Assembly: GCA_015063545.1 (NCBI GenBank)
Contig: SVTX01000006.1
Span: 1 to 62,187 of the forward strand
DNA length: 62,187 nucleotides
Direction: 5' to 3'
Source: Oscillospiraceae bacterium
GTDB lineage: Bacteria; Bacillota; Clostridia; Oscillospirales; CAG-272
Part shown: in pieces, positions 1-62,187 of the stretch
Layout of the letters: every line of letters begins with the position of its first letter
How positions within the stretch are numbered: the stretch's first letter is position 1
Translations under genes and position numbers: made by a program
The notes under the pieces: model-generated
Told to the model about the DNA's origin: nothing
Databases searched by the model: none
What the model saw: the letters and a program-made list of their open reading frames with translations, nothing else

Positions 1-1746
1 AAACAATACAACATATTCATCAATAGATGGAAATCTGTATAATAAAGATGCGACTGCATTGCTACAATATGCGAGCGGTAAAATAAATATCTCGTTTACT
101 ATCCCTAACGGAGTCACGAGCATAGGCTATTCTGCGTTCAGGCGTTGCAGTAGCCTTACGAGCATAGAAATCCCCGACAGTGTCACGAGCATAGGCAATT
201 CTGCGTTCTTTGGTTGCAGTAGCCTTACTAGCATAGAAATCCCCGACAGTGTCACGAGCATAGGCATTTCTGCGTTCTCTGGTTGCAGTAGCCTTACGAG
301 TGTTGTAATCGGTGATAGTGTCACGAGCACAGGCGATGATGCGTTCGATGGTTGCAGTAGCCTTACGAGTGTTGTAATCGGTGATAGTGTCACGAGCATA
401 GGCGTTTTTGCGTTCTCTGGTTGCAGTAGTCTTACGAGCGTTGTAATCCCCGACAGTGTCACGAGCATAGGCGATTTTGCGTTCTCTGGTTGCAGTAGTC
501 TTACGAGCGTTGTAATCCCCGACAGTGTCACGAGCATAGGCTATTCTGCGTTCAATGGTTGCAGTAGCCTTACTAGCATAGAAATCCCCGACAGTGTCAC
601 GAGCATAGGCATTTCTGCGTTCTATGGTTGCAGTAGCCTTACGAGTATAGTTGTTGATGAAAACAATACAACATATTCATCAATAGATGGAAATCTGTAT
701 AATAAAGATGCGACTGCATTGCTACAATATGCGAGCGGTAAAATAAATATCTCGTTTACTATCCCTAACGGAGTCACGAGCATAGGCGATTCTGCGTTCG
801 ATGGTTGCAGTAGCCTTACAAGCATAGAAATCCCCGACAGTGTCACGAGCATAGGCTATTCTGCGTTCTATGGTTGCGATGTTCTTACGAGTGTTGTAAT
901 CCCTGACGGAGTCACGAGTATAGGTGTTTTTGCTTTCAAAGGTTGCAGTAACCTTGCGATATACTGCGGAGCAGAATCGCAACCCGAAGATTGGAATGTG
1001 GATTGGAATCCCGATAACCGCCCCGTAGTTTGGGGATATTGTGAACATATACCCGGAGAACCGGTAGTTGAGAATAATATTGACGCAACGTGTGCATCTT
1101 CGGGATCCTATGATAGCGTAGTTTACTGTGTTGATTGCGGCAGAGAAATAAGCAGAACTACAACGACAGTGGATTCACTAGAACATAACTATAACGAAGA
1201 AAACACCTGTACAGTCTGTGGCTACTATCCTGGCAAAGGAGTAGCATTTACATACGACGAAACATCTGAGACGTACAGTGTAACCGATTATACAGGCAGC
1301 GAAACAAGTGTAATCATCCCTGCGACCTGCAATGGTAAGCCTGTTACGAGCATAAGCAATTCTGCATTCGGTGGTTGCTATAGTCTTACGAGCATAGAAA
1401 TCCCCGACAGTGTTACGAGCATAGGTGAAAGGGCATTCTCTGGTTGTATGCAGCTTAAAAGTATAGAGATTCCCGAGAGTGTGACGAGTATAGGAGATTT
1501 TGCGTTTGTTCTATGCAGTGGTCTTACTAGCGTTGTTTTCGAGGAAAACGGTCAGTTGACGAGCATAGGTGATTCTGCGTTCTCTGGTTGTAGTAAGCTT
1601 ACGAGCATAGTAATTCCCGACAGTGTCACGAGCATAGGCGAATTTGCTTTCAATAGTTGCAGTAGTCTTACGAGCATAATAATCCCCGACGGAGTCACGA
1701 GTATAGGCTCTTATGCGTTCGATGGTTGCAGTAGCCTTACGATATA
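1..1746 (+). repeat. Nested LRR-coding repeats: 69-base units inside a 660-base duplication
   Basis: Units of about 69 bases (23 codons) follow each other with very little divergence; several neighbouring units differ only in the two or three codons before and after the AF motif. A higher-order block repeats with a 660-base offset (position 1 equals position 661), identical for at least 126 bases before variation starts. The low divergence suggests recent unequal exchange or slippage. Confidence 0.9.
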
Positions 1747-1834
1747 TTGCGAAGCGGAATCCCAGCCCGAAGGTTGGGATGCGGGTTGGAATCCCGATAA
1801 CCGCCCCGTAGTTTGGGGATATAAGGGAGAATAA
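2..1834 (+). CDS. BspA-like leucine-rich-repeat surface protein, 5' end beyond the window
   Basis: The reading frame is open from the first complete codon, so only the C-terminal ~610 residues are seen; a TTG at 59 lies inside a repeat and is not a start. The protein is built of ~23-residue LRR_5 (BspA/Treponema pallidum type) units with a TSIG-x-x-AF-x-GCSSLTS-x-x-IPDSV pattern. The repeats are interrupted around 1045-1245 by a Cys-rich spacer (C-x2-CG near 1127-1140 and C-x2-CG near 1210-1221), and each half ends in a Pro/Trp-rich segment (NPDNRPVVWGY). Bases 1-126 recur exactly at 661-786, so a 660-base (220-residue) block was duplicated recently. The family is found on secreted or surface proteins that bind host or matrix ligands; signal peptide and anchor cannot be seen here. 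Confidence 0.9.
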   Translation, partial: NNTTYSSIDGNLYNKDATALLQYASGKINISFTIPNGVTSIGYSAFRRCSSLTSIEIPDSVTSIGNSAFFGCSSLTSIEIPDSVTSIGISAFSGCSSLTSVVIGDSVTSTGDDAFDGCSSLTSVVIGDSVTSIGVFAFSGCSSLTSVVIPDSVTSIGDFAFSGCSSLTSVVIPDSVTSIGYSAFNGCSSLTSIEIPDSVTSIGISAFYGCSSLTSIVVDENNTTYSSIDGNLYNKDATALLQYASGKINISFTIPNGVTSIGDSAFDGCSSLTSIEIPDSVTSIGYSAFYGCDVLTSVVIPDGVTSIGVFAFKGCSNLAIYCGAESQPEDWNVDWNPDNRPVVWGYCEHIPGEPVVENNIDATCASSGSYDSVVYCVDCGREISRTTTTVDSLEHNYNEENTCTVCGYYPGKGVAFTYDETSETYSVTDYTGSETSVIIPATCNGKPVTSISNSAFGGCYSLTSIEIPDSVTSIGERAFSGCMQLKSIEIPESVTSIGDFAFVLCSGLTSVVFEENGQLTSIGDSAFSGCSKLTSIVIPDSVTSIGEFAFNSCSSLTSIIIPDGVTSIGSYAFDGCSSLTIYCEAESQPEGWDAGWNPDNRPVVWGYKGE

Positions 1835-1839
1835 AGTGC

Positions 1840-1872
1840 AGAGTGCAGAATGCAGAATGCAAAGTGCAGAGT
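1840..1872. repeat. Short degenerate tandem repeat (TGCAGAA-like)
   Basis: Just past the stop codon, seven- to eight-base units (gtgcaga, atgcaga, aagtgcaga) are strung together. They directly precede the inverted-repeat element at 1876-2021, so the two may form one intergenic module. Confidence 0.6.
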
Positions 1873-1875
1873 TAG

Positions 1876-2021
1876 GCTTCCCCTTGAGGGGAAGCTCCTG
1901 CGGTAGCGGGTGATGAGGTGTAGGATGCGTAGCATCCGTTATAATCGCAAAGGGTACATCCTCATCCGTCTTTTGCTTCGCTTTCGCTCACAAAATCCAC
2001 CTTCCCCTACTTGGGGAAGGG
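1876..2021. repeat. Small palindromic intergenic element (MITE/REP-like)
   Basis: The segment is bounded by two similar small palindromes: CTTCCCC-TTGA-GGGGAAG at its left end and CCTTCCCC-TACTT-GGGGAAGG at its right end. It contains a third hairpin (GGATGC-gta-GCATCC at 1923-1937) and the inverted pair GATGAGG / CCTCATC. It holds no convincing gene. Ends of this style are common in intergenic repeats of gut Clostridia (recalled, not searched). Mobility is an inference. Confidence 0.55.
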
Positions 2022-2030
2022 TAGAAAAAC

Positions 2031-2063
2031 AAGGCGGCGCATCGCGCCGCCTTGTGTGTTTTT
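2031..2063. terminator. Two-way intrinsic terminator between the LRR gene and clpC
   Basis: A perfect ten-base GC-rich stem (AAGGCGGCGC / GCGCCGCCTT) with a three-base loop is flanked by a T-run on the right and an A-run on the left. It can therefore end transcripts from both converging genes. Confidence 0.85.
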
Positions 2064-4485
2064 ATGGTGCTTTTGATAAAACTACCTCATCATTCTCAAT
2101 CGTCAGTTTTGCCTTGCTTCCGGATTTCAGCTCGCCTGTTAGCAGCTTTTCGGATATTTTGTCCTCAATAAGATGCGTGATATTGCGCTTTATGGGACGC
2201 GCTCCGAGGTTGTCTGTATGAGAGATCTTTGCTATATGCTCGCAGACTGTATCATCGTACTCCAAAATTATCTTCATTTTTTTCATCTGCCCGACGAGGT
2301 TGTCGAGCAGATTTTTTGTTATTTCGCTCATGTCGTTAATATCAAGTCGCTTGAACACTATAATATTATCTACACGGTTGATAAATTCAGGTGAGAACGT
2401 CCGCTTTATCTCTGACAGGATTTCATTCTTTTCGCCCGAAAAATCCGATGCTTCCGACGCTCCGAAGCCAAGCAAATTTTTGCCTATCTTTCTCGCACCG
2501 ATATTTGAGGTCATGATTATGACTGTGTTTTTGAAATCCACTCTTCTTCCGCAACTGTCTGTAAGCACCCCGTCATCAAGTATCTGGAGTAGCACGTTGA
2601 ATATATCCGGGTGGGCTTTTTCTATTTCGTCAAGCAAAATGATAGAGTAGGGAGCACGCTTGACCTTTTCGGTCAGGTATCCGCCCTCGCCGTGACCTAT
2701 ATATCCGGGCGGCGCGCCGATGAGCTTGGATATACTGTGCTTTTCCATATATTCCGACATGTCAATCCGTATTATGGATCTCTCACTGCCAAACAGTGAT
2801 TTTGCAAGACATTTACACAGTTGTGTTTTTCCAACTCCCGTAGGGCCTGCAAAAATGAATGAGCCTATCGGGCGGGATGGATCTTTCAGTCCTGTTCTGC
2901 CTCTGCGAATAGCGCGTGATAGCTCCAGAATAGCTTGATCCTGACCTATTATCTGCTCGGATAGCTCCGAGGACAGGTTCAGTAGCTTTTGGGAATCCTT
3001 TTGCATGATCTTGGAGACGGGAATCCCCGTTTGCTTTGTTATCACGTCTGCTATATCCTTTTGCCGCAGAACAGATAATTTCTTTTTTTGTGACTGTTCG
3101 TTTGAGCTTTCGTCCTCAAGCTCTTTTACTATTTGAAGCTCTCTTTGACGTATTGCGGCGGCTGATTCAAAGTCATTGTTCATAACGGCGGCTTGCTTTT
3201 TATCAAGGGAGCTTTTAAGCTCCTTTTCAAGCTTGTCTGCGCGGCTTTGCCGTTTGAGTTCCTTGAGCTTTAGGGCGGAGGCCGCCTCGTCAAGCACGTC
3301 TATGGCTTTGTCGGGTAAAAATCTGTCGTTTATATATCTGCTTGACATATCAACTGCGGCAATCAACGCCTCGTCGGATATTTTCAGCGAATGGTGAAGC
3401 TCGTATTTTGGGCGAATTCCTTTGAGTATCTCCAGAGTTTCGGTTCGGTTTGTCTGACGCACCGTGATAGCTTGAAATCGCCTCTCAAGAGCCGCGTCTT
3501 TTTCGATGTGCTTTCGATATTCTTCGATGGTGGTCGCGCCTATTATCTGTATCTCACCTCTGGACAGGGCGGGCTTTATGATATTTGCCGCGTCAAGCGC
3601 TCCTTCAGCAGCACCCGCGCCGACTATGGTGTGTATCTCGTCTATGAACAAAATAATATTTCCGTGAGCCTCTACCTCGCCTATAAGATCTTTTAGCCTC
3701 TCCTCAAACTCACCTCTGTATTTTGCTCCCGATATCATGCGTGACAGATCCACCGATATTATGCGTTTCAGTATCAGCGGAGAGGGAACTTTTCCTTCGG
3801 ATATTTTGCTCGCCAGTCCTTCCACTATAGCCGTTTTTCCAACTCCCGGTTCGCCGATGAGGCAGGGGTTGTTTTTTGTTTTGCGGCACAGAATTCTTAT
3901 CAGCCGTTCTGTTTCTTCTGCCCGCCCGATGATACTGTCTGTTTTTCCAAATGATGCAAGATGTGTAAGATCCTTACCGTATTTTTGCAATGCGGGAAGC
4001 TCTGAATCGTATATATCGTCATCATACGTTTGCGGCTTTGTTGCAGCGGGAGATGAGCTTATAAAATGCTCGACATCGTTTTTTATTCCCAGCCCCGACA
4101 CACCGAGACTTTCAAGGATCCTTGTAGCTACGCAACCGTCTTCACTTATCAGTGAGAGCAAAATGTGCTCGCTTCCAACGAATGATTGCCCGAATTTTGC
4201 CGCCTGTACCGATGCTCCGTCAACTATCTTAGCCGCCAAGGGAGTGAACTCTGCCGATGTTGTTTTTATATGTTTCTTTTGCGAGTTAAGACTTTTTATT
4301 TTTTGTATAACAGCTGTTTCATCAGCACCGCGCGCCTTTAAAATTTCTGATGCCACGGTTTGAGGGGTTTTCATTATTGCAAGCAGAATATGCTCGCTTC
4401 CGATAAAATTGTGCCCAAACTCATCCGCTACTGTACGCACGGTATCAATGACGAGTTGCGCTTTTTTTGTGAATTGAAAAGCCAT
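2062..4485 (-). CDS. clpC: ATP-dependent Clp protease ATP-binding subunit ClpC
   Basis: An 807-residue class I Hsp100 unfoldase that feeds substrates to ClpP; clpP itself is at 23828-24433. Two Clp_N repeats fill the first ~150 residues. AAA+ module 1 has Walker [10 protein letters not shown] and Walker [10 protein letters not shown] middle region carries a UVR-type motif ([12 protein letters not shown]). AAA+ module 2 has GPTGVGKTQ and LLDEIEKAH, followed by the ClpP-docking loop motif LGF. Length and order are normal for ClpC. It is last in the mcsA-mcsB-clpC operon, 19 bases behind mcsB, and starts at an ATG behind an AAGGA site. CtsR, which usually heads this operon in Bacillota, is absent. 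Confidence 0.97.
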
Positions 4486-4504
4486 ATTTAATCATCCTTG
4501 AATT

Positions 4505-5551
4505 TTATGTACAAGCTGACATGGCGGTTTGTTTTGGCAGAGCTTGCAGAGTGCGCCTTACAAATTCTGCACGGTACGCATCAAGCTCGGGGCTTGAGTT
4601 TATTTCCTTTTTTGAATTGGCTATAAGTGATGCTGATAAGCCCTCGAACAGAATAGAGTTCAAAACCGTCGTGTCAATACTTTGAGGAAGCATATTTTTA
4701 CATCCTGCCGACATGCAAAGGCGTAGCTGAGAGGTATAAGAAATAAGATCCGCCTCGGAGAGATATCCCGAATATGACAAGCTTCCCAATGCTCGGGATG
4801 CTCTCTCGGCTATGTTAAAAATTGTAGCCGAGTTATACGCTTTTAATTCTTCTTTTTCAAGATTTACTATTTCAAGCATGAATTTATCAAATTTATTCAC
4901 CGCATCGTCCTCGCTTTCTCCACGCGGGGGAGAGTAGGACATTATGTATATATCTCCGAAATCTTTGTTTGAAAATATGGGATATACGGAAATGTTGCAA
5001 TTTGCAAGCGCGGCGCAAACAGAACCGAGCTTGTTCGCCGCGCTAAGACACGGCAGATAGAGAGCGCAGCTTATTCTTGTACCCGAACCGCACAGATGTT
5101 CAAATGGTGAAAGATATCCTATATTTTTGTCATAAGCGAAATCAAATTCCGAATCAAGAAGATGCTCCGCCGAGCTTGATATTTTGTGCGCATCACGAAT
5201 GCATGCGCCCGGAAGAATGGCATATATATTTATGAGATTTGCACCGCCAAATGAAACGCTGAGGCTGCAAGGCTCATTAAAGAATATTGCCCGTTCGCCT
5301 GCATATGAGCAAAAGTCCGAATCAACGTACTGCTTTTCACAGTATGACAGAGCGAGGAGCTTGTTGTTTTTTTGGATTTGCTGAATACGAAAGCCGTTCT
5401 TTTTCAGTAACGCTTCGGCTCGTGCTATTACCGTTGCCGTTTTTTCGGTGTTTTTGTATGCAAACGGCACTCCCGCAATATTACGTGTGTATGTAAACTT
5501 TGAAAAAAGTATATTTTCCGACAAGTTGCCGTCGGTATTAAACCATGACAT
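4505..5551 (-). CDS. mcsB: McsB-like protein arginine kinase family protein, probably a pseudokinase
   Basis: The 348-residue protein aligns along its length with McsB, which phosphorylates arginines to mark proteins for ClpCP. Its position between mcsA and clpC supports the assignment. The active-site motifs are altered. The family's SSRIRLARN is FSKFTYTRN here (residues ~16-24), so two nucleotide-binding arginines are gone. The catalytic Cys in YLTSCPTNVGTGLRAS is replaced by Phe (F150 in GYLSPFEHLCGSGTRIS). The NEED-x-IR loop reads NEPCSLS (residues 92-98). The RG-x-x-GE segment has no arginine (residues ~189-200). It is probably inactive as a kinase and may act as an adaptor or phosphoarginine reader. 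ATG start with an AGGA site. Confidence 0.85.
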   Translation of the reverse strand: MSWFNTDGNLSENILFSKFTYTRNIAGVPFAYKNTEKTATVIARAEALLKKNGFRIQQIQKNNKLLALSYCEKQYVDSDFCSYAGERAIFFNEPCSLSVSFGGANLINIYAILPGACIRDAHKISSSAEHLLDSEFDFAYDKNIGYLSPFEHLCGSGTRISCALYLPCLSAANKLGSVCAALANCNISVYPIFSNKDFGDIYIMSYSPPRGESEDDAVNKFDKFMLEIVNLEKEELKAYNSATIFNIAERASRALGSLSYSGYLSEADLISYTSQLRLCMSAGCKNMLPQSIDTTVLNSILFEGLSASLIANSKKEINSSPELDAYRAEFVRRTLQALPKQTAMSACT

Positions 5552-5566
5552 TCTGTATATCCTTTC

Positions 5567-6052
5567 TTAGCTTATTTTTTTATTTTCCAGTGATTTGATC
5601 TCATCGCGCACCGAGATTGCTTTTTCATAGTCCTGAACCGCAATGGCCTGAGCCAGCATTTGATTAAGATGGTCCAGACTTTTAGCTTTGTCTATTTCTG
5701 CCCTTATACGTCTTGGCATACGCATAGCCGAGTCGGAACGCGACAGAAGAATTTTTACAGCACAAATCGGACATCCGAACATACCGGTTTCATGCATTTC
5801 GCTATAGGGCGTTTTGCAGCTTGGACATGAGCTTTTTCTGTCGCAATCGGGTATGTACCAAAATGGTTTTTCGTGAGAGTGGATAGATAGCGCGGGGGAG
5901 AAGATGGTTTTTGGGGAATTTTCATTTTGTGACAGAGAAGCGGAGACCGAACTACCTGCAGACGCGCACAAGGCGCATAGCGAATGGTTGGTTCCTTCCG
6001 TGTCGGTAAAGAAAACGGTGGGGGTTTTATTCTTACATTTTTCGCAAAGCAT
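5567..6052 (-). CDS. mcsA: McsA-like zinc-binding adaptor with UVR motif
   Basis: 161 residues. Cys pairs occur at the N-terminus (CEKCKNK, CALC) and in the middle (CPSC, CPIC), as expected for the zinc fingers of McsA. The C-terminal UVR helix pair (LNQMLAQAIAVQDYEKAIS) also matches. McsA activates McsB and binds ClpC in Bacillus-type bacteria. It is the first gene of the operon, with an AAAGG site 7 bases before the ATG. No CtsR-type operator was recognised upstream, so the control of this stress operon is unclear. Confidence 0.9.
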   Translation of the reverse strand: MLCEKCKNKTPTVFFTDTEGTNHSLCALCASAGSSVSASLSQNENSPKTIFSPALSIHSHEKPFWYIPDCDRKSSCPSCKTPYSEMHETGMFGCPICAVKILLSRSDSAMRMPRRIRAEIDKAKSLDHLNQMLAQAIAVQDYEKAISVRDEIKSLENKKIS

Positions 6053-6186
6053 TTTTTACCTTTCCTTTCATTTTTTATTCTTTTGCTTGTCCAAAATATA
6101 TTTTACAACACGCAAAGAGAAAAAAATGTCACAATGCGTAGGAATGAAAAAAATAAATATTCGTGCAAAGAATTTTTTATATTGCG

Positions 6187-6215
6187 TTGACAAAATGTGT
6201 AAATTGGGTTATAAT
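6187..6215 (+). promoter_or_regulatory. Sigma-A promoter of the decarboxylase operon
   Basis: A perfect TTGACA (6187-6192) and TATAAT (6210-6215) are separated by 17 bases. A second TATAAT lies at 6221-6226. The leader runs ~70 bases to the first start codon and has a good GGAGG site. Confidence 0.9.
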
Positions 6216-6286
6216 TAGATTATAATTGGGGGAGAAGGTTTTCTTATACCCCCGGAGGTATTGATTATAAAAAACGGAGGCTGTAA

Positions 6287-7612
6287 ATGAACAAAAATTC
6301 GACAGTTGGAAATGAGAAAATTGCGAGTCTTTTCGATGCCGGAACGTTTGTGGAAATGGGAGCATACATCAAAAGATGCGGTTCCTCCGACACATATGAC
6401 GGAATTATCTGCGGATACGGCGCGGTATCGGGCAAGCTGACATTTGCTTTTGTGCAGGACAGCGACAGACTCAAGGGAGCATTTGACTCCACGGGCGCCA
6501 AAAAGATCGAGATGCTTTACGATGCTGCGATTAAAAACGGAGCGCCTGTTGTAGGTGTGTTTGACAGTGCCGGCGCGGTAGTTCTTGACGGAAGCGCAAC
6601 GCTCGCGGCATACGGCAGATTTATGAGCTGTGTGTCAAAGGCATCCGGAGTGGTTCCTCAAATAGCGATAATTGACGGTGCGTGTACAGGAATGGCACTT
6701 GTAACAGCAGCCATGTTTGATGTGGTTATATCTGTTGAAGGTAAGGCTATCACATATATTACACCTGAATCCAAAAAGGAAAAGTCTATCAAGATAGCTG
6801 TTAAAGCGGAAGACGAGAGCCGTGCGATTGCAGCGGCGCGTGAGCTTGTTGAGGTCCTTCCTCAGAACAACAAAGACAGCGCTTGTGTAATGAGTGGCGA
6901 TGATGCGTCCCGCGCGGTATCTGTCAGCGGACTTACAGGTGCAGAGCTTGTGAGTGCGGTATGTGATAACGGAAAGTTTATACAGCTTTACGCGGATATG
7001 GCGGAGTGTATAACGGTAGGACTTGCATTCTTTGGCGGTCAGCTTTGCGGAGTGGTTGCTTCCAATACAAATTCCAAGAAGAACGGCAAGCTTTGCGGTT
7101 GCGGAGCAAAGAAGGCGGCAGAAATGATAAGCTTCTGTGACAGATTCGGTATTCCCGTTCTTACGTTGGTTGATTCCATCGGTTTTGCAGACTGCGAAAA
7201 GAGCGAGGCATTTGCCGCATTGGCATCTGCGTATATCGGGGCAACTTGTGCTAAGGTATCCGTTGTAGTCGGAAAGGCATACGGTGCGTCATTCACGCTC
7301 CTCGGTTCAAAATCCGTGGGTGCTGATATCGAGTATGCTCTTGAGGATTCCGTAATAAGTGTTATGTCACCCGAAAGTGCGGTTGCATTCCTTATGAACG
7401 ACGAGATAACCAAGGATAAGTCCAGAGCAGACGTTGAGGCTGAGTGGTGCGAGAAATACGCATCTGCGGTATGTGCGGCAGAGAAGGGAGATATCGACGA
7501 TATTATTCCCGAGTCCGAGCTTCGCGCGAGAGTTTGCTCAGCGCTTTATATGCTCGCCGTTAAAGCAGACGGTCAGCCTGAGAGAAAATATCCCAGAACA
7601 CCTCTTGCTTGA
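6287..7612 (+). CDS. Short, divergent acyl-CoA carboxyltransferase subunit (MmdA/12S-like)
   Basis: 441 residues with the two crotonase-like lobes of biotin-dependent acyl-CoA carboxyltransferases, such as methylmalonyl-CoA decarboxylase alpha or the 12S part of transcarboxylase. The start resembles the family (EKIASLFDAGTFVEMGAY). Lobe 1 has GVVPQIAIIDGACTGMAL, where the family has a GPCAGGA-type oxyanion loop. Lobe 2 has the expected FCDRFGIPVLTLVD and KAYGASFTLLGSK. It is ~70 residues shorter than usual, and the GGIIRHGAKLLYAY segment is replaced, so the substrate is uncertain. First gene of a five-gene operon; GGAGG precedes the ATG. Its stop overlaps an ATG of the next frame (TGATG). Confidence 0.85.
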   Translation: MNKNSTVGNEKIASLFDAGTFVEMGAYIKRCGSSDTYDGIICGYGAVSGKLTFAFVQDSDRLKGAFDSTGAKKIEMLYDAAIKNGAPVVGVFDSAGAVVLDGSATLAAYGRFMSCVSKASGVVPQIAIIDGACTGMALVTAAMFDVVISVEGKAITYITPESKKEKSIKIAVKAEDESRAIAAARELVEVLPQNNKDSACVMSGDDASRAVSVSGLTGAELVSAVCDNGKFIQLYADMAECITVGLAFFGGQLCGVVASNTNSKKNGKLCGCGAKKAAEMISFCDRFGIPVLTLVDSIGFADCEKSEAFAALASAYIGATCAKVSVVVGKAYGASFTLLGSKSVGADIEYALEDSVISVMSPESAVAFLMNDEITKDKSRADVEAEWCEKYASAVCAAEKGDIDDIIPESELRARVCSALYMLAVKADGQPERKYPRTPLA

Positions 7613-7623
7613 TGGAGGATGAA

Positions 7624-8157
7624 ATGAAGAATAAGAAGATCATGAAAATAACTGCGCTGGTATTGGCGTGCATGTTTCTGATTTCGATATGCGCGATCAG
7701 CACGCTTGCCGCAGAACCTGCGCAGGCATCTCAAAGCGCAGGAGACGGACTTGATAAAGTTAAAGGCGGCGACATTGGTTTATCGGAACGTGTTGAATTT
7801 GCTTTGCAGGGAACCGCAACAGGACTGATAATGGTATTTGCCGTTCTTGCACTCTTGGCAATAGTTGTATCTCTCTCCAAAGTAATACTTTACGATATGC
7901 CCAGAAAGGCGCGTGAAAGCGCCGCGGCAGAGGCAAAGGCAGAGCAGGAGAAGGAAAAGGCAATAATGGCGCAAACAGCGCCCGCAGCACCCCCCGCAGC
8001 CCCTGTTGTTCAGAACGATGATGAAGAGCTTATCGCGGTGATCACTGCGGCAATAGCGGCGGCTATTGAGGGTGGAGAATACGGCAGCGAATTTGCAAGC
8101 GGATTTAGAGTAGTATCCTTCAAACGCGTAGAGACAAACGCATGGAACAAAAGATAA
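7624..8157 (+). CDS. Decarboxylase sodium pump small membrane subunit (OadG family)
   Basis: About 178 residues. An N-terminal signal-like hydrophobic segment is followed by a single strong membrane span (LIMVFAVLALLAIVVSL), an Ala/Glu/Pro linker and the typical OadG tail (DDEELIAVITAAIAAAIEGG ... FRVVSFKRV). OadG holds the carboxyltransferase and biotin carrier to the membrane pump. The ATG at 7624 sits five bases after GGAGG; an ATG at 7612 that overlaps the previous stop is an alternative. Confidence 0.85.
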   Translation: MKNKKIMKITALVLACMFLISICAISTLAAEPAQASQSAGDGLDKVKGGDIGLSERVEFALQGTATGLIMVFAVLALLAIVVSLSKVILYDMPRKARESAAAEAKAEQEKEKAIMAQTAPAAPPAAPVVQNDDEELIAVITAAIAAAIEGGEYGSEFASGFRVVSFKRVETNAWNKR

Positions 8158-8184
8158 TACAGATAGAAAGGTTTGGACTTGAAA

Positions 8185-8574
8185 ATGAAAAGATTTAACG
8201 TAACCGTAAACGGTGTAACATATGACGTAGTAGTTGAAGAGGTCGGCGGCGCTCCTGCTGCTCCTGTTGCAGCACCCGCACCCACAGCAGCCCCCGTAGC
8301 AGCACCTGCTGCAGCACCCAAGGCTGCACCCGCTGCTCCTAAGGCAACAGGCGCGCAGGGCGCTATAAAAGTTACTGCTCCCATGCCCGGAACTATTATG
8401 AAGGTTAACGTATCCGCAGGCGCGGCAGTAAAGAAGGGAGACGTTCTTTGCGTGCTTGAGGCTATGAAGATGGAAAATGACATTTGTGCTCCCGAGGACG
8501 GCACCGTAGCTTCTGTAAACGTACAGAAGGGAGCATCTGTAAATACAGACGAGGTTCTTGTAACTCTTAACTGA
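8185..8574 (+). CDS. Biotin carboxyl carrier protein of the decarboxylase
   Basis: About 129 residues: a short N-terminal region (MKRFNVTVNGVTYDV), an Ala/Pro-rich flexible linker, then a lipoyl/biotinyl domain with the biotinylation motif EAMKMEND, whose second Lys side of MKM carries biotin. It shuttles carboxybiotin between the carboxyltransferases and the OadB pump. A TTG at 8173 gives a slightly longer frame, but the ATG at 8185 gives the usual family N-terminus. Confidence 0.95.
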   Translation: MKRFNVTVNGVTYDVVVEEVGGAPAAPVAAPAPTAAPVAAPAAAPKAAPAAPKATGAQGAIKVTAPMPGTIMKVNVSAGAAVKKGDVLCVLEAMKMENDICAPEDGTVASVNVQKGASVNTDEVLVTLN

Positions 8575-8611
8575 TAAAATTCCCAAATTCTGATGAAAGG
8601 AAAATGAAATA

Positions 8612-9817
8612 ATGCTTGACGGCATCATTGAAACAATAAAAAACTTCATACAAAATACGGGAATTGCAAAGCTTTTCAACGGAGATGTTGATTGGTGGAA
8701 ATATGCGATAATGTATATTATCTCATTTGTTCTTATCTATCTTGCTATTGCAAAGAAATTCGAGCCTCTGCTCTTGCTTCCCATAGCTATAGGTATGCTT
8801 CTCACCAACCTCCCCGGTGCAAACATGTTCCACCTTGATATGTGGGTGAATAAGGACATGACTGTACTTGAATCCATCAAGGCGGTAATAAGCCAGGGCG
8901 GATTTCTTGATCTGCTCTATGTCGGCGTAAAGCTTGGCATCTATCCTTGCATCATATTTATCGGCATCGGTGCTATGACAGACTTTACACCTCTTATCGC
9001 AAATCCCAAATACTTTCTTATCGGCGCGGGCGCACAGCTCGGCGTATTCGTAGCATTTAGCGCAGCGTTTATTTCGGGACTTTACACGCTCGGTGAGGCG
9101 GCATCAATCGGTATAATTGGCGGTGCTGACGGACCTACGGCGATCCTTGTAACGAAAACTCTTGGTCCCGCACTTCTCGGCGCTATAGCTATTGCGGCAT
9201 ATTCTTATATGGCGCTTATCCCCATGATACAGCCCCCGTTTATGAATCTTCTCACAACAAAGAAGGAAAGACAGATCAAGATGGGACAGCTTCGCAATGT
9301 CTCCAGAATTGAAAAGCTTGTATTCCCCGTACTTGTAACGGTAGTTGTAGGACTTATAGTTCCCGATGCTCTGGCTCTTATAGGTTGTCTTATGTTCGGT
9401 AATATACTCAACGTATGCGGCGTTACCGAGCGACTCTCCAAGACCGTGCAGAACGAGTTTATGAATATCGTAACTATCCTTTTGGGTATTTCGGTCGGAG
9501 CTACCGCAAGCGCGGAAAACTTCCTCTCCTTGCAGACGGTAGTTATTATCGCGTGCGGTCTGGTTGCATTCTGCATCTCGACTTGCGGAGGACTTATCAC
9601 CGCAAAGATAATGAACTGGATCTCGGGCGGAAAGATAAATCCCCTGATAGGCAGTGCGGGCGTATCCGCAGTTCCTATGGCGGCGAGAGTATCGCAGGTC
9701 GTAGGACAGAAGGAGGACCCTTCAAACTTCCTTCTTATGCACGCGATGGGACCCAACGTGGCAGGCGTTATAGGTTCAGCAGTCTGCGCAGGTGTATTTC
9801 TGTCGTGGCTTGGATAA
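8612..9817 (+). CDS. oadB: Sodium-pumping decarboxylase beta subunit (OadB/MmdB/GcdB family)
   Basis: 401 residues and very hydrophobic, with about nine to ten membrane segments. The motif GGADGPTAIL carries the conserved Asp that binds sodium and the proton. GISVGATASAENFL and the C-terminal GPNVAGVIGSA correspond to the second conserved ion-binding region. It decarboxylates carboxybiotin and exports sodium. Full length; an AAAGG site precedes the ATG. Its presence shows that the cluster conserves energy and is not only a soluble transcarboxylase. Confidence 0.95.
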   Translation: MLDGIIETIKNFIQNTGIAKLFNGDVDWWKYAIMYIISFVLIYLAIAKKFEPLLLLPIAIGMLLTNLPGANMFHLDMWVNKDMTVLESIKAVISQGGFLDLLYVGVKLGIYPCIIFIGIGAMTDFTPLIANPKYFLIGAGAQLGVFVAFSAAFISGLYTLGEAASIGIIGGADGPTAILVTKTLGPALLGAIAIAAYSYMALIPMIQPPFMNLLTTKKERQIKMGQLRNVSRIEKLVFPVLVTVVVGLIVPDALALIGCLMFGNILNVCGVTERLSKTVQNEFMNIVTILLGISVGATASAENFLSLQTVVIIACGLVAFCISTCGGLITAKIMNWISGGKINPLIGSAGVSAVPMAARVSQVVGQKEDPSNFLLMHAMGPNVAGVIGSAVCAGVFLSWLG

Positions 9818-9847
9818 TTAAATTTTGAGGATAGGAGATTTATATAA

Positions 9848-11245
9848 ATGGCACAGGTAAAAATCACAGAAACAGTATTGCGTGACTCGCATCAGTCGCT
9901 CGTTGCTACGAGAATGACCACCGAGCAGATGCTTCCTATACTTGAACAGATGGACAAGGTAGGCTACCACTCGCTTGAGGCTTGGGGCGGCGCTACGTTT
10001 GACGCTTGTATGAGATTTCTCAACGAAGATCCTTGGGAAAGACTCCGCAAGATCCGCGAGCATGTAAAGGACACAAAGCTTCAGATGCTTTTCCGCGGAC
10101 AGAATATTCTCGGCTACCGTCACTATTCCGACGACGTTGTGGAGTATTTTGTTCAGAAATCTATCGCAAACGGTATTGATATTATCCGTATTTTCGACGC
10201 GCTCAACGACCCCAGAAACCTCAAGACCGCAATAAATGCAACAAAGCGCGAGGGCGGTCACGTTCAGGCGGCGTTCAGCTATACGACAGGTCCCGTTTAC
10301 ACAATGGAATACTATTCCGAGTACGCAAAGAGACTTGAGGATATGGGAGCCGATTCTATCTGTATCAAGGATATGGCGGGACTTCTCAAGCCTTACGACG
10401 CTTATGAGCTTGTAAAGACCTTGAAGGAAAGCACAAGCCTTCCCATTCAGCTTCATACACACTATACCGCAGGTCTTGCTTCTATGACGCTTCTTAAGGC
10501 TATCGAGGCAGGTGTTGACATCGTTGACACGGCTATCTCGCCTATGGCTATGGGTACTTCCCAGCCTCCCACAGAGACACTTGTTGCGACTTTGCAGGGA
10601 ACAGAGTACGACACGGGCATCAGTCTCGAATCTCTTGACAAGGTTACAAAGCACTTTACACCCTTGCGTGAAAAGTATCTCGCTGAGGGACTTCTCAATC
10701 CCAAGGCGCTCAAAGTTGACGTAAACGCGCTTATCTATCAGGTTCCCGGCGGAATGCTTTCCAACCTTATGTCCCAGCTTAAGCAGGCGGGTAAAGAAGA
10801 TAAGCTCACAGAGGTTCTTGAAGAAGTACCGAGAGTAAGAGCTGACGTAGGATACCCTCCGCTCGTAACTCCTTCATCGCAGATCGTAGGTACACAGGCG
10901 GTATTCAACGTGCTTAACGGCGAAAGATACAAGATGGTAACAAAGGAGTTCAAGGGTATAGTTAAGGGTGAGTACGGAAAGACTCCCGTTGAGATAGATC
11001 CGGAATTTGTAAAGAAGATAATCGGTGACGAGGAGAGAATAGCTCATCGTCCCGCGGATGACCTCAAGCCCGAGCTTGACGAGCTTCGCGCAAAGATTCC
11101 CGCAGGCTATCTTGAGCAGGACGAGGATGTATTGTCTTACGCGCTCTTTGAGCAGGTCGCGCTCAAATTCTTTGAGTACAGAAAAAATCAGAAGTACGGC
11201 GTAGATGCATCTGCCGATGCAGAGCTTGGCGTACACAGCGTATAA
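9848..11245 (+). CDS. oadA: Oxaloacetate decarboxylase alpha chain / pyruvate carboxylase subunit B-type carboxyltransferase
   Basis: 465 residues with the TIM-barrel carboxyltransferase start (TETVLRDSHQSLVATRM), the LEAWGGATFDACMRFL segment, RIFDALNDPRN, the lysine motif CIKDMAG and the metal-binding HTHYTAG. It corresponds to OadA and the 5S part of transcarboxylase and interconverts oxaloacetate and pyruvate on biotin. The usual C-terminal biotin domain is missing, so the separate carrier at 8185-8574 must supply biotin. Last gene of the operon, followed by a terminator. Confidence 0.95.
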   Translation: MAQVKITETVLRDSHQSLVATRMTTEQMLPILEQMDKVGYHSLEAWGGATFDACMRFLNEDPWERLRKIREHVKDTKLQMLFRGQNILGYRHYSDDVVEYFVQKSIANGIDIIRIFDALNDPRNLKTAINATKREGGHVQAAFSYTTGPVYTMEYYSEYAKRLEDMGADSICIKDMAGLLKPYDAYELVKTLKESTSLPIQLHTHYTAGLASMTLLKAIEAGVDIVDTAISPMAMGTSQPPTETLVATLQGTEYDTGISLESLDKVTKHFTPLREKYLAEGLLNPKALKVDVNALIYQVPGGMLSNLMSQLKQAGKEDKLTEVLEEVPRVRADVGYPPLVTPSSQIVGTQAVFNVLNGERYKMVTKEFKGIVKGEYGKTPVEIDPEFVKKIIGDEERIAHRPADDLKPELDELRAKIPAGYLEQDEDVLSYALFEQVALKFFEYRKNQKYGVDASADAELGVHSV

Positions 11246-11260
11246 CGTATATAACACAAG

Positions 11261-11296
11261 AAAAATCACCGATTTTATGTTGGTGATTTTTCTTTA
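11261..11296 (+). terminator. Intrinsic terminator after oadA
   Basis: Inverted repeat AAAAATCACC / GGTGATTTTT (11261-11270, 11282-11291) followed by further T residues. The bases from here to the promoter at 11411 are AT-rich and show nothing else. Confidence 0.85.
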
Positions 11297-11410
11297 TATG
11301 TGTATTTTCCAAACGTACTTTGTTTGGTTGAATTGTCTTTTAAGTGGCGGAAATTTGCTAATAAATTGTAAATTGTGTGAGATTATGTGTGTTTTTTTAC
11401 AAAAAAACAG

Positions 11411-11439
11411 TTGACAAATTGGTGCTTTTGTATTATAAT
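11411..11439 (+). promoter_or_regulatory. Sigma-A promoter upstream of rsmE
   Basis: Perfect TTGACA (11411-11416) and TATAAT (11434-11439) with a 17-base spacer. The leader to the chosen ATG at 11549 is about 100 bases. Confidence 0.9.
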
Positions 11440-11548
11440 GGGTTGTGTTCTTTGAAACTGCGACTGGATTTTGTTGTTGAAAATGCCGAAAGCGTATATA
11501 AATACAACAAATGTCTCGGTCATATTTGATTTTTGTATTGGAGAAATT

Positions 11549-12298
11549 ATGCCACGATTTTTTGTAAGACGTGACCAAATATTCGACGGCAAGATCGAGA
11601 TACTCGGAGATGACGCCCACCACATTTCACGTTCGCTTAGAATGGCGGTAGGCGATAGCATTACTGTGTCCGATATGCAAAGTGTGGAGTACGAGTGTGT
11701 GCTGTCGCATTTTTCCGAAGGTAAGGTTACGGCAGATATAATATCGCAAAGGCAGAACGATACTGAGCCTACTTTCTGCGCGCACCTATATCAGGCGCTC
11801 CCCAAGGGAGAAAAGCTTGATTACATAATTCAAAAGGCGGTTGAATGCGGAGTTAGCTCCATAACTACCTTTGAAAGCGACAGATGCATAGTAAAAGAGA
11901 AGGATCCCGATGGAAAAAAGCTTGCGCGTCGCCAGAGAATATCCTTTGAAGCGGCAAAGCAGTCGGGGCGGGGATGTATCCCACAGGTCAACCCTACGGT
12001 GTCGTACAAAAAAATGCTTGAGATGGCATCCGAGGCGGACATCATGCTGTTTTGCTATGAGGGCGAAGGTACAGTATCTCTCGGTAAGTATTTAAAAGAA
12101 AAGCTCCCATCTTACCTCGGTGCTGCGGATGTTTCGGTATCCGTAGTAATAGGAAGCGAGGGCGGTTTTTCACTTAAAGAAGTTCAGCAAGCTATAGAAT
12201 GTGGCATGCAGCCTATAGGTCTTGGCAAGCGCATACTTCGAACCGAAACGGCTTCGGGATTTGTTCTTGCAAATCTCGTTTACGAATTTGAACTCTAA
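11549..12298 (+). CDS. rsmE: 16S rRNA (uracil-1498-N3)-methyltransferase RsmE
   Basis: 249 residues. It begins MPRFFVRRDQ and carries DDAHHISRSLRM, the usual N-terminal PUA-like signature. The SPOUT methyltransferase part has KAVECGVSSI, RIS-x-EAAKQSGRG, IGSEGGF and GKRILRTETASGF, which form the trefoil-knot SAM site. It methylates the 3-position of U1498 in 16S rRNA. The ATG at 11549 was preferred over upstream codons because GGAGA lies five bases before it and the N-terminus fits the family. Confidence 0.95.
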   Translation: MPRFFVRRDQIFDGKIEILGDDAHHISRSLRMAVGDSITVSDMQSVEYECVLSHFSEGKVTADIISQRQNDTEPTFCAHLYQALPKGEKLDYIIQKAVECGVSSITTFESDRCIVKEKDPDGKKLARRQRISFEAAKQSGRGCIPQVNPTVSYKKMLEMASEADIMLFCYEGEGTVSLGKYLKEKLPSYLGAADVSVSVVIGSEGGFSLKEVQQAIECGMQPIGLGKRILRTETASGFVLANLVYEFEL

Positions 12299-12366
12299 TT
12301 ACTGATCAAAAAACAACAGAAAAACAAAGCAAAGAGGCTATTCAGTTAGCCGGGAAAGGATTTTTT

Positions 12367-13452
12367 ATGTCGAACAGATTGTTCCAGAATGTAATTCATC
12401 AGATGAAGACTGCGGTTGACCGCGTAATAGGTGTTATAGACGAAAACGGTGTTATCGTTGCTTGCTCCGAACTTGTTAAAATCGGAGAGGTAAAGCAAGG
12501 TGTGCGCGAGGAGATCATCTATTCCGCAGGACACGTTGTATCCGACGGTTATACATACCGCCCCATCACTGTGGGAACAAAGACAGAGTATATTGTTTTC
12601 ATGGAGGGTGAGGATAAGATGGCAGAGAAGATGTCAAAGCTCTTGGCTGTATCTCTCTCCAATATTAAAAATCTCTATGATGAAAAATATGACAAGGGTT
12701 CGTTTATCAAGAACATTATTCTTGACAACATCCTTCCCAGTGACATATACATAAAGTCAAAGGAGCTTCATTTCAACTCCGACGAGCAGAGAATAGTATT
12801 CCTCATTAAGTTTTTCGGTAAGACGGACGTTATGCCGTTTGAGATGCTCCAGAACATGTTCCCCGACAAGTCAAAGGACTATGTTATCAGCGTAGGAGAG
12901 CATGATATCGTTCTCGTTAAGGACATTAAGCCCGGAACGGATGCTAAGGATATTGAAAAGATAGCTACTAATATTTCCGATACACTTTCTTCTGAATTCT
13001 ACACGAGAGTAAATATCGGTGTGTCTACTGTAGTTGACAACCTCAAGGATCTTGCAAGAGCATACAAGGAAGCTCAGGTCGCTCTTGAGGTAGGCAAGGT
13101 ATTCGAAACGGAGAAAAACATCATAAGCTATGAAAACCTTGGTATAGGCAGACTTATATATCAGCTTCCCACAACTCTTTGTGATATGTTCCTTCAGGAA
13201 GTATTCAAGAAGGGTAGCCTTGAGTCTCTTGACCGCGAGACGCTCATGACCATTCAGTGCTTCTTTGAGAACAACCTCAACGTATCTGAGACATCCAGAA
13301 AGCTTTTCGTGCATAGAAATACACTTGTTTACAGACTTGAGAAGATACGCAAGATCACAGGACTTGATCTTCGTGAATTTGAGCACGCTATTACATTTAA
13401 GGTTGCTCTTATGGTTAAGAAGTATCTTTCCTCAAAGCCTGCAAAATATTGA
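12367..13452 (+). CDS. CdaR/PucR-type transcriptional regulator
   Basis: 361 residues. The N-terminal third resembles the sugar-diacid recognition domain (IGVIDENGVIVACSE). A GGDEF-like middle follows (VNIGVSTVVDNLKDLARAYK-type segment), and the C-terminus is a PucR helix-turn-helix (NVSETSRKLFVHRNTLVYRL). Such proteins usually activate genes for carboxylic-acid or purine use, and the effector here is unknown. It lies just downstream of rsmE and may share its transcript. An AAAGGA site precedes the ATG. Confidence 0.85.
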   Translation: MSNRLFQNVIHQMKTAVDRVIGVIDENGVIVACSELVKIGEVKQGVREEIIYSAGHVVSDGYTYRPITVGTKTEYIVFMEGEDKMAEKMSKLLAVSLSNIKNLYDEKYDKGSFIKNIILDNILPSDIYIKSKELHFNSDEQRIVFLIKFFGKTDVMPFEMLQNMFPDKSKDYVISVGEHDIVLVKDIKPGTDAKDIEKIATNISDTLSSEFYTRVNIGVSTVVDNLKDLARAYKEAQVALEVGKVFETEKNIISYENLGIGRLIYQLPTTLCDMFLQEVFKKGSLESLDRETLMTIQCFFENNLNVSETSRKLFVHRNTLVYRLEKIRKITGLDLREFEHAITFKVALMVKKYLSSKPAKY

Positions 13453-13479
13453 TCTGTCGATAATAAAATCTAATATATT

Positions 13480-13540
13480 GGGTTATCATAACCCTGACTG
13501 TCAAGCGAAATGTCCCCTATGTTGCGGATGTTTCGCTTGA
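13480..13540 (+). other. Two consecutive hairpins between the regulator and the S41 protease gene
   Basis: GGGTTA-tca-TAACCC (13480-13494) is followed by a perfect ten-base stem TCAAGCGAAA / TTTCGCTTGA (13501-13510, 13531-13540) with a 20-base loop. No T-run follows, so it is not a plain terminator. It could be an mRNA-processing or leader structure. Confidence 0.5.
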
Positions 13541-13582
13541 TATCATGTTAATAAGATTTTATTTGACGAAAGGATCAAAATA

Positions 13583-15151
13583 ATGGAAAAATATACTTAT
13601 ACGGTATCAAGCATAAAAACTGTAGATGACGAGGCGAATGTCGTATATATTGTCAAAATGTGTCTTGATGCACAGGATGTTTCGGCATCGTGTGTGACGT
13701 CAACTCTTTCTTTTTCTGTCAGAGGCAGAGCATATACCAAAGGTGAGATAGAGGAAAAGCTTTCATCTGCTCTTGCTGAAAGTGGATATAAACTGATCTT
13801 GCCCGAAGGGACAGAAACATTTATTCCCGCAGAGAGCGCACCCAAGGCCAAAAAGACCATGGCGGTTTCCACGGCTATTCTGTTGGCGGCCGCAATAGGA
13901 CTGTTTTGTATCATGACCACGTTTGGTGTGTGTATTCGATACATTGAGAAAAAGCAGGCTGAAGAGACTCCGGAATATATGTCGGATCTTATGGAGCTTG
14001 ATGAGTTTTTCCGTACGTATTCGTACAGCGGTATTGATAATGAGAATTTTGGAGAACACTTGCTGGATGCGTATATAAAATATAGCGGAGACACGTATGC
14101 CGAGTATTATTCCCCGGAAGAATTAAAACAGTTGGAAAACAACATGTCAGGTAAATACGTGGGAATAGGCGTTACGGTGAAACAATCTACAGTCAAACCG
14201 GAAGGCGAAAGCAATGAACTGATAGCCATTGAAGTAGTTGACGTTGATGAAAATTCGCCAGCAGCAGAAGCGGGCATAAAAATCGGAGATATGATTATTT
14301 ATGTCGGTCACGGCGAGAATGCCCAGAGCGTGGGTAGTATCGGATATGATAAAGCTATGGAATTAATTGCGGGCAAGGCGGGAACGTACGCAGAATTTTC
14401 GCTGTTGCGCAAAAATGCTGATGGGGCATATGAAAAGCATGATTTCAAGGTTATACGTCGTGAACTTACGCGAATTACTGCCAATGGAGAGGTTTGTCAA
14501 ACAAATTCCGATGTGGGTATTATTAAGATAAGCAGATTTGATTACTCTACCCCCACACAGTTTAAGGATTCTGTTGCCAAGCTTAAAGAGCAGGGCTGCA
14601 ATCAATTTATTATAGATTTGCGCGACAACCCCGGAGGATACGTTGAGTCCGTTGTGGCAACGCTTTCATATTTTCTTTCCGAAGGAAATCTTATTATGAC
14701 CGCCGAGGATAGGGACGGAAAGGTTACGGAGCAGTACAAGGCGACTACACGCAAAAACGAGCATTTTGAAATCACAAAAGACGATATAGGACGCTTCAAG
14801 AATTTGGAGATTTCAGTTCTTGTCAATAACAATACCGCAAGCGCGGCAGAGCTTTTTGCAGCTACTGTCAGAGACTACAGTCTTGGAAAAATAGTTGGTG
14901 TAAAGACCTACGGCAAGGGAAGCATGCAAAAAACGTACATGCTTGACGATTACGGCCTGCCGGGAGCGCTTAAGCTTACCACACATCTTTATTTTTCAAA
15001 GAGCCATAAGAGTTATCACGGAGTAGGCATAGAACCCGACGTGGTTGTTGAGCTTACTAAAAACGCAACAGATTATCCCCAGCACAGGATTCCTCACAGC
15101 GAAGATGAACAGCTTCAAAGTGCGATAAACACATTAAAAAATAATGCCTGA
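13583..15151 (+). CDS. S41-family C-terminal processing peptidase with N-terminal membrane span
   Basis: 522 residues. The first ~90 residues form a cytoplasmic domain unusual for this family, followed by a single span (VSTAILLAAAIGLFCIMTTF). The extracellular part has a PDZ domain (GKYVGIGVTVKQ ... SPAAEAGIKIGDMIIYVG) and the S41 core, with the nucleophile Ser in NNNTASAAELFA and the Lys of the dyad in GVKTYGKGSMQ. It cleaves exported proteins near the C-terminus. An AAGGA site precedes the ATG. greA follows after 39 bases. Confidence 0.9.
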   Translation: MEKYTYTVSSIKTVDDEANVVYIVKMCLDAQDVSASCVTSTLSFSVRGRAYTKGEIEEKLSSALAESGYKLILPEGTETFIPAESAPKAKKTMAVSTAILLAAAIGLFCIMTTFGVCIRYIEKKQAEETPEYMSDLMELDEFFRTYSYSGIDNENFGEHLLDAYIKYSGDTYAEYYSPEELKQLENNMSGKYVGIGVTVKQSTVKPEGESNELIAIEVVDVDENSPAAEAGIKIGDMIIYVGHGENAQSVGSIGYDKAMELIAGKAGTYAEFSLLRKNADGAYEKHDFKVIRRELTRITANGEVCQTNSDVGIIKISRFDYSTPTQFKDSVAKLKEQGCNQFIIDLRDNPGGYVESVVATLSYFLSEGNLIMTAEDRDGKVTEQYKATTRKNEHFEITKDDIGRFKNLEISVLVNNNTASAAELFAATVRDYSLGKIVGVKTYGKGSMQKTYMLDDYGLPGALKLTTHLYFSKSHKSYHGVGIEPDVVVELTKNATDYPQHRIPHSEDEQLQSAINTLKNNA

Positions 15152-15190
15152 CGGCAAAAAATAAAACATATTTATAAGGAGCATTTTATC

Positions 15191-15679
15191 ATGGAAAACA
15201 AGCAGTTATATACGCCCGAGGGCTACAAGGAGCTTACAGACGAGTTGGATTTCCGTAAGTCCGTAAAAAGAGAGGAGATCAAGGAGCAGATCGCTGTAGC
15301 GCGCTCTTTCGGAGACTTGTCCGAGAACTCCGAATACGATGAGGCAAGAAATCAGCAGGCAGAGAACGAGGCAAGAATCAAGGAGCTTGAGACTCTTATT
15401 GAGAATGCGGCTATTGTTGATGAGTCCAAGATAGACACAAAAGCAGTTTCTCTCGGTTCAACAGTAATAGTTTTGGATGTTGAATTTGATGAGGAGATCA
15501 AGTACAGCATAGTTGGTTCTAACGAGGCCAACCCCCTTGAAGGAAAGATATCCGACCGTTCTCCTATAGGCAGCGCATTGATGGGCGCGAAGTCCGGAGA
15601 GACAGTTTCGGTTGAAACTCCTGCAGGTACGGTTCAGTTCAAGATTTTGGACGTGTACAGATCTAAGGGTGACAACTGA
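15191..15679 (+). CDS. greA: Transcription elongation factor GreA
   Basis: 162 residues. An N-terminal coiled coil carries the acidic tip motif (FGDLSENSEYDEARNQQ) that enters the RNA polymerase channel. The C-terminal FKBP-like domain contains LGSTVIV and SPIGSALMGAKSGETV. It stimulates cleavage of backtracked transcripts. Full length, with an AAGGAG site. Confidence 0.97.
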   Translation: MENKQLYTPEGYKELTDELDFRKSVKREEIKEQIAVARSFGDLSENSEYDEARNQQAENEARIKELETLIENAAIVDESKIDTKAVSLGSTVIVLDVEFDEEIKYSIVGSNEANPLEGKISDRSPIGSALMGAKSGETVSVETPAGTVQFKILDVYRSKGDN

Positions 15680-15708
15680 TTCTCAAAGATTATATTTAAT
15701 TAACCGTT

Positions 15709-16467
15709 ATGAACGAAGAAAGACGATCTCAACAAACCGCAGAAAAGCTTGACGTGGAGGACATCAAACTCACCCGGAAAAGCAAGCTTTGGAGTAAGTT
15801 GGATAATTTTTGGTTTCATTATAAATGGCCGGTGATAATTGGCGCCTTCTTTGCTATAATTTTGATAATAGGACTTGTTCAGATCATCGGTAAGGATGAC
15901 AAGGACAACGTAGTAGTTTTCGCAGGACCTGCACAGATAACGCCGAACCAGTGCGCGCAGATAGAGCAGGAGCTGTCAAAGATATTACCGGATGATTTGA
16001 GTGACGATGATAAGAAAAGTGTGGCATTTAAAAGCTATGCTATCTATTCCGAGGAAGAATTCAAATTGGCTAATGAAGCTGAAACTCTGGCAAACGGGCA
16101 GTACGATACGGTGGTTACCACGTCACAGAACTCTGCAAATTATAAAGATTACGACGACTATTTGCAAACCCGTGAATGCTCCATATATTTTGTCAGCCCG
16201 GACAGATATGACAATTTCAAAACCTATAATCAAGTGTGTCATATGAGTGAGATATTTGGAGAAAATATTCCCGATGGTATGATGGAAGACGGCTACGGAT
16301 TTATGCTTGGACAGTTACCGCTGTATCAAATAGATGCTTTTCAGGTTATGCCTGCGAATACGATAGTATGTTTGTTAAAACAGCCGGTTGTAGGCTCATC
16401 GTCAGATGATGAAACATATGAAAGCATGGAGAAATTTTTCAAAGCTATAATCAATTTTGGAAGATAA
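15709..16467 (+). CDS. Unknown single-pass membrane protein
   Basis: 252 residues, family not recognised. A basic N-terminus (~40 residues) is followed by one span (WPVIIGAFFAIILIIGLVQII) and a ~190-residue extracellular domain rich in Asp, Glu and Tyr, without obvious catalytic motifs. The start lacks a clear ribosome site, so translation may be coupled to greA 29 bases upstream. A strong terminator follows, which marks the end of this transcription unit. Confidence 0.75.
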   Translation: MNEERRSQQTAEKLDVEDIKLTRKSKLWSKLDNFWFHYKWPVIIGAFFAIILIIGLVQIIGKDDKDNVVVFAGPAQITPNQCAQIEQELSKILPDDLSDDDKKSVAFKSYAIYSEEEFKLANEAETLANGQYDTVVTTSQNSANYKDYDDYLQTRECSIYFVSPDRYDNFKTYNQVCHMSEIFGENIPDGMMEDGYGFMLGQLPLYQIDAFQVMPANTIVCLLKQPVVGSSSDDETYESMEKFFKAIINFGR

Positions 16468-16487
16468 AGCACGATACTTATTTATTG

Positions 16488-16527
16488 AAAAGTCGAAGGA
16501 ATCTTTTATTCCTTCGACTTTTTTTGC
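16488..16527 (+). terminator. Intrinsic terminator
   Basis: Stem AAAAGTCGAAGGAA / TTCCTTCGACTTTT followed by a T-run. It ends the greA transcript. Confidence 0.9.
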
Positions 16528-16674
16528 AAAAAACACTCAATCTTCACAAAAAGGACGGAAAAGGCACAAACGAGTTAATAAATTGTTAATGTTTGAATGA
16601 TATAATATAAGTTAGTAGAATTTAGTTTTATATAACATATATAGCGGCTTTTAAGATTATGAAGGGGAAATAAA

Positions 16675-19600
16675 ATGTCAAATATCGGAAACATGAAAAT
16701 AGATACAAATGGACAAACGGTAATAGGTATAGATATAGGCTCTACAACTGCAAAAATAGTAGTGGTTAAAAATAATGAGCTTGTATATGATTGCTATGAA
16801 AGACATTTTTCACAGGTACGCCCTAAAACACTTGAACTTATTCAAAGGATAAAAGATATCGTCGGAGAAGATGACGTCAAGGTGGCGATATCAGGCTCTG
16901 CCGGACTCGGTATGGCAAGATGCGCCGACATTCCTTTTGTGCAGGAAGTTTTTGCAACGGGCGAGACGGTGAAGAAGTTTCAACCCGACACAAGTGTGGT
17001 GATAGAGCTTGGAGGAGAGGATGCGAAGGTTATTTTCTTCAAGGGCGGAATGGATGAGAGAATGAACGGCACTTGTGCGGGAGGCACAGGCGCGTTTATC
17101 GACCAGATGGCGACGCTTTTGGATATGTCTGTAAATGAGATGGATGAAATCAGCCTCAATGCCACGAAGCTTTATCCTATAGCATCACGTTGCGGTGTTT
17201 TTGCAAAGACAGATATCCAGCCCTTGCTCAATCAAGGCGCAGCAAAATCCAATATTGCAGCATCGATATATGTAGCAGTTGCAAATCAGACCATCTCCGG
17301 ACTTGCACAGGGAAGAAAAATAGAGGGCAAGGTCATGTTTTTAGGCGGTCCTTTGTACTATTGTCAAGGACTTAGAAAAGCGTTCAAAGATGCATTGAAG
17401 CTTGATGATGAGCATGCAATTTTCCCCGAATACGGAAGACTCTCCGTAGCAATAGGCGCAGCGCTCTATGCTTCAAAGCAGGCAATATCGTTTAAAATTG
17501 AGCAGATAGAGGGTAAAATCGAGAAGAGTACGCAAGAAAAGATACAGACGGCTCACGGAGAACCGCTTTTTGAAAATGAAAGTGAATACGAGCAATTTGT
17601 TCTCAGACACGCCAAAGCGAAGGTTGAAAGCGTTTATCCTAAGGATTATAAGGATACATATGCATATCTCGGAATAGATTGCGGTTCTACGACTACAAAA
17701 CTTGTTTTGATGGGTGAGAACGGTGAGATACTGTATTCTTTCTACGATTCAAATCGCGGAAATCCCGTGCAGATAGTAAAAGAACAGCTCATGGAGCTTT
17801 ACAGGGTTTGTGGTGATAATATAATTATCAGATCTTCCGCGGTAACGGGTTACGGCGAGGAGTTGATACAGCATGCTTTTCATATAGACCATGGACTGGT
17901 AGAAACTATGGCTCACTTTACTGCGGCGCATCACTTTAATCCTCGTGTGGATTTTATTCTTGATATTGGCGGTCAGGATATAAAATGCTTTAAGGTCAAG
18001 AATAATGCCATAGACAGTATTATGCTTAATGAAGCTTGCTCTTCGGGTTGTGGTTCGTTTATTGAGACGTTTGCAAAGTCAATGGGCTACGGAATAGAGG
18101 AGTTCTCAAAGCTCGGTCTTTTCGCAAAAGCCCCCGTTGATCTTGGATCAAGATGTACGGTATTTATGAACTCCTCCGTAAAGCAGGCACAAAAGGACGG
18201 CGCAAGTGTAGGGGATATTTCAGCAGGTCTTTCTACCAGTGTAGTTAAAAATGCAATATATAAGGTTATTCGAGCAACGTCTGTTGACGATCTTGGAAAA
18301 GAGATAGTTGTCCAGGGCGGAACGTTTTACAATGATGCTGTATTGCGCGCGTTTGAAAATGAGCTTGGAAGAAACGTAATAAGACCTTCTATAGCAGGAC
18401 TTATGGGCGCATACGGAGCTGCGCTTTACGCCAAGAGTATGAGAAAAGATAGTTCTACGATACTTACCTTGGATCAACTTTCCGAGTTCACGCACACATC
18501 CAAAGCAGCCACCTGTCGCGGTTGCGGAAATAACTGCCAGCTCACTATCAATATTTTCGGCGGCAACGAAAGATATATATCCGGAAACAAGTGCGAGCGA
18601 GGCGGAAAGCTTAATGAGGACGCATCCGAGATCGAGGTAATTCCGAATCTGCATAGATATAAAAGAGAACGCTTCGAGGAGTTTTTCAAAAATTCCAATG
18701 AGGGAACAAGAGGCACGGTAGGTATTCCCATGGCTTTGGGAATGTATGAGCTTGCGCCCTTGTGGTACACATTGTTTTCTGAGCTTGGCTATAAGGTAGT
18801 ATTTTCAGGCTTTTCCAGCAGACAGATATATACCAAGGGGCAGTATTCAATTCCGTCTGATACGGCTTGTTACCCTGCAAAAATAATGCACGGGCACATT
18901 GAAACTCTTATTGAAAAAAAGGTGGACATGATATTCTATCCATGTCTTACATATAATATTAACGAGAATATCAGTGACAATCACTATAACTGTCCTGTAG
19001 TGGCATATTATTCCGAATTGCTTTCCGGTAACATGGAGTCGCTGAGAGGAATCGATTTTGTGTATCCGTATCTTAATGTTAACGATCAAAAGGAGCTTAC
19101 CAAAGAGCTTTATCAGATATTCAGAAACAGAGATGGCGGATTTACGAAGGCGCAGATCAAAAATGCAGTAGAGGCGGCATTTTGTGCTTACGATAAATGG
19201 ATGAGCGACATAAAGGCTGAGGGAGAGCGAGCTATTAAATGGGCAAGGGAAAACGGCAGGAGAATAATGATACTTGCGGGCAGACCTTATCACGTAGATC
19301 CCGAAATAGGACATGGCATAGACAAGCTTGCTGTAAAGCTTGGATTTGTGGTTGTCAGTGAAGATAGCGTTTATCATCTGGCACAGGCCCCCGAACTTGC
19401 AGTTTTGAATCAGTGGACATATCATGCCAGACTGTACGCGGCGGCAAATTATGCGGCACACAATGATGACGTGGAGCTTGTACAGCTTGTATCGTTCGGC
19501 TGTGGAATAGATGCTATTACCACGGATGAGGTAAGAGCGATTCTTGAGAAAAGTTCAAAGCTATATACACAGATAAAAATAGATGAGATAACTAATCTTG

Positions 19601-19677
19601 GCGCTGTAAATATTCGCTTGAGAAGCTTGCTCGGAGCGTTGGATTTTTCTTCCCTGACTGAAGATGAGAAAAATTAA
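16675..19677 (+). CDS. 2-hydroxyacyl-CoA dehydratase activase-like protein (two BcrAD/BadFG ATPase domains plus DUF2229)
   Basis: 1000 residues. ATPase module 1 begins GIDIGSTTAKIVVVK and has NGTCAGGTGAFIDQM. Module 2 begins YLGIDCGSTTTKLVLM and has NEACSSGCGSFIETFAKSMG, whose Cys residues resemble the [4Fe-4S] ligands of the dehydratase activator HgdC. The C-terminal third is a DUF2229-type domain (GIPMALGMYELAPLWYTLF). Many Bacillota carry this as one ~1400-residue protein; here the last part is a separate gene 14 bases downstream. The physiological substrate of this long form is not established. GGGGAAAT site before the ATG. Confidence 0.9.
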   Translation: MSNIGNMKIDTNGQTVIGIDIGSTTAKIVVVKNNELVYDCYERHFSQVRPKTLELIQRIKDIVGEDDVKVAISGSAGLGMARCADIPFVQEVFATGETVKKFQPDTSVVIELGGEDAKVIFFKGGMDERMNGTCAGGTGAFIDQMATLLDMSVNEMDEISLNATKLYPIASRCGVFAKTDIQPLLNQGAAKSNIAASIYVAVANQTISGLAQGRKIEGKVMFLGGPLYYCQGLRKAFKDALKLDDEHAIFPEYGRLSVAIGAALYASKQAISFKIEQIEGKIEKSTQEKIQTAHGEPLFENESEYEQFVLRHAKAKVESVYPKDYKDTYAYLGIDCGSTTTKLVLMGENGEILYSFYDSNRGNPVQIVKEQLMELYRVCGDNIIIRSSAVTGYGEELIQHAFHIDHGLVETMAHFTAAHHFNPRVDFILDIGGQDIKCFKVKNNAIDSIMLNEACSSGCGSFIETFAKSMGYGIEEFSKLGLFAKAPVDLGSRCTVFMNSSVKQAQKDGASVGDISAGLSTSVVKNAIYKVIRATSVDDLGKEIVVQGGTFYNDAVLRAFENELGRNVIRPSIAGLMGAYGAALYAKSMRKDSSTILTLDQLSEFTHTSKAATCRGCGNNCQLTINIFGGNERYISGNKCERGGKLNEDASEIEVIPNLHRYKRERFEEFFKNSNEGTRGTVGIPMALGMYELAPLWYTLFSELGYKVVFSGFSSRQIYTKGQYSIPSDTACYPAKIMHGHIETLIEKKVDMIFYPCLTYNINENISDNHYNCPVVAYYSELLSGNMESLRGIDFVYPYLNVNDQKELTKELYQIFRNRDGGFTKAQIKNAVEAAFCAYDKWMSDIKAEGERAIKWARENGRRIMILAGRPYHVDPEIGHGIDKLAVKLGFVVVSEDSVYHLAQAPELAVLNQWTYHARLYAAANYAAHNDDVELVQLVSFGCGIDAITTDEVRAILEKSSKLYTQIKIDEITNLGAVNIRLRSLLGALDFSSLTEDEKN

Positions 19678-19691
19678 GGATATTGGTGACA

Positions 19692-21002
19692 ATGAATAAA
19701 AAGCAAAAAAAAGATAAAATAACATGTAATGGGATAGATAGGGTACTGTTTACCGAAGAAATGAGAAAGGATTACACTATCCTGTTTCCCACCATGCTTC
19801 CAAGACATTTTAAAATAATTTCCAAAGTCTTCAACCACTATGGCTATAATACCGTTTTGCTTGAGGATGGCACTCATGGAGATGAAAAGGCGGTTATTGA
19901 TGCCGGTTTGAGAAGCGTACACAATGATGCGTGCTATCCTGCGCTTTTGGTCATAGGACAGTTTATTCATGCGCTTGAAAGCGGAAAATACGATACGCAT
20001 AAGGTAGCGCTTATGATGTCTCAAACGGGTGGCGGATGTAGAGCGTCTAATTATATTGCTCTTATCCGTAAAGCCTTGAAAAAGGCAGGATTTGAGTACG
20101 TTCCCGTTATCTCGCTTAATTTTTCCGGACTTGAAAAAAACCCCGGCTTTAAGATAACTTTGCCCATGGCGCATCGCGCCATATATGCCGTTTTGTACGG
20201 AGATCTTCTGATGACATTGGTAAATCAGACAAAGCCTTACGAGACAGTCAAGGGAAGCTCTGAGAAGCTTGCTGATGAATGGACTGACAGACTTGTGCAA
20301 GAGATGACTAACAGTAGAATTAAATATTCTGCGGTAAAGAAAAATTACGATTTGATAGTCAAAGATTTTGCTAATATAGAACGCACTTCTGAGAAGAAAG
20401 TAAAGGTTGGCATAGTCGGAGAAATATTTGTTAAGTTCTCCCCGCTTGGCAATAATAATCTTGAGGAGTTCCTCATATCTGAAAACGCAGAACCCGTAAT
20501 GGCAGGACTTATGGATTTTGTTATGTACTGTGCATATAATCCAATTAAGGATGCCGAGCTTTACGGCAAGGGCAAGAAGACTGCCTGGATATATAAGATA
20601 GTGTGCAAATTTGCTGCTAAAAAGCAGAATGATATGTTTGATGCTATAAGACGTTCAGGCATATTTAACACACCTGCATCCTTTGACAGTACAGTTCATG
20701 CAGCCAACGACTACATAAGCAACGGCGTGAAGATGGGCGAGGGATGGCTCTTGACCGCTGAAATGCTTGAGCTTATTGAGGAAGGTGTGAACAACATCGT
20801 CTGCGCTCAGCCATTCGGTTGCTTGCCTAATCATATAGTTGGAAAGGGAATGATGAAGCCTATCAAGGAAACTCATCCCAATGTAAATATAGTAGCCATC
20901 GATTACGACCCCGGTGCTACAAAAATCAATCAGGAAAACAGAATAAAGCTTATGCTTGCCAACGCAAACGAGGCATTGATGGCGGAGCTTGATAACGCAT
21001 AA
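19692..21002 (+). CDS. 2-hydroxyacyl-CoA dehydratase-like protein, detached C-terminal part of the activase fusion
   Basis: 436 residues matching the final third of the long activase/dehydratase-like proteins. Conserved pieces include DACYPALLVIGQF, SQTGGGCRASNYIALIRKAL and CAQPFGCLPNHIVGKGM, with cysteines placed for an iron-sulfur cluster. An alternative GTG start at 19686 has better spacing (5 bases) to the AAGGA site, so either codon is possible. It almost certainly acts with the product of 16675-19677. Confidence 0.88.
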   Translation: MNKKQKKDKITCNGIDRVLFTEEMRKDYTILFPTMLPRHFKIISKVFNHYGYNTVLLEDGTHGDEKAVIDAGLRSVHNDACYPALLVIGQFIHALESGKYDTHKVALMMSQTGGGCRASNYIALIRKALKKAGFEYVPVISLNFSGLEKNPGFKITLPMAHRAIYAVLYGDLLMTLVNQTKPYETVKGSSEKLADEWTDRLVQEMTNSRIKYSAVKKNYDLIVKDFANIERTSEKKVKVGIVGEIFVKFSPLGNNNLEEFLISENAEPVMAGLMDFVMYCAYNPIKDAELYGKGKKTAWIYKIVCKFAAKKQNDMFDAIRRSGIFNTPASFDSTVHAANDYISNGVKMGEGWLLTAEMLELIEEGVNNIVCAQPFGCLPNHIVGKGMMKPIKETHPNVNIVAIDYDPGATKINQENRIKLMLANANEALMAELDNA

Positions 21003-21022
21003 GGCGTTTAGAAAGGGTACAA

Positions 21023-21490
21023 ATGGGAAGATTCAGAAACAGAATGTACAGATTTATGTACGGAAGATACGGAGTAGATGAGTTATATACGTTTATAAGT
21101 ATTCTTGTCGTAGTTCTTTTGATTTTGGAATGGATATTGAGCATATTCATCGGCGACAGTGCCGTGGGCGCTACGGTATTGTTTTTCATTGTTACATTAA
21201 ATCTTGTACTGCTGGTATGGTCTGTTGTGCGTTGCTTTTCAAAGAAAATAGACAAAAGAAGACGGCAGAATGCCGTATATCTTAAAGCTCGCCAAGCAGT
21301 AAAAAGATTTATTACCTGCAACACATCAAAAAAGACCAAAAAAGGACCTATGGATGGTGGCGGATATATATATCGCGATTGCACGAAATGCTCTAATACC
21401 TTGAGACTTCCTTATAAGTCGGGCAAAAACGCCGTAAGATGTCCAAAATGCTCGCATAGATTTTTTGTAAAAGCTAAAAAAATAAAGTGA
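21023..21490 (+). CDS. Small membrane protein with C-terminal zinc ribbon
   Basis: 155 residues. Two spans (LYTFISILVVVLLILEWIL and a following V/L-rich segment) are followed by a basic stretch and a zinc ribbon made of CTKCSNTLRLPYKSG and CPKCSHRF. The ribbon is of the type often called zinc-ribbon domain. Function not known. AAAGGG precedes the ATG. Confidence 0.8.
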   Translation: MGRFRNRMYRFMYGRYGVDELYTFISILVVVLLILEWILSIFIGDSAVGATVLFFIVTLNLVLLVWSVVRCFSKKIDKRRRQNAVYLKARQAVKRFITCNTSKKTKKGPMDGGGYIYRDCTKCSNTLRLPYKSGKNAVRCPKCSHRFFVKAKKIK

Positions 21491-21491
21491 T

Positions 21492-21527
21492 AAAAATGCT
21501 ACCCTGTTTTTTGGGGTAGCATTTTGG
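21492..21527 (+). terminator. Hairpin terminator between the zinc-ribbon gene and the MBL-fold gene
   Basis: AAAATGCTACCC / GGGGTAGCATTTT surrounds a T-rich loop. The right arm runs into the GGAG site of the next gene, so the hairpin may also limit its translation. Confidence 0.7.
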
Positions 21528-21539
21528 AGTAATGACACT

Positions 21540-22436
21540 ATGATAAAAAGTAAAAAGATAAAACTTATTATCATTATTTCGGCAGTAGTTATTATACTTG
21601 CTTTGTGCGCAACGGGAATTTATATTTTTCGTGATATACTGTTTGAGAAGGATGCCGTTGAGCAGGCTATTGAAAACGGAGATATAACCATACATTTTAT
21701 AGACGTCGGACAGGCTGATTGTGTTCTGATTATGACACCACAAGGTAACATGCTTGTGGATTCGGGCACGAGCAGCTCGGAGGGGAAGCTTGAAAATTAT
21801 CTCACCGATCTTGATATAACATCGTTTGAGTATTTGGTTATTACACATCCGCACGATGACCATATCGGTGGTGCGGATATGATAATCAGGAATTTTGATG
21901 TCAGAAATATAATGATGTCCGATATGGGTAACGAAGAAGAACTTGCAAATGAAATCGTTTCGTTGGCGAGTCAATATGAAATCAACGTGATATATCCCGA
22001 CTCAGGGTATAATTTTTCACTTGGAGAATGCCAAAACACCGTGATCGCCCCTAATTCGGAATATGATGAGTACGATGAGGTCAACAGCACAAGTATCGTT
22101 CTCAAATGTCAGATAGATAAACGTTCTGTGATTCTGACGGGTGATGCCGAGGCAGATTCCGAAGCGGAGATGATAGCTAAGTATGGAAATTTTCTTGACT
22201 GTGACATATTAAAGCTTGGACATCACGGCTCAAAAACTTCAAGTTCATATAGATTTCTTGAAATAACCTCACCCGAATATGCGATAGCCTGTTGCGGAGA
22301 GGATAACACGTACGGACATCCGGCCGCAGAGGTCAAGTACCGACTTAACATGTTTGGCATCACTCTACTGTCCACCGATAAAGAGGGAAGCATTGTGTTC
22401 TCCTGTGACGGTGATACATTCGAATATATTGGATAA
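21540..22436 (+). CDS. ComEC/Rec2-like metallo-beta-lactamase-fold hydrolase, membrane-anchored
   Basis: 298 residues. An N-terminal anchor (LIIIISAVVIILALCATGIY) is followed by an MBL domain with IHFIDVGQADCVLI, LVDSGTSS, the metal motif THPHDDHIGGAD, LTGDAEAD and LKLGHHGSKTSSS. These match the stand-alone ComEC C-terminal-domain family, proposed to cut DNA or phosphodiesters outside the membrane. No ComEC channel lies nearby. Confidence 0.88.
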   Translation: MIKSKKIKLIIIISAVVIILALCATGIYIFRDILFEKDAVEQAIENGDITIHFIDVGQADCVLIMTPQGNMLVDSGTSSSEGKLENYLTDLDITSFEYLVITHPHDDHIGGADMIIRNFDVRNIMMSDMGNEEELANEIVSLASQYEINVIYPDSGYNFSLGECQNTVIAPNSEYDEYDEVNSTSIVLKCQIDKRSVILTGDAEADSEAEMIAKYGNFLDCDILKLGHHGSKTSSSYRFLEITSPEYAIACCGEDNTYGHPAAEVKYRLNMFGITLLSTDKEGSIVFSCDGDTFEYIG

Positions 22437-22490
22437 AAAACGACAACCCAAGACTGCGCTAAAGCAGCGGGGTTGCCGTTTTGTGTTTTA
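22437..22490. terminator. Two-way terminator between the MBL-fold gene and clpX
   Basis: AAAACGACAACCC / GGGTTGCCGTTTT with one mismatch, A-run on one side and T-rich on the other. It serves both converging genes. Confidence 0.8.
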
Positions 22491-22499
22491 TTTATTCCA

Positions 22500-23810
22500 T
22501 TATTCTGCCGTCGGTGCCTCAAGCTGAGGAACTTTGAGGACAAGTCTGGGATATTCACTGTCTCGAACACAAGCTTCGGTTATTATAACTTCTTCTATAT
22601 CGTCTCTTGAGGGGATGTCGTACATTATCTGAGTCATGAATGATTCCATAATTGAACGCAGTCCTCGCGCGCCTGTGTGACGTTCTGTAGCCAACGAAGC
22701 TATTGCTTTGAGCGCATCGTCTTCAAACGAGAGCTTAACCCCATCAATATTAAAGAGTTTCATATATTGCTTAATAATTGCATTTTTTGGTTCTGTAAGA
22801 ATCTTTACAAGAGCATCATTATCAAGCTCGGAGAGGGAAACTATTACGGGGAGTCTGCCCACAAGTTCGGGAATAAGACCAAACTTGACTATATCGTGTG
22901 CTGTGACGTCCTTGTATATTTCCGTGCTGTCTTTTGACGTGACGGGGCTTCCAAAGCCAATAGTGTTTCCGCCCTTGCGCTTACCGATAACCTTGTCAAT
23001 ACCGTCAAATGCACCGCCGCAAATAAAGAGGATGTTTTCAGTATTTATCTTAATGAATTCCTGCGTGGGATGCTTACGGCCGCCCTGAGGAGGAACGTTT
23101 GCCTCTGTGCCCTCCAAGATCTTGAGGAGAGCCTGCTGAACACCTTCGCCCGATACGTCACGGGTTATAGAGCGATTTTCGCTCTTTCGTGATATTTTAT
23201 CTATTTCATCAATATAAATAATGCCTTTTTCTGCAAGCTCAATATCGTAGTCTGCCGCTTGAATGAGACGAAGGAGAATGTTTTCAACGTCCTCGCCTAC
23301 GTATCCAGCCTCTGTCAATGTTGTTGCGTCGGCAATGGCGAAGGGAACCTTGAGCGTTTTTGCAAGTGTCTGGGCCAGATAAGTTTTTCCAACACCGGTA
23401 GGGCCAAGAAGAAGAACGTTACTTTTTTGTATCTCAACGTCGTGTTCTTCGGGTTGAGCTTTCCTTCTTCTTCTCTGAGAGGGCTTTTGCGCCTGATTTA
23501 GAATTCTCTTGTAGTGATTATATACAGCAACGGAAAGAGCTACCTTTGCACTATCCTGTCCTACCACGTATTCGTCAAGAGCCTCCTTGATCTGTGCAGG
23601 CTTGGGCAGACTTTCAAATGAAAGATCATTTTCGTGATATACGACAGAGCTTTCATATATCATGTCTGCACACTGCTCGACGCAAAAGTCGCAAATATAA
23701 ACTCCCGACGGTGAAGGAATGAGAAAATTCACTTGATTTTCATTTTGTCCGCAGAATGAACAGTATCTCAAATTGGATGTATGCGGAGTGTGGTTATTTT
23801 CGGATGCCAT
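22500..23810 (-). CDS. clpX: ATP-dependent Clp protease ATP-binding subunit ClpX
   Basis: 436 residues. The N-terminal zinc-binding domain has CSFCGQ and CDFCVEQC. The AAA+ module has Walker A GPTGVGKT, Walker [11 protein letters not shown], the pore loop region GYVGEDVE, the ClpP-docking IGF (NTIGFGSP) and the sensor [10 protein letters not shown]. The ATG at 23810 was chosen over an in-frame TTG at 23825 because AAAGGTG sits ~7 bases before it. It lies 17 bases behind clpP, in the conserved tig-clpP-clpX order. Confidence 0.97.
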
Positions 23811-23827
23811 GTCTTCACCTTTCAAAA

Positions 23828-24433
23828 TTATTCGTGCTTGTCGAGTATGCGGTCAATAATACCGTATTCAAGAGCCTCCTGCGCGGTCATGAAATAGTCT
23901 CTGTCGGTATCCTTTTCAATCTGCTTTACAGTTTTGCCTGTGTTCTCGGAAAGAATCTTGTTGAGCATATCACGTGTGCGAAGTATGAGTTCCGCACGTA
24001 TCTTTATATCAGATGCTTGACCTTGCGCACCGCCGAGGGGCTGATGTATCATTATCTCACTGTGGGGAAGCGCGATTCTCTTGCCCTTGGTTCCTGCCGA
24101 GAGGAGAAAGGCACCCATGCTTGCCGCCATTCCTATACAGATGGTGGATACATCACATTTGATATACTTCATTGTGTCGTAAATTGCCATGCCGGCAGTA
24201 ACCGATCCACCGGGGCTGTTGATATAAAAACAAATATCCTTTGTGGGATCCTGTGCTTCCAAAAAGAGCATCTGTGCAACCACAAGGGATGCGGTCGCAT
24301 CGTTTACCTCATCAGACAAAAATATTATTCTGTCATTGAGCAAGCGTGAAAAAATATCGTAGGATCTTTCGCCGCGGCCCGTTTGCTCCACTACCATAGG
24401 AACAAGAGCGCTTTTCATATTATAAAAATCCAT
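23828..24433 (-). CDS. clpP: ATP-dependent Clp protease proteolytic subunit ClpP
   Basis: 201 residues. The catalytic Ser is in [11 protein letters not shown], His in [14 protein letters not shown] and Asp in TDRDYFM, a complete triad. [13 protein letters not shown] is the oxyanion and handle region. It partners ClpX (next gene) and ClpC (2062-4485). The ATG at 24433 has an AAAGG site ten bases upstream; a second ATG five codons later is possible. Confidence 0.97.
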
Positions 24434-24471
24434 TTAAATTCAGCCTTTCGTAATTTATTGTTTGTGTAACA

Positions 24472-24521
24472 GTGCCGTACTTTACACAGAGAGTCATCGT
24501 CGGTGTGTCAAAGTACGGCAC
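24472..24521 (-). other. Long hairpin in the tig-clpP intergenic region
   Basis: GTGCCGTACTTT and AAAGTACGGCAC face each other across ~26 bases, with a further inner CAC/GTG pairing. There is no T-run on the minus strand. It may be an RNA-processing or stability element that separates tig from clpP expression. Confidence 0.65.
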
Positions 24522-24532
24522 GAATGTAACTA

Positions 24533-25813
24533 TTATGCCTTGATTACAGCATTCTCCTTAACGAGAGCCATGGCCTTTCTCACAGCCACGTCAGCCTTTA
24601 CCATATCAGCTTCAACAAATTCCTTGAGCTTTTCAACTTCCATATTATAATTGGAAGCCAAGAGAGCAAACTCTGCATCAAGTTCTTCATCTGTAACTTC
24701 AATAGCCTCTGCTGCTGCAACAGCCTCAAGCGCAAGTCTTGCTTTTACTTGCTTTTCAGCCTGGGGACGGAGCTGCTCACGGAGCTGTTCAAGTGTAAGT
24801 CCAGTGTACTTGAAGTACATCTGGAGGTCAAGACCGCTCTGACGGAGTCTGTTGTCGTAGTCGCGAACAAAGTTTTCTGTTTCGGCAACGAACATAGCCT
24901 CGGGAATTTCCGCCTCAAGCTTTTCCATAAGAACATTAAGGAGAGCCTCCTCCATGTTTGCTTCAGCTGCGCTGTCGTGTCTCTTCTGGATTTTAGCCTT
25001 CATATCCTCACGGTATTCAGCAAATGTATCGAATTCGGAAACGTCTTTTGCAAAGTCATCGTCAAGCTCGGGAAGCTCGATCTTTTCAATAGAGTTGATC
25101 GTAACCTTGAATACAGCGGGCTTACCTGCGAGGTTTTCTGCATGATAGTCCTCGGGGAAGGTAACGTTTACGTCAAATTCCTCACCGATAACATGGCCTG
25201 CAACCTGCTCCTCAAATCCGGGAATGAAGGAACCGGAGCCGAGCTTGAGGGAATAATCCTCACCCTTACCGCCTTCAAATGCAACGCCGTCAACAAAGCC
25301 TTCAAAGTTGATCTTTGTGATGTTGCCCATCTCAGCCGCAGCATCTGTAACTTCGATCTCGCGAGAGTTTCTTTCTCTTACGATGTTGATTTCCTTGTCG
25401 ATCTCTTCGTCAGTTACTTCAACAACATCCTTTTCTACCTCGATACCCTTGTAGCCATCAATTTTACATTCGGGCTTAACGGGAACGATAGCGGAGAGAA
25501 CAAGACCGTTCTCATCGATAGAAACGACGTCGATCTCGGGCTGACCTACGGGCTCAAGACCTGCTTCTTTTACAGCGGCCTCATAGTTTTCGGGGATGAG
25601 GTCGTTTATAGCATCCTCATAGAATACGCCCGAGCCGTACATTTTCTCGATCATAGCGCGGGGAGCCTTACCGGGTCTGAAGCCGGGAACGCTGATTTTC
25701 TTTACCTGCTTGCGGTAAACCTTTTCAACTGCTGCATCAAATACAGACTTTTCAACAGAGAACTCTATTTTTACCGTGCTCTTTTCTGCCTTTTCAGATT
25801 TCAATAAATTCAT
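24533..25813 (-). CDS. tig: Trigger factor
   Basis: 426 residues with all three domains. The N-terminal ribosome-binding domain has the signature VPGFRPGKAPR. The FKBP-type PPIase domain has the GNITKINFEGFVDGVAFEGG segment. The helical C-terminal chaperone domain completes the protein. It binds nascent chains at the ribosome exit. First gene before clpP-clpX. A GGAGG site precedes the ATG, and a good promoter lies upstream. Confidence 0.97.
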   Translation of the reverse strand: MNLLKSEKAEKSTVKIEFSVEKSVFDAAVEKVYRKQVKKISVPGFRPGKAPRAMIEKMYGSGVFYEDAINDLIPENYEAAVKEAGLEPVGQPEIDVVSIDENGLVLSAIVPVKPECKIDGYKGIEVEKDVVEVTDEEIDKEINIVRERNSREIEVTDAAAEMGNITKINFEGFVDGVAFEGGKGEDYSLKLGSGSFIPGFEEQVAGHVIGEEFDVNVTFPEDYHAENLAGKPAVFKVTINSIEKIELPELDDDFAKDVSEFDTFAEYREDMKAKIQKRHDSAAEANMEEALLNVLMEKLEAEIPEAMFVAETENFVRDYDNRLRQSGLDLQMYFKYTGLTLEQLREQLRPQAEKQVKARLALEAVAAAEAIEVTDEELDAEFALLASNYNMEVEKLKEFVEADMVKADVAVRKAMALVKENAVIKA

Positions 25814-25908
25814 TTTGAAATTCCTCCAAATTTTTTATCTAATATATTTTTTTCAAAGTTGCGGCAAATTCTGCCGAAAATAGTGTGCTTCAAAAAAGCA
25901 TACAATAT

Positions 25909-25937
25909 ATTGTATATTTTTTTGTGCGTTTTGTCAA
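25909..25937 (-). promoter_or_regulatory. Sigma-A promoter of tig-clpP-clpX
   Basis: On the minus strand, TTGACA (25932-25937) and TACAAT (25909-25914) are 17 bases apart. The -10 lies in a short palindrome (ACAATATATTGT). Confidence 0.85.
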
Positions 25938-25944
25938 TAGTTTT

Positions 25945-26682
25945 TTAAATTTTTAAGGGATAAAAACTTAAAAAATCCGACGATGTTATAGTGAATTTGA
26001 TGTCTTCAAATTCAAATGACAGGGGAGTAGCGTAAGAATTATGGATATGACCGTAATAACAATTTTTTATCTCAAATTCATGAAGAATGTCTACTATTTC
26101 GCGCATAACGAAATCATTCCAGATTGGTGGGAAATGCAGAAAAACAAGAATGGGCAGTTTTTCGCCGTTTTCCTTTTCGTAATTGTTCTGCAAAGCCACG
26201 GCGGCATCCAAGCTCATGCGCAATCTTATACATTCTCGATTAATAATTTTTGCGTAATCGGCATTATTTACAGGTGTTTGCTTGGATTCATCGGGAAACC
26301 AACCTCGCGTTCCACAAACTATCCTATCCTCTACAATATATGCGTTATTATAAAGAATGGACAGAGAATTGAGAGAGTGTTTTCCAAAGAAATCAGTCAT
26401 TTTTTTGGTGGTGGTCCACCAAAAATCATGGTTGCCTTTTCCAAGCAGTTTTTTGCCGTTTAGCGCGTCGATATATTGGAAATCCGCGAGCGCGCCTTCA
26501 AGTGACATAGCCCACGAAATGTCCCCCGGAACAATGACGGTGTCATTGTCTGAAACGACCAAATTCCAGTTTTTTGAGATTTTTTGCATATAGTCATTCC
26601 ATCTGGAGCCAAATACCTCCATAGACTTATTGGTTTTTTCGTCTGTGGAAAGATGAAGATCGGACAGAACAAAAATAGACAT
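25945..26682 (-). CDS. Calcineurin-like metallophosphoesterase
   Basis: 245 residues. Metal-binding motifs in order: SDLHLS, VPGDISWA (GD), GKGNHDFWW (GNHD), a histidine in LVFLHFPP and YGHIHNS (GHxH). This is a stand-alone soluble phosphoesterase; substrate unknown. The ATG at 26682 was preferred to one four codons upstream because GAGGT sits just before it. Confidence 0.9.
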   Translation of the reverse strand: MSIFVLSDLHLSTDEKTNKSMEVFGSRWNDYMQKISKNWNLVVSDNDTVIVPGDISWAMSLEGALADFQYIDALNGKKLLGKGNHDFWWTTTKKMTDFFGKHSLNSLSILYNNAYIVEDRIVCGTRGWFPDESKQTPVNNADYAKIINRECIRLRMSLDAAVALQNNYEKENGEKLPILVFLHFPPIWNDFVMREIVDILHEFEIKNCYYGHIHNSYATPLSFEFEDIKFTITSSDFLSFYPLKI

Positions 26683-26792
26683 ACGATACCTCATAAATGA
26701 ATAATAAGAGCTTTTGCTGACAATAATATAGACATCGGTACGAATGCTCGTGCCGCGAATATTTCCATATTATGAAAGGCTGGGAAAAAGAA

Positions 26793-26981
26793 ATGAATCA
26801 GGAAAAGAACGGATGTAAGCATATCAAGGGAATTAACTGTTCCGTAAAGAGCTGCTATTACCACGACGGTGAGACTTACTGCACAGCAGAGCAGATCGCA
26901 GTAGCCCCCGAAAACGCAAAGTCGTCCTCTGAGACAGCTTGTGCAACATTTAAGCCTCACGGCTGTGACACCTGTCACTAA
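26793..26981 (+). CDS. Small Cys-rich protein, DUF1540-like
   Basis: 62 residues with seven cysteines (CKHIKGINCSVKSCYYH, TYC, ACATF, HGCDTC). The C-x4-C spacing and the final CATF resemble DUF1540 proteins of Clostridia, which are small, probably metal-binding and of unknown role. An ATG at 26772 would add seven residues, but no ribosome site supports it. The gene is divergent from the metallophosphoesterase and ends just before a terminator. Confidence 0.75.
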   Translation: MNQEKNGCKHIKGINCSVKSCYYHDGETYCTAEQIAVAPENAKSSSETACATFKPHGCDTCH

Positions 26982-26991
26982 TTCGATTCCT

Positions 26992-27020
26992 ATGTCGCAC
27001 GCATGGCGTGCGACATTTTA
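26992..27020. terminator. Two-way terminator
   Basis: An eleven-base perfect stem ATGTCGCACGC / GCGTGCGACAT with loop ATG, followed by TTTTATTTTT on the plus strand. It lies between the small Cys-rich gene and thrC. Confidence 0.85.
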
Positions 27021-28502
27021 TTTTTCAATAAACGCAAATACTTCAGAGAGCATATTTTCATGCTCAATAGTAGTAGTAAATCTGACGCGTCTTTCTGCAA
27101 GATTGCGCAAGGGATATGATATTTCAGTACCTGATACTTCGGAGAGAATATCCAATGCCTTAAGTGCATCAGTGGGGTTTGTTCCGGTTATGGACTTCAA
27201 TACGTCTGCCGCGAACTTGTAAGGGCTTGCTGTTGAAGCCACTACCATAGGTGTTTTGTCGCCTGTTTCGTTGATATACTGCTCAGCACAGTTGAGTGCT
27301 ACTGCTGTGTGAGTGTCTGAAAGATAGCTGTGATTCTTGAAATAATCCTTAATGGTCGCGCCTGTTTTTTCCTCATCTGCAAAATATCCTTTGAAGTTCT
27401 CGGATATCGTGTTCAAAACTTCACTTTCAACAGTGTATGCGCCTGTCGTGTTCAAAAGGCTCATATATTCTGCGGTCTTTTCTGCACCCGCGGAGAAGTA
27501 GAGAAGTCTTTCAAGATTAGAGGATATAAGAATATCCATGGAAGGAGACATTGTACAATGGAAATCACGGTTTCTGTTGTACGTTCCTGTACAGAGGAAG
27601 TCTGTAAGCACATTGTTCTGGTTGGACGCGCAGATGAATTTGTCGATGGGCAGTCCCATAAGCTTAGCGAGATATGCGGCAAAGATGTTACCAAAGTTAC
27701 CTGTGGGAACACATACGTTGATCTTGTCGCCCATTTTTATCTTGCCGGATGTGAGAAGGTCGCAATAAGCGGATACGTAGTAAACTATCTGCGGTGCAAG
27801 TCTGCCCCAGTTTATGGAGTTTGCACTGGAGAAGAAATATCCCTTTTCGTCAAGCTTTTCAGCCGCATCCTTATCAGAGAATATAACCTTTACACCCGTC
27901 TGCGCATCGTCAAAGTTACCCTTAATAGCGCATATATTAACATTGTCTCCTGTCTGTGTAGCCATCTGAAGCTTCTGAACGCGGCTGACACCGTCAACAG
28001 GGTAGAATACCATTATCTTTATCTTATCAATATCCTTATAGCCTTCAAGAGCAGCTTTTCCTGTATCACCCGAAGTAGCGACAAGAATAAGCGCGGTTCT
28101 GTCCTCTCCGGTCTTTGTAAGCGCGCGAGAGAGAAGTCTGGGCATGATCTGGAGCGCCATATCCTTGAATGCGGCGGTAGGGCCGTGCCAAAGCTCAAGG
28201 GAATAAATATTATCATATACGTTCTTCAAGGGAGCAGCGCCGCCGGGGAAAGAATCTTCACAGTATGCGGCTTTGCAGTCACAAAGAAGCTCGTCATAAG
28301 TATAGTCTGTAAGGAATTTTGAGAGAATTGTCGCAGCTCTTTCGGGATAAGAAAGAGAGCAGAGTGCGCTTATCTCGTCATGTGTAAGGGAAGGAATTGA
28401 TTCGGGAACGAAAAGTCCTCCGTCAGATGCAAGTCCTTGTTTGATGATCTGTGCCGCGGACAAAATCTCGCCCGAGGTGCCTCTTGTACTTTTGTAGTTC
28501 AT
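27018..28502 (-). CDS. thrC: Threonine synthase
   Basis: 494 residues, the long form. The PLP lysine is in WHGPTAAFKDMALQ, the phosphate/glycine loop is in VATSGDTGKAALEGY, and VPTGNFGNIFAAYLAK is a second conserved loop. It converts O-phosphohomoserine to threonine. Last gene of a seven-gene minus-strand operon, 25 bases behind the dipeptidase, with AAAGGA before the ATG. No T-box or other leader element fits in the gap. Confidence 0.96.
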   Translation of the reverse strand: MNYKSTRGTSGEILSAAQIIKQGLASDGGLFVPESIPSLTHDEISALCSLSYPERAATILSKFLTDYTYDELLCDCKAAYCEDSFPGGAAPLKNVYDNIYSLELWHGPTAAFKDMALQIMPRLLSRALTKTGEDRTALILVATSGDTGKAALEGYKDIDKIKIMVFYPVDGVSRVQKLQMATQTGDNVNICAIKGNFDDAQTGVKVIFSDKDAAEKLDEKGYFFSSANSINWGRLAPQIVYYVSAYCDLLTSGKIKMGDKINVCVPTGNFGNIFAAYLAKLMGLPIDKFICASNQNNVLTDFLCTGTYNRNRDFHCTMSPSMDILISSNLERLLYFSAGAEKTAEYMSLLNTTGAYTVESEVLNTISENFKGYFADEEKTGATIKDYFKNHSYLSDTHTAVALNCAEQYINETGDKTPMVVASTASPYKFAADVLKSITGTNPTDALKALDILSEVSGTEISYPLRNLAERRVRFTTTIEHENMLSEVFAFIEK

Positions 28503-28526
28503 AGCGTTAGGTTCCTTTATGTTGTT

Positions 28527-29459
28527 TTAAAAATTGTTTTTTATAAAAGTGTAGCAGTTTTGCCACATTATTTTCTCAATAAGTTTATCAGAATAACCTC
28601 TTGACACCAATGCATCCGCGATTTTATACAGATCGCCGGAGTGATTTATGCCGCAAGGGAGGTCGGTGCCGTCGAGATCACAACCGAGGCACAGTACGTT
28701 TTGCGCACCGAATTCAAGATATCTTTGAATATGGTCGCACACGTGTGATATTTTGGCATCGCTCTCGCACAGATGTGCCCTACATAAGTTGATGCCGACC
28801 AATCCCCCAAGCGCTATTATGTTGTCAAGGTGACGGCGTCTTAAATTTCTGGAATGTGAATATTGCTCGTAGCAGTTGGAGTGAGAAGCGATTACGGGCC
28901 TTTGATATTGAAGTGCAATTCTTATGATATCGTCAGCAGACTGTTCGCTTGCATGAGATATATCCGGAACGATTCCTACCTCAAAACAACGTCTTACGAC
29001 ATTTTCTCCAAATGCGGAAAGTCCGTTTTGAGTGTCGTGCGCGCCGCCGATGATACTGTCACCGCCCCATAAAAGAGTAAGGTATTTTACACCGCGGTCT
29101 TTCAGAAGGTTCAGTCTGTCAAGCTCACCGCAGAGAATTCTTGCGTCCTCGACCGCCAAAAACGCAACAGCCTTACGGATGTTAAACGCATTTTGAAATT
29201 CTTCAAAATTATCAGCTTGACATATGGATCCTTCATTTATTCTTATTTGAGAGACGAGATTATCACTGATCGCAAGAAAATCTTCAAAGCATTCCTCGTC
29301 GCTTTTTTCTTTGTTTGCCCATATTGCGAAAAATTGTGCGTATGCGTTATACTTGCTGATTTTTTCAAGATCAATATGACAGTTGTTGCGATGTAAGGGC
29401 ATTTTGCGTTTGTATATTTCAAATGCCGTATCGCAGTGCATATCTATTACGGAATACAT
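28527..29459 (-). CDS. Membrane-dipeptidase family (M19) zinc peptidase
   Basis: 310 residues. The metal-binding motif DMHCDTAFEIY opens the protein, followed by the bridging Glu in AFLAVEDA, DISHASEQS, ASHSNC and the late Asp (CLGCDLDG). This is the M19 (renal dipeptidase) amidohydrolase fold, which cleaves dipeptides including some with D-residues. There is no signal peptide, so it is cytoplasmic. Eight-to-ten-base spacing to AGGA before the ATG. Confidence 0.92.
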   Translation of the reverse strand: MYSVIDMHCDTAFEIYKRKMPLHRNNCHIDLEKISKYNAYAQFFAIWANKEKSDEECFEDFLAISDNLVSQIRINEGSICQADNFEEFQNAFNIRKAVAFLAVEDARILCGELDRLNLLKDRGVKYLTLLWGGDSIIGGAHDTQNGLSAFGENVVRRCFEVGIVPDISHASEQSADDIIRIALQYQRPVIASHSNCYEQYSHSRNLRRRHLDNIIALGGLVGINLCRAHLCESDAKISHVCDHIQRYLEFGAQNVLCLGCDLDGTDLPCGINHSGDLYKIADALVSRGYSDKLIEKIMWQNCYTFIKNNF

Positions 29460-29474
29460 TTTAATCCTGCCTTA

Positions 29475-29912
29475 TCAATGCTTTTTGCCTCGGGCATCAA
29501 AAGCGTTTCGTATGTGGTTTATATTGAGTATCTGTGGGGGAGTTGCCCGATTGTCGCCGATATGTTGCAAAAACACCTCTATAACGTCTATCCTCGGCTG
29601 CTTGTCCGTACCGTTTTTATGGATGTAGTCATATACTGCACGAATCGTGTCCGAGCGTTTTTTATATGTAACTGCCCGTCCGGGATTTCCGTATGCGCCG
29701 GATTCAGGGTGAGAGCATGAACGCGTTTTTACCTCAACAAATACGAGAAAGTATTTATCTTCTGCAACAATATCAAGCTCGTGCTTGCCGAACTTCAGAT
29801 TTCTGCCTACAATTTTGTAGCCTTCTTTTTCAAGAAAATTTGCGGCAACATCCTCGCCGAATCTTCCAAGGAATAGATTTTTTGCCTCGTCATTTATAAA
29901 CGTTGTGCTCAT
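29475..29912 (-). CDS. YraN/UPF0102 endonuclease-like protein
   Basis: 145 residues with the restriction-endonuclease-like core GKHELDIVAEDKYFLVFVEVKTR, in which D and the E-x-K motif are the expected metal and catalytic residues. The N-terminal GRFGEDVAANFLEKEGY also fits the family. The usual neighbour is rnhB, and here the two genes overlap by four bases. Its role is not firmly known; a link to nucleic-acid repair is assumed. Confidence 0.92.
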   Translation of the reverse strand: MSTTFINDEAKNLFLGRFGEDVAANFLEKEGYKIVGRNLKFGKHELDIVAEDKYFLVFVEVKTRSCSHPESGAYGNPGRAVTYKKRSDTIRAVYDYIHKNGTDKQPRIDVIEVFLQHIGDNRATPPQILNINHIRNAFDARGKKH

Positions 29913-30514
29913 TTTTCCTCGTCAAGAAATCTTATGAATTTTGTTCTGTATATGGGGCAGGGACCGTATTCGCGAAGCGCATCCATGTGTGCCTTTGTGC
30001 CATATCCCTTATGTTTAGCAATCCCGTATTGGGGATATTCGCGGTCAAGATCTATGCACATTCTGTCTCGGGTGACTTTTGCCAGAATAGAAGCTGCTGC
30101 AATATTCATGGATTTTGAATCACCCTTGACAACCGCCATAGCGGGGATTTGAAAATCTCGCGCGATGTTCCCGTCTATGATAGCAAAATCCGCCTTTACC
30201 GATAATCCGTCAATGGCGCGCCTCATAGCCAGCAGATCTGCCTCAAGAATATTCATTTCATTTATCTCGTCAACCGAAGCCTCTGCAATACAGTAAGCTA
30301 CAGCTGACTCGCGTATCACGTCAAAAAGCGCCTCACGTTTTTTCTCGGTGAGCTTTTTTGAGTCGTTGAGTCCTTCTATGAAAAGTCCGTCGGGAAGTAT
30401 GCACGCCGCTGCAACTACGGGACCGCAAAGCGGGCCTCTGCCCGCCTCGTCAACGCCGCAAATGTTTTTATAGCCTTTGAGCGAAAGCTCCTGTTCTATT
30501 GAATAATCAGGCAT
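29909..30514 (-). CDS. rnhB: Ribonuclease HII
   Basis: 201 residues. Catalytic acidic residues appear in GVDEAGRGPLCGPV (D and E), AIIDGN and ILAKVTRDR. It removes ribonucleotides from DNA and RNA primers from RNA:DNA hybrids. Full length, with a GAGGT site. It follows rbgA by 15 bases. Confidence 0.97.
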   Translation of the reverse strand: MPDYSIEQELSLKGYKNICGVDEAGRGPLCGPVVAAACILPDGLFIEGLNDSKKLTEKKREALFDVIRESAVAYCIAEASVDEINEMNILEADLLAMRRAIDGLSVKADFAIIDGNIARDFQIPAMAVVKGDSKSMNIAAASILAKVTRDRMCIDLDREYPQYGIAKHKGYGTKAHMDALREYGPCPIYRTKFIRFLDEEK

Positions 30515-30529
30515 GATTTACCTCACAAA

Positions 30530-31396
30530 TTAAAGTCTGTCAAGCGTTATGCGACCGAGTTTTGAGCCGCGTAGCTCGTCAAGCAGCATGTCCGCTGTGC
30601 GCTCTGTGTTTATCTCACCGCCCGAAATGAGGAATCCTCGTTTTTTGCCGATAAGGCAGAGAAGCTCATAGTCTGTAAGGTCTGAGAAGGTATCGGGTGA
30701 GCCGAGCTTATATCGCTCACAAAGACGCTCGGGGTAGAGATTTCTCATTCTGTTGCACAGAGTCATTGCAAGAGATTCAATGTCAAGAATGTCGTCCTTT
30801 ACAGCACCCGTGAGTGCCAGATTTTCACCTACCGTTTTATCTTCAAACTTAGGCCAGAGAATGCCGGGCATATCAAGCAGGTCAATTCCTATACCTGTCG
30901 ATACCCACTGTTTGTCACGGGTAACACCGGGACGGTTTTCTACTTTAGCTTTTTTGCCGCCGGAGAGCTTGTTTATAAGTGTGGATTTACCCACGTTTGG
31001 AATACCGAGTACCATAGCGAAAAGTCTGCGTCCCGACATTCCTTTTTCCTCGTATCTGTCGAGTTTATCCTTCAGTATTTCTTTTACCGAAGGGAGAATT
31101 TTATTCAGTCCGTCGCCGCTGATGCAGTCGGCAAGAATACATCTCGTGCTTTCGTTTTGATAATGTTCGCAAAATATCCTGTTCTGCGCGGGGTCTGCAA
31201 GAGATGCCTTGTTGAGTATAATGATAGAAGGTTTATTTTCTTTTAATTTTGTGATTTCGGGATTGCGTGAGGAGAGGGGAATTCGGGCATCAAGAATTTC
31301 GATAACTATATCGACATTTTTTAAATTGTCCGAAATGAGTCTCCGTGTTTTCGCCATGTGCCCGGGAAACCACTGTATCTGTTTTGATGAATCCAT
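30530..31396 (-). CDS. rbgA: Ribosome biogenesis GTPase RbgA (YlqF)
   Basis: 288 residues with the circularly permuted GTPase motif order: G4 NKASLAD, then G1 GIPNVGKSTLIN, then G3 DMPG. WFPGHMAKTRR near the start is the family signature. It acts in the last steps of 50S subunit assembly. Gene order with rnhB and lepB matches other Bacillota. Confidence 0.96.
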   Translation of the reverse strand: MDSSKQIQWFPGHMAKTRRLISDNLKNVDIVIEILDARIPLSSRNPEITKLKENKPSIIILNKASLADPAQNRIFCEHYQNESTRCILADCISGDGLNKILPSVKEILKDKLDRYEEKGMSGRRLFAMVLGIPNVGKSTLINKLSGGKKAKVENRPGVTRDKQWVSTGIGIDLLDMPGILWPKFEDKTVGENLALTGAVKDDILDIESLAMTLCNRMRNLYPERLCERYKLGSPDTFSDLTDYELLCLIGKKRGFLISGGEINTERTADMLLDELRGSKLGRITLDRL

Positions 31397-31410
31397 AATT
31401 TATCCTTTTG

Positions 31411-32160
31411 TCATTCGACTTTATAAAGAGCGAGACCGGACACTCTGAAAATGACTTTTCCCATTATTTGCTGCTCGGATATGCATCCTATGTTGGGATC
31501 TCTTGAATCCTTGGAATTTAGACGGTTGTCTCCCATTACGAAAACATATCCGTCCGGAATTGTTATTTCCGTCTTTCCGTAAAACAGCTTGTATCCGTTT
31601 TCCATGATATATACGTAATCTTCCTGCAAGAGCTTGCCATCGACTTTTACTGTCTGGTTATCGTGATCTATTTCTATTTTTTGTCCTTCTGTGGCAATAA
31701 CTCTTTTTACGATAGGCTTGTTGAGCTCTCCTGTTTCGTGCAGAACGACTATGTCGCCGCATTTTGGAGAATAGAACAGGTCGCGTGTCAAAAGCTTTTC
31801 GCCGTTTTTGAGGGTATTGTTCATCGAGTCACCGTCAACCACGCATATTCTGAATGCAAAGCTGAACAGAAAGAGCACCGCAAAAACAGCAAACGCGAAT
31901 ATTTCAACGTATTCAAGCAGAGAAACAAGGACTTTCTTTGTTTTGCTTGCATCGCTTTCCGCATTATCGTCTTGACGAGCTTCGCAATCATCTGCCGAAT
32001 CGTCAATATCTGTTTCATTGGATTCTGTATCAGATGTCACATCTTGATCTTCTGCCGAGATATCGATCCCAACAGTTATATTTTCAATATTGGAATCGTC
32101 TGTATTTTGTTCGGGAATTATATTGTCCGTATCGAAATTCAATTCTTTTTCGTCCAACAT
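31411..32160 (-). CDS. lepB: Signal peptidase I with acidic N-terminal extension
   Basis: 249 residues. The first ~75 residues are rich in Asp and Glu and low in complexity, then comes one span (VEIFAFAVFAVLFLFSFAF). The catalytic Ser is in VDGDSMNNTL, the Lys is in PIVKRVIATEGQ, and GDNRLNSKDSRD is the C-terminal box. It cleaves exported preproteins outside the membrane. An AAGGAG site precedes the ATG. Confidence 0.95.
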   Translation of the reverse strand: MLDEKELNFDTDNIIPEQNTDDSNIENITVGIDISAEDQDVTSDTESNETDIDDSADDCEARQDDNAESDASKTKKVLVSLLEYVEIFAFAVFAVLFLFSFAFRICVVDGDSMNNTLKNGEKLLTRDLFYSPKCGDIVVLHETGELNKPIVKRVIATEGQKIEIDHDNQTVKVDGKLLQEDYVYIMENGYKLFYGKTEITIPDGYVFVMGDNRLNSKDSRDPNIGCISEQQIMGKVIFRVSGLALYKVE

Positions 32161-32178
32161 AAAAATCTCCTTTTTAGA

Positions 32179-33387
32179 TTATTTTTCAATGAGCAAGTCC
32201 ATAAGGGTATATCCGTGCTCTACGTAAAGTTCCGTAGCGGCTGCAGTATCTTCTGAGAATTTATCCACACCGCACTTGTTTTCCTTGGATGAGTATATCA
32301 TGAAGGGAACGGGGTCAATAGTATGCGTACGCAGACGCGTGGGTGTGGGGTGATCGGGGAGTATCATTATCTTGAAATCCTCGCCGCAACCCTTGAGGTA
32401 TTCGTGTACGGGAGCGAGAATCTTTTTGTCGATAAGCTCGATTGAGAGCACCTTGTTCTCAACCTCGGCTCTGTGACCGCACTCGTCGGGACCTTCAACG
32501 TGAATATATACGTACTCTGCACCATTCTTGAATGCGTCGATAGCGGCCTGCGCCTTGCCGTCGTAATTGGTATGTACGTTACCCGTCGCTCCCTCTACGT
32601 CGATGGATTTCATGCCCGCGCAAAGACCGATGCCCTTGATAAGGTCAACCGCGGAGATTACTGTACCGTCAAGATTCCATTTGTCCTTAAAGGAGGGAAG
32701 CGCGGGCTTCTTTCCGGGGCTCCAGAGCCAAATTGAGTTTGCGGGACGGAGACCGCGCGCGCGGCGCGCTTCATTTACGGGGTGATGCTCAAGAATATCC
32801 CAGCTCGCTTTCATAAGCTCGTAAAATACCTTTCCGTCCTCGCCGTGAGGAAGGTAGTCCTTTATGCACTGACCGAGAATGTCGTGGGGGCGCATAAAAT
32901 TATAAGTATCACATCCATCTTTCCAGATGATGCAGTGACGGTAGCTGACACCTGTATAGAATTTAAGGAACTCTGTGCCGAGCTTTTCATCAAGTGTTTT
33001 TATAAGCTGATCAGCCTCGGCGGTGGTTATCTCGTCGGCGCTGTGGTCGAGCATTATTTTTTCGTCGTATTCGCCATCATCGGAAAGCGTAACTACATTG
33101 CAACGGTATGCCACCTCGTCGGGTTGCATCTCAATGCCCATACTTACCGCCTCAAGGGGGGAGCGACCCTTGGAATAAACCTTGGGATCAAAGGAGAGGA
33201 TAGCCATGTTTGCTGTGTCGCTTTCGGGAACCATTCCTGCGGGTACGTTTGAAACTGTGCCTACTACGGATACTTTCGCAAGAGCGTCCATGTGGGGCTT
33301 GTCTGCCGCTTCCATGGGAGTTTTATTGTTTAAGGCGGAAATTTTTTCATCTGCCATGCCATCGGGGATAAGAACAAGATACTTCAT
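32179..33387 (-). CDS. apgM: Cofactor-independent phosphoglycerate mutase, ApgM type
   Basis: 402 residues of the alkaline-phosphatase superfamily. LIPDGMADE supplies a metal-binding Asp, and the phosphorylated Ser lies in PESDTANMAILS. KGRSPLEA and ILPDHPTPTRLRTH give the remaining metal ligands. It interconverts 3- and 2-phosphoglycerate in glycolysis and is unrelated in size to GpmI. First gene of the seven-gene operon, with a good promoter 60 bases upstream. Confidence 0.92.
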   Translation of the reverse strand: MKYLVLIPDGMADEKISALNNKTPMEAADKPHMDALAKVSVVGTVSNVPAGMVPESDTANMAILSFDPKVYSKGRSPLEAVSMGIEMQPDEVAYRCNVVTLSDDGEYDEKIMLDHSADEITTAEADQLIKTLDEKLGTEFLKFYTGVSYRHCIIWKDGCDTYNFMRPHDILGQCIKDYLPHGEDGKVFYELMKASWDILEHHPVNEARRARGLRPANSIWLWSPGKKPALPSFKDKWNLDGTVISAVDLIKGIGLCAGMKSIDVEGATGNVHTNYDGKAQAAIDAFKNGAEYVYIHVEGPDECGHRAEVENKVLSIELIDKKILAPVHEYLKGCGEDFKIMILPDHPTPTRLRTHTIDPVPFMIYSSKENKCGVDKFSEDTAAATELYVEHGYTLMDLLIEK

Positions 33388-33448
33388 GATGTTTGTGCCT
33401 TTCTGAAAATCATGCCAAACAATATGGCATTATAATTATACATCTTAC

Positions 33449-33477
33449 ATTATATCACAGAATTTATAATAAGACAA
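33449..33477 (-). promoter_or_regulatory. Sigma-A promoter of the apgM-to-thrC operon
   Basis: On the minus strand, TTGTCT (33472-33477) and TATAAT (33449-33454) have a 17-base spacer. Confidence 0.8.
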
Positions 33478-33597
33478 CACTATTTTAAAATATTTTCAAG
33501 CTTTTTTTGCTTATGTGAGGAATTTTGCATTTGTCCATATTAGTGAGAATACATAAATTTAAAAGAAAACTTTGTGCACAATTTCAGAAAAACGCTA

Positions 33598-33626
33598 TTG
33601 ACAATCATGTGACCGCGTGATATAAT
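33598..33626 (+). promoter_or_regulatory. Sigma-A promoter of the zinc-ribbon membrane protein gene
   Basis: Perfect TTGACA (33598-33603) and TATAAT (33621-33626) with a 17-base spacer. The spacer starts ATCATGTGA, a sequence also seen in palindromic form at the promoter at 37494-37522. Confidence 0.9.
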
Positions 33627-33661
33627 ATTTTCAACAGATAAGTTTTGGATTGGGGACAGGT

Positions 33662-34210
33662 ATGACTAGCTACATTGATCTGAATAAAAAATTCAAGCGT
33701 AAAGTGATATTAAGAGTAATATATTCTGTGCTTATAGGTATAGGAATATTTTTTGCATGCTTTTCTACTGTTGCGGGTTTTTCTCATGCAGGTGATTGGT
33801 TATATGCCACGTACGGATTTGGCTTTGTTTTGTGGATAATAGCGATATACAATCTCAGAACTGTCCATTTATTGTTTGAGAAGGAGTGGACGGGGGATAT
33901 AATTTCCATTGAACTTCGCAACGGATATTATTCGCCTTACAAATTTGAGGCAAGGGCTGTTCGTTTGATCCCTACTGTGTACATAGATATGATAGTCAAA
34001 GATGAGAAGGGAAAAAACAAAAAAATAACCTACAATACAGCTTTTATAAATGCGTCATACTATCGCTTGGGTATGACGGTAGTACACAAAAAAGGCTCGA
34101 AATATCTCATAGATAAGCATCCTCCTAAAGATAAGATAATATGTCCTTTATGTACAAACACTTTGTGGGAAACCAAGTGTGATAGATGCGGAATAAAATT
34201 TGATATATAA
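33662..34210 (+). CDS. Membrane protein with C-terminal zinc ribbon
   Basis: 182 residues, family not recognised. Two N-terminal spans (around ILRVIYSVLIGIGIFFACF and YGFGFVLWIIAIYNL) are followed by a ~90-residue cytoplasmic beta-rich region and a zinc ribbon CPLCTNTL ... CDRCGIKF at the end. The ATG at 33662 has GGGGA five bases upstream; a TTG four codons earlier is less likely. A promoter and terminator make it a single-gene unit. Confidence 0.8.
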   Translation: MTSYIDLNKKFKRKVILRVIYSVLIGIGIFFACFSTVAGFSHAGDWLYATYGFGFVLWIIAIYNLRTVHLLFEKEWTGDIISIELRNGYYSPYKFEARAVRLIPTVYIDMIVKDEKGKNKKITYNTAFINASYYRLGMTVVHKKGSKYLIDKHPPKDKIICPLCTNTLWETKCDRCGIKFDI

Positions 34211-34211
34211 A

Positions 34212-34263
34212 AAGTCGGTGACACGCTATGTCTTTGCGGATATTGCGTGTCACCGAAATTTTT
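34212..34263. terminator. Two-way terminator
   Basis: A twelve-base stem TCGGTGACACGC / GCGTGTCACCGA with an 18-base loop, followed by a T-run on the plus strand and A-rich sequence on the other side. It lies between converging genes. Confidence 0.85.
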
Positions 34264-35602
34264 ATTTGTATTTTCTGTGTGAGCCCTTGCGGTTTTTATG
34301 CTTTATGATTATCAATGCCGTGGGTAGCGAGATAACCGCCACAATAGCTGTTATCAAAAAAGCGCGGCTGTGAGTGTATTCTGAAATTTTATTTACGGCT
34401 GCGAGTATGGGATTTTGCGTGTAATCATCAGCGAGGACCAGGTCGCACTTTCCAACGCAATCACCGTTGTAGTATATCTTGACCTCTCCTACCTTATGTC
34501 CTGCCGAGACCGGAGCATCTACCTTCTGTGATGACAGCTCTATCTTTCTTGTCAGGAGATTTTCAGAATACTGTATGTTTTTGGGAAGATATACCTTAAG
34601 ATCTTGTGCTGTAACATATGCACCCTGATTCTTAGCCATGCCCGTAAGCCCTATTTCAATGAGTCCGAGCTCGGTACCTTTTTTGTATATCGTGTGTGTC
34701 TGATATTCCGCTACAGCCCATTTTACAAGTTTATTTGCGGCGGCATATGCAAAAATGTTGTTTTCATCCTCATGTCCACCGAGAATGACGCACAGATATT
34801 TTTGATCACTATGCGAGGCAACCGTTATTAAACTCCATCCGCCTACACTCTGCGACTGTCCCGCGTTCATTCCAAAGCAATGCTCGTTATAATATTTCCC
34901 GCCATACAGTCTGTCGTGATGCGACGATATGAGATAATTGCGGTTATATACTGTTTCAGATGTGCTGAGAGTGTACATGTTTTCTGAGCAAATCTCCATA
35001 TACAGTGAGTTTTTGTATGCTGCCAAGGCTATCTTTGCGGTGTCTGATGCGGTTGTTACCATGGATTCATTGTTTGGATATCCAATGGGGTTTGTGTAAT
35101 GGGTTTTTGTTGCTCCGAGCTCATGAGCCCGTCTGTTCATCATAGCAACAAAATTTTCAGCACTTCCGCCCACAAGATAAGCGATCACGTATGCGGCATC
35201 ATTATAGCTTCCGCATATAGCCAAATAGAGAAGGTCTGATACCAAAACCTTATCGCCCGCTTTAAGATCGTACTTTAATCCGCTTATATTTGATCCGTTG
35301 ATTCCTACAAGCATCTCACCTGTTATTTGTACTTGCTGTTGCAATTTGTTTTCAAAATTTTCGCAAGCCAAAAGCCCCATCATTACTTTTGCGCTTGTAG
35401 ATGTGGCAAGTGGGGTGTTATCATTTTCAGCCTTAAGGATCTTGTCGGACGTTATATTGTAAAAATAAATTGCGTCAACGCCTTCTGTTTTCGGGGGCTC
35501 TGGAAGCCCGATGTCCTCCGCGCAGGTGACCGTCGAAAAAAGCGGTATTACAGAACAAACCAAAAGCAGAAATGCCACAATAAGCAGGAGGAATTTTTTC
35601 AT
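34262..35602 (-). CDS. PBP5-like (peptidase S11) D,D-carboxypeptidase family protein with altered catalytic motifs
   Basis: 446 residues: signal peptide, S11 domain, a C-terminal beta domain and a final span (AFLITAIVAVISLPTALIII). The SxN motif is intact (SYN, residues 132-134). The SxxK motif reads TSAK (residues 69-72), so Thr replaces the nucleophilic Ser. The KTG motif reads NAG (246-248) in FGMNAGQSQSVGG. The family trims the terminal D-Ala of peptidoglycan stem peptides; this member may be inactive or altered. Its start overlaps the ribF stop by four bases. ATG with AGGAGG site. Confidence 0.85.
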   Translation of the reverse strand: MKKFLLLIVAFLLLVCSVIPLFSTVTCAEDIGLPEPPKTEGVDAIYFYNITSDKILKAENDNTPLATSTSAKVMMGLLACENFENKLQQQVQITGEMLVGINGSNISGLKYDLKAGDKVLVSDLLYLAICGSYNDAAYVIAYLVGGSAENFVAMMNRRAHELGATKTHYTNPIGYPNNESMVTTASDTAKIALAAYKNSLYMEICSENMYTLSTSETVYNRNYLISSHHDRLYGGKYYNEHCFGMNAGQSQSVGGWSLITVASHSDQKYLCVILGGHEDENNIFAYAAANKLVKWAVAEYQTHTIYKKGTELGLIEIGLTGMAKNQGAYVTAQDLKVYLPKNIQYSENLLTRKIELSSQKVDAPVSAGHKVGEVKIYYNGDCVGKCDLVLADDYTQNPILAAVNKISEYTHSRAFLITAIVAVISLPTALIIIKHKNRKGSHRKYK

Positions 35603-36543
35603 ATGTCAACCTCCGTCTGCTTAAAATACGATTTGGCATGCTCTAAATCGGCTGAGATAGCATCGCACAACTGTTCAATGCACGAAAATTTCTTTTCCGG
35701 ACGCAGAAATTTATAAAACTCTGTTTTGATGGTATCTCCGTATATATTTCCGTCAAAATCTATGATGTGCGTTTCGCAGTTGACCTTGTGAGAATCTATA
35801 CTGCCGGATATCGTGGGACGTATGCCGACATTAGAAACGCCTGTATATTTTTTACCGCTTGACATTTGACATATAGTAGCGTATATTCCGAATTTTGGAA
35901 TTATACATCCATTAGCAAATTCCTGGTTGGCAGTAGGGAAATTCATTTTGTGGCCCAGCTGTTTTCCTTTTTTGACTTCTGCTCGAATAAAATGCGGTCT
36001 TCCCAAAAATTTTCGAGCTTGCTCCATGTCCCCGTCAAGAATAAATTTTCTTATTTGAGAGGAGCTTACAGTCAATCCGTCAAGTTCTATCCTGCCAAGC
36101 ACAACGGTGTTAGTTTTTCCAAATTTTGCTTGAAGAAGCAGGGCATCACCCAGCCTGTTTTTGCCAAATTTGAAATCATATCCGCACACGGCACCAATGC
36201 AATTGAGCTCTCCTATCAGATGGTTTGATACAAAGCTGTCGGCAGACAGATCCTTGAAAAACGGGAAATCAGCCACTATAACAAAATCCATTCCGTGTTC
36301 AAAGAATATGCTCAGCTTGTCTTCGGTCGACATTATAATGTTCGAAGTGTTTTGTGTTTCCAGGCACCATGCTCCCACCGAGGTTGCACCAAGGAGCTTC
36401 TTCTGTTCGACAGCTTTTTTCAGTAGAGCTGAATGAGCTATGTGTATGCCGTCAAAGTTTCCAAGCGTTATGATACAGTCTGATAAAACAAACGGGTTAT
36501 TTGGAAAAACAATTCTGAATCCTGTTTTATTTATTGTTGTCAT
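35599..36543 (-). CDS. ribF: Bifunctional riboflavin kinase / FAD synthetase
   Basis: 314 residues. The N-terminal FMN adenylyltransferase domain has TLGNFDGIHIAH and the late SSSQIRKFI. The C-terminal riboflavin kinase domain has GRPHFI, GHKMNFPTAN (the GxxxxxPTAN motif) and ETHIIDFDGNIYG. It makes FMN and FAD. The start overlaps the ireB stop by 17 bases, and its weak ribosome site suggests translational coupling. Confidence 0.95.
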   Translation of the reverse strand: MTTINKTGFRIVFPNNPFVLSDCIITLGNFDGIHIAHSALLKKAVEQKKLLGATSVGAWCLETQNTSNIIMSTEDKLSIFFEHGMDFVIVADFPFFKDLSADSFVSNHLIGELNCIGAVCGYDFKFGKNRLGDALLLQAKFGKTNTVVLGRIELDGLTVSSSQIRKFILDGDMEQARKFLGRPHFIRAEVKKGKQLGHKMNFPTANQEFANGCIIPKFGIYATICQMSSGKKYTGVSNVGIRPTISGSIDSHKVNCETHIIDFDGNIYGDTIKTEFYKFLRPEKKFSCIEQLCDAISADLEHAKSYFKQTEVDI

Positions 36544-36829
36544 CTTGCGTTTTTGTAAGATAATACTTTACCATGTCTTCAAGAAGCGCATCGCGATCGA
36601 TCTTGCCGATGAGATTCCTTGCATTTCCGTAGTTTGCAACATGTGTGGGGTCCTCGGAAAGCAAAAAACCAACTATTTGAGATACGGGATTGTATCCGCC
36701 AAGCTCAATAGAATTTCCAACCTCAAGCAGTACATCGCGGTATTCCGAAAGTGGAATTATGCATTCTTCGGTGTTTTTGGGTTCCTCTGAGGGGGTATTT
36801 AATCTTCCTTTTATTGTTTCTAAAACCAT
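36527..36829 (-). CDS. ireB: IreB-family regulatory phosphoprotein (UPF0297)
   Basis: About 100 residues. The core LGGYNPVSQIVGFLLSEDPT, followed by NARNLIGKIDRDALLEDMVK, matches IreB, a substrate of the Ser/Thr kinase IreK/PrkC that affects envelope stress and cephalosporin tolerance in enterococci. An upstream in-frame start at 36877 was rejected because AGAGG lies just before the ATG at 36829. The ireB-ribF-PBP5-like arrangement fits an envelope link. Confidence 0.88.
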   Translation of the reverse strand: MVLETIKGRLNTPSEEPKNTEECIIPLSEYRDVLLEVGNSIELGGYNPVSQIVGFLLSEDPTHVANYGNARNLIGKIDRDALLEDMVKYYLTKTQDDNNK

Positions 36830-36842
36830 GTTTTTACCTCTC

Positions 36843-37427
36843 TTAATTTTCGCCAAACATTTTATTGAGCAGATCATCTGAACGGCGCTTTATGATGGCA
36901 GCATAGTATGCAACGACGATAATTTCGAGCGCGTTTGTAAGTCTGTCGCGAGCGCCTGCGACAGGTTCTTTATAATTTGCGGTGATCTTTGCTATTTCAT
37001 GCTTTATAGATCCCAATGAACAGGATTCATGCAGCATCAAGGAATCAAGTATCTTGCAGATATAGTCGTACAATATGGAATCTTCAATAATGTCATCGCT
37101 TCTGTCATCTACTTTTCCGTTGATGTACTGAATAAGACCTGCGATTTTATCAAGCTGCATGCAAGAACGAAGCATGTTGATTATGAGTATATGAGCGAAT
37201 TGGTTCATATTGTATTTTTTTAGCTTTGCGTTTTCCACCCAACCGCGCTTTGTCCAGTTCTGCAATGTGGAGCCGTCGATGCCGGAAACGTCTCTTATCT
37301 GGGTAAGCATGACACCGTTGGATATATAAAATACTTTGGACAAAAACTCAAGTCCTGTTACGTTTCCCATTTCCGAACGCAGTAATTTTGTACCCGGAAT
37401 AAAATCGTCTTTGATCTGAAGATTCAT
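36843..37427 (-). CDS. DUF1836 domain protein, probable DNA-binding regulator
   Basis: 194 residues. The N-terminal half has a MerR-like helix-turn-helix (MLTQIRDVSGIDGSTLQNWTKRGW), as in DUF1836 proteins. The C-terminal half is helical (LYDYICKILDSLM ... LEIIVVAYYAAII). The ATG at 37427 was chosen because AGAGGT sits seven bases before it. First gene of a four-gene operon, with its promoter overlapping a palindrome that could be its own operator. Confidence 0.8.
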   Translation of the reverse strand: MNLQIKDDFIPGTKLLRSEMGNVTGLEFLSKVFYISNGVMLTQIRDVSGIDGSTLQNWTKRGWVENAKLKKYNMNQFAHILIINMLRSCMQLDKIAGLIQYINGKVDDRSDDIIEDSILYDYICKILDSLMLHESCSLGSIKHEIAKITANYKEPVAGARDRLTNALEIIVVAYYAAIIKRRSDDLLNKMFGEN

Positions 37428-37493
37428 GTTTCTACCTCTTTTCCTTTGGATATGTTTTTTTACTGTGATGTGTGTAGATGTTATACAATGTAT

Positions 37494-37522
37494 ATTATAT
37501 ATTACAATCATGTGATTGTCAA
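37494..37522 (-). promoter_or_regulatory. Sigma-A promoter with palindrome, DUF1836-ireB-ribF operon
   Basis: On the minus strand, TTGACA (37517-37522) and TATAAT (37494-37499) are 17 bases apart. The palindrome ACAATCACATGATTGT overlaps the -35 and is a candidate operator. Confidence 0.85.
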
Positions 37523-37598
37523 GTGCAGTACGGAAAATAAAAAATAATTTATGTGGATTGCACATATACTGTGGTATAGATTTTTTGCGAGGGAAAAT

Positions 37599-38255
37599 AT
37601 GAAGATCAGTATAGGTGCAGACGGTTTTTTATTGCTTTTTGGGGTGTTGTTGGCCGAAAATCGCGCGGCGGGGATTATATGCATAATTTGTGCTACCATA
37701 CATGAGCTCGGGCATATTTTTGCGGCGGCGGTTATGAAAATTAGGCTAAGAGAATTGAAAATAGGCTTTGCAGGTGCGAGAATTTATCCTCAAAATGAAG
37801 TCTTGCCGTATAAAAAAGAGTTTTTTCTATGTGCCGCAGGGCCGTTTGTGAATCTAACATTTGCCTTTTTGGGTGTATTTGCGTTTAATGTATTCTTTTT
37901 GAACAATGGCGCAGTTTTTGAAGATAGATTGATTCAAGTGTTTGATGTTTTGCGCGGCAACAGCGGAGATTTTGAAATCATGCTACTGTTATTTGTGATA
38001 GTATCTTTCATGCAGGCATTAGTCAATCTTTTGCCGATAGAGGGGCTGGATGGCGGGAGAATGATGGTATCTGTGATCTCGCAATATTCCAACGCACAGA
38101 CGGCATATAGGGCAGAAAGAGCTATTACGTTCTGCACTGTAACTGTCATGTGGTTGCTTTCGATATATCTTTTGCTCAAAACCTCAAGTGGAATAGGCAT
38201 ACTTCTGTGCGCGGCATCCACATTTGTAAAAATGATAAAAACAGACGGCAATTAA
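37599..38255 (+). CDS. Site-2 protease family (M50, SpoIVFB-like) membrane metalloprotease
   Basis: 218 residues, polytopic. The zinc motif HELGH is in CATIHELGHIFAAAVM. The third ligand motif is LLPIEGLDGGRMM (N-x-x-P-x-x-x-LDGG type). AAGPFVNLTFAFLG is the conserved GP-x-x-N. Size and layout resemble SpoIVFB, which activates pro-sigma-K, but no spoIVFA lies next to it, so the substrate is open. The ATG at 37599 has GAGGG upstream. Confidence 0.88.
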   Translation: MKISIGADGFLLLFGVLLAENRAAGIICIICATIHELGHIFAAAVMKIRLRELKIGFAGARIYPQNEVLPYKKEFFLCAAGPFVNLTFAFLGVFAFNVFFLNNGAVFEDRLIQVFDVLRGNSGDFEIMLLLFVIVSFMQALVNLLPIEGLDGGRMMVSVISQYSNAQTAYRAERAITFCTVTVMWLLSIYLLLKTSSGIGILLCAASTFVKMIKTDGN

Positions 38256-38260
38256 CATAT

Positions 38261-38291
38261 AAAAAACGGGGGCATTTTGCTCCCGTTTTTG
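38261..38291. terminator. Two-way terminator
   Basis: AAAAACGGGGGC / GCTCCCGTTTTT with one mismatch and a five-base loop, between converging genes. Confidence 0.8.
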
Positions 38292-38303
38292 CATTACCAA
38301 ATT

Positions 38304-38837
38304 TTAAAGTGTGATGTTGTGCGTTACTTTGTAAGATCCAAGCGCGCCTGTCTCGGAAGTACCGATAAGAATCTTTTCAACGCGCAATGACGTTGGTACT
38401 TTTTCACTCTTGATTTTATTATAGGCTCTGTCTGTTTTTGTTGTGTCTGAATCCATAAAGAGGGTAGTGTGGAATTTGTAATCCATGTCATATTCATGGA
38501 GCGGTACGTTGTATTTTTCGAGCAAAATACGGTTGAGATCATCGTGTATAAGGTTTACTGTGGGGCTTTCCTTCATACGTATCCATACTATAGTTTCTTC
38601 TTTTTCAATGCCTGCAACCTCAATATCAAACGGTTTGATTTGTTTGTAGTAATCAAGTATCGTATTTATGACGTCGGCATATATGCTATTATCAACGCAA
38701 AATGACATTTTGAGCGAAATATGAAAGGGAAGAGTGAAGTTGGAATTTGCAAATCCTATGTCGCTCTCAATTTGTTTGGCTGCTGATTTTATATTTCCAA
38801 GCTGACTGTCAACATCGATTCCTGTCCAGATGTACAT
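38304..38837 (-). CDS. 2H phosphoesterase (2'-5' RNA ligase-like) protein
   Basis: 177 residues with two His-containing motifs in the expected places: PFHISLKMSF (~residue 39) and KFHTTLFMD (~residue 122). This two-motif layout defines the 2H superfamily, whose members act on 2',3'-cyclic or related phosphodiesters. The substrate is unknown. AAGGAG before the ATG. Confidence 0.8.
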   Translation of the reverse strand: MYIWTGIDVDSQLGNIKSAAKQIESDIGFANSNFTLPFHISLKMSFCVDNSIYADVINTILDYYKQIKPFDIEVAGIEKEETIVWIRMKESPTVNLIHDDLNRILLEKYNVPLHEYDMDYKFHTTLFMDSDTTKTDRAYNKIKSEKVPTSLRVEKILIGTSETGALGSYKVTHNITL

Positions 38838-38926
38838 GTGGTTCTCCTTTGGGGATAATATCAGTGATACAAATATTATACCAGTCGCGGCGAGTTATGT
38901 CAATAGAGTGATCACATCGGTTGTTC

Positions 38927-39210
38927 ACCCTTCATCCGCACCACTCAAAAACGCACCCATCAAAGCAATATATGCCAATGGGAGGGGCGGGACTTGAACT
39001 TTCACATAAAATTCTGCGAATTTTATGTGATGGGCTCTGTGTTACCCTTCGTCCGCACCACTCAAAAACGCACCCATCAAAGCAATATATGCCAATGGGA
39101 GGCGGGACTTGAACTTTCATATAAAATTCTGCGAATTTTATGTGATGGGCTCTGTGTTATCCTTCATCCGCACCACTCAAAAACGCACCCATTTGGGTGC
39201 GTTTGAGTGG
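38927..39210 (-). repeat. Tandem ~115-base units derived from the 3' side of tRNA-Leu(CAG)
   Basis: Two near-identical units (38930-39046, 39047-39161) and a partial third lie directly downstream of the tRNA on its own strand. Each carries the reverse complement of the tRNA tail (CCTTCATCCGCACCACT on the plus strand), a copy of the T-arm sequence GGGACTTGAAC, and a 13-base hairpin TCACATAAAATTC / GAATTTTATGTGA (39002-39030 and 39117-39145). The units differ by a two-base indel and a few substitutions. Confidence 0.85.
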
Positions 39211-39222
39211 TGCGGATGAAGG
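39161..39222 (-). other. Long imperfect hairpin covering the 3' end of tRNA-Leu(CAG)
   Basis: The 21-base arm CCTTCATCCGCACCACTCAAA and an eight-base CGCACCCA pair with the mirror sequence ending in the tRNA acceptor, with only a two-A bulge. The arm includes the tRNA CCA, discriminator and acceptor strand, so in RNA it would compete with the acceptor stem. Confidence 0.8.
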
Positions 39223-39294
39223 GACTTGAACCCATATGAAATTGCTTTCACTGGAACCTGAATCCAGCGCGTCTGCCAATTCCGCCACATCCGC
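39208..39294 (-). tRNA. tRNA-Leu(CAG)
   Basis: The minus strand reads GCGGATG...CATCCGC plus discriminator A and an encoded CCA. The anticodon arm is CTGGA-TTCAGGT-TCCAG with anticodon CAG. A long variable arm and GGGTTCAAGTCCC T-arm are present. It reads CUG codons. Preceded on the same transcript by tRNA-Leu(GAG). Confidence 0.95.
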
Positions 39295-39304
39295 ATATTA
39301 AATT

Positions 39305-39450
39305 TGTGCCAAAACTAAAGGGAGAGACTGTGTCATCGTTTTACGGGACTTGAACTTTTACACAAAACTGTGTTTTGTGTGACGGTTTATCAAGTTACCC
39401 ATTTGTTGTACCAAAACTAAAGGGAGAGACACAGTCTCTCCCTTTAGTTT
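39305..39450 (-). repeat. Spacer between the two tRNA-Leu genes with T-arm copy and terminator-arm copies
   Basis: CCAAAACTAAAGGGAGAGAC occurs at about 39309 and 39411, and its reverse complement at 39434-39453. The 39411/39434 pair is a perfect 20-base stem with loop ACA that abuts the CCA of tRNA-Leu(GAG). Between them lie another T-arm copy (GGGACTTGAAC, 39344-39354) and a nine-base hairpin ACACAAAAC / GTTTTGTGT (39360-39380). No T-run follows the long stem. Confidence 0.8.
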
Positions 39451-39534
39451 TGGTGCGAGAAACGGGACTTGAACCCGTACGGTGTAACCACACGCCCCTC
39501 AAACGTGCGCGTCTGCCAGTTCCGCCACTCTCGC
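39451..39534 (-). tRNA. tRNA-Leu(GAG)
   Basis: The minus strand reads GCGAGAG at the 5' end and ends TTCTCGC-A-CCA. The anticodon arm CACGT-TTGAGGG-GCGTG gives anticodon GAG, for CUC/CUU codons. A long variable arm and CGGGTTCAAGTCCCG T-arm are present. Driven by the promoter at 39568-39596. Confidence 0.95.
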
Positions 39535-39567
39535 ATGAAACACTGTGTTGCTTTGGACAACACGGAT

Positions 39568-39596
39568 ATTATACATCACAAAGTTTGTTTTGTCAA
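39568..39596 (-). promoter_or_regulatory. Sigma-A promoter of the tRNA-Leu pair
   Basis: On the minus strand, TTGACA (39591-39596) and TATAAT (39568-39573) have a 17-base spacer and lie ~35 bases before tRNA-Leu(GAG). Confidence 0.9.
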
Positions 39597-39720
39597 TAGC
39601 TTTTTGAAAAAAACTTTATATTTTTTTGAAAGTCTTTTGCTACTCAATATGTATTGTACGATTCTGATTTTTTGTATTGATCAGTGGGTTAAAGCTGTTA
39701 GACAAAAATTTTTTATATTA

Positions 39721-39749
39721 TTGACATACCTTTTTAAATACGATATAAT
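39721..39749 (+). promoter_or_regulatory. Sigma-A promoter of the MFS transporter gene
   Basis: TTGACA (39721-39726) and TATAAT (39744-39749), both perfect, with a 17-base spacer. Confidence 0.9.
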
Positions 39750-39785
39750 GAGAGCATGCTTTAGTCACTTTTTGTAGAGGAAATT

Positions 39786-41003
39786 ATGAAATTCAAGGAA
39801 AAATTCGCGTGTCTTTCTGACCGCAAGGTGAGCAGCTTTATTTATTTGCAGGTGTTTTTTAACGCCATGATCACCGTACTGAATATATTTGTCAACACCT
39901 TTCTGCTCAAGGCATATGGAAATACGTCAAATGAGGTTATGATATATAATCTTATCATGGCGATAACGCAACCGATAGCAATGTGTACGTCATTTTGGAT
40001 ATCCAGACGTGTAGGCTGTCTGCTCACGCAAAGAATAGGATTTGGCTTTTATGCGGTCGCTCTTATCCTTATGTGTATTTTTGGTGAGGAAATAGCATTT
40101 TTATATCCCTTACTCGGTATTCTCATAAGCTTTGGAGCGGGCTATTATTACGCGGTCTACAGCGTGCAGATGCTTCATTATACTAACGACGGAAACAGAG
40201 ATGCAATCTCGGGTGTGCTGACGGTGCTCGGCACGGTAATATCATTGATATTGCCTATCGTTTCAGGATATATTACGACTGTATTCAATGAATTTATCGG
40301 ATACAAAATAGTTTTCGGTCTGGTTGCGCTTATCGCCTTTGCGGCGTTGTTTACTACAACAAAGCTTCCAAAGATAGATACATGCCAAAACAATATCCGT
40401 TTTTTAAACGTATTTAAAACAATATGTAACAATAAAAACGGCAGAAATATAATGCTCGTCAATCTTCTTGATAACTTCAGAAGCTTTACCATAGGTATGT
40501 ATATAACCGTGGTGGTCTACCGCATTGTAAGCAACGAATTGTTGGTAAGCACGATAGCGGGAGTAGGAAGCATTCTGACGATTATCGGAGCTGTGCTGTA
40601 CGGTGTCGTGGTTTCCAAGAAAAATCGGGCAAAGTCTATACTGATAGCCACAATCTTCACTCTCGCCGCGTGCTGTTCGATGTGGTTTAAACTCAATATA
40701 TGGACTCTCGTAGCCTTTTTCCTGATGTATAGTTTTTTCAATATCTTTATAGCTATGCCCGTGTTAAACACACATTTCCACATAATAGAGCAGGATATGG
40801 GAATGAAGGACGCAGGGGCGGAGGTACATACCGTAAGGGAATTTTTTGTGGGTTTGGGAAGAATACTCGGTATTTTGATGATCTTTATAGCTCCGCAGAA
40901 TGATTTTGGCACGGCACTTGTGTTTGCCGTACTCGTCGCGTCTGCGCTCATAAGCGCTATTCTAATAAAAAGAATCAATAGTACGAGTGGCAAAACCTTT
41001 TAG
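39786..41003 (+). CDS. Major facilitator superfamily transporter
   Basis: 405 residues with about twelve membrane spans in two six-helix halves. A loop with basic residues (SRRVGCLLTQR) sits after span 2, as in the MFS signature, and FGAGYYYAVYSVQML is in span 4-5. No substrate can be named. ATG with GAGGAAA. A single gene between a perfect promoter and the hairpin at 41043. Confidence 0.85.
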   Translation: MKFKEKFACLSDRKVSSFIYLQVFFNAMITVLNIFVNTFLLKAYGNTSNEVMIYNLIMAITQPIAMCTSFWISRRVGCLLTQRIGFGFYAVALILMCIFGEEIAFLYPLLGILISFGAGYYYAVYSVQMLHYTNDGNRDAISGVLTVLGTVISLILPIVSGYITTVFNEFIGYKIVFGLVALIAFAALFTTTKLPKIDTCQNNIRFLNVFKTICNNKNGRNIMLVNLLDNFRSFTIGMYITVVVYRIVSNELLVSTIAGVGSILTIIGAVLYGVVVSKKNRAKSILIATIFTLAACCSMWFKLNIWTLVAFFLMYSFFNIFIAMPVLNTHFHIIEQDMGMKDAGAEVHTVREFFVGLGRILGILMIFIAPQNDFGTALVFAVLVASALISAILIKRINSTSGKTF

Positions 41004-41032
41004 AACAATTGAAAAATATCCCCAATTTAATA

Positions 41033-41078
41033 TTGAAAATTAAACGGTGTTATGGTATAATAAAGCTATAACACCGTT
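41033..41078 (+). promoter_or_regulatory. Promoter of the SGNH hydrolase gene inside a terminator-like hairpin
   Basis: TTGAAA (41033-41038) and TATAAT (41056-41061) have a 17-base spacer. The inverted repeat AACGGTGTTAT / ATAACACCGTT (41043-41078) followed by TCTTT places the -10 in its loop, so the same bases can end the upstream MFS transcript and start the next. Confidence 0.75.
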
Positions 41079-41099
41079 CTTTATAAAGGATGTAGAAAA

Positions 41100-41726
41100 A
41101 TGAAAAACGTATTACTTATAGGTGACTCGGTGCGTCTTGGATATCAGTCGCGCGTGGCAGAGCTACTCGGAGAGGACGTGAAAGTTTATGCTCCCGAAGA
41201 AAATTGCAGATATACCAAGTATGCACTTTGGGGAATGTATACCTACATGGAAATGTGGGGACACCCGAAATTCGACGTGATACATTGGAACACGGGTGCG
41301 TGGGATCTTCACCGTTGTACAGCGGACGGGGAAATATTCACCCCTCTTGACGAATATCTTGCGGTAAACCGCCGCCTTGCTATACAAATGGAGAGTTACT
41401 GCGACAAGCTTATATGGGCAACTATAACTCCGGGCAATAAAAAGCTTGATGAGCAGAAGGCAATAAATTCACTTATTAACACAAATTCTGAGTTTACAAA
41501 GGTTTTTTTATGTGATACAATGGAGAAGTGGAATGCCGATGTTATGCGTTATAACGAGGCTAATTCCGAGCAGCTTGTTGCGCGTGGAATTAAAATAAAT
41601 GATTTGTGTTCGCTAATGCTTCGAGATACGGACAGGTATATTTCGGAAGACGGTATACATCCTTCACAGGAGGGGTACGAGTTGCTTGCCCGGCAGGTAG
41701 CTGAGCAGATTGGGGCATTGCTGTGA
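41100..41726 (+). CDS. SGNH/GDSL-type hydrolase
   Basis: 208 residues. The nucleophile motif GDSVRLGY is at residues 8-15, an Asn-containing block (VIHWNTGAWDLH) follows, and the catalytic Asp/His are in EDGIHPSQEG. There is no signal peptide, so it is cytoplasmic. It is likely an esterase or deacetylase on a sugar or lipid; the substrate is unknown. Fourteen bases separate it from the GNAT gene. Confidence 0.85.
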   Translation: MKNVLLIGDSVRLGYQSRVAELLGEDVKVYAPEENCRYTKYALWGMYTYMEMWGHPKFDVIHWNTGAWDLHRCTADGEIFTPLDEYLAVNRRLAIQMESYCDKLIWATITPGNKKLDEQKAINSLINTNSEFTKVFLCDTMEKWNADVMRYNEANSEQLVARGIKINDLCSLMLRDTDRYISEDGIHPSQEGYELLARQVAEQIGALL

Positions 41727-41739
41727 TCGGAGGAACAAT

Positions 41740-42219
41740 ATGACAGTAAGAAAAGCAACAAGGGATGATCTTGATAGAGTGAACAGCCTTTTGGAGCAAG
41801 TGCTTGAAGTCCATGCAGATGGCCGTCCCGACATATTTAAGCATGGTACCAAAAAATACAGTGACAGCGAGCTGTTTGAATTTTTTGAAAATGATCTTAC
41901 GCCGGTTTTTGTCGCAGAAAACGAGAGAGGATTTGTCTGCGGATACGTTTTTTGTATTGTCAGGACAACAGAAAATAACTCTATACTAAAAGACAGACGC
42001 GAGCTTTACATCGACGATCTTTGTGTGGATGAAAGCTGTCGAGGACAGGGAATAGGGCGTCGTCTCTTTGAGTACGTCGAAGAATACGTGCAAACAAATA
42101 ATTTTGATTCGATAACACTGAATGTATGGAGTCTTAACGCATCAGCTATACGTTTTTATGAAAAATGTGGCTTTTCTCCGTTAAAGATAACAATGGAGAA
42201 GTCGTACGACAAGGATTGA
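41740..42219 (+). CDS. GNAT-family N-acetyltransferase
   Basis: 159 residues. The acetyl-CoA loop is in LYIDDLCVDESCRGQGIGRR (R-x-x-G-x-G/A) and the C-terminal NASAIRFYEKCGFSPLKITM is typical. Substrate unknown. The ATG at 41740 follows a GGAGG site; upstream in-frame codons lack one. Co-transcribed with the SGNH hydrolase. Confidence 0.9.
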   Translation: MTVRKATRDDLDRVNSLLEQVLEVHADGRPDIFKHGTKKYSDSELFEFFENDLTPVFVAENERGFVCGYVFCIVRTTENNSILKDRRELYIDDLCVDESCRGQGIGRRLFEYVEEYVQTNNFDSITLNVWSLNASAIRFYEKCGFSPLKITMEKSYDKD

Positions 42220-42266
42220 TCCTACGGATTCTTGAATGAAGTTTTAAAAAAAGTAAGTTTAATCTA

Positions 42267-42295
42267 TTGCAAACGTTAAAGCTTTATGCTAAAAT
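42267..42295 (+). promoter_or_regulatory. Sigma-A promoter of ddh
   Basis: TTGCAA (42267-42272) and TAAAAT (42290-42295) with a 17-base spacer, 38 bases before the ATG. Confidence 0.65.
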
Positions 42296-42332
42296 TATAG
42301 TGTTCAAAACCAAACGAAAGGCAGAATTTCAA

Positions 42333-43316
42333 ATGAGCATTAGAATAGGAATTTTCGGATACGGAAATCTTGGAAGAGGTGTAGAATGTGCCGTATCTCA
42401 AAACAGTGATATGGAGGTTGTGGGTGTATTTACCCGCCGCGCTCCCGAAACCGTCAAGACTGTAAAGAACTCGCCCGTATATCACGTTGATAAAATAGGC
42501 GAGATGACAAAGGATATAGACGTTATGATAATTTGCGGGGGAAGTGCTACGGATCTTCCGGTGCAGACACCGATGATTGCAAGCATTTTTAACTGTGTTG
42601 ACAGCTTTGACACTCACGCAAAGATCCCCGAACATTTTGAAAAGGTTGACAATGTAGCAAAGCAATCGGGCAAGATCGCTATGATATCCGTAGGTTGGGA
42701 TCCCGGTATGTTTTCTCTTAATCGCTTACTCGGTGGCGCTATACTTTCTGACGGAAAGGATTATACGTTCTGGGGCAAGGGAGTAAGTCAGGGACATTCG
42801 GATGCTATAAGACGAATTGACGGAGTGCTTGACGGCAAGCAATATACCATTCCCGTAGAGGCAGCTCTTGAAGCTGTAAGAAGTGGCGCGAATCCCGATC
42901 TTACCACACGTCAAAAGCATATCAGAGAGTGCTTTGTGGTTGCAAAAGAGGGCGCGGATAAGGCAAAGATTGAGGCAGAAATAAAAAACATGCCTAACTA
43001 TTTTGCCGACTACGACACAACGGTGCATTTTATCACAAAAGAAGAGCTTGACAGAGATCATTCGGGGATTCCTCACGGAGGATTTGTTATCCGCAGCGGA
43101 AGAACGGGAGCTCATCTTGAGCATAGTCACATTATAGAGTACAGCCTCAAGCTTGACTCAAACCCCGAATTCACTGCGTCCGTACTTGTTGCTTATGCGA
43201 GAGCCGCGTATAGAATGAACATCGAAGGCCAGTGCGGCTGTAAGACCGTGCTCGATGTTCCACCTGCATATCTCAGCGCAAAGTCGGGTGAGGAGCTTAG
43301 ACGGGAATTGCTTTAA
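42333..43316 (+). CDS. ddh: meso-Diaminopimelate D-dehydrogenase
   Basis: 327 residues. NADP-binding GIFGYGNLGRGVE is at the N-terminus, followed by ICGGSATDLP, SVGWDPGMFSLNR and FWGKGVSQGHSDAIRRIDG, all signatures of Ddh. The enzyme aminates tetrahydrodipicolinate directly to meso-DAP for lysine and peptidoglycan, bypassing the acylated route. The ATG at 42333 gives the normal length; the AAAGG site is 11 bases away. Confidence 0.95.
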   Translation: MSIRIGIFGYGNLGRGVECAVSQNSDMEVVGVFTRRAPETVKTVKNSPVYHVDKIGEMTKDIDVMIICGGSATDLPVQTPMIASIFNCVDSFDTHAKIPEHFEKVDNVAKQSGKIAMISVGWDPGMFSLNRLLGGAILSDGKDYTFWGKGVSQGHSDAIRRIDGVLDGKQYTIPVEAALEAVRSGANPDLTTRQKHIRECFVVAKEGADKAKIEAEIKNMPNYFADYDTTVHFITKEELDRDHSGIPHGGFVIRSGRTGAHLEHSHIIEYSLKLDSNPEFTASVLVAYARAAYRMNIEGQCGCKTVLDVPPAYLSAKSGEELRRELL

Positions 43317-43353
43317 AAATATGATGGAAATATAACGATAGGAAAGAAAAAAC

Positions 43354-45015
43354 ATGAAAAAAATAATTGTATTTGTATTGGTATTATGCTTGTGTGCATG
43401 CGCATTTATTGCCTGCGATAGCGCGGATGAAAAAAAAGAAAATAATTCTCAGTCGGGCATTCAGGATACTCCCGACAAATATCATAGCTTTAAATCTGAA
43501 AGTGACGCTGAGGTCGAGGGAACATATTTTGATGCTTCCACTACAAATCAAGGCGTTGCGATAGATATGAACAAGGTCAAGACACAGATAGGCGCATATG
43601 ATTACGCAGATTTCGTCAAGACCAACGACGTAACGGACTTTGTAGTTATCAGAGTTACGGGATACGGCGACATCGTAGTCGCGCTTCGTCCCGATGTTGC
43701 TCCCACAACTGCACAAAACTTTAAAAAACTCGTATCTGAGAAATTTTTCAACAACCTTGTTTTTCATAGAGTATATAAGGGCTTTATGATTCAGGGAGGT
43801 GGTATGTATGCTGACGGAAGTGAAAAGGATGCCTCGTCTATAGTCGGTGAATTTACAAGCAACGGATTCACAAACAACCTCACTCACGAGGCGGGAGTTA
43901 TCTCTATGGCGCGTACAACAGTGCCCAATTCTGCATCTTCACAGTTCTTTATAATGCATTCATACACGCAGAGTCTTGACGGGTCTTATGCAGCATTTGG
44001 ATACGTTCTTGCAGGTATGGGTGTTGTAAATGAGATAGCCAATTGTAAGGTACAGGCATCTGCAATGATGAACGGAGAAGTGTCCGATCCCGTTGAAGAT
44101 ATTATCATAAAGGAATCATTCTTTGTAAAACCCGTAAAGGGAACAGGAGTAGGCTCTGAGAAGTCATATGCTCCCTGCGCGCATAAATACGGAGAATGGG
44201 CACAGACAAAGGCGGCAAGCTGTTCTGCTTTTGGTGAAGAAAAGAGAATTTGCAGCGAATGTTCAAACGAGGAGAGCAGAAAGCTCTCCAAGCTCCCCCA
44301 TAGCTACATAGACGGCTTTTGTGCTTGCGGAGCGTATAATTTTGAGGTAGATGCTGCTATCGAAGGTGTTAGCTTTGATACCGCGACTACCGGTTCGGGC
44401 ACCGAAATAGACATGGAGAAGGTCAAGGAACAGATAGGTGCGTATGAGTATACCGATTTTGTAAAAAATGAAGGTCCTACCGATTTCGTTGTTATAAAAG
44501 TCAAGGATTACGGCGATATAGTTATCGCGCTCAGAAGTGACGTTGCACCTATAACCGCTGATAACTTCAAACAACTTGTTTCTCAAGGCTTTTACAAGAA
44601 CTATATATTCCACAGAGTTATTAAAGATTTCATGATACAGGGCGGCGGAATCAAGGCAAACGGAACGTCTCAGACGACGGATGCTATTTCCGGTGAATTC
44701 ACAAGCAACGGATTCCTCAATACCCTTACTCATGAGGCGGGAGTTATCTCCATGGCTCGTACGAACGAGCCCGACTCTGCATCATCTCAGTTCTTCATCA
44801 TGCACGGAAAAGCAGAACATCTTGACGGGGACTACGCCGCATTTGGTTACGTGGTTGCAGGAATGGACGTTGTGGATGCTATCGCAAAGTGTGAGGTTGA
44901 TAACCCGTTATCCAGTTTCCCCATGCCCATTGATAAGGTTGAAATCGAGGATGTGTTCTTTGTTTCTCCTATAGCAGATACGGGGCTTGCGGCGGAAATT
45001 GTTGTAACCGAATAA
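43354..45015 (+). CDS. Lipoprotein with two tandem cyclophilin-type peptidyl-prolyl isomerase domains
   Basis: 553 residues. The signal peptide ends in lipobox AFIAC (Cys21). Cyclophilin domain 1 spans ~95-258 and domain 2 ~370-535. Both have FHRV-x-K-x-FMIQGGG and ISMAR ... SASSQFFIMH, so both keep the catalytic Arg and the substrate-groove residues. They are joined by a Cys-rich linker (~275-328: CAHKYG, CSECSNE, CACG) similar to the Cys-rich spacer of the LRR protein at 2-1834. The halves also share the sequence before each domain (SF/YFDT-x-TT ... IDM-x-K-V-K-x-QIGAY), so the duplication covers a ~270-residue unit. It folds exported proteins. Confidence 0.93.
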   Translation: MKKIIVFVLVLCLCACAFIACDSADEKKENNSQSGIQDTPDKYHSFKSESDAEVEGTYFDASTTNQGVAIDMNKVKTQIGAYDYADFVKTNDVTDFVVIRVTGYGDIVVALRPDVAPTTAQNFKKLVSEKFFNNLVFHRVYKGFMIQGGGMYADGSEKDASSIVGEFTSNGFTNNLTHEAGVISMARTTVPNSASSQFFIMHSYTQSLDGSYAAFGYVLAGMGVVNEIANCKVQASAMMNGEVSDPVEDIIIKESFFVKPVKGTGVGSEKSYAPCAHKYGEWAQTKAASCSAFGEEKRICSECSNEESRKLSKLPHSYIDGFCACGAYNFEVDAAIEGVSFDTATTGSGTEIDMEKVKEQIGAYEYTDFVKNEGPTDFVVIKVKDYGDIVIALRSDVAPITADNFKQLVSQGFYKNYIFHRVIKDFMIQGGGIKANGTSQTTDAISGEFTSNGFLNTLTHEAGVISMARTNEPDSASSQFFIMHGKAEHLDGDYAAFGYVVAGMDVVDAIAKCEVDNPLSSFPMPIDKVEIEDVFFVSPIADTGLAAEIVVTE

Positions 45016-45021
45016 AACAAT

Positions 45022-45056
45022 AAAAAGGTTGTTGCATCGCAACAACCTTTTTATTT
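45022..45056. terminator. Two-way terminator
   Basis: A fourteen-base perfect stem AAAAAGGTTGTTGC / GCAACAACCTTTTT with loop ATC, between converging genes. Confidence 0.9.
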
Positions 45057-46441
45057 TATTCAACGGATTTAAGGACTTTGATGGCCTCATATATGCTATG
45101 GATAGGAATAAGTTCAATATCCGTATCTATCTTTCGCTTTTCAATATTTTTGTAGGGAACAATAGCTTTTGTAAATCCAAGTCTTGCCGCTTCTTTTACA
45201 CGCTGTTCGAGATTTGATACGGCGCGGCACTCACCCGAAAGACCAAGCTCGCCAATGGCGATAAGATCGTCGGGAATGGCTTTATCCGTGAGAGAGGATA
45301 TCATAGCGAGTGCTATGGCTGCGTCCGACGCAGGCTCGTCAATATGAAGGCCTCCTATTACATTCAGATATACGTCGTTTTGATAGAATTTTAAGCCTAA
45401 ACGCTTTTCAAGTACGGCAATAATGAGACACGCGCGATTGTAGTCAATTCCGTTTGACGTACGACGCGGCGCGGGGAATGACGTAGGAGACACAAGAGCC
45501 TGTATTTCGGCTATAAGTGGGCGTGTTCCTTCTATTGTACACACGGCACAGTTGCCGGGGGTATTTTTAGGTCTGCCGGACAAAAGCATCTCCGACGGGT
45601 TTTCAACCTCGATAAGCCCCTTGTCTCCCATTTCGAAAACGCCAATTTCATTTGTTGATCCGAATCTGTTCTTGTTTGCTCTTATAATCCTGTATGACTG
45701 AAGCTTTTCTCCCTCAAAGCAAAGAACCGCATCTACCATGTGCTCAAGCACCTTGGGCCCTGCAATCCCGCCTTCCTTGTTAACATGACCGACAAGGAGC
45801 ATGGATATACCCTCGGATTTGGCTTTCGTTATGAACGACAATGCGCACTCGCGCACCTGCGTGATGCTTCCGGGCGCGGATTTTATCTGCTCATCATAGA
45901 TTGTCTGTATGGAGTCGATTATGATAACGTCGGGTTTTATTTTATCGGATTGTTTGATGATATCGTCAATATTTGTCTCTGTAAGAATATAGAGATTTTC
46001 TCCCATAACGCCAAGTCTTTTTGCGCGGAGCTTGAGCTGACCGCCGGATTCCTCACCCGATACGTACAAAACCTTACGGCTTTTGCCAAGACAGTCTGAT
46101 ATCTGCATGAGCAAAGTAGATTTTCCTATACCCGGCTCGCCCGAAATAAGTACGACAGAGCCATGGACAAGGCCTCCGCCAAGAACGCGGTCAAGCTCTG
46201 AAAGTCCTGTGCCCGATCTTATGTATGATGGAATGTCCAGCTCATTATACGAGATAGCAGTATTATTTGTGCCAATGCTTGATATAGCGCGGCGATTTGC
46301 TTTTGCGCTTGACTCGGGCGCTGTATTGATTACATCCTCGACCATAGTGTTCCATGAGTTGCAGGATGGGCATTTTCCCATCCATTTGGGTGTTTGGTAG
46401 CCGCATTCGGAACATATATATATTGTCTTTAGTCCTTTCAT
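45056..46441 (-). CDS. radA: DNA repair protein RadA
   Basis: 461 residues. An N-terminal zinc finger (CSECGYQTPKWMGKCPSC) leads into the RecA-like domain with Walker A GEPGIGKST and the RadA motif KNRFGSTNEIGVF. The C-terminal Lon-like domain ends the protein. It helps process recombination intermediates and branch migration. The ATG at 46441 has AAGGA six bases upstream; a longer frame to 46486 lacks a ribosome site. Confidence 0.96.
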   Translation of the reverse strand: MKGLKTIYICSECGYQTPKWMGKCPSCNSWNTMVEDVINTAPESSAKANRRAISSIGTNNTAISYNELDIPSYIRSGTGLSELDRVLGGGLVHGSVVLISGEPGIGKSTLLMQISDCLGKSRKVLYVSGEESGGQLKLRAKRLGVMGENLYILTETNIDDIIKQSDKIKPDVIIIDSIQTIYDEQIKSAPGSITQVRECALSFITKAKSEGISMLLVGHVNKEGGIAGPKVLEHMVDAVLCFEGEKLQSYRIIRANKNRFGSTNEIGVFEMGDKGLIEVENPSEMLLSGRPKNTPGNCAVCTIEGTRPLIAEIQALVSPTSFPAPRRTSNGIDYNRACLIIAVLEKRLGLKFYQNDVYLNVIGGLHIDEPASDAAIALAMISSLTDKAIPDDLIAIGELGLSGECRAVSNLEQRVKEAARLGFTKAIVPYKNIEKRKIDTDIELIPIHSIYEAIKVLKSVE

Positions 46442-46476
46442 GTCAGATCCTTCCGCCTTTGTTATTCTTACATTTA

Positions 46477-46505
46477 AGTATAACATACCTATAAATAATT
46501 TTCAA
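46477..46505 (-). promoter_or_regulatory. Sigma-A promoter of radA
   Basis: On the minus strand, TTGAAA (46500-46505) and TATACT (46477-46482) with a 17-base spacer. Confidence 0.75.
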
Positions 46506-46533
46506 CATCAAATCAATAAATTTTTTTGCGGTA

Positions 46534-46562
46534 TCATAAATCTGACAGACTGTCCATATAAT
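46534..46562 (+). promoter_or_regulatory. Candidate sigma-E promoter of spoIVA
   Basis: TCATAAA (46534-46540), a 14-base spacer and CATATAAT (46555-46562) fit the mother-cell sigma-E pattern (-35 like ATATT/ATAAA, -10 CATAxAxT). spoIVA is a known sigma-E target in Bacillus. The match is by eye. Confidence 0.65.
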
Positions 46563-46600
46563 TTAGCGATAGTATATCAAGGAAAGGTGCGGTATAAAAT

Positions 46601-48079
46601 ATGACGGAACACTCCATTTATGAGGATATATCTCAAAGAACTAACGGAGATATCTACATTGGCGTTGTAGGGCCGGTTAGAACCGGCAAGTCCACGTTTA
46701 TCAAAAGATTTATGGAATCTCTTGTTCTTCCGAATATTACGGAAGGGTATTCACGAGAAAGAGCGAGGGATGAGATGCCGCAATCTGCGGCGGGAAAAAC
46801 GGTTATGACAACGGAACCCAAGTTCATTCCGGACGAGGCGGTGACGATAACTCTTGACGGTTGCTCTAATTTGAATGTTAAAATGATTGACTGCGTGGGT
46901 TATGTCGTACCCGAAGCGCTCGGCACTATTGAGGACGGTCAGCCGAGAATGGTGAGAACACCGTGGCGTGACGAGCCTATGCCGTTTGTTGAGGCGGCGG
47001 AGCTTGGAACGCATAAGGTTATAACCGAGCATGCGACAATAGGAATGCTCATAACTACAGACGGCACGATAGGCGACATTTCAAGGGAAAGCTATGTTGA
47101 GGCAGAGGAGAGAATTGTCAGAGAGCTTCGCGAGATGGGGAAACCGTTTGCTCTTATTTTGAATTCTGCTAAGCCTACAAGTGATCAGGCAATAGCTCTT
47201 GCGTACGAGTTGGAGGCTAAATACGAAGCTCCGGTCGCGCTTGTTTCCTGTATGGATCTTGATGCTGAGGATATACGTCATATACTGGAGCTTGTGCTTC
47301 ATGAATTTCCTGCCAACGAGATAAGCATATCTATGCCCGAATGGACTACGGCATTGGAGCCTGATCACAGAATAAGACAGTCTCTTATGACAAGCATACA
47401 TAAATGCGCCTCTCGTGTACACAAGGTGGGGGATATCAAAGAAGCATTTTCCGATCTGTGCAATAATGAATACATAAAGAGCGCAGATCTTGAGGAGATA
47501 AACCTTGGCAACGGTTGTGCGCGCGTATCTGTGAAGATGGCAGACGGTTTGTATTTTGATATTATAAGTGAACTTACGGGATTTGATATAGACGGAGAAC
47601 AATCGCTTATCAAGCTGTTAAAAGAGCTCTCACAAATGAAGGACAGATACGACAGAGTAGCTGCAGCACTTGACGAAGCGGAAGAGAAGGGCTACGGAAT
47701 AGTTATGCCCAACATATCAGACCTAAAGCTTGCCGAGCCCGAGATAGTAAAGCAATCGGGCGGTTATGGCGTACGACTTAAAGCGTCGGCGCAATCTATA
47801 CACATGATACGCGCAAACATCGAGACCGAGATAAATCCCATAGTAGGTACGGAACAGCAGTCCGAGGATCTTGTTAAATACATGCTCCGAGAGTTTGAGG
47901 AAGAGCCCACAAAGATATGGCAATCCAATATGTTTGGAAAAACTCTTTATGAGCTTGTGGGAGAGGGACTGCATACGAAGCTTGAGCACATGCCCGAGGC
48001 ATCCCGCAAAAAGCTTTCCGAAACGCTCGAACGTATTATCAACGAGGGTAGCGGCGGACTTATTTGTATTATACTTTGA
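46601..48079 (+). CDS. spoIVA: Stage IV sporulation protein A, spore coat morphogenetic ATPase
   Basis: 492 residues, the normal length. Walker A GPVRTGKST lies near residues 25-33, the DCVGYVVPEALG segment follows, and the conserved C-terminus ends GGLICIIL. SpoIVA polymerises with ATP hydrolysis on the outer forespore membrane and forms the base of the coat. Its presence shows that the organism is, or descends from, an endospore former. A candidate sigma-E promoter lies 39 bases upstream. Confidence 0.97.
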   Translation: MTEHSIYEDISQRTNGDIYIGVVGPVRTGKSTFIKRFMESLVLPNITEGYSRERARDEMPQSAAGKTVMTTEPKFIPDEAVTITLDGCSNLNVKMIDCVGYVVPEALGTIEDGQPRMVRTPWRDEPMPFVEAAELGTHKVITEHATIGMLITTDGTIGDISRESYVEAEERIVRELREMGKPFALILNSAKPTSDQAIALAYELEAKYEAPVALVSCMDLDAEDIRHILELVLHEFPANEISISMPEWTTALEPDHRIRQSLMTSIHKCASRVHKVGDIKEAFSDLCNNEYIKSADLEEINLGNGCARVSVKMADGLYFDIISELTGFDIDGEQSLIKLLKELSQMKDRYDRVAAALDEAEEKGYGIVMPNISDLKLAEPEIVKQSGGYGVRLKASAQSIHMIRANIETEINPIVGTEQQSEDLVKYMLREFEEEPTKIWQSNMFGKTLYELVGEGLHTKLEHMPEASRKKLSETLERIINEGSGGLICIIL

Positions 48080-48083
48080 TAAT

Positions 48084-48118
48084 AAAGAAACTCAACCGAT
48101 GAGGTTGGGTTTCTTTGT
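48084..48118 (+). terminator. Terminator after spoIVA
   Basis: Stem AAAGAAACTCAACC / GGTTGGGTTTCTTT with one G-T pair and a five-base loop. Confidence 0.8.
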
Positions 48119-48131
48119 TGTAAGACGCAAA

Positions 48132-48160
48132 CCACCGAAAGGATTTATCCTTTCGGTGGA
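48132..48160 (-). terminator. Hairpin downstream of the 48181-48711 gene
   Basis: Perfect stem CCACCGAAAGGA / TCCTTTCGGTGG. Its core is the same as that of the hairpin at 48857-48884, which follows the paralogous gene. Confidence 0.7.
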
Positions 48161-48180
48161 GAATATCAGTATTTTTTGCC

Positions 48181-48711
48181 TTATGTAATTAGTTTGAAGT
48201 TTTTCTTGCTATATACATATCCTATCTTTCCATTTTTGTATAAAACAACGTAAAATTCATCACCTTGCAAAACAGAGTCGTTAAAGTCATCTTTATTTGT
48301 AAAACAATATTCGCTCCAATCATATAGTTTGTCAGGAACTTCCCATTCACCTGATTCAAACCTCACGCAAAGAACCTTACGGAAATCAAAAAAATGTCGA
48401 ATTCGCGGATGATACTTGTTTTTGGAATATTTCTCAATCAATTCTTGGCTCAAGATTGTAAATTCCATATTGGCTATCCTACGTTTGTTACATTGATAAC
48501 AACAAAACTGAAAGATAATATGCGGCACGGGAATACACCAAACCAACAGTCCCAATATAAATGTTTTTGTCAACGCCCAAACAAGCACAGCAAAAAGCAT
48601 AAACAATATAATAAAATTCATAAACAGATTGAAATGATATGCAAAACTGTTTTTATTGATCTTTTTCAAGTCATTACATATGACCTTATGCATTAAAAGT
48701 TCTTTTTGCAT
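48181..48711 (-). CDS. Unknown small membrane protein, paralogue of 48889-49452
   Basis: About 176 residues. A basic N-terminus and one long hydrophobic region (FNLFMNFIILFMLFAVLVWA, then LVWCIPVPHIIFQF) form two spans. A ~100-residue cytoplasmic domain ends in DEFYVVLYKNGKIGYVYSKK, close to the end of its paralogue. The ATG at 48711 has GGAGGGG six bases upstream; an ATG two codons earlier is too close to that site. Function unknown. Confidence 0.78.
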   Translation of the reverse strand: MQKELLMHKVICNDLKKINKNSFAYHFNLFMNFIILFMLFAVLVWALTKTFILGLLVWCIPVPHIIFQFCCYQCNKRRIANMEFTILSQELIEKYSKNKYHPRIRHFFDFRKVLCVRFESGEWEVPDKLYDWSEYCFTNKDDFNDSVLQGDEFYVVLYKNGKIGYVYSKKNFKLIT

Positions 48712-48856
48712 TAACATCCCCTCCGAACATCACTATATTTTCATTATATCATAGAAAAAATATAATGTCAACTCTACTAATTACCATACGATAACATCAC
48801 CTAATATAGCTCGTCTAAATTCCATGCACCACATTTATATAACTCACCTAGAAAAA

Positions 48857-48884
48857 ACACCGAAAGGATAAATCCTTTCGGTGT
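48857..48884 (-). terminator. Terminator of the 48889-49452 gene
   Basis: A twelve-base stem ACACCGAAAGGA / TCCTTTCGGTGT followed by a six-T run on the minus strand, four bases after the stop codon. Confidence 0.85.
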
Positions 48885-48888
48885 GAAA

Positions 48889-49452
48889 TCAAATCTTGCC
48901 ATCTTTCAGCTCGTATATTTTTTTGCTGTATGCATTTACAATAACACGGTCCTTGGCATTGTCCAATACGACAACATAAAAAACATCACCCTTGATAGTG
49001 TAATCACATACTCCATGATTGACAGCTATCCTTCCGTGCTTTTGGAAATATAATGCATCCTCCAAACACCGCACGTAATCCTTGCGGCCAAAAGAACCTA
49101 TGAGAACCTTTTCTCTGACTTTTTCTTTCTCCGCAACAGTAGCAACTGTATCCTCGCAAATGCTGTATTCTTTGTTGTTAACAGCCTTCAATTTCAAATA
49201 TGTATCTTTAAAATTAATAACAAGGCGTATGCAAAGCGGTATAAAAAACACGAACATCAATATTACATATAGGAAATCGTATAAATCAAAGAAGTGTTCT
49301 ATTGTCAAATATAGAAATAGCACAGCCACCACACACCCTAAAAATGTATATATGATGCGTCCGATGTGCTTTAACATTTGAGATTTGACCTTTTTGTGTA
49401 AATCGGAATGAATACGATCTCTATCAAGTATTTTTTTGTTGTGTTGTCCCAT
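48889..49452 (-). CDS. Unknown small membrane protein, paralogue of 48181-48711
   Basis: 187 residues. Two spans (IIYTFLGCVVAVLFLYLTI and FLYVILMFVFFIPLCIRLVI) are followed by a cytoplasmic domain that ends GDVFYVVVLDNAKDRVIVNA and a YSKK motif. Layout and ending match the next gene. AGAGGT lies five bases before the ATG. Each of the pair has its own spacing and hairpin, so they look like separate transcripts that arose by tandem duplication. Confidence 0.78.
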   Translation of the reverse strand: MGQHNKKILDRDRIHSDLHKKVKSQMLKHIGRIIYTFLGCVVAVLFLYLTIEHFFDLYDFLYVILMFVFFIPLCIRLVINFKDTYLKLKAVNNKEYSICEDTVATVAEKEKVREKVLIGSFGRKDYVRCLEDALYFQKHGRIAVNHGVCDYTIKGDVFYVVVLDNAKDRVIVNAYSKKIYELKDGKI

Positions 49453-49544
49453 GAGTACCTCTTTTGAATTTACTTATACCATTATACCACTTATTATAAT
49501 CAAAGTCAAGTAATCGCCTTTAACGATCGGGGAAAGCAAGCAGA

Positions 49545-51029
49545 TTACTTCCCATAATTAGGTGTCAGTGGAGTGAACATGATACCCACCGCATTTTCCA
49601 TGTATTCTATTTTGTCGTAGTCGTAGTACAATACGCAATCCGTATATTTTTCATACAGCCATGACAGATTGGATGTGCTGCCGTTTGTTCCGTTATAGAA
49701 ATAATTGTAAGACCAACCCAATGAGGATGTTGATCTCTCATAGTTGTATCCTGCGAAAAGCTCAATTTCGTAGTTTGAATTTATCTTATATATCTCATGA
49801 TACATTTCCTTAATGTCTTCATAATGAATGCAGCCGTTGGCATCTATCCACACGCTGATCTCATCTGTGTATTCATAGCTCTGCAAAAGCTCGACGGATT
49901 TGTTATTGATTGACAAAATTGCAGTGATGTGCCAAGTGTCTGTGGGTGTGTGTTTTGCCATAAGAATAAGCTCGTCCGAGCCATCGGAGTTAAGGTCTTT
50001 TAGGCAGTAGCCCATTGACGATTTATAATCAAATGCCAAGTCTTTCTCGTTTGTATACATACCGTCGACAAATTGCCATACATTATATAATTCATCTTCT
50101 GAAAGGAGCTTTTGGGGATTTTCTGCGAAAAATACAGTATAATTGCTATGCGACCAGTCGCTTGGTTTTGATACCTTATTCCACCTATCCTTTGTGCCGG
50201 CAAAGTGTATGGTTACCGGACTTGAAGTTTTGGAAAATGCATTTTCGCCAATGGTTTCTATTGTGCTTGAAAGATAGAGATTAAAGAATGAATTGAAGGC
50301 GTATTCCTTTATAATTTTTACTCCATTTGGAATTTTGCAGTTTGTCGAATGTATCTGATTAAAAAACGCATGTTTACCTATGACGGCAATGCTACCGTCA
50401 TTTGGAATTTCCCAATCTGCCATAGCGCATATGAGGGTGGAGTTTTTCTTGTCTATCAGACAGTTGCCCTTTACGTAGAAATCAGAGTTGTTCTTTGATA
50501 CAGCAATGTATTGAAGATTTTTACACGTAAGAAATGGGTTTACTCCGATATAATCAACGCTTTCGGGAATGAATATACTCTGTAAGCTATAGCAACAGTG
50601 AAATGCCATATCCCCGATGCTTTCAACTCCTTTTTGAAGAGTGACAGATTCGAGATTTTCGCAAAACTCAAATGCAGTGGTGCCGATACTCTTTACAGAT
50701 GCGCTGAGCACTACGGATCTTATGTCCTTGCAGTTATAGAACGCACCGTCTGCAATCTCCGTTACTTTGTCTCCGTCGGGGGAGGTGGAGGGAATAACTA
50801 TATGTTCATCTGTACATGTTCCGATGCCTGTGACCGAACACGATCCGTCATTGTTTGAAATGAATTCCAGACCATCAGAACAGCTTGCTTTGGCACATTC
50901 AGTCGCAGACTCAGCGGGGCGCTCCTCGGAAAGCTTGTCCTTGATGTCGTTCTCATCACACGAGAAAAACAAAATGCAGGTGGCGATCAATGTCATAAGT
51001 GTGAGTATTAATGCAAGAGCTTTTTTCAT
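49545..51029 (-). CDS. BspA-like LRR lipoprotein
   Basis: 494 residues. The signal peptide ends in lipobox LFFSC (Cys24). Residues ~75-310 hold divergent LRR_5 units (EIADGAFYNCKDIRSVVL, SIGTTAFEFCENLESVTL). The C-terminal ~190 residues form a different domain with DLNSDGSDELIL, resembling an FG-GAP/VCBS-like calcium-binding loop. Unlike the LRR protein at 2-1834, its units are well diverged. It is probably a surface lipoprotein. AAGGAAGG before the ATG. Confidence 0.88.
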   Translation of the reverse strand: MKKALALILTLMTLIATCILFFSCDENDIKDKLSEERPAESATECAKASCSDGLEFISNNDGSCSVTGIGTCTDEHIVIPSTSPDGDKVTEIADGAFYNCKDIRSVVLSASVKSIGTTAFEFCENLESVTLQKGVESIGDMAFHCCYSLQSIFIPESVDYIGVNPFLTCKNLQYIAVSKNNSDFYVKGNCLIDKKNSTLICAMADWEIPNDGSIAVIGKHAFFNQIHSTNCKIPNGVKIIKEYAFNSFFNLYLSSTIETIGENAFSKTSSPVTIHFAGTKDRWNKVSKPSDWSHSNYTVFFAENPQKLLSEDELYNVWQFVDGMYTNEKDLAFDYKSSMGYCLKDLNSDGSDELILMAKHTPTDTWHITAILSINNKSVELLQSYEYTDEISVWIDANGCIHYEDIKEMYHEIYKINSNYEIELFAGYNYERSTSSLGWSYNYFYNGTNGSTSNLSWLYEKYTDCVLYYDYDKIEYMENAVGIMFTPLTPNYGK

Positions 51030-51069
51030 GGTCTTTTCCTTCCTTTTAGTTGAATTGTTTTATATTTTG

Positions 51070-51108
51070 GGGGCAAAAACGGTGCGGCAAAAGTCGCACC
51101 GTTTTTAT
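51070..51108 (-). terminator. Terminator after murA
   Basis: A twelve-base stem AAAAACGGTGCG / CGCACCGTTTTT, between murA and the BspA-like lipoprotein gene on the same strand. Confidence 0.85.
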
Positions 51109-51130
51109 CATTATATTACGTTATCAAATA

Positions 51131-52423
51131 TCAGTTTGTTGCAGATGTGTAAGATACAGATCCCATGTCCATAACAAGCTTGATATCGGCGCCGAGTGCA
51201 GCGAACTTTTCCACAATGTTGACGTATCCGCGCTGGATCTTGTCAATTCCTGTGATCTCGGATGCACCTTCACTTCTGAGAGCCGCGATGACCATAGCCG
51301 CACCTGCTCTGAGGTCATGACAGGTAAGGGGAGCGCAGCCTGTGCTTTCAACACCCTTTATAACTGCTGTGTTGGATTCAACCGAAACATTAGCGCCTGT
51401 CTTTGTAAGTTCATCGACAAATCTGAATCTGCTGGGGAATATGTTATCTGTAACCTTGGATGTACCCTGTGCGTAGCAGAGCATGGTGGAGAACTGAGCC
51501 TGCATGTCTGTGGGGAAACCGGGATAGGGCTGAGTTGCGATATCAACTGCCTTGTACTTTCCGCAGGATTCAACGGTTATGTAGCTGTCGCCAACTGTTA
51601 CGTTGATGCCCGCCTCGATAAGCTTATTTGTTACACTTTCAAGATGCTTGGGGATTATGTTTGTAACAGTAACTCTGCCGCCTACAGTTGCGGCTGCTAC
51701 CATGTATGTGCCTGCTTCTATCATGTCGGGGGCGATGGAGTAACGGCAACCGTGAAGTTCCTTGACACCCTTTACCTTGATCACGCTTGTTCCTGCGCCT
51801 GTGATGTTTGCACCGCAAGCGTTGAGGAATACCGCAAGGTCAACTATGTGAGGCTCACGTGCTGCGTTTTCGATAACCGTTGTACCCTCAGCATATACAG
51901 ATGCGAGAATGGAGTTAACTGTTGCACCTACAGATACCTTGTCAAAGAATATCGTGTTTCCGCGAAGTTCCTCGGTCGTTTCAACCTCGATGTGTCCGTT
52001 TCTGATGTGGCACTGCGCTCCGAGCGCTTCAAACGCCTTCATGTGGAAATCAAGAGGTCTGGAGCCTATGCTACATCCGCCGGGGAGGATAACGCTTGCT
52101 TCACCGAATCTTCCAAGCTCTGCGCCGAGAAGGTAGGATGAACCGCGAAGCTGTGATGCAAGGTCATCGGGAGAAGAACAGGGCTGTATGTTTTTACAGT
52201 TTATCTGAACGGAGGTGGAACTGAGAATTTTCACCTCTGCTCCGGATGCTGCAAGGATTTCAAGAAGGAGTTTTATATCGCTGACCATGGGAACGTTATC
52301 TATTATGCATGTTTCACCCGTAAGAATGCATGCGGAAATAACCGGAAGGGCAGAGTTCTTCATTCCTCCGATTGCTACTGTACCGTAAAGAGGCTTGCCG
52401 CCGTTGACTATGATCTTATCCAT
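51131..52423 (-). CDS. murA: UDP-N-acetylglucosamine 1-carboxyvinyltransferase
   Basis: 430 residues. GMKNSALPVISACIL opens the first domain. LPGGCSIGSRPLDFH carries the active-site Cys attacked by fosfomycin, so the enzyme should be sensitive. YPGFPTDMQAQ and the second inside-out barrel are intact. It catalyses the first committed step of peptidoglycan synthesis. AGAGGT before the ATG. Confidence 0.96.
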   Translation of the reverse strand: MDKIIVNGGKPLYGTVAIGGMKNSALPVISACILTGETCIIDNVPMVSDIKLLLEILAASGAEVKILSSTSVQINCKNIQPCSSPDDLASQLRGSSYLLGAELGRFGEASVILPGGCSIGSRPLDFHMKAFEALGAQCHIRNGHIEVETTEELRGNTIFFDKVSVGATVNSILASVYAEGTTVIENAAREPHIVDLAVFLNACGANITGAGTSVIKVKGVKELHGCRYSIAPDMIEAGTYMVAAATVGGRVTVTNIIPKHLESVTNKLIEAGINVTVGDSYITVESCGKYKAVDIATQPYPGFPTDMQAQFSTMLCYAQGTSKVTDNIFPSRFRFVDELTKTGANVSVESNTAVIKGVESTGCAPLTCHDLRAGAAMVIAALRSEGASEITGIDKIQRGYVNIVEKFAALGADIKLVMDMGSVSYTSATN

Positions 52424-52592
52424 TCTGTACCTCTGTTCTGCCGTATGGCGAATTTATTTTGTGGGGAAAAAGGGAATAGCACGTTGAATTTTAAGGGGAA
52501 AAGTGTCTTTGGGGAAAAGCCACTCGTTTTTCATCATGCTTTGTTTTTTTATATAAAAATTTGTCGAATTCTACTCGGGTGTGCATGTATAT

Positions 52593-52621
52593 ATTTTACC
52601 ATATTCCAGCATTTTTGTAAA
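52593..52621 (-). promoter_or_regulatory. Probable sigma-A promoter of murA
   Basis: On the minus strand, TTTACA (52616-52621) and TAAAAT (52593-52598) with a 17-base spacer. Confidence 0.65.
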
Positions 52622-52924
52622 TAGAATATGCGCGTTATTTACAAATATTTAACAATTTAAAAAGTAAAAAATTTCCTTATTTTTTGTCGTATAAAATCTA
52701 ACGTTGTGTCGTACCAATGCAAATACAAATGTTCTATATTGTGCTAATTTGGCACTAATAATGAATAAAAAGTTTCCAAATTGAGAGAAAATTAATAAAA
52801 TAAATATAAAAAAAGAAAATCGTACACAAAATATGTCGTTATATTATTTGAAATTAACTACGACATAAAATTTAATGCTTAACAAATTGAAAAAAATGTC
52901 ATATTTAGGGCTGAAAAAAATAAA

Positions 52925-52962
52925 AAAACCGTTACACAGACATTGTATGCCGTGTAACGGAA
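52925..52962 (-). terminator. Terminator after the DUF3810 gene
   Basis: Stem CCGTTACAC / GTGTAACGG followed on the minus strand by a long T-run. Confidence 0.85.
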
Positions 52963-52984
52963 AAGTGTTATTATTTTTTTGTTT

Positions 52985-54187
52985 TTAATTTATGATGTTG
53001 TTGTTTTTTAAATATGCGACCGTAAGTCTGACGACCAGGTCATAGCTTATTTCTCCCTCTGTTCCTTGGATTTTAAGAAAGGTATCATTAACCGCAGAAG
53101 ATACTTTGCTTGCTCCGGAATCATAGTATTGCATAAAAAATTCACTGTATGCAATTTGTTCACGCAATACCCGAACATTGAGTTGTTTATCCGCTTCATA
53201 GAACAGCTTGGCATCGGTAGCACGTAGTGCTTTCGCAACATATTCGTACATATTAAGATAAGCGCTGTACAGAATATACGGATCCTCAGATTCCATACAT
53301 ACTAAAAACGCCATCATATTGGCTTCGTCCTCTCGCGCAATTCCTCTCTGATGTGCCATTTCATGGGCAGCCGTAAAGGGTGTGGAGTAGTCTGGAAAGT
53401 CTATGTTTATATTAGTTTCTCCTGTGAAGAAGGTGTATATGCCCAATGTGTGCATGTAAGACATGCCCTTACTCAGCATTACAGGCTTGAGCTTGCTGTC
53501 AAAAGTGGTGATAAAATCATTCTTTTGGCAAAATGCATCGTATGCTGTATTCAGCTTTTTGTTCATTTCCTCAAATGAATACGGCATTTTTGAAAGATCA
53601 TCTTCACCGTATTCGATTTCGGAGGAAAGAGTGTTCAGCTGATTTATAAGATATCTGGTGGTTTGATTCAGGTCGCTTTTGGTTATTTCTGTTTGTTCTA
53701 TGCCGAGTTTTTTATCAAGAGTGGGGGTTCTGTATCCGGTGGCAAAGGTCATAACAAATAAAGAAAATATCAAGGCAACTGCGGCGAATGGAACCGACAG
53801 TGCAGATATGACCATTTTCCACGTGTGGCTGCGTTGTTTGATTGCAAAAATAATATATACAACGGTTGCGGGAATAATCGAAATAATTATAAACTCTGCT
53901 AATGAAAATGGGAATATTCCCGTTATTTTTGCCAATATCATTCTAAAAAATGAGCTTATTCGGAAATTGAAAAAGTCTGCAAATTTTTCACTGAATATGG
54001 CTGAAACGTATATTATTAAACATACCCCCGCCAAGCAAAACATTATCTTGCAAAAAAGAGGGATTCGCTCGTGTTTTTTGGGTACCGCGCGCCAGAGTTT
54101 TTTTTCCTCGTCTGTCAGATAGGCGTAATCTTTGGCAGACAGGGATTCTATATAAACATCTTTTTCTTGTGTTTTTTGTTTTTTCAT
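52985..54187 (-). CDS. DUF3810-like membrane protein with HExxH zinc motif
   Basis: 400 residues. A ~45-residue charged N-terminus, three spans (IMFCLAGVCLIIYVSAIF, the FSLAEFIIISIIPATVVYII segment, VPFAAVALIFSLFVMTFA), then a ~250-residue extracellular domain. AAHEMAHQRGIAREDEAN is a gluzincin-type HExxH motif with a downstream Glu, as in DUF3810 proteins. Probable membrane metallopeptidase; substrate unknown. AAAGGA before the ATG. Confidence 0.82.
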   Translation of the reverse strand: MKKQKTQEKDVYIESLSAKDYAYLTDEEKKLWRAVPKKHERIPLFCKIMFCLAGVCLIIYVSAIFSEKFADFFNFRISSFFRMILAKITGIFPFSLAEFIIISIIPATVVYIIFAIKQRSHTWKMVISALSVPFAAVALIFSLFVMTFATGYRTPTLDKKLGIEQTEITKSDLNQTTRYLINQLNTLSSEIEYGEDDLSKMPYSFEEMNKKLNTAYDAFCQKNDFITTFDSKLKPVMLSKGMSYMHTLGIYTFFTGETNINIDFPDYSTPFTAAHEMAHQRGIAREDEANMMAFLVCMESEDPYILYSAYLNMYEYVAKALRATDAKLFYEADKQLNVRVLREQIAYSEFFMQYYDSGASKVSSAVNDTFLKIQGTEGEISYDLVVRLTVAYLKNNNIIN

Positions 54188-54197
54188 GCTTTTCCTT

Positions 54198-55130
54198 TCA
54201 TGTATTCAGATACAGAGAAATATCATTGCCTGTTATTGAGAAAAATGCGTTTCTTATATCGTCAGGAACATCTGCAACAACGTGTTTTGATTCATGGGAA
54301 AACGGAAGCGTAAAATAAATATTATATGCATGCAGGGCGTGTCTGGATATGTATTCGGACGGTTGTCCGTACAAGTCGTCTCCCAAAAGCGGATATCCGA
54401 TAGATTGAAAGTGAACGCGTATCTGATGCGTTCTGCCCGTTTCCGGGTATGCTCTGACAAGACTTATGCCATTTCCGCTATATAAAAGCTCCCAATCGGT
54501 TTTGGCAGCCATAGCACCGGGTTCATCCAAATTACACACAGTACGCATTATAACGCTATCCTGTTGACGTTTCATGGGGCTGTCTATGAACCCGTTCGTT
54601 TGCTTAAGCTCTCCACAGAGTATAGCAATATAGCTTTTTCTAACGTTATTATTTTTGCGCTCATTCGTAAAATGAGCAGCAGAAGCCATATTCTTCGCTA
54701 TAACAGTTATTCCGCTTGTGTTTTTATCGAGTCTTCCTACAGGTCGGAAAACAAGGGGGATGCCGCGTTCACGATAGATAAAAGCCAAAGCGTTGGCAAG
54801 AGTGTCATCGTGATGGTTGTGCGATGGATGGGTAGGCATAAAAGGGGGCTTGTTTATAACAAATATATTCTCATCCTCATAGATAATATCTATTGGAATA
54901 GGCATGGGGGATATATTGGTGTTGTCGGCATCGGAAGAATCGTCAATGTTTATGTGGAGCATATCATTGAATTTAAGTACGTATCTGACAGTAACGTGTG
55001 TGCCGTTTATTTCCAGTCCGTGAGGATCTTGTTTGAGCTTTGTAATACATGCGGAGGATATTTTTAGAGTAAATTTTAAATAAGACAACAGGGTTCTGCC
55101 TACGTATTGCTCGCTTATACGAATGTCCAT
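54198..55130 (-). CDS. RluA-family pseudouridine synthase
   Basis: 310 residues. An S4-like N-terminal segment is followed by the catalytic motif RPVGRLDKNTSG (Asp of RLD). The conserved RTHQIRVHFQSIGYPLLGD lies in the C-terminal half. It isomerises uridine in rRNA or tRNA. The ATG at 55130 has GGAGG five bases upstream, which rules out the ATG four codons before. It may be co-transcribed with the DUF3810 gene ten bases downstream. Confidence 0.93.
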   Translation of the reverse strand: MDIRISEQYVGRTLLSYLKFTLKISSACITKLKQDPHGLEINGTHVTVRYVLKFNDMLHINIDDSSDADNTNISPMPIPIDIIYEDENIFVINKPPFMPTHPSHNHHDDTLANALAFIYRERGIPLVFRPVGRLDKNTSGITVIAKNMASAAHFTNERKNNNVRKSYIAILCGELKQTNGFIDSPMKRQQDSVIMRTVCNLDEPGAMAAKTDWELLYSGNGISLVRAYPETGRTHQIRVHFQSIGYPLLGDDLYGQPSEYISRHALHAYNIYFTLPFSHESKHVVADVPDDIRNAFFSITGNDISLYLNT

Positions 55131-55282
55131 AAAGTCCTCCAATCAAGATATTACAATCATTATATCACACTTTTATAATATTTATAAGAATGTTTTGTTA
55201 ATATTTGAATTTACATCGGCGTAATAATCCTGAGAGCGCTTAAATATAATATATCAATGAAGCTGTTGGGAGGTACATATTT

Positions 55283-56605
55283 ATGAAAAAATTTTTAGGT
55301 GTGATGTTACCTATATTTGCCGTATGTGTATTGATGTGCTTGTTCTGTGTCGGCGCACACGCGGCGGAGATCGTGTCAAATGATAACGTGTCTGTAGTTT
55401 CTTACGGATTGCACGTTCTTGCAAATCAGACAGATATGAGGGTTGCGGGAATAAAGGGGCATATACTGAACTTTTCGGAGCAGAATTTCATGTGTGGCAT
55501 GAATCTTTCGGATATTGAAAGCATACAAATTACAGAAATTCCCGACCCCACTTTGGGAACGCTATATTACGGATCCGAAAAGGTACAGGCGGGGCAGAAA
55601 ATATCCGGAGACAATATAGCCAATATGACATTTTCCGCTGCAAGCGATCTGTCTTCGTGCGCGGTATTCAGCTTCCGTGTAAACGGAGGCGCGTATGAGA
55701 ATACGTGTAAGATATATATGTTAAGCTCTATGAACTCGTCACCTACAACCGATAATGCATCGTTTGCATCTTTAAATATAGAAACGCATAAAAATATAGG
55801 TGTATCCGGTGTGCTGTCGGGACATGATCCGGAGGGAGATGAATTGACTTTTGAAATAACAAAATATCCCGAAAAGGGAGTTGTCAAGATGACCGACAGA
55901 AATTACGGCACCTATACGTATATCCCTTCCAACGGATATTCCGGCAAGGATAGCTTTGAATATGTAGTTTACGATAAATACGGAAATTACAGCGCGTCCA
56001 AGGAGGTTTGTGTGTATGTAAGTGCGCCTTCTGTTTCGGTGGTTTATAGCGACTTGGCGGGCAGTGGTATTCATACTTATGCTATCTTTTTGACAGAGGA
56101 AGGAATAATGAATGGCGTTCAGGTAGGAGAGCATTACTATTTCAAGCCCGAAAGCGAGGTCAGTCGCGCGGAATTTGTTGTTACCGCTATGAACGCGATG
56201 GGAATAAAGGACGTTCCCACGGTATCTGATACGGGATTTGCGGATGATGCGGATATCAGACCTGAGATGAAGGGATATATTGCGCTTGCATACACTAAAG
56301 GATATATAAGCGGAATAAGAAAAGACGGCGAGATATATTTTTGCCCCGATGAGACTATCCTGCTTTCCGAGGCGGCTGTTATACTCAGCAATATAATAGG
56401 CTATTCCGAGCCCGTTATCAAACCCGTATTTGCCGATGCTGATAAAATACCCGCATGGTCGGAGCGAGCAGTTATATCCTTGCATGCACTTGGAGTGATA
56501 GAATGCGGAAGTGACAGTATAGAGGTTAGCAGAGAAGTTACCAGAGGCGAGATGGCTAAATTATTATCAAAGGCGATGGTTATTGCTAAAAATATAAAAA
56601 AATAA
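55283..56605 (+). CDS. SLH-domain surface protein with cadherin/Ig-like domain
   Basis: 440 residues: signal peptide, an unidentified N-terminal region, a cadherin-like domain (~175-250, DPEGDELTFEIT ... YTYIPSNGYSGKDSFEYVVYD) and three SLH units in the C-terminal ~190 residues (GIMNGVQVG ... SRAEFVV, KGYISGIRKDG, LGVIECGSD ... TRGEMAKLL). SLH domains attach proteins to pyruvylated cell-wall polymers. GGGAGGT precedes the ATG. Confidence 0.9.
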   Translation: MKKFLGVMLPIFAVCVLMCLFCVGAHAAEIVSNDNVSVVSYGLHVLANQTDMRVAGIKGHILNFSEQNFMCGMNLSDIESIQITEIPDPTLGTLYYGSEKVQAGQKISGDNIANMTFSAASDLSSCAVFSFRVNGGAYENTCKIYMLSSMNSSPTTDNASFASLNIETHKNIGVSGVLSGHDPEGDELTFEITKYPEKGVVKMTDRNYGTYTYIPSNGYSGKDSFEYVVYDKYGNYSASKEVCVYVSAPSVSVVYSDLAGSGIHTYAIFLTEEGIMNGVQVGEHYYFKPESEVSRAEFVVTAMNAMGIKDVPTVSDTGFADDADIRPEMKGYIALAYTKGYISGIRKDGEIYFCPDETILLSEAAVILSNIIGYSEPVIKPVFADADKIPAWSERAVISLHALGVIECGSDSIEVSREVTRGEMAKLLSKAMVIAKNIKK

Positions 56606-56610
56606 AAACA

Positions 56611-56660
56611 CAAAAAGCGCTTATATGTTCCAAAGAGGAATCTATAAGCGCTTCTTGGTT
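56611..56660. terminator. Two-way terminator
   Basis: Stem AAGCGCTTATA / TATAAGCGCTT with a 17-base loop, flanked by A-rich sequence, between converging genes. Confidence 0.75.
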
Positions 56661-56668
56661 TATACGGA

Positions 56669-57088
56669 TTAGTTCAAAGCACCCTTGATCTCTTCTACCC
56701 AAGCGAGGATATCAGCCTTTTCGGCGTCTGTTACCTTGGAATCGAAAAGTCCCATCTTGATGTGCTTTACGTTGTCGATTACGTTTGTGCCTGCTTCGCG
56801 GAGAAGTTCCTTTGTCTTTTCAACAGCAACATCGTCGCCGGCCGTAAGGATCGCTACGTTTGCAGCTCTTACCTTTGTAAGCTCTCTTACGAAAAGTCTG
56901 TAATCATCGGGAAGAGCTCCCTTGAGGTTGATGGCAAGGATAACGATTCTTTCCTTGTCACATGAGTATGCGGGGGGAATTCTGTCTACGGAATTTACAT
57001 TAAGGTCATATTCTGCCTTAATCATGTTTCCAATGGCGAGAAGCTTTTTCTTCTCGGGGTAGCAAAGTACTCTCATTTTGATTGCCAT
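56669..57088 (-). CDS. Unknown small cytoplasmic protein
   Basis: 139 residues, family not recognised with confidence. Alternating beta and alpha segments (MRVLCYPEKKKLLAIGNMI, ERIVILAINLKG, ANVAILTAGDD) suggest a Rossmann- or flavodoxin-like fold, but no clear FMN-binding loop was seen. It lacks Cys clusters and spans. A GGAGG site lies nine bases before the ATG. Confidence 0.75.
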   Translation of the reverse strand: MAIKMRVLCYPEKKKLLAIGNMIKAEYDLNVNSVDRIPPAYSCDKERIVILAINLKGALPDDYRLFVRELTKVRAANVAILTAGDDVAVEKTKELLREAGTNVIDNVKHIKMGLFDSKVTDAEKADILAWVEEIKGALN

Positions 57089-57169
57089 TTGTTTAATCCT
57101 CCAAAAGAAATTTTATTGATTTAATTATAATATGTTTGCCGTTAAGAATCAATGAGAATATGTAAACAT

Positions 57170-57904
57170 TTATCTGAATTGCTGCATATTAGCATCATAG
57201 ACGTCAGTTCTCATTATTCTGTACGAGATGTTTTGTGCATCGGAGAAAATATCCGTATTTTGTTTTATTGCAGTTACAAGATATTCGGGGTTCAAACTCT
57301 CGGTGTTTCCTGCGGCAAGAACGGCGTTTATTTCCAGCGTATTGCCGTCTGTGTTTGCTGCAATATCTTTAATGTAAGATTTGATATCTACTTCCTTTTC
57401 GCCGGACTTTGACCGTTTTGTCATCATGATGGGTGTAGATACGAAAAACAGCTTTGCTATTTGTGCCAGCGAGTTGTCCGGTAGGTGGTCCGACTTGATA
57501 GTAATGGAATATCGTGCGTAGCTTATTTCCAAGAATTTTCTGCTTGGTATATATGCCTCGAGCACGTACATTTCATCTGTGAGATTGGCATTGAGCTGAT
57601 CTTTTATTTCGTCGAGAGTGATCTCACGTTCTATTTTCAGATCGGCAAATTCGCACATGCTTTCTGTGCCGACAGACAAGGGAAGTCCGAATACAAGCTT
57701 GGCATGGGGGTTAAATCCCTTTGTATACCACATGGGAATGCCCGAACGCACGAGTATTCTGTGGAATGATCTTTGAAGATCAAGGTGAGATATAAACTGC
57801 AGATTGCCAACCTTGCAGAATTTTATTCTGACAGTAATGGGGGCATCAAGCATGGGACGTGAAAACTTGGAGTAGCAGCTCTTTACTTCTTCTTTGGACA
57901 GCAT
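57170..57904 (-). CDS. DUF2344 protein, radical SAM-associated (TIGR03936-like)
   Basis: 244 residues. IRIKFCKVGNLQFISHLDLQ-type N-terminal signature (FISHLDL), followed by KGFNPHAKLVFGLPLSVG. This family nearly always follows the B12-binding radical SAM gene, or is fused to it, as here with a 22-base overlap. Its strong ribosome site GGAGGTG is inside the upstream coding region. The function of the pair is unknown; an RNA- or tRNA-modification role has been guessed for similar pairs. Confidence 0.9.
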   Translation of the reverse strand: MLSKEEVKSCYSKFSRPMLDAPITVRIKFCKVGNLQFISHLDLQRSFHRILVRSGIPMWYTKGFNPHAKLVFGLPLSVGTESMCEFADLKIEREITLDEIKDQLNANLTDEMYVLEAYIPSRKFLEISYARYSITIKSDHLPDNSLAQIAKLFFVSTPIMMTKRSKSGEKEVDIKSYIKDIAANTDGNTLEINAVLAAGNTESLNPEYLVTAIKQNTDIFSDAQNISYRIMRTDVYDANMQQFR

Positions 57905-59739
57905 GTCTTTTCACCTCCAAGCTTATTTGCACCGCATCCCGAACAGTGTTCACGGCAGTTGGGTGTGGTAACCTCCTCATGTGCCTTCTTGGCCTCGCGG
58001 ATCAAAAATTCCTTTGTGACACCGCAGTCAATTATATCCCATGGCAGAATTTCATCATATGCCCATCTTCTGCTTGCGTAGAATGCGGGATCAATGCCGG
58101 CACGCTCAAACGCAGACATCCACATATCGTAGTCGAAAAATTCGCTCCAAGCGTCAAATTTTGCGCCGTCTCGGTAGGCAATTTCAATAGCATCCGCGAG
58201 ACGCCTGTCACCTCTTGCAAGAACCGCCTCTATAACACAGGTTTTTGCATCGTGGTGTTGATATCTTATTTTTTTATCCGTTACGCAGTCACCGATGAAT
58301 TTCTGCTTTTGCTCAAGAACTTCAAGAGAATCCTGAGGTTCCCATTGAAATGGGGTAAAGGGCTTGGGAATAAAGCATGAAACGCTGAAGGTTACCTGAG
58401 GAGCGCGACCTTTGTTTCTGTTTGGATTTGCATAATAAGCTTCTATAACTGTTTTTGCAAGCTCGGGAATACCCTTGAGGTCCTCTTCGGTCTCGGTGGG
58501 AAGACCTTGCATGAAGTAAAGCTTGACCTGTGTTTTTCCTGCAGTAAATGCAACGTTGACTGCGCGCAGAAGATCATCAAGCTGTACGTTTTTGTTTATA
58601 ACATCTCTTAATCTCTGCGTACCGGCCTCAGGGGCAAACGTAAGAGAGGATGAGCGTACCGAGGCAACCTTATCCATAAGCTCTTTTGTAAAGCTATCTA
58701 CTCGGAGTGAGGGCAAGGAAAAGCTTACCATGTTTTCATTTGTCCAATCCAAAAGCTTGTCCGTCAGCTCGGGAAGCCACGTGTAATCACTTATGGAAAG
58801 GGAGGACAGGGACATTTCCTCATATCCCGTATTTTCAAAAATACATTTTGCTTGTTCATTAAGCAGATCCGGAGACTTCTCTCTGACGGGACGGTAGATT
58901 ATACCTGCCTGACAGAAACGGCATCCCCTAATACATCCGCGAAATACCTCAAGCATGATTCTGTCGTGAACCACTTCTGTGTACGGCATAACTACCTTTT
59001 CAGGGAAGGGGGCTTTGTCCATATCCGTAATAATTCGCTTGGTTACCTTTGTCGGAATATCATCGTATATGGGAGAGTAGGATTTGATAGTGCCGTCGGT
59101 ATTATATTCGACTGTGTACAGAGAGGGAACATAAACACCGGGGATAGTTCTTGCTGCTTCATGAAGGAACTCTGACTTTGTGTATCTTCCTTCATCCTTC
59201 ATTTTAATGTAGAGACGAACTATCTCTACAAGCATTTCCTCGCCTTCGCCGATGTTGAATAAGTCGAAAAAGTCAGCTACAGGCTCGGGGTTATAGGCGC
59301 AAGGCCCTCCGCCGATAACCAAGGGGAACTCTTCTCCTCGGTCGGATGCTCTTAACGGAATATTTGCCAGATCCAACATGTTCAACACAGTGGTGTAGCA
59401 CATTTCATATTGAAGCGTAAATCCAAGAAAGTCAAACTCGGATATACTATCCTTGCTTTCATGAGCCCAGAGAGGTATGTTGTGCTCCTTCATTTTCTCT
59501 TGCATATCAATCCAAGGAGCATATACTCTTTCACACCATATATCTTTCTCATTGTTGAGGCAGTTATAAAGTATTCTTATGCCAAGATTAGACATACCGA
59601 TCTCATATGTATCGGGGAATGCAAAGGCAAATCTTGCTTTTATATTTGTTTTATCTTTGATTACCTGACCGTATTCGCCTCCCGAATATCGGCCGGGCTT
59701 TGATACTTGTTTGAGTATCTCGTTGAGTTGTTGATTCAT
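57883..59739 (-). CDS. B12-binding-type radical SAM protein (TIGR03960-like)
   Basis: 618 residues. A B12-binding-like N-terminal domain (AFPDTYEIGMSNLGIRILY ... GPCAYNPEPVADFFD) precedes the radical SAM core with the [4Fe-4S] cysteines in RGCIRGCRFCQAG. The C-terminal part ends with a Cys-rich tail (CREHCSGCGANKLGGEKTCC) that may bind another cluster. It follows the P-type-ATPase-like gene by 15 bases. Full length for the family. Confidence 0.93.
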   Translation of the reverse strand: MNQQLNEILKQVSKPGRYSGGEYGQVIKDKTNIKARFAFAFPDTYEIGMSNLGIRILYNCLNNEKDIWCERVYAPWIDMQEKMKEHNIPLWAHESKDSISEFDFLGFTLQYEMCYTTVLNMLDLANIPLRASDRGEEFPLVIGGGPCAYNPEPVADFFDLFNIGEGEEMLVEIVRLYIKMKDEGRYTKSEFLHEAARTIPGVYVPSLYTVEYNTDGTIKSYSPIYDDIPTKVTKRIITDMDKAPFPEKVVMPYTEVVHDRIMLEVFRGCIRGCRFCQAGIIYRPVREKSPDLLNEQAKCIFENTGYEEMSLSSLSISDYTWLPELTDKLLDWTNENMVSFSLPSLRVDSFTKELMDKVASVRSSSLTFAPEAGTQRLRDVINKNVQLDDLLRAVNVAFTAGKTQVKLYFMQGLPTETEEDLKGIPELAKTVIEAYYANPNRNKGRAPQVTFSVSCFIPKPFTPFQWEPQDSLEVLEQKQKFIGDCVTDKKIRYQHHDAKTCVIEAVLARGDRRLADAIEIAYRDGAKFDAWSEFFDYDMWMSAFERAGIDPAFYASRRWAYDEILPWDIIDCGVTKEFLIREAKKAHEEVTTPNCREHCSGCGANKLGGEKTCCPKKK

Positions 59740-59753
59740 AACGATTCCTTTAA

Positions 59754-62187
59754 TTACTTTTTCTTGTTTAGTAGAGTAAGCGCACCTACAAACAGTGGGA
59801 TAAGTGCTATGGTTTGAATAAGTAGTGTGAAAATATCTCTATAGAACAGTATATCCGAAGCGGAGGGGATAAGATATCCTATGATTGTTACACCAAAGGA
59901 GATAAGTGCTCCGGCAAAGATAAACAACAAGGACATTTTGGATAGCTTTTTAAATACCGAAGGCAAGTCCTTGCAAGCCAGAATGGGGTGGACTATATTA
60001 TGTATATCTCCGGATGCTACGATTCCCCCTAAGCGCGATACAGATTTAGTTGGAGATTCGTATTCGTAAGATTTGTATACACCTATTTTACAGGAGCGCC
60101 CTATTTGAGGCTTGATCTGAGGCTCGTATGTTGCGACTATACTCTTGATGCCGTGCATATGAAGATTTTTAACTGTCTGCTCAAATGTTCGGGTTACCTT
60201 GGGTGTGCAAAGATATATCATGGAGAGCTTGTTATTGATTACGAGATATACGGCATTTTTATCTTTTTTGACATCTATGGGTGCATCTCCCATATCTATA
60301 CTTGTTTGGCTCTGATAGAGCGAAATGAATTTTTTATCTCCAAGGAGAATGTGAGACGTGTTATCCATATACACTTCAATGCCATTGTCATTGATCTGCA
60401 CGATGTTGATATCAGCCGGGCTTATAGATTCGTCTTCAGCGATAGGATCCTTGCAGACTATATTTGAGAGGGGCCCGCCCAGAGCTGAAAAGAGTCTGTG
60501 TGCGATTTTTGAAACCTCGGCTATATCAATATTGTCTGCGGGTAAAGCATTGACACCGCCGCTTATTTCAAATGCGGATACATCGGGGAAAATAACGGAA
60601 TTTGTTTTGGAATAATCATCTATCGCCTCTGTGCCTATAAATGCACATTTCTTTTCTAAGAGACGGTTTGATGATATGAACATTGACAGAGGTATCACCA
60701 ATACAAATGACGCAGACAGACACATAAATACCGTAAATGCTATTGTAGCTGCAACGTCTGCCATGCTTCCGCCGGCAAAAATAGATATACACGCGATAAG
60801 CATGGCTGCAAGGGAAGCGAATCCCAATACAATGGTCATATTTCCGCTTCCGTAATAAGATTCGGAGCTTCGCTTGAAATATCCCGAGATATATTTGGTC
60901 TTTTTTACGGTTATTGCGTTGCCCTTGATCTTTTTGCCGATTTCTATGTTTTTGAGATTATCGGTATTGTTTGAAACCTTTTTGCCGGACGTGAGTATTT
61001 CTGCAGAATACAATTCGTCCGAAGACGTTATTAAATTAAAGGTCTGATACTCGCGAATGCAGTTGAGAAGTTGCGATGTTAATGCCGATATAAAGAACAG
61101 AGCCACCGTAACTCCGAACAACTGAATAGATGCCATGTTGGATACACTGTGATGAGCCGCGCGACATATTATCAGTATATCATATACGAGTAGTATCAAG
61201 AGTGCAAATATCGGTATTGTAAATACTGTTTGCGTAAATTTGACAATTCCTTTCAGTCCGCTGAGCAGTTCGTGTCTGACTACTACACAGCCTATGGCGA
61301 ACAGCAAAAGCTCGATTATAGGGAATATAACGTATGATGCGGTGTCGTCTTGGTTTTTGAATATCATGCCAAGAATGAAAAGCACAAGCGCTGTCACCGC
61401 AAAAACGGCGATCTTTACGAGTATCATTCGTTTATCAAACTCGTATTTTTGTTTTATGCGGGGTATCTGATCTTTATCGGAAAATTCCTTTCCGCAAAAA
61501 CCGAAGGGTATCTTATCCTTTTGAGGTTTGTATGAATTGGTAATGCTTTGTACTACGAAATCCGTGCGATCAAGACCAACCTCTGAGGCAAGCTCTTCTC
61601 GATAACCCAACTGCAAAAGCAGGGAAATATCGTCATCATGAAGCTCTGCGCCGTTTGTGTTCGGCATGCTTGAGCTATCTTCAAATGATGCACCGAATAT
61701 GTTATCGCATTGGTTATTTGCAAGCAGATGCCACTGAAGCGGATCATCCGTGTACTTGTCTTTGGAGCGAATAAAGTTAGTAGAGGAAGCAGATTGAAGT
61801 TGAGGCGCAATAGGCATAGCTACAGTTGCGGCGATAGAATCGGTTTCAGACAGATTCTCATTCGCATTCTCTGAGTCATCAAGCTCACCGAATGTAACGT
61901 CATCTTCCTCGTTTTCGGAGTTATCAAGCTCTCCGAACGTAATGTCATCTTCTTCGTTCTCGGAGTTATCAAGCTCGCCGAATGTAACGTCATCTTCCTC
62001 ATTCTCTGAGTCATCAAGTTCGCCGAACGTAACGTCATCTTCTTCGTTCTCGGAGTCATCAAGCTCGCCGAACGTAACGTCATCTTCTTCGTTCTCGGAG
62101 TCATCAAGCTCACCGAACGTAACGTCATTTTCTTCGTTTTCGGAGTCATCAAGTTCACCGAACGTAACGTCATCTTCCTCGTTCTCG
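59754..62187 (-). CDS. P-type-ATPase-like membrane protein with acidic N-terminal repeats, 5' end beyond the window
   Basis: The frame is open through the window edge; the ATG at 61817 is internal because the same frame continues into the repeats at 61860-62187. After the acidic repeats the protein has a ~130-residue cytoplasmic part, two pairs of membrane spans, a cytoplasmic insert, another span pair ending LVIPLSMFI (like the IP of M4 in P-type ATPases), a large cytoplasmic domain and two final spans. In that domain, TNSVIFPDVSAFE stands where the family has VVFDKTGTLT, and LHMHGIKSIVATYEP stands where L-x-x-x-GI-x-x-x-MLTGD would be. The phosphorylated Asp is Pro. It is probably a non-catalytic relative. 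Role unknown. Confidence 0.75.
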   Translation of the reverse strand, partial: ENEEDDVTFGELDDSENEENDVTFGELDDSENEEDDVTFGELDDSENEEDDVTFGELDDSENEEDDVTFGELDNSENEEDDITFGELDNSENEEDDVTFGELDDSENANENLSETDSIAATVAMPIAPQLQSASSTNFIRSKDKYTDDPLQWHLLANNQCDNIFGASFEDSSSMPNTNGAELHDDDISLLLQLGYREELASEVGLDRTDFVVQSITNSYKPQKDKIPFGFCGKEFSDKDQIPRIKQKYEFDKRMILVKIAVFAVTALVLFILGMIFKNQDDTASYVIFPIIELLLFAIGCVVVRHELLSGLKGIVKFTQTVFTIPIFALLILLVYDILIICRAAHHSVSNMASIQLFGVTVALFFISALTSQLLNCIREYQTFNLITSSDELYSAEILTSGKKVSNNTDNLKNIEIGKKIKGNAITVKKTKYISGYFKRSSESYYGSGNMTIVLGFASLAAMLIACISIFAGGSMADVAATIAFTVFMCLSASFVLVIPLSMFISSNRLLEKKCAFIGTEAIDDYSKTNSVIFPDVSAFEISGGVNALPADNIDIAEVSKIAHRLFSALGGPLSNIVCKDPIAEDESISPADINIVQINDNGIEVYMDNTSHILLGDKKFISLYQSQTSIDMGDAPIDVKKDKNAVYLVINNKLSMIYLCTPKVTRTFEQTVKNLHMHGIKSIVATYEPQIKPQIGRSCKIGVYKSYEYESPTKSVSRLGGIVASGDIHNIVHPILACKDLPSVFKKLSKMSLLFIFAGALISFGVTIIGYLIPSASDILFYRDIFTLLIQTIALIPLFVGALTLLNKKK
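61860..62187 (-). repeat. Seven 45-base repeats coding for acidic 15-residue units
   Basis: Units with consensus ENEEDDVTFGELDDS start near 61890, 61935, 61980, 62025, 62070, 62115 and 62160 and continue past the edge. They are on the minus strand in frame with the P-type-ATPase-like protein. They differ at a few third positions and at Asp/Asn, so the array is young. Confidence 0.92.

Follow-up and report, generated by a model that had tools for sequence, protein, structure and literature searches.

In a group of bacteria of the ruminant gut, many tRNA genes have, behind them, hairpin-rich repeats made from forward and backward copies of the end of the gene in question. These repeats constitute a tailor-made family, of which we found no description in the titles and abstracts, on elements as well as on mechanisms, that were searched and that covered few subscription papers. 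The units of this family, about 100-165 bp long, non-coding and tandemly repeatable, adjoin tRNA and tmRNA genes at the 3' end. A unit starts with S1, which comprises the T-arm and the tail of the functional tRNA, and continues with a terminator hairpin; with A, an antisense copy of the same tRNA tail that begins with TGG and extends into an altered antisense T-arm; with an inner hairpin; with S2, a sense copy of the T-arm; and with a decayed tail, after which the next unit may follow. The units share this anatomy, match the gene that they adjoin, lie downstream of it, contain near-perfect palindromes, vary in presence and copy number, and have inner modules in common. As to their origin, we tentatively favour the view that they are lineage-specific small inverted triplications of tRNA and tmRNA ends, generated via fold-back synthesis, with the inner modules spreading between genes, and we think that the units have no RNA function of their own.

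In the window, that is, the whole 62,187-nt stretch of DNA that was analysed, the units are found at two tRNA-Leu genes on the minus strand (Table 1). The sequence GTTCAAGTCCC occurs five times in the window, always on the minus strand, with 0.02 occurrences expected from base composition: it is present in both tRNA-Leu genes and at 39345-39355, 39104-39114 and 38989-38999, which confirms the three T-arm copies outside the tRNAs that had been noticed in the original prediction. The strong hairpin said to precede each of these copies is indeed there, in a near-perfect form, and the long hairpins that include the CCA ends are real as well, being represented by the perfect 20-bp core after tRNA-Leu(GAG) and, at tRNA-Leu(CAG), by the arms 39161-39181/39202-39222 together with the terminator stem. 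The claim that tRNA tail sequence follows each T-arm copy holds in part: a sense tail is present after S2 but is decayed, and the clear tail copy is antisense and precedes the hairpin. In the window, 19 pairs of inverted repeats measure 14 nt or more, and six of these belong to this locus. The minus-strand fold of a 524-nt stretch of it, a check proposed together with the original prediction, yields z = -11.2 against 100 shuffles.

Table 1. Elements of the tRNA-Leu locus, in the direction of transcription (window coordinates)
Feature	Coordinates	Strand	Basis
Promoter-like site TTGACA-17-TATAAT, 5' of tRNA-Leu(GAG)	39568..39596	-	12/12 consensus positions; consensus match only
tRNA-Leu(GAG); 3' end is S1 of unit 1	39451..39534	-	ARAGORN; Rfam RF00005, 44.7 bits
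Unit 1 terminator-like hairpin, perfect 20-bp stem including CCA end	39411..39453	-	inverted-repeat search
Unit 1 A: decayed antisense copy of tRNA-Leu(GAG) 3' end and T-arm	39381..39413	-	antisense tail 12/16; alignment
Unit 1 inner hairpin, perfect 9-bp stem	39360..39380	-	
Unit 1 S2: sense T-arm copy	39344..39355	-	
Perfect 26-nt inverted copy of the left arm of terminator hairpin 1 (39428-39453)	39309..39334	-	inverted-repeat search
tRNA-Leu(CAG); 3' end is S1 of unit 2	39208..39294	-	ARAGORN; Rfam 52.9 bits
Unit 2 terminator-like hairpin	39176..39207	-	
Unit 2 A: antisense tRNA-Leu(CAG) end, tail 15/16, T-arm altered	39146..39175	-	alignment
Unit 2 inner hairpin	39117..39145	-	inverted-repeat search
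Unit 2 S2	39103..39114	-	
Unit 3: sense tail (decayed) with terminator arm, followed by antisense copy of the tail	39044..39102	-	direct repeats D1, D2, 97-98%
Unit 3 inner hairpin, perfect 13-bp stem	39002..39030	-	inverted-repeat search
Unit 3 S2	38988..38999	-	
Truncated last repeat: decayed tail, terminator arm, antisense tail	38927..38985	-	D1, 98% to copy at 39044

The two leucine tRNAs had been placed on one short transcript. Their co-transcription is likely, judging from the promoter-like site upstream of tRNA-Leu(GAG) and from the promoter scan, which yielded no promoter between the two genes and three promoter-like sites in all, as compared to 2.5 expected in shuffles. The terminator arm after tRNA-Leu(GAG) can pair locally or with its inverted copy just 5' of tRNA-Leu(CAG); the latter pairing spans 93 nt and is adopted in the minimum-energy fold, so that the alternative pairing could possibly serve as a read-through switch before tRNA-Leu(CAG). 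Beyond the two tRNAs, Rfam returned nothing above the cut-off at the locus, the looser matches being generic hairpins. A scan of the window for a sense-antisense-sense order of exact 10-mers gave no match, owing to the altered T-loop of A. A tRNA-Leu(GAG) identical to that of the window, with an antisense tail that matches at 16 of 16 positions and with two tandem units, is present at another locus of this genome (G000:C64). Directly upstream of this intact gene, at about 1050-1210 of the locus (L011) on the minus strand, lies a decayed tRNA-Leu(GAG), the D-loop of which contains an insert with a hairpin.

There is strong support, well beyond the two leucine tRNAs, for the original prediction of one architecture at different tRNAs, and the notion of tail copying was right. 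In the genome of the window (G000), the architecture was recognized by eye, each time with the gene's own sequence, at Lys, Met, Glu, Arg, Gln, Ser, Leu, Thr and Trp tRNAs, and two units are located downstream of the tmRNA gene. Counts were made on tRNAs that end in CCA and have no other tRNA within 80 nt. Among the 24 such testable tRNAs of G000, the antisense tail matches at 12 or more of 16 positions in 11 and S2 matches at 12 or more of 14 positions in 13, whereas the non-cognate controls on the same flanks gave 2/646 and 23/646, respectively; the sense-antisense-sense order, scored by either threshold, is present at 15 of the 24, the Thr-GGT match being of another kind. The corresponding counts for A and S2 are 8/24 and 11/24 in G009 (non-cognate, 1/561 and 11/561), 10/15 and 6/15 in G002 (3/286 and 9/286), and 0/29 and 7/29 in G018, a member of another genus (6/1054 and 18/1054). 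With flanks pooled from tRNAs ending in CCA, with no tRNA within 110 nt, a flank of at least 120 nt and duplicates removed, a score of at least 24 was reached by S2 in 61 of 147 cognate versus 6 of 746 non-cognate comparisons and by A in 25/147 versus 2/746, related loci being included among the 147 flanks, which are, therefore, not independent. The polarity is equally clear: for 70 tRNAs with 260 nt free of tRNAs on both sides, S2 was found downstream of 36 and upstream of none, and A downstream of 16 and upstream of one, the single exception being a locus of a Micrarchaeota genome (L183). In 391 kb of G011, the flank complementarity outside the hairpin proper amounts, for the five tRNA-adjoining hairpins, to 16, 12, 11, 10 and 4 of 18 positions, as against at most 11 of 18 for the 95 other intergenic hairpins. 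As a separate observation, pseudo-tRNA-Thr copies are arranged in tandem downstream of tRNA-Thr(GGT) in G000 (L016), G009 (L076) and G004 (L106), in numbers that differ between G004 and G009; they have a hairpin inserted in the region of the anticodon stem, an intact 3' half and a terminator.

The copies deviate from the parent genes in a regular manner. Among 72 S2 copies, 39 have an insertion at tRNA position 56/57 (22 A, 14 T and three others), with insertions in no more than four copies at any other position; the unusual GGTCC of the tRNA-Tyr appears in S2 as GGTCC-T-GAATC. Alignments reach the final A of CCA in 22 of the 72 copies, and a displaced S2 with its tail makes up, at many loci, the pattern of a regenerated 3' end. 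The A segments (59 aligned) extend from position 76 to position 49, with insertions clustering at 62/61, 61/60 and 57/56. In most units read, the A:S2 helix is broken at the T-loop centre, either by an S2 bulge or by changes in A, whereas in Gln-TTG of G002 and a few others it is nearly continuous at this point; in the folds, the inserted A or T at 56/57 bulges out of the helix. The two tmRNA units of G000 illustrate both solutions: in unit 1, the antisense T-loop is unchanged and S2 contains an inserted T; in unit 2, the antisense T-loop is altered and S2 is unchanged. In an RNA energy model, A, the inner hairpin and S2 together form an imperfect hairpin, the centre of which is unpaired and some bases of which bulge out, a shape that resembles integron attC sites by analogy only. 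The folded units contain one inner hairpin or a three-way junction with two, the latter fold being common, by eye, to 13 units. As a single strand, one unit period is predicted to fold into a dumbbell, with the tRNA end as its body and the terminator and the inner hairpin as its caps. A dif-like nature of the inner hairpin was considered and dropped, the resemblance to the dif consensus being limited to some hairpins of G000; so was a kink-turn reading of the A:S2 loop, which was an idea only.

Are these palindromes maintained as RNA or as DNA? The terminators of tRNAs without S2 contain 26 G-T and one A-C among 881 pairs, as is typical of structures that act as RNA, whereas those adjoining units contain seven G-T and four A-C among 1068 pairs (Fisher test, p = 1.2e-4 for the G-T rate and p = 0.019 for the G-T:A-C ratio). 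The inner hairpins, with seven G-T and four A-C among 595 pairs (and 11 other mismatches), likewise show no clear G-U excess. The scarcity of G-T in the unit-adjoining terminators and inner hairpins points to palindromes that are kept perfect at the DNA level. The differences between A and its own tRNA (47 G-U-type and 36 A-C-type in 43 segments, p = 0.06) are not decisive. They fall into two opposite parts, with 21 G-U-type versus two A-C-type in the 5' T-stem and 10 versus 22 in the acceptor; these opposite biases may be due to base composition, although the T-stem bias would also fit RNA pairing.

The units differ even between close relatives. In G004 and G009, the flanks of which are about 90% identical, the tRNA-His genes differ in that G004 has an extra unit between the CCA and a terminator that directly adjoins the CCA in G009, a difference that may be a gain or a loss; within G004, the antisense copy is worse in the tRNA-adjoining unit than in the next unit outward. 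Similarly, Leu-CAA (G011 versus G009) and Thr-GGT (G004 versus G009) differ by one unit or repeat. Tyr of G004 versus G009 was rejected as a clean empty site, since it shows a truncated unit instead. At four loci (L178, L051, L162 and L022), the displaced tail is followed by a terminator unlike the first. Paired changes are seen in inner hairpins of relatives, e.g. at Leu-CAG (G000 and G002) and Arg-ACG (G009 and G011). Furthermore, the inner modules of different tRNAs are related. In a comparison from which loci L174 and L176 were excluded, the highest scores of two-hairpin modules are 83.5 within G018 (Glu and Met) and 73 across genera (Leu of G035 versus Val of G009), with a mean of 18.1 for shuffled sequences. 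BLAST of 14 two-hairpin modules, the only kind so searched, against 844 kb (391 kb of G018, 391 kb of G011 and the window) returned a single 23-nt match, in a G011 stretch without tRNA.

Two other kinds of hairpin-bearing sequences were seen in passing. In L113 (G004), L324 (G011) and L098 (G009), a second family of small inserts, with the order TTACG, hairpin, CCGAGT, hairpin, starts right after GAATC or GATTC in displaced S2 copies. Another palindromic array lies behind tRNA terminators and consists of repeated GTGAAATA-hairpin followed by repeated TATTTCAC-hairpin, or of the same layout with other 8-mers (L024 and L025 of G000, L090 of G009, L057 of G008, and L112 and L170 of G018), in some cases after a terminator with a GTCTACC-type loop.

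The units were seen in five genomes of the window's genus (G000, G002, G004, G009 and G011); for the other seven genomes of the genus, single tRNA-Leu loci, or none, were looked at. In the family, the units occur patchily, and relatives with plain terminators exist (by eye, e.g. L047, L050 and L053), but not all relatives are of this kind: a search of related genomes, again one of the checks first proposed, showed that the architecture recurs in independent assemblies, contrary to the refuting outcomes named with the original prediction. A generic pattern, which detects only part of the variants and misses G018, gave 18 matches in a sample of 118 genomes of the family, of which 10 are real by eye (eight in G011, the tmRNA of G000, and one in G534) and the remaining eight are neighbouring tRNA pairs. 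The strict pattern, applied to genome contigs, retrieved 15 stretches. Eleven of these, from Clostridia or Oscillospiraceae metagenome-assembled genomes (MAGs), several from ruminants, have the architecture by eye, with two (L174 and L176) repeating G009 sequences. Three are tRNA-Lys(TTT) loci of Lachnospiraceae (L179, L180 and L188), where a shorter array of two or three tandem units of antisense T-arm followed by sense T-arm and tail, likewise with an extra A or T in the T-loop copies, is located between the tRNA and the terminator. The last one, the tRNA-Ala of Micrarchaeota (L183), has a 3'-end copy about 115 nt further on, with an extra T in the T-loop and a possible antisense sequence between the gene and the displaced copy. 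The short-gap pattern was found in none of the 391 genomes of a class sample, and the tight pattern had no match in viral contigs; the loose pattern retrieved at least 120 viral stretches, which we take to be dominated by chance. Exact matches to AAAGTTCAAGTCCC in G006 and G034 and a one-mismatch match on G000:C12 are not at tRNAs and were attributed to chance; two one-mismatch matches on G000:C69 lie in loci without a tRNA.

What enzymes could be involved? G011, which is 98% complete and rich in units, encodes a single tyrosine recombinase of the PF00589 family, as compared to three each in G009 and G000; its size, 351 aa, recurs in seven of the eight genus genomes searched, with G000 as the exception. 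Y1 transposases were found in G002 and G018, with none in G000, G009 or G011. Reverse transcriptase gave no match in G011, G009 and G002 (the latter 68% complete) and one in G000; the idea that the antisense tail is a primer-binding site for reverse transcription was, accordingly, dropped. Matches to SbcD were found in none of the 12 genomes of the genus (completeness 68-98%) and in 23 of 24 other family members, most of the latter matches being weak and below the cut-off; altogether, 11 of 59 genomes pass the cut-off, and the others yield mostly incomplete alignments to proteins of about 380 aa. In G018, SbcD scores in full (E 2.9e-50), and S2 copies are nonetheless found at seven of 29 testable tRNAs.

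The triplication reading, which we favour, explains the tailoring to the host gene, the polarity, the perfect arms, the tandem growth and the link to tRNA and tmRNA genes without any dedicated enzyme. Small inverted triplications, with an average of 148/160/148 bp, have been described in cancer and yeast genomes, and were modelled as fold-back priming followed by a second switch (PMC13334657). For the tRNA units, birth and renewal would proceed through fold-back (template-switch) DNA synthesis that reverses at a palindrome on either side, namely at the terminator and at the T-arm, the latter having a TTCGAA-type centre. As read in the units, the turns are at the terminator palindrome and beside the T-arm, and the inner turn holds the shared hairpin module. 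Tandem units might then grow or shrink through recombination between S copies, and the T-arm sequence that tRNA genes have in common could allow inner modules to pass from one gene to another by recombination. The history would be mixed, with triplication first and spread of inner modules through T-arm recombination later. Plasmids of E. coli are reported to lose small inverted triplications and to keep them upon deletion of sbcC, sbcD or rep (PMC13334657). Two circumstances may help the tRNA units to persist, namely that the tRNA is left intact and that the genus seems to be devoid of SbcD-type hairpin nucleases. Since the SbcD gap is confined to one clade, it represents one event at most. 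Counted against triplication are the coexistence of SbcD and S2 copies in G018, the inferior antisense copy in the tRNA-proximal unit of the G004 His gene, the G-U-type bias in the 5' T-stem part of A, and the homology of inner modules across tRNAs, and even genera, which implies that not all units are independent accidents. The lack of the 16-nt antisense tail in G018 indicates that full triplication is not universal. Fold-back copying also leaves the base inserted at 56/57 and the shared modules unexplained, and simple triplication does not predict the different terminators at four loci.

The inserted base, the shared modules and the different terminators are better accounted for by mobile cassettes that enter the T-loop of tRNA and tmRNA genes via a folded single-stranded, attC-like site, a scheme we consider somewhat doubtful, in which an Xer-type or other host recombinase would join the folded site to the T-arm and a new tail and terminator would displace the old ones. 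The fixed A or T that bulges from the A:S2 helix, the modules dispersed across tRNAs and genera with hardly any trace elsewhere in the 844 kb, the displaced tails followed by a different terminator and the extra His unit of G004 would all fit; so would the facts that tRNA and tmRNA genes are the usual targets of integrases (PMC4383910) and that attC sites possess extrahelical bases and an unpaired central spacer (PMC2727003). However, no dedicated enzyme was seen, the only PF00589 gene of G011 being of a size common in the genus, and the match of tail and antisense tail to each host gene is left unexplained. There is also no R box of the GTTRRRY type in the units, and the tight pattern is absent from the viral contigs scanned. 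The mobile element or integration scars envisaged in the original prediction gain from the variation between close relatives and from the inner modules common to different tRNAs, and lose from the lack of notable coding sequences in the units and from the enzyme inventory of G011. A bolder version, to which we assign a low likelihood, would have gene-less, tRNA-parasitic DNA modules that move only between tRNA and tmRNA genes, clothed in forward and backward copies of each gene's end; their folded single-stranded dumbbell would recombine at the T-loop centre, between TTC and RA, leaving the extra A or T and relying solely on host functions (replication fork, Xer).

It seems distinctly unlikely that the units are a selected RNA element, in which A would pair with the tRNA 3' strand or with S2 to form a read-through RNA switch that spoils or spares the tRNA and thereby tunes its supply or the read-through to a downstream tRNA, such as tRNA-Leu(CAG). 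The paired changes in inner hairpins, the three-way junction common to 13 units, the lack of a detected promoter for tRNA-Leu(CAG) combined with the 26-nt alternative partner of the preceding terminator, the position of the Lachnospiraceae arrays ahead of the terminator and the G-U-type bias in one part of A speak for it. But the element hairpins, unlike ordinary terminators, show no clear G-U excess, and A and S2 lie behind the terminator in the genus units read, findings that also leave the earlier suggestion of a tRNA-mimic RNA for processing enzymes unsupported; moreover, presence varies between close relatives and among tRNAs of one genome, and no Rfam family other than tRNA exceeds the cut-off. 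Worn remnants of integrative elements or prophages, most of which were lost after displacing the tRNA end, are quite improbable: integration into tDNA is typically marked by displaced fragments of the tail (PMC4383910), but the antisense copy, the turn at the terminator and the shared hairpin modules would remain unaccounted for, and independent integration with near-total loss would be needed at about 15 of 24 (G000) and 14 of 24 (G009) testable tRNA genes and at the tmRNA gene. Finally, an assembly artefact from collapsed repeats is hardly credible, even though all 15 titled records of the strict scan are MAGs, because the architecture is the same, with sequences that differ, in numerous assemblies obtained from various animals and projects.

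Whatever their origin, the units make it harder to annotate tRNA genes, displaced fragments of tRNAs and integration sites in gut genomes, and they may reveal in what way errors in DNA copying, or small mobile pieces, add to tRNA genes. If triplications recur at one kind of gene in a wild lineage, the units would document, in nature, the fold-back errors of bacterial replication and would offer a test of the role of SbcCD; if the modules move, they would represent a new, gene-less route of DNA spread with flanks copied from the target.

Among the known systems, small inverted triplications (DUP-TRP/INV-DUP, ODIRA-type) resemble the tRNA units in the order of duplicate, inverted and duplicate segments, in apparent turns at inverted repeats, in the proposed template-switch origin, in instability and in a possible role of SbcCD (PMC13334657, PMC11790251). 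The tRNA units differ from them in that the copied piece is only about 25-30 bp and is, at the loci read, a tRNA or tmRNA end, in the number of loci involved, in tandem repetition, in the shared inner modules and in the fixed extra base. Template-switch mutations, too, are described as making reverse-complement copies, correcting hairpin arms, and creating and keeping perfect hairpins; the abstract of that paper concerns single events in RNA genes, rather than a repeat family of tRNA ends (PMC8794818). Integrative elements of tRNA and tmRNA genes have the same targets, regenerate the 3' end and displace the tail (PMC4383910), whereas the tRNA units have no genes, include an antisense copy of the target and, at about 100-165 bp, are too short to contain an integrase, with a single PF00589 gene in the entire G011 genome. 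With integron attC sites and cassette arrays, the units share an imperfect hairpin with an unpaired spacer and bulged bases, a variable terminal hairpin and the arrangement in tandem arrays (PMC2727003). Unlike integrons, they carry no gene cassettes, their target is the T-loop of tRNA, and the PF00589 search, with its one gene in G011, identified no integron integrase. The integron R-box consensus is GTTRRRY; the copied core of the tRNA units is GTTC-RANY. CRISPR arrays, with their conserved repeats, unique spacers of foreign origin and cas genes, differ in turn, inasmuch as the repeats of the units are derived from tRNA and the places of the spacers are taken by the terminator and the hairpins. 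REP/RAYT and other bacterial palindromes are short and dispersed between genes, and in this respect the units are alike; however, G000, G009 and G011 have no Y1 transposase, and the flanks of each tRNA unit are tailored to the tRNA gene that it adjoins.
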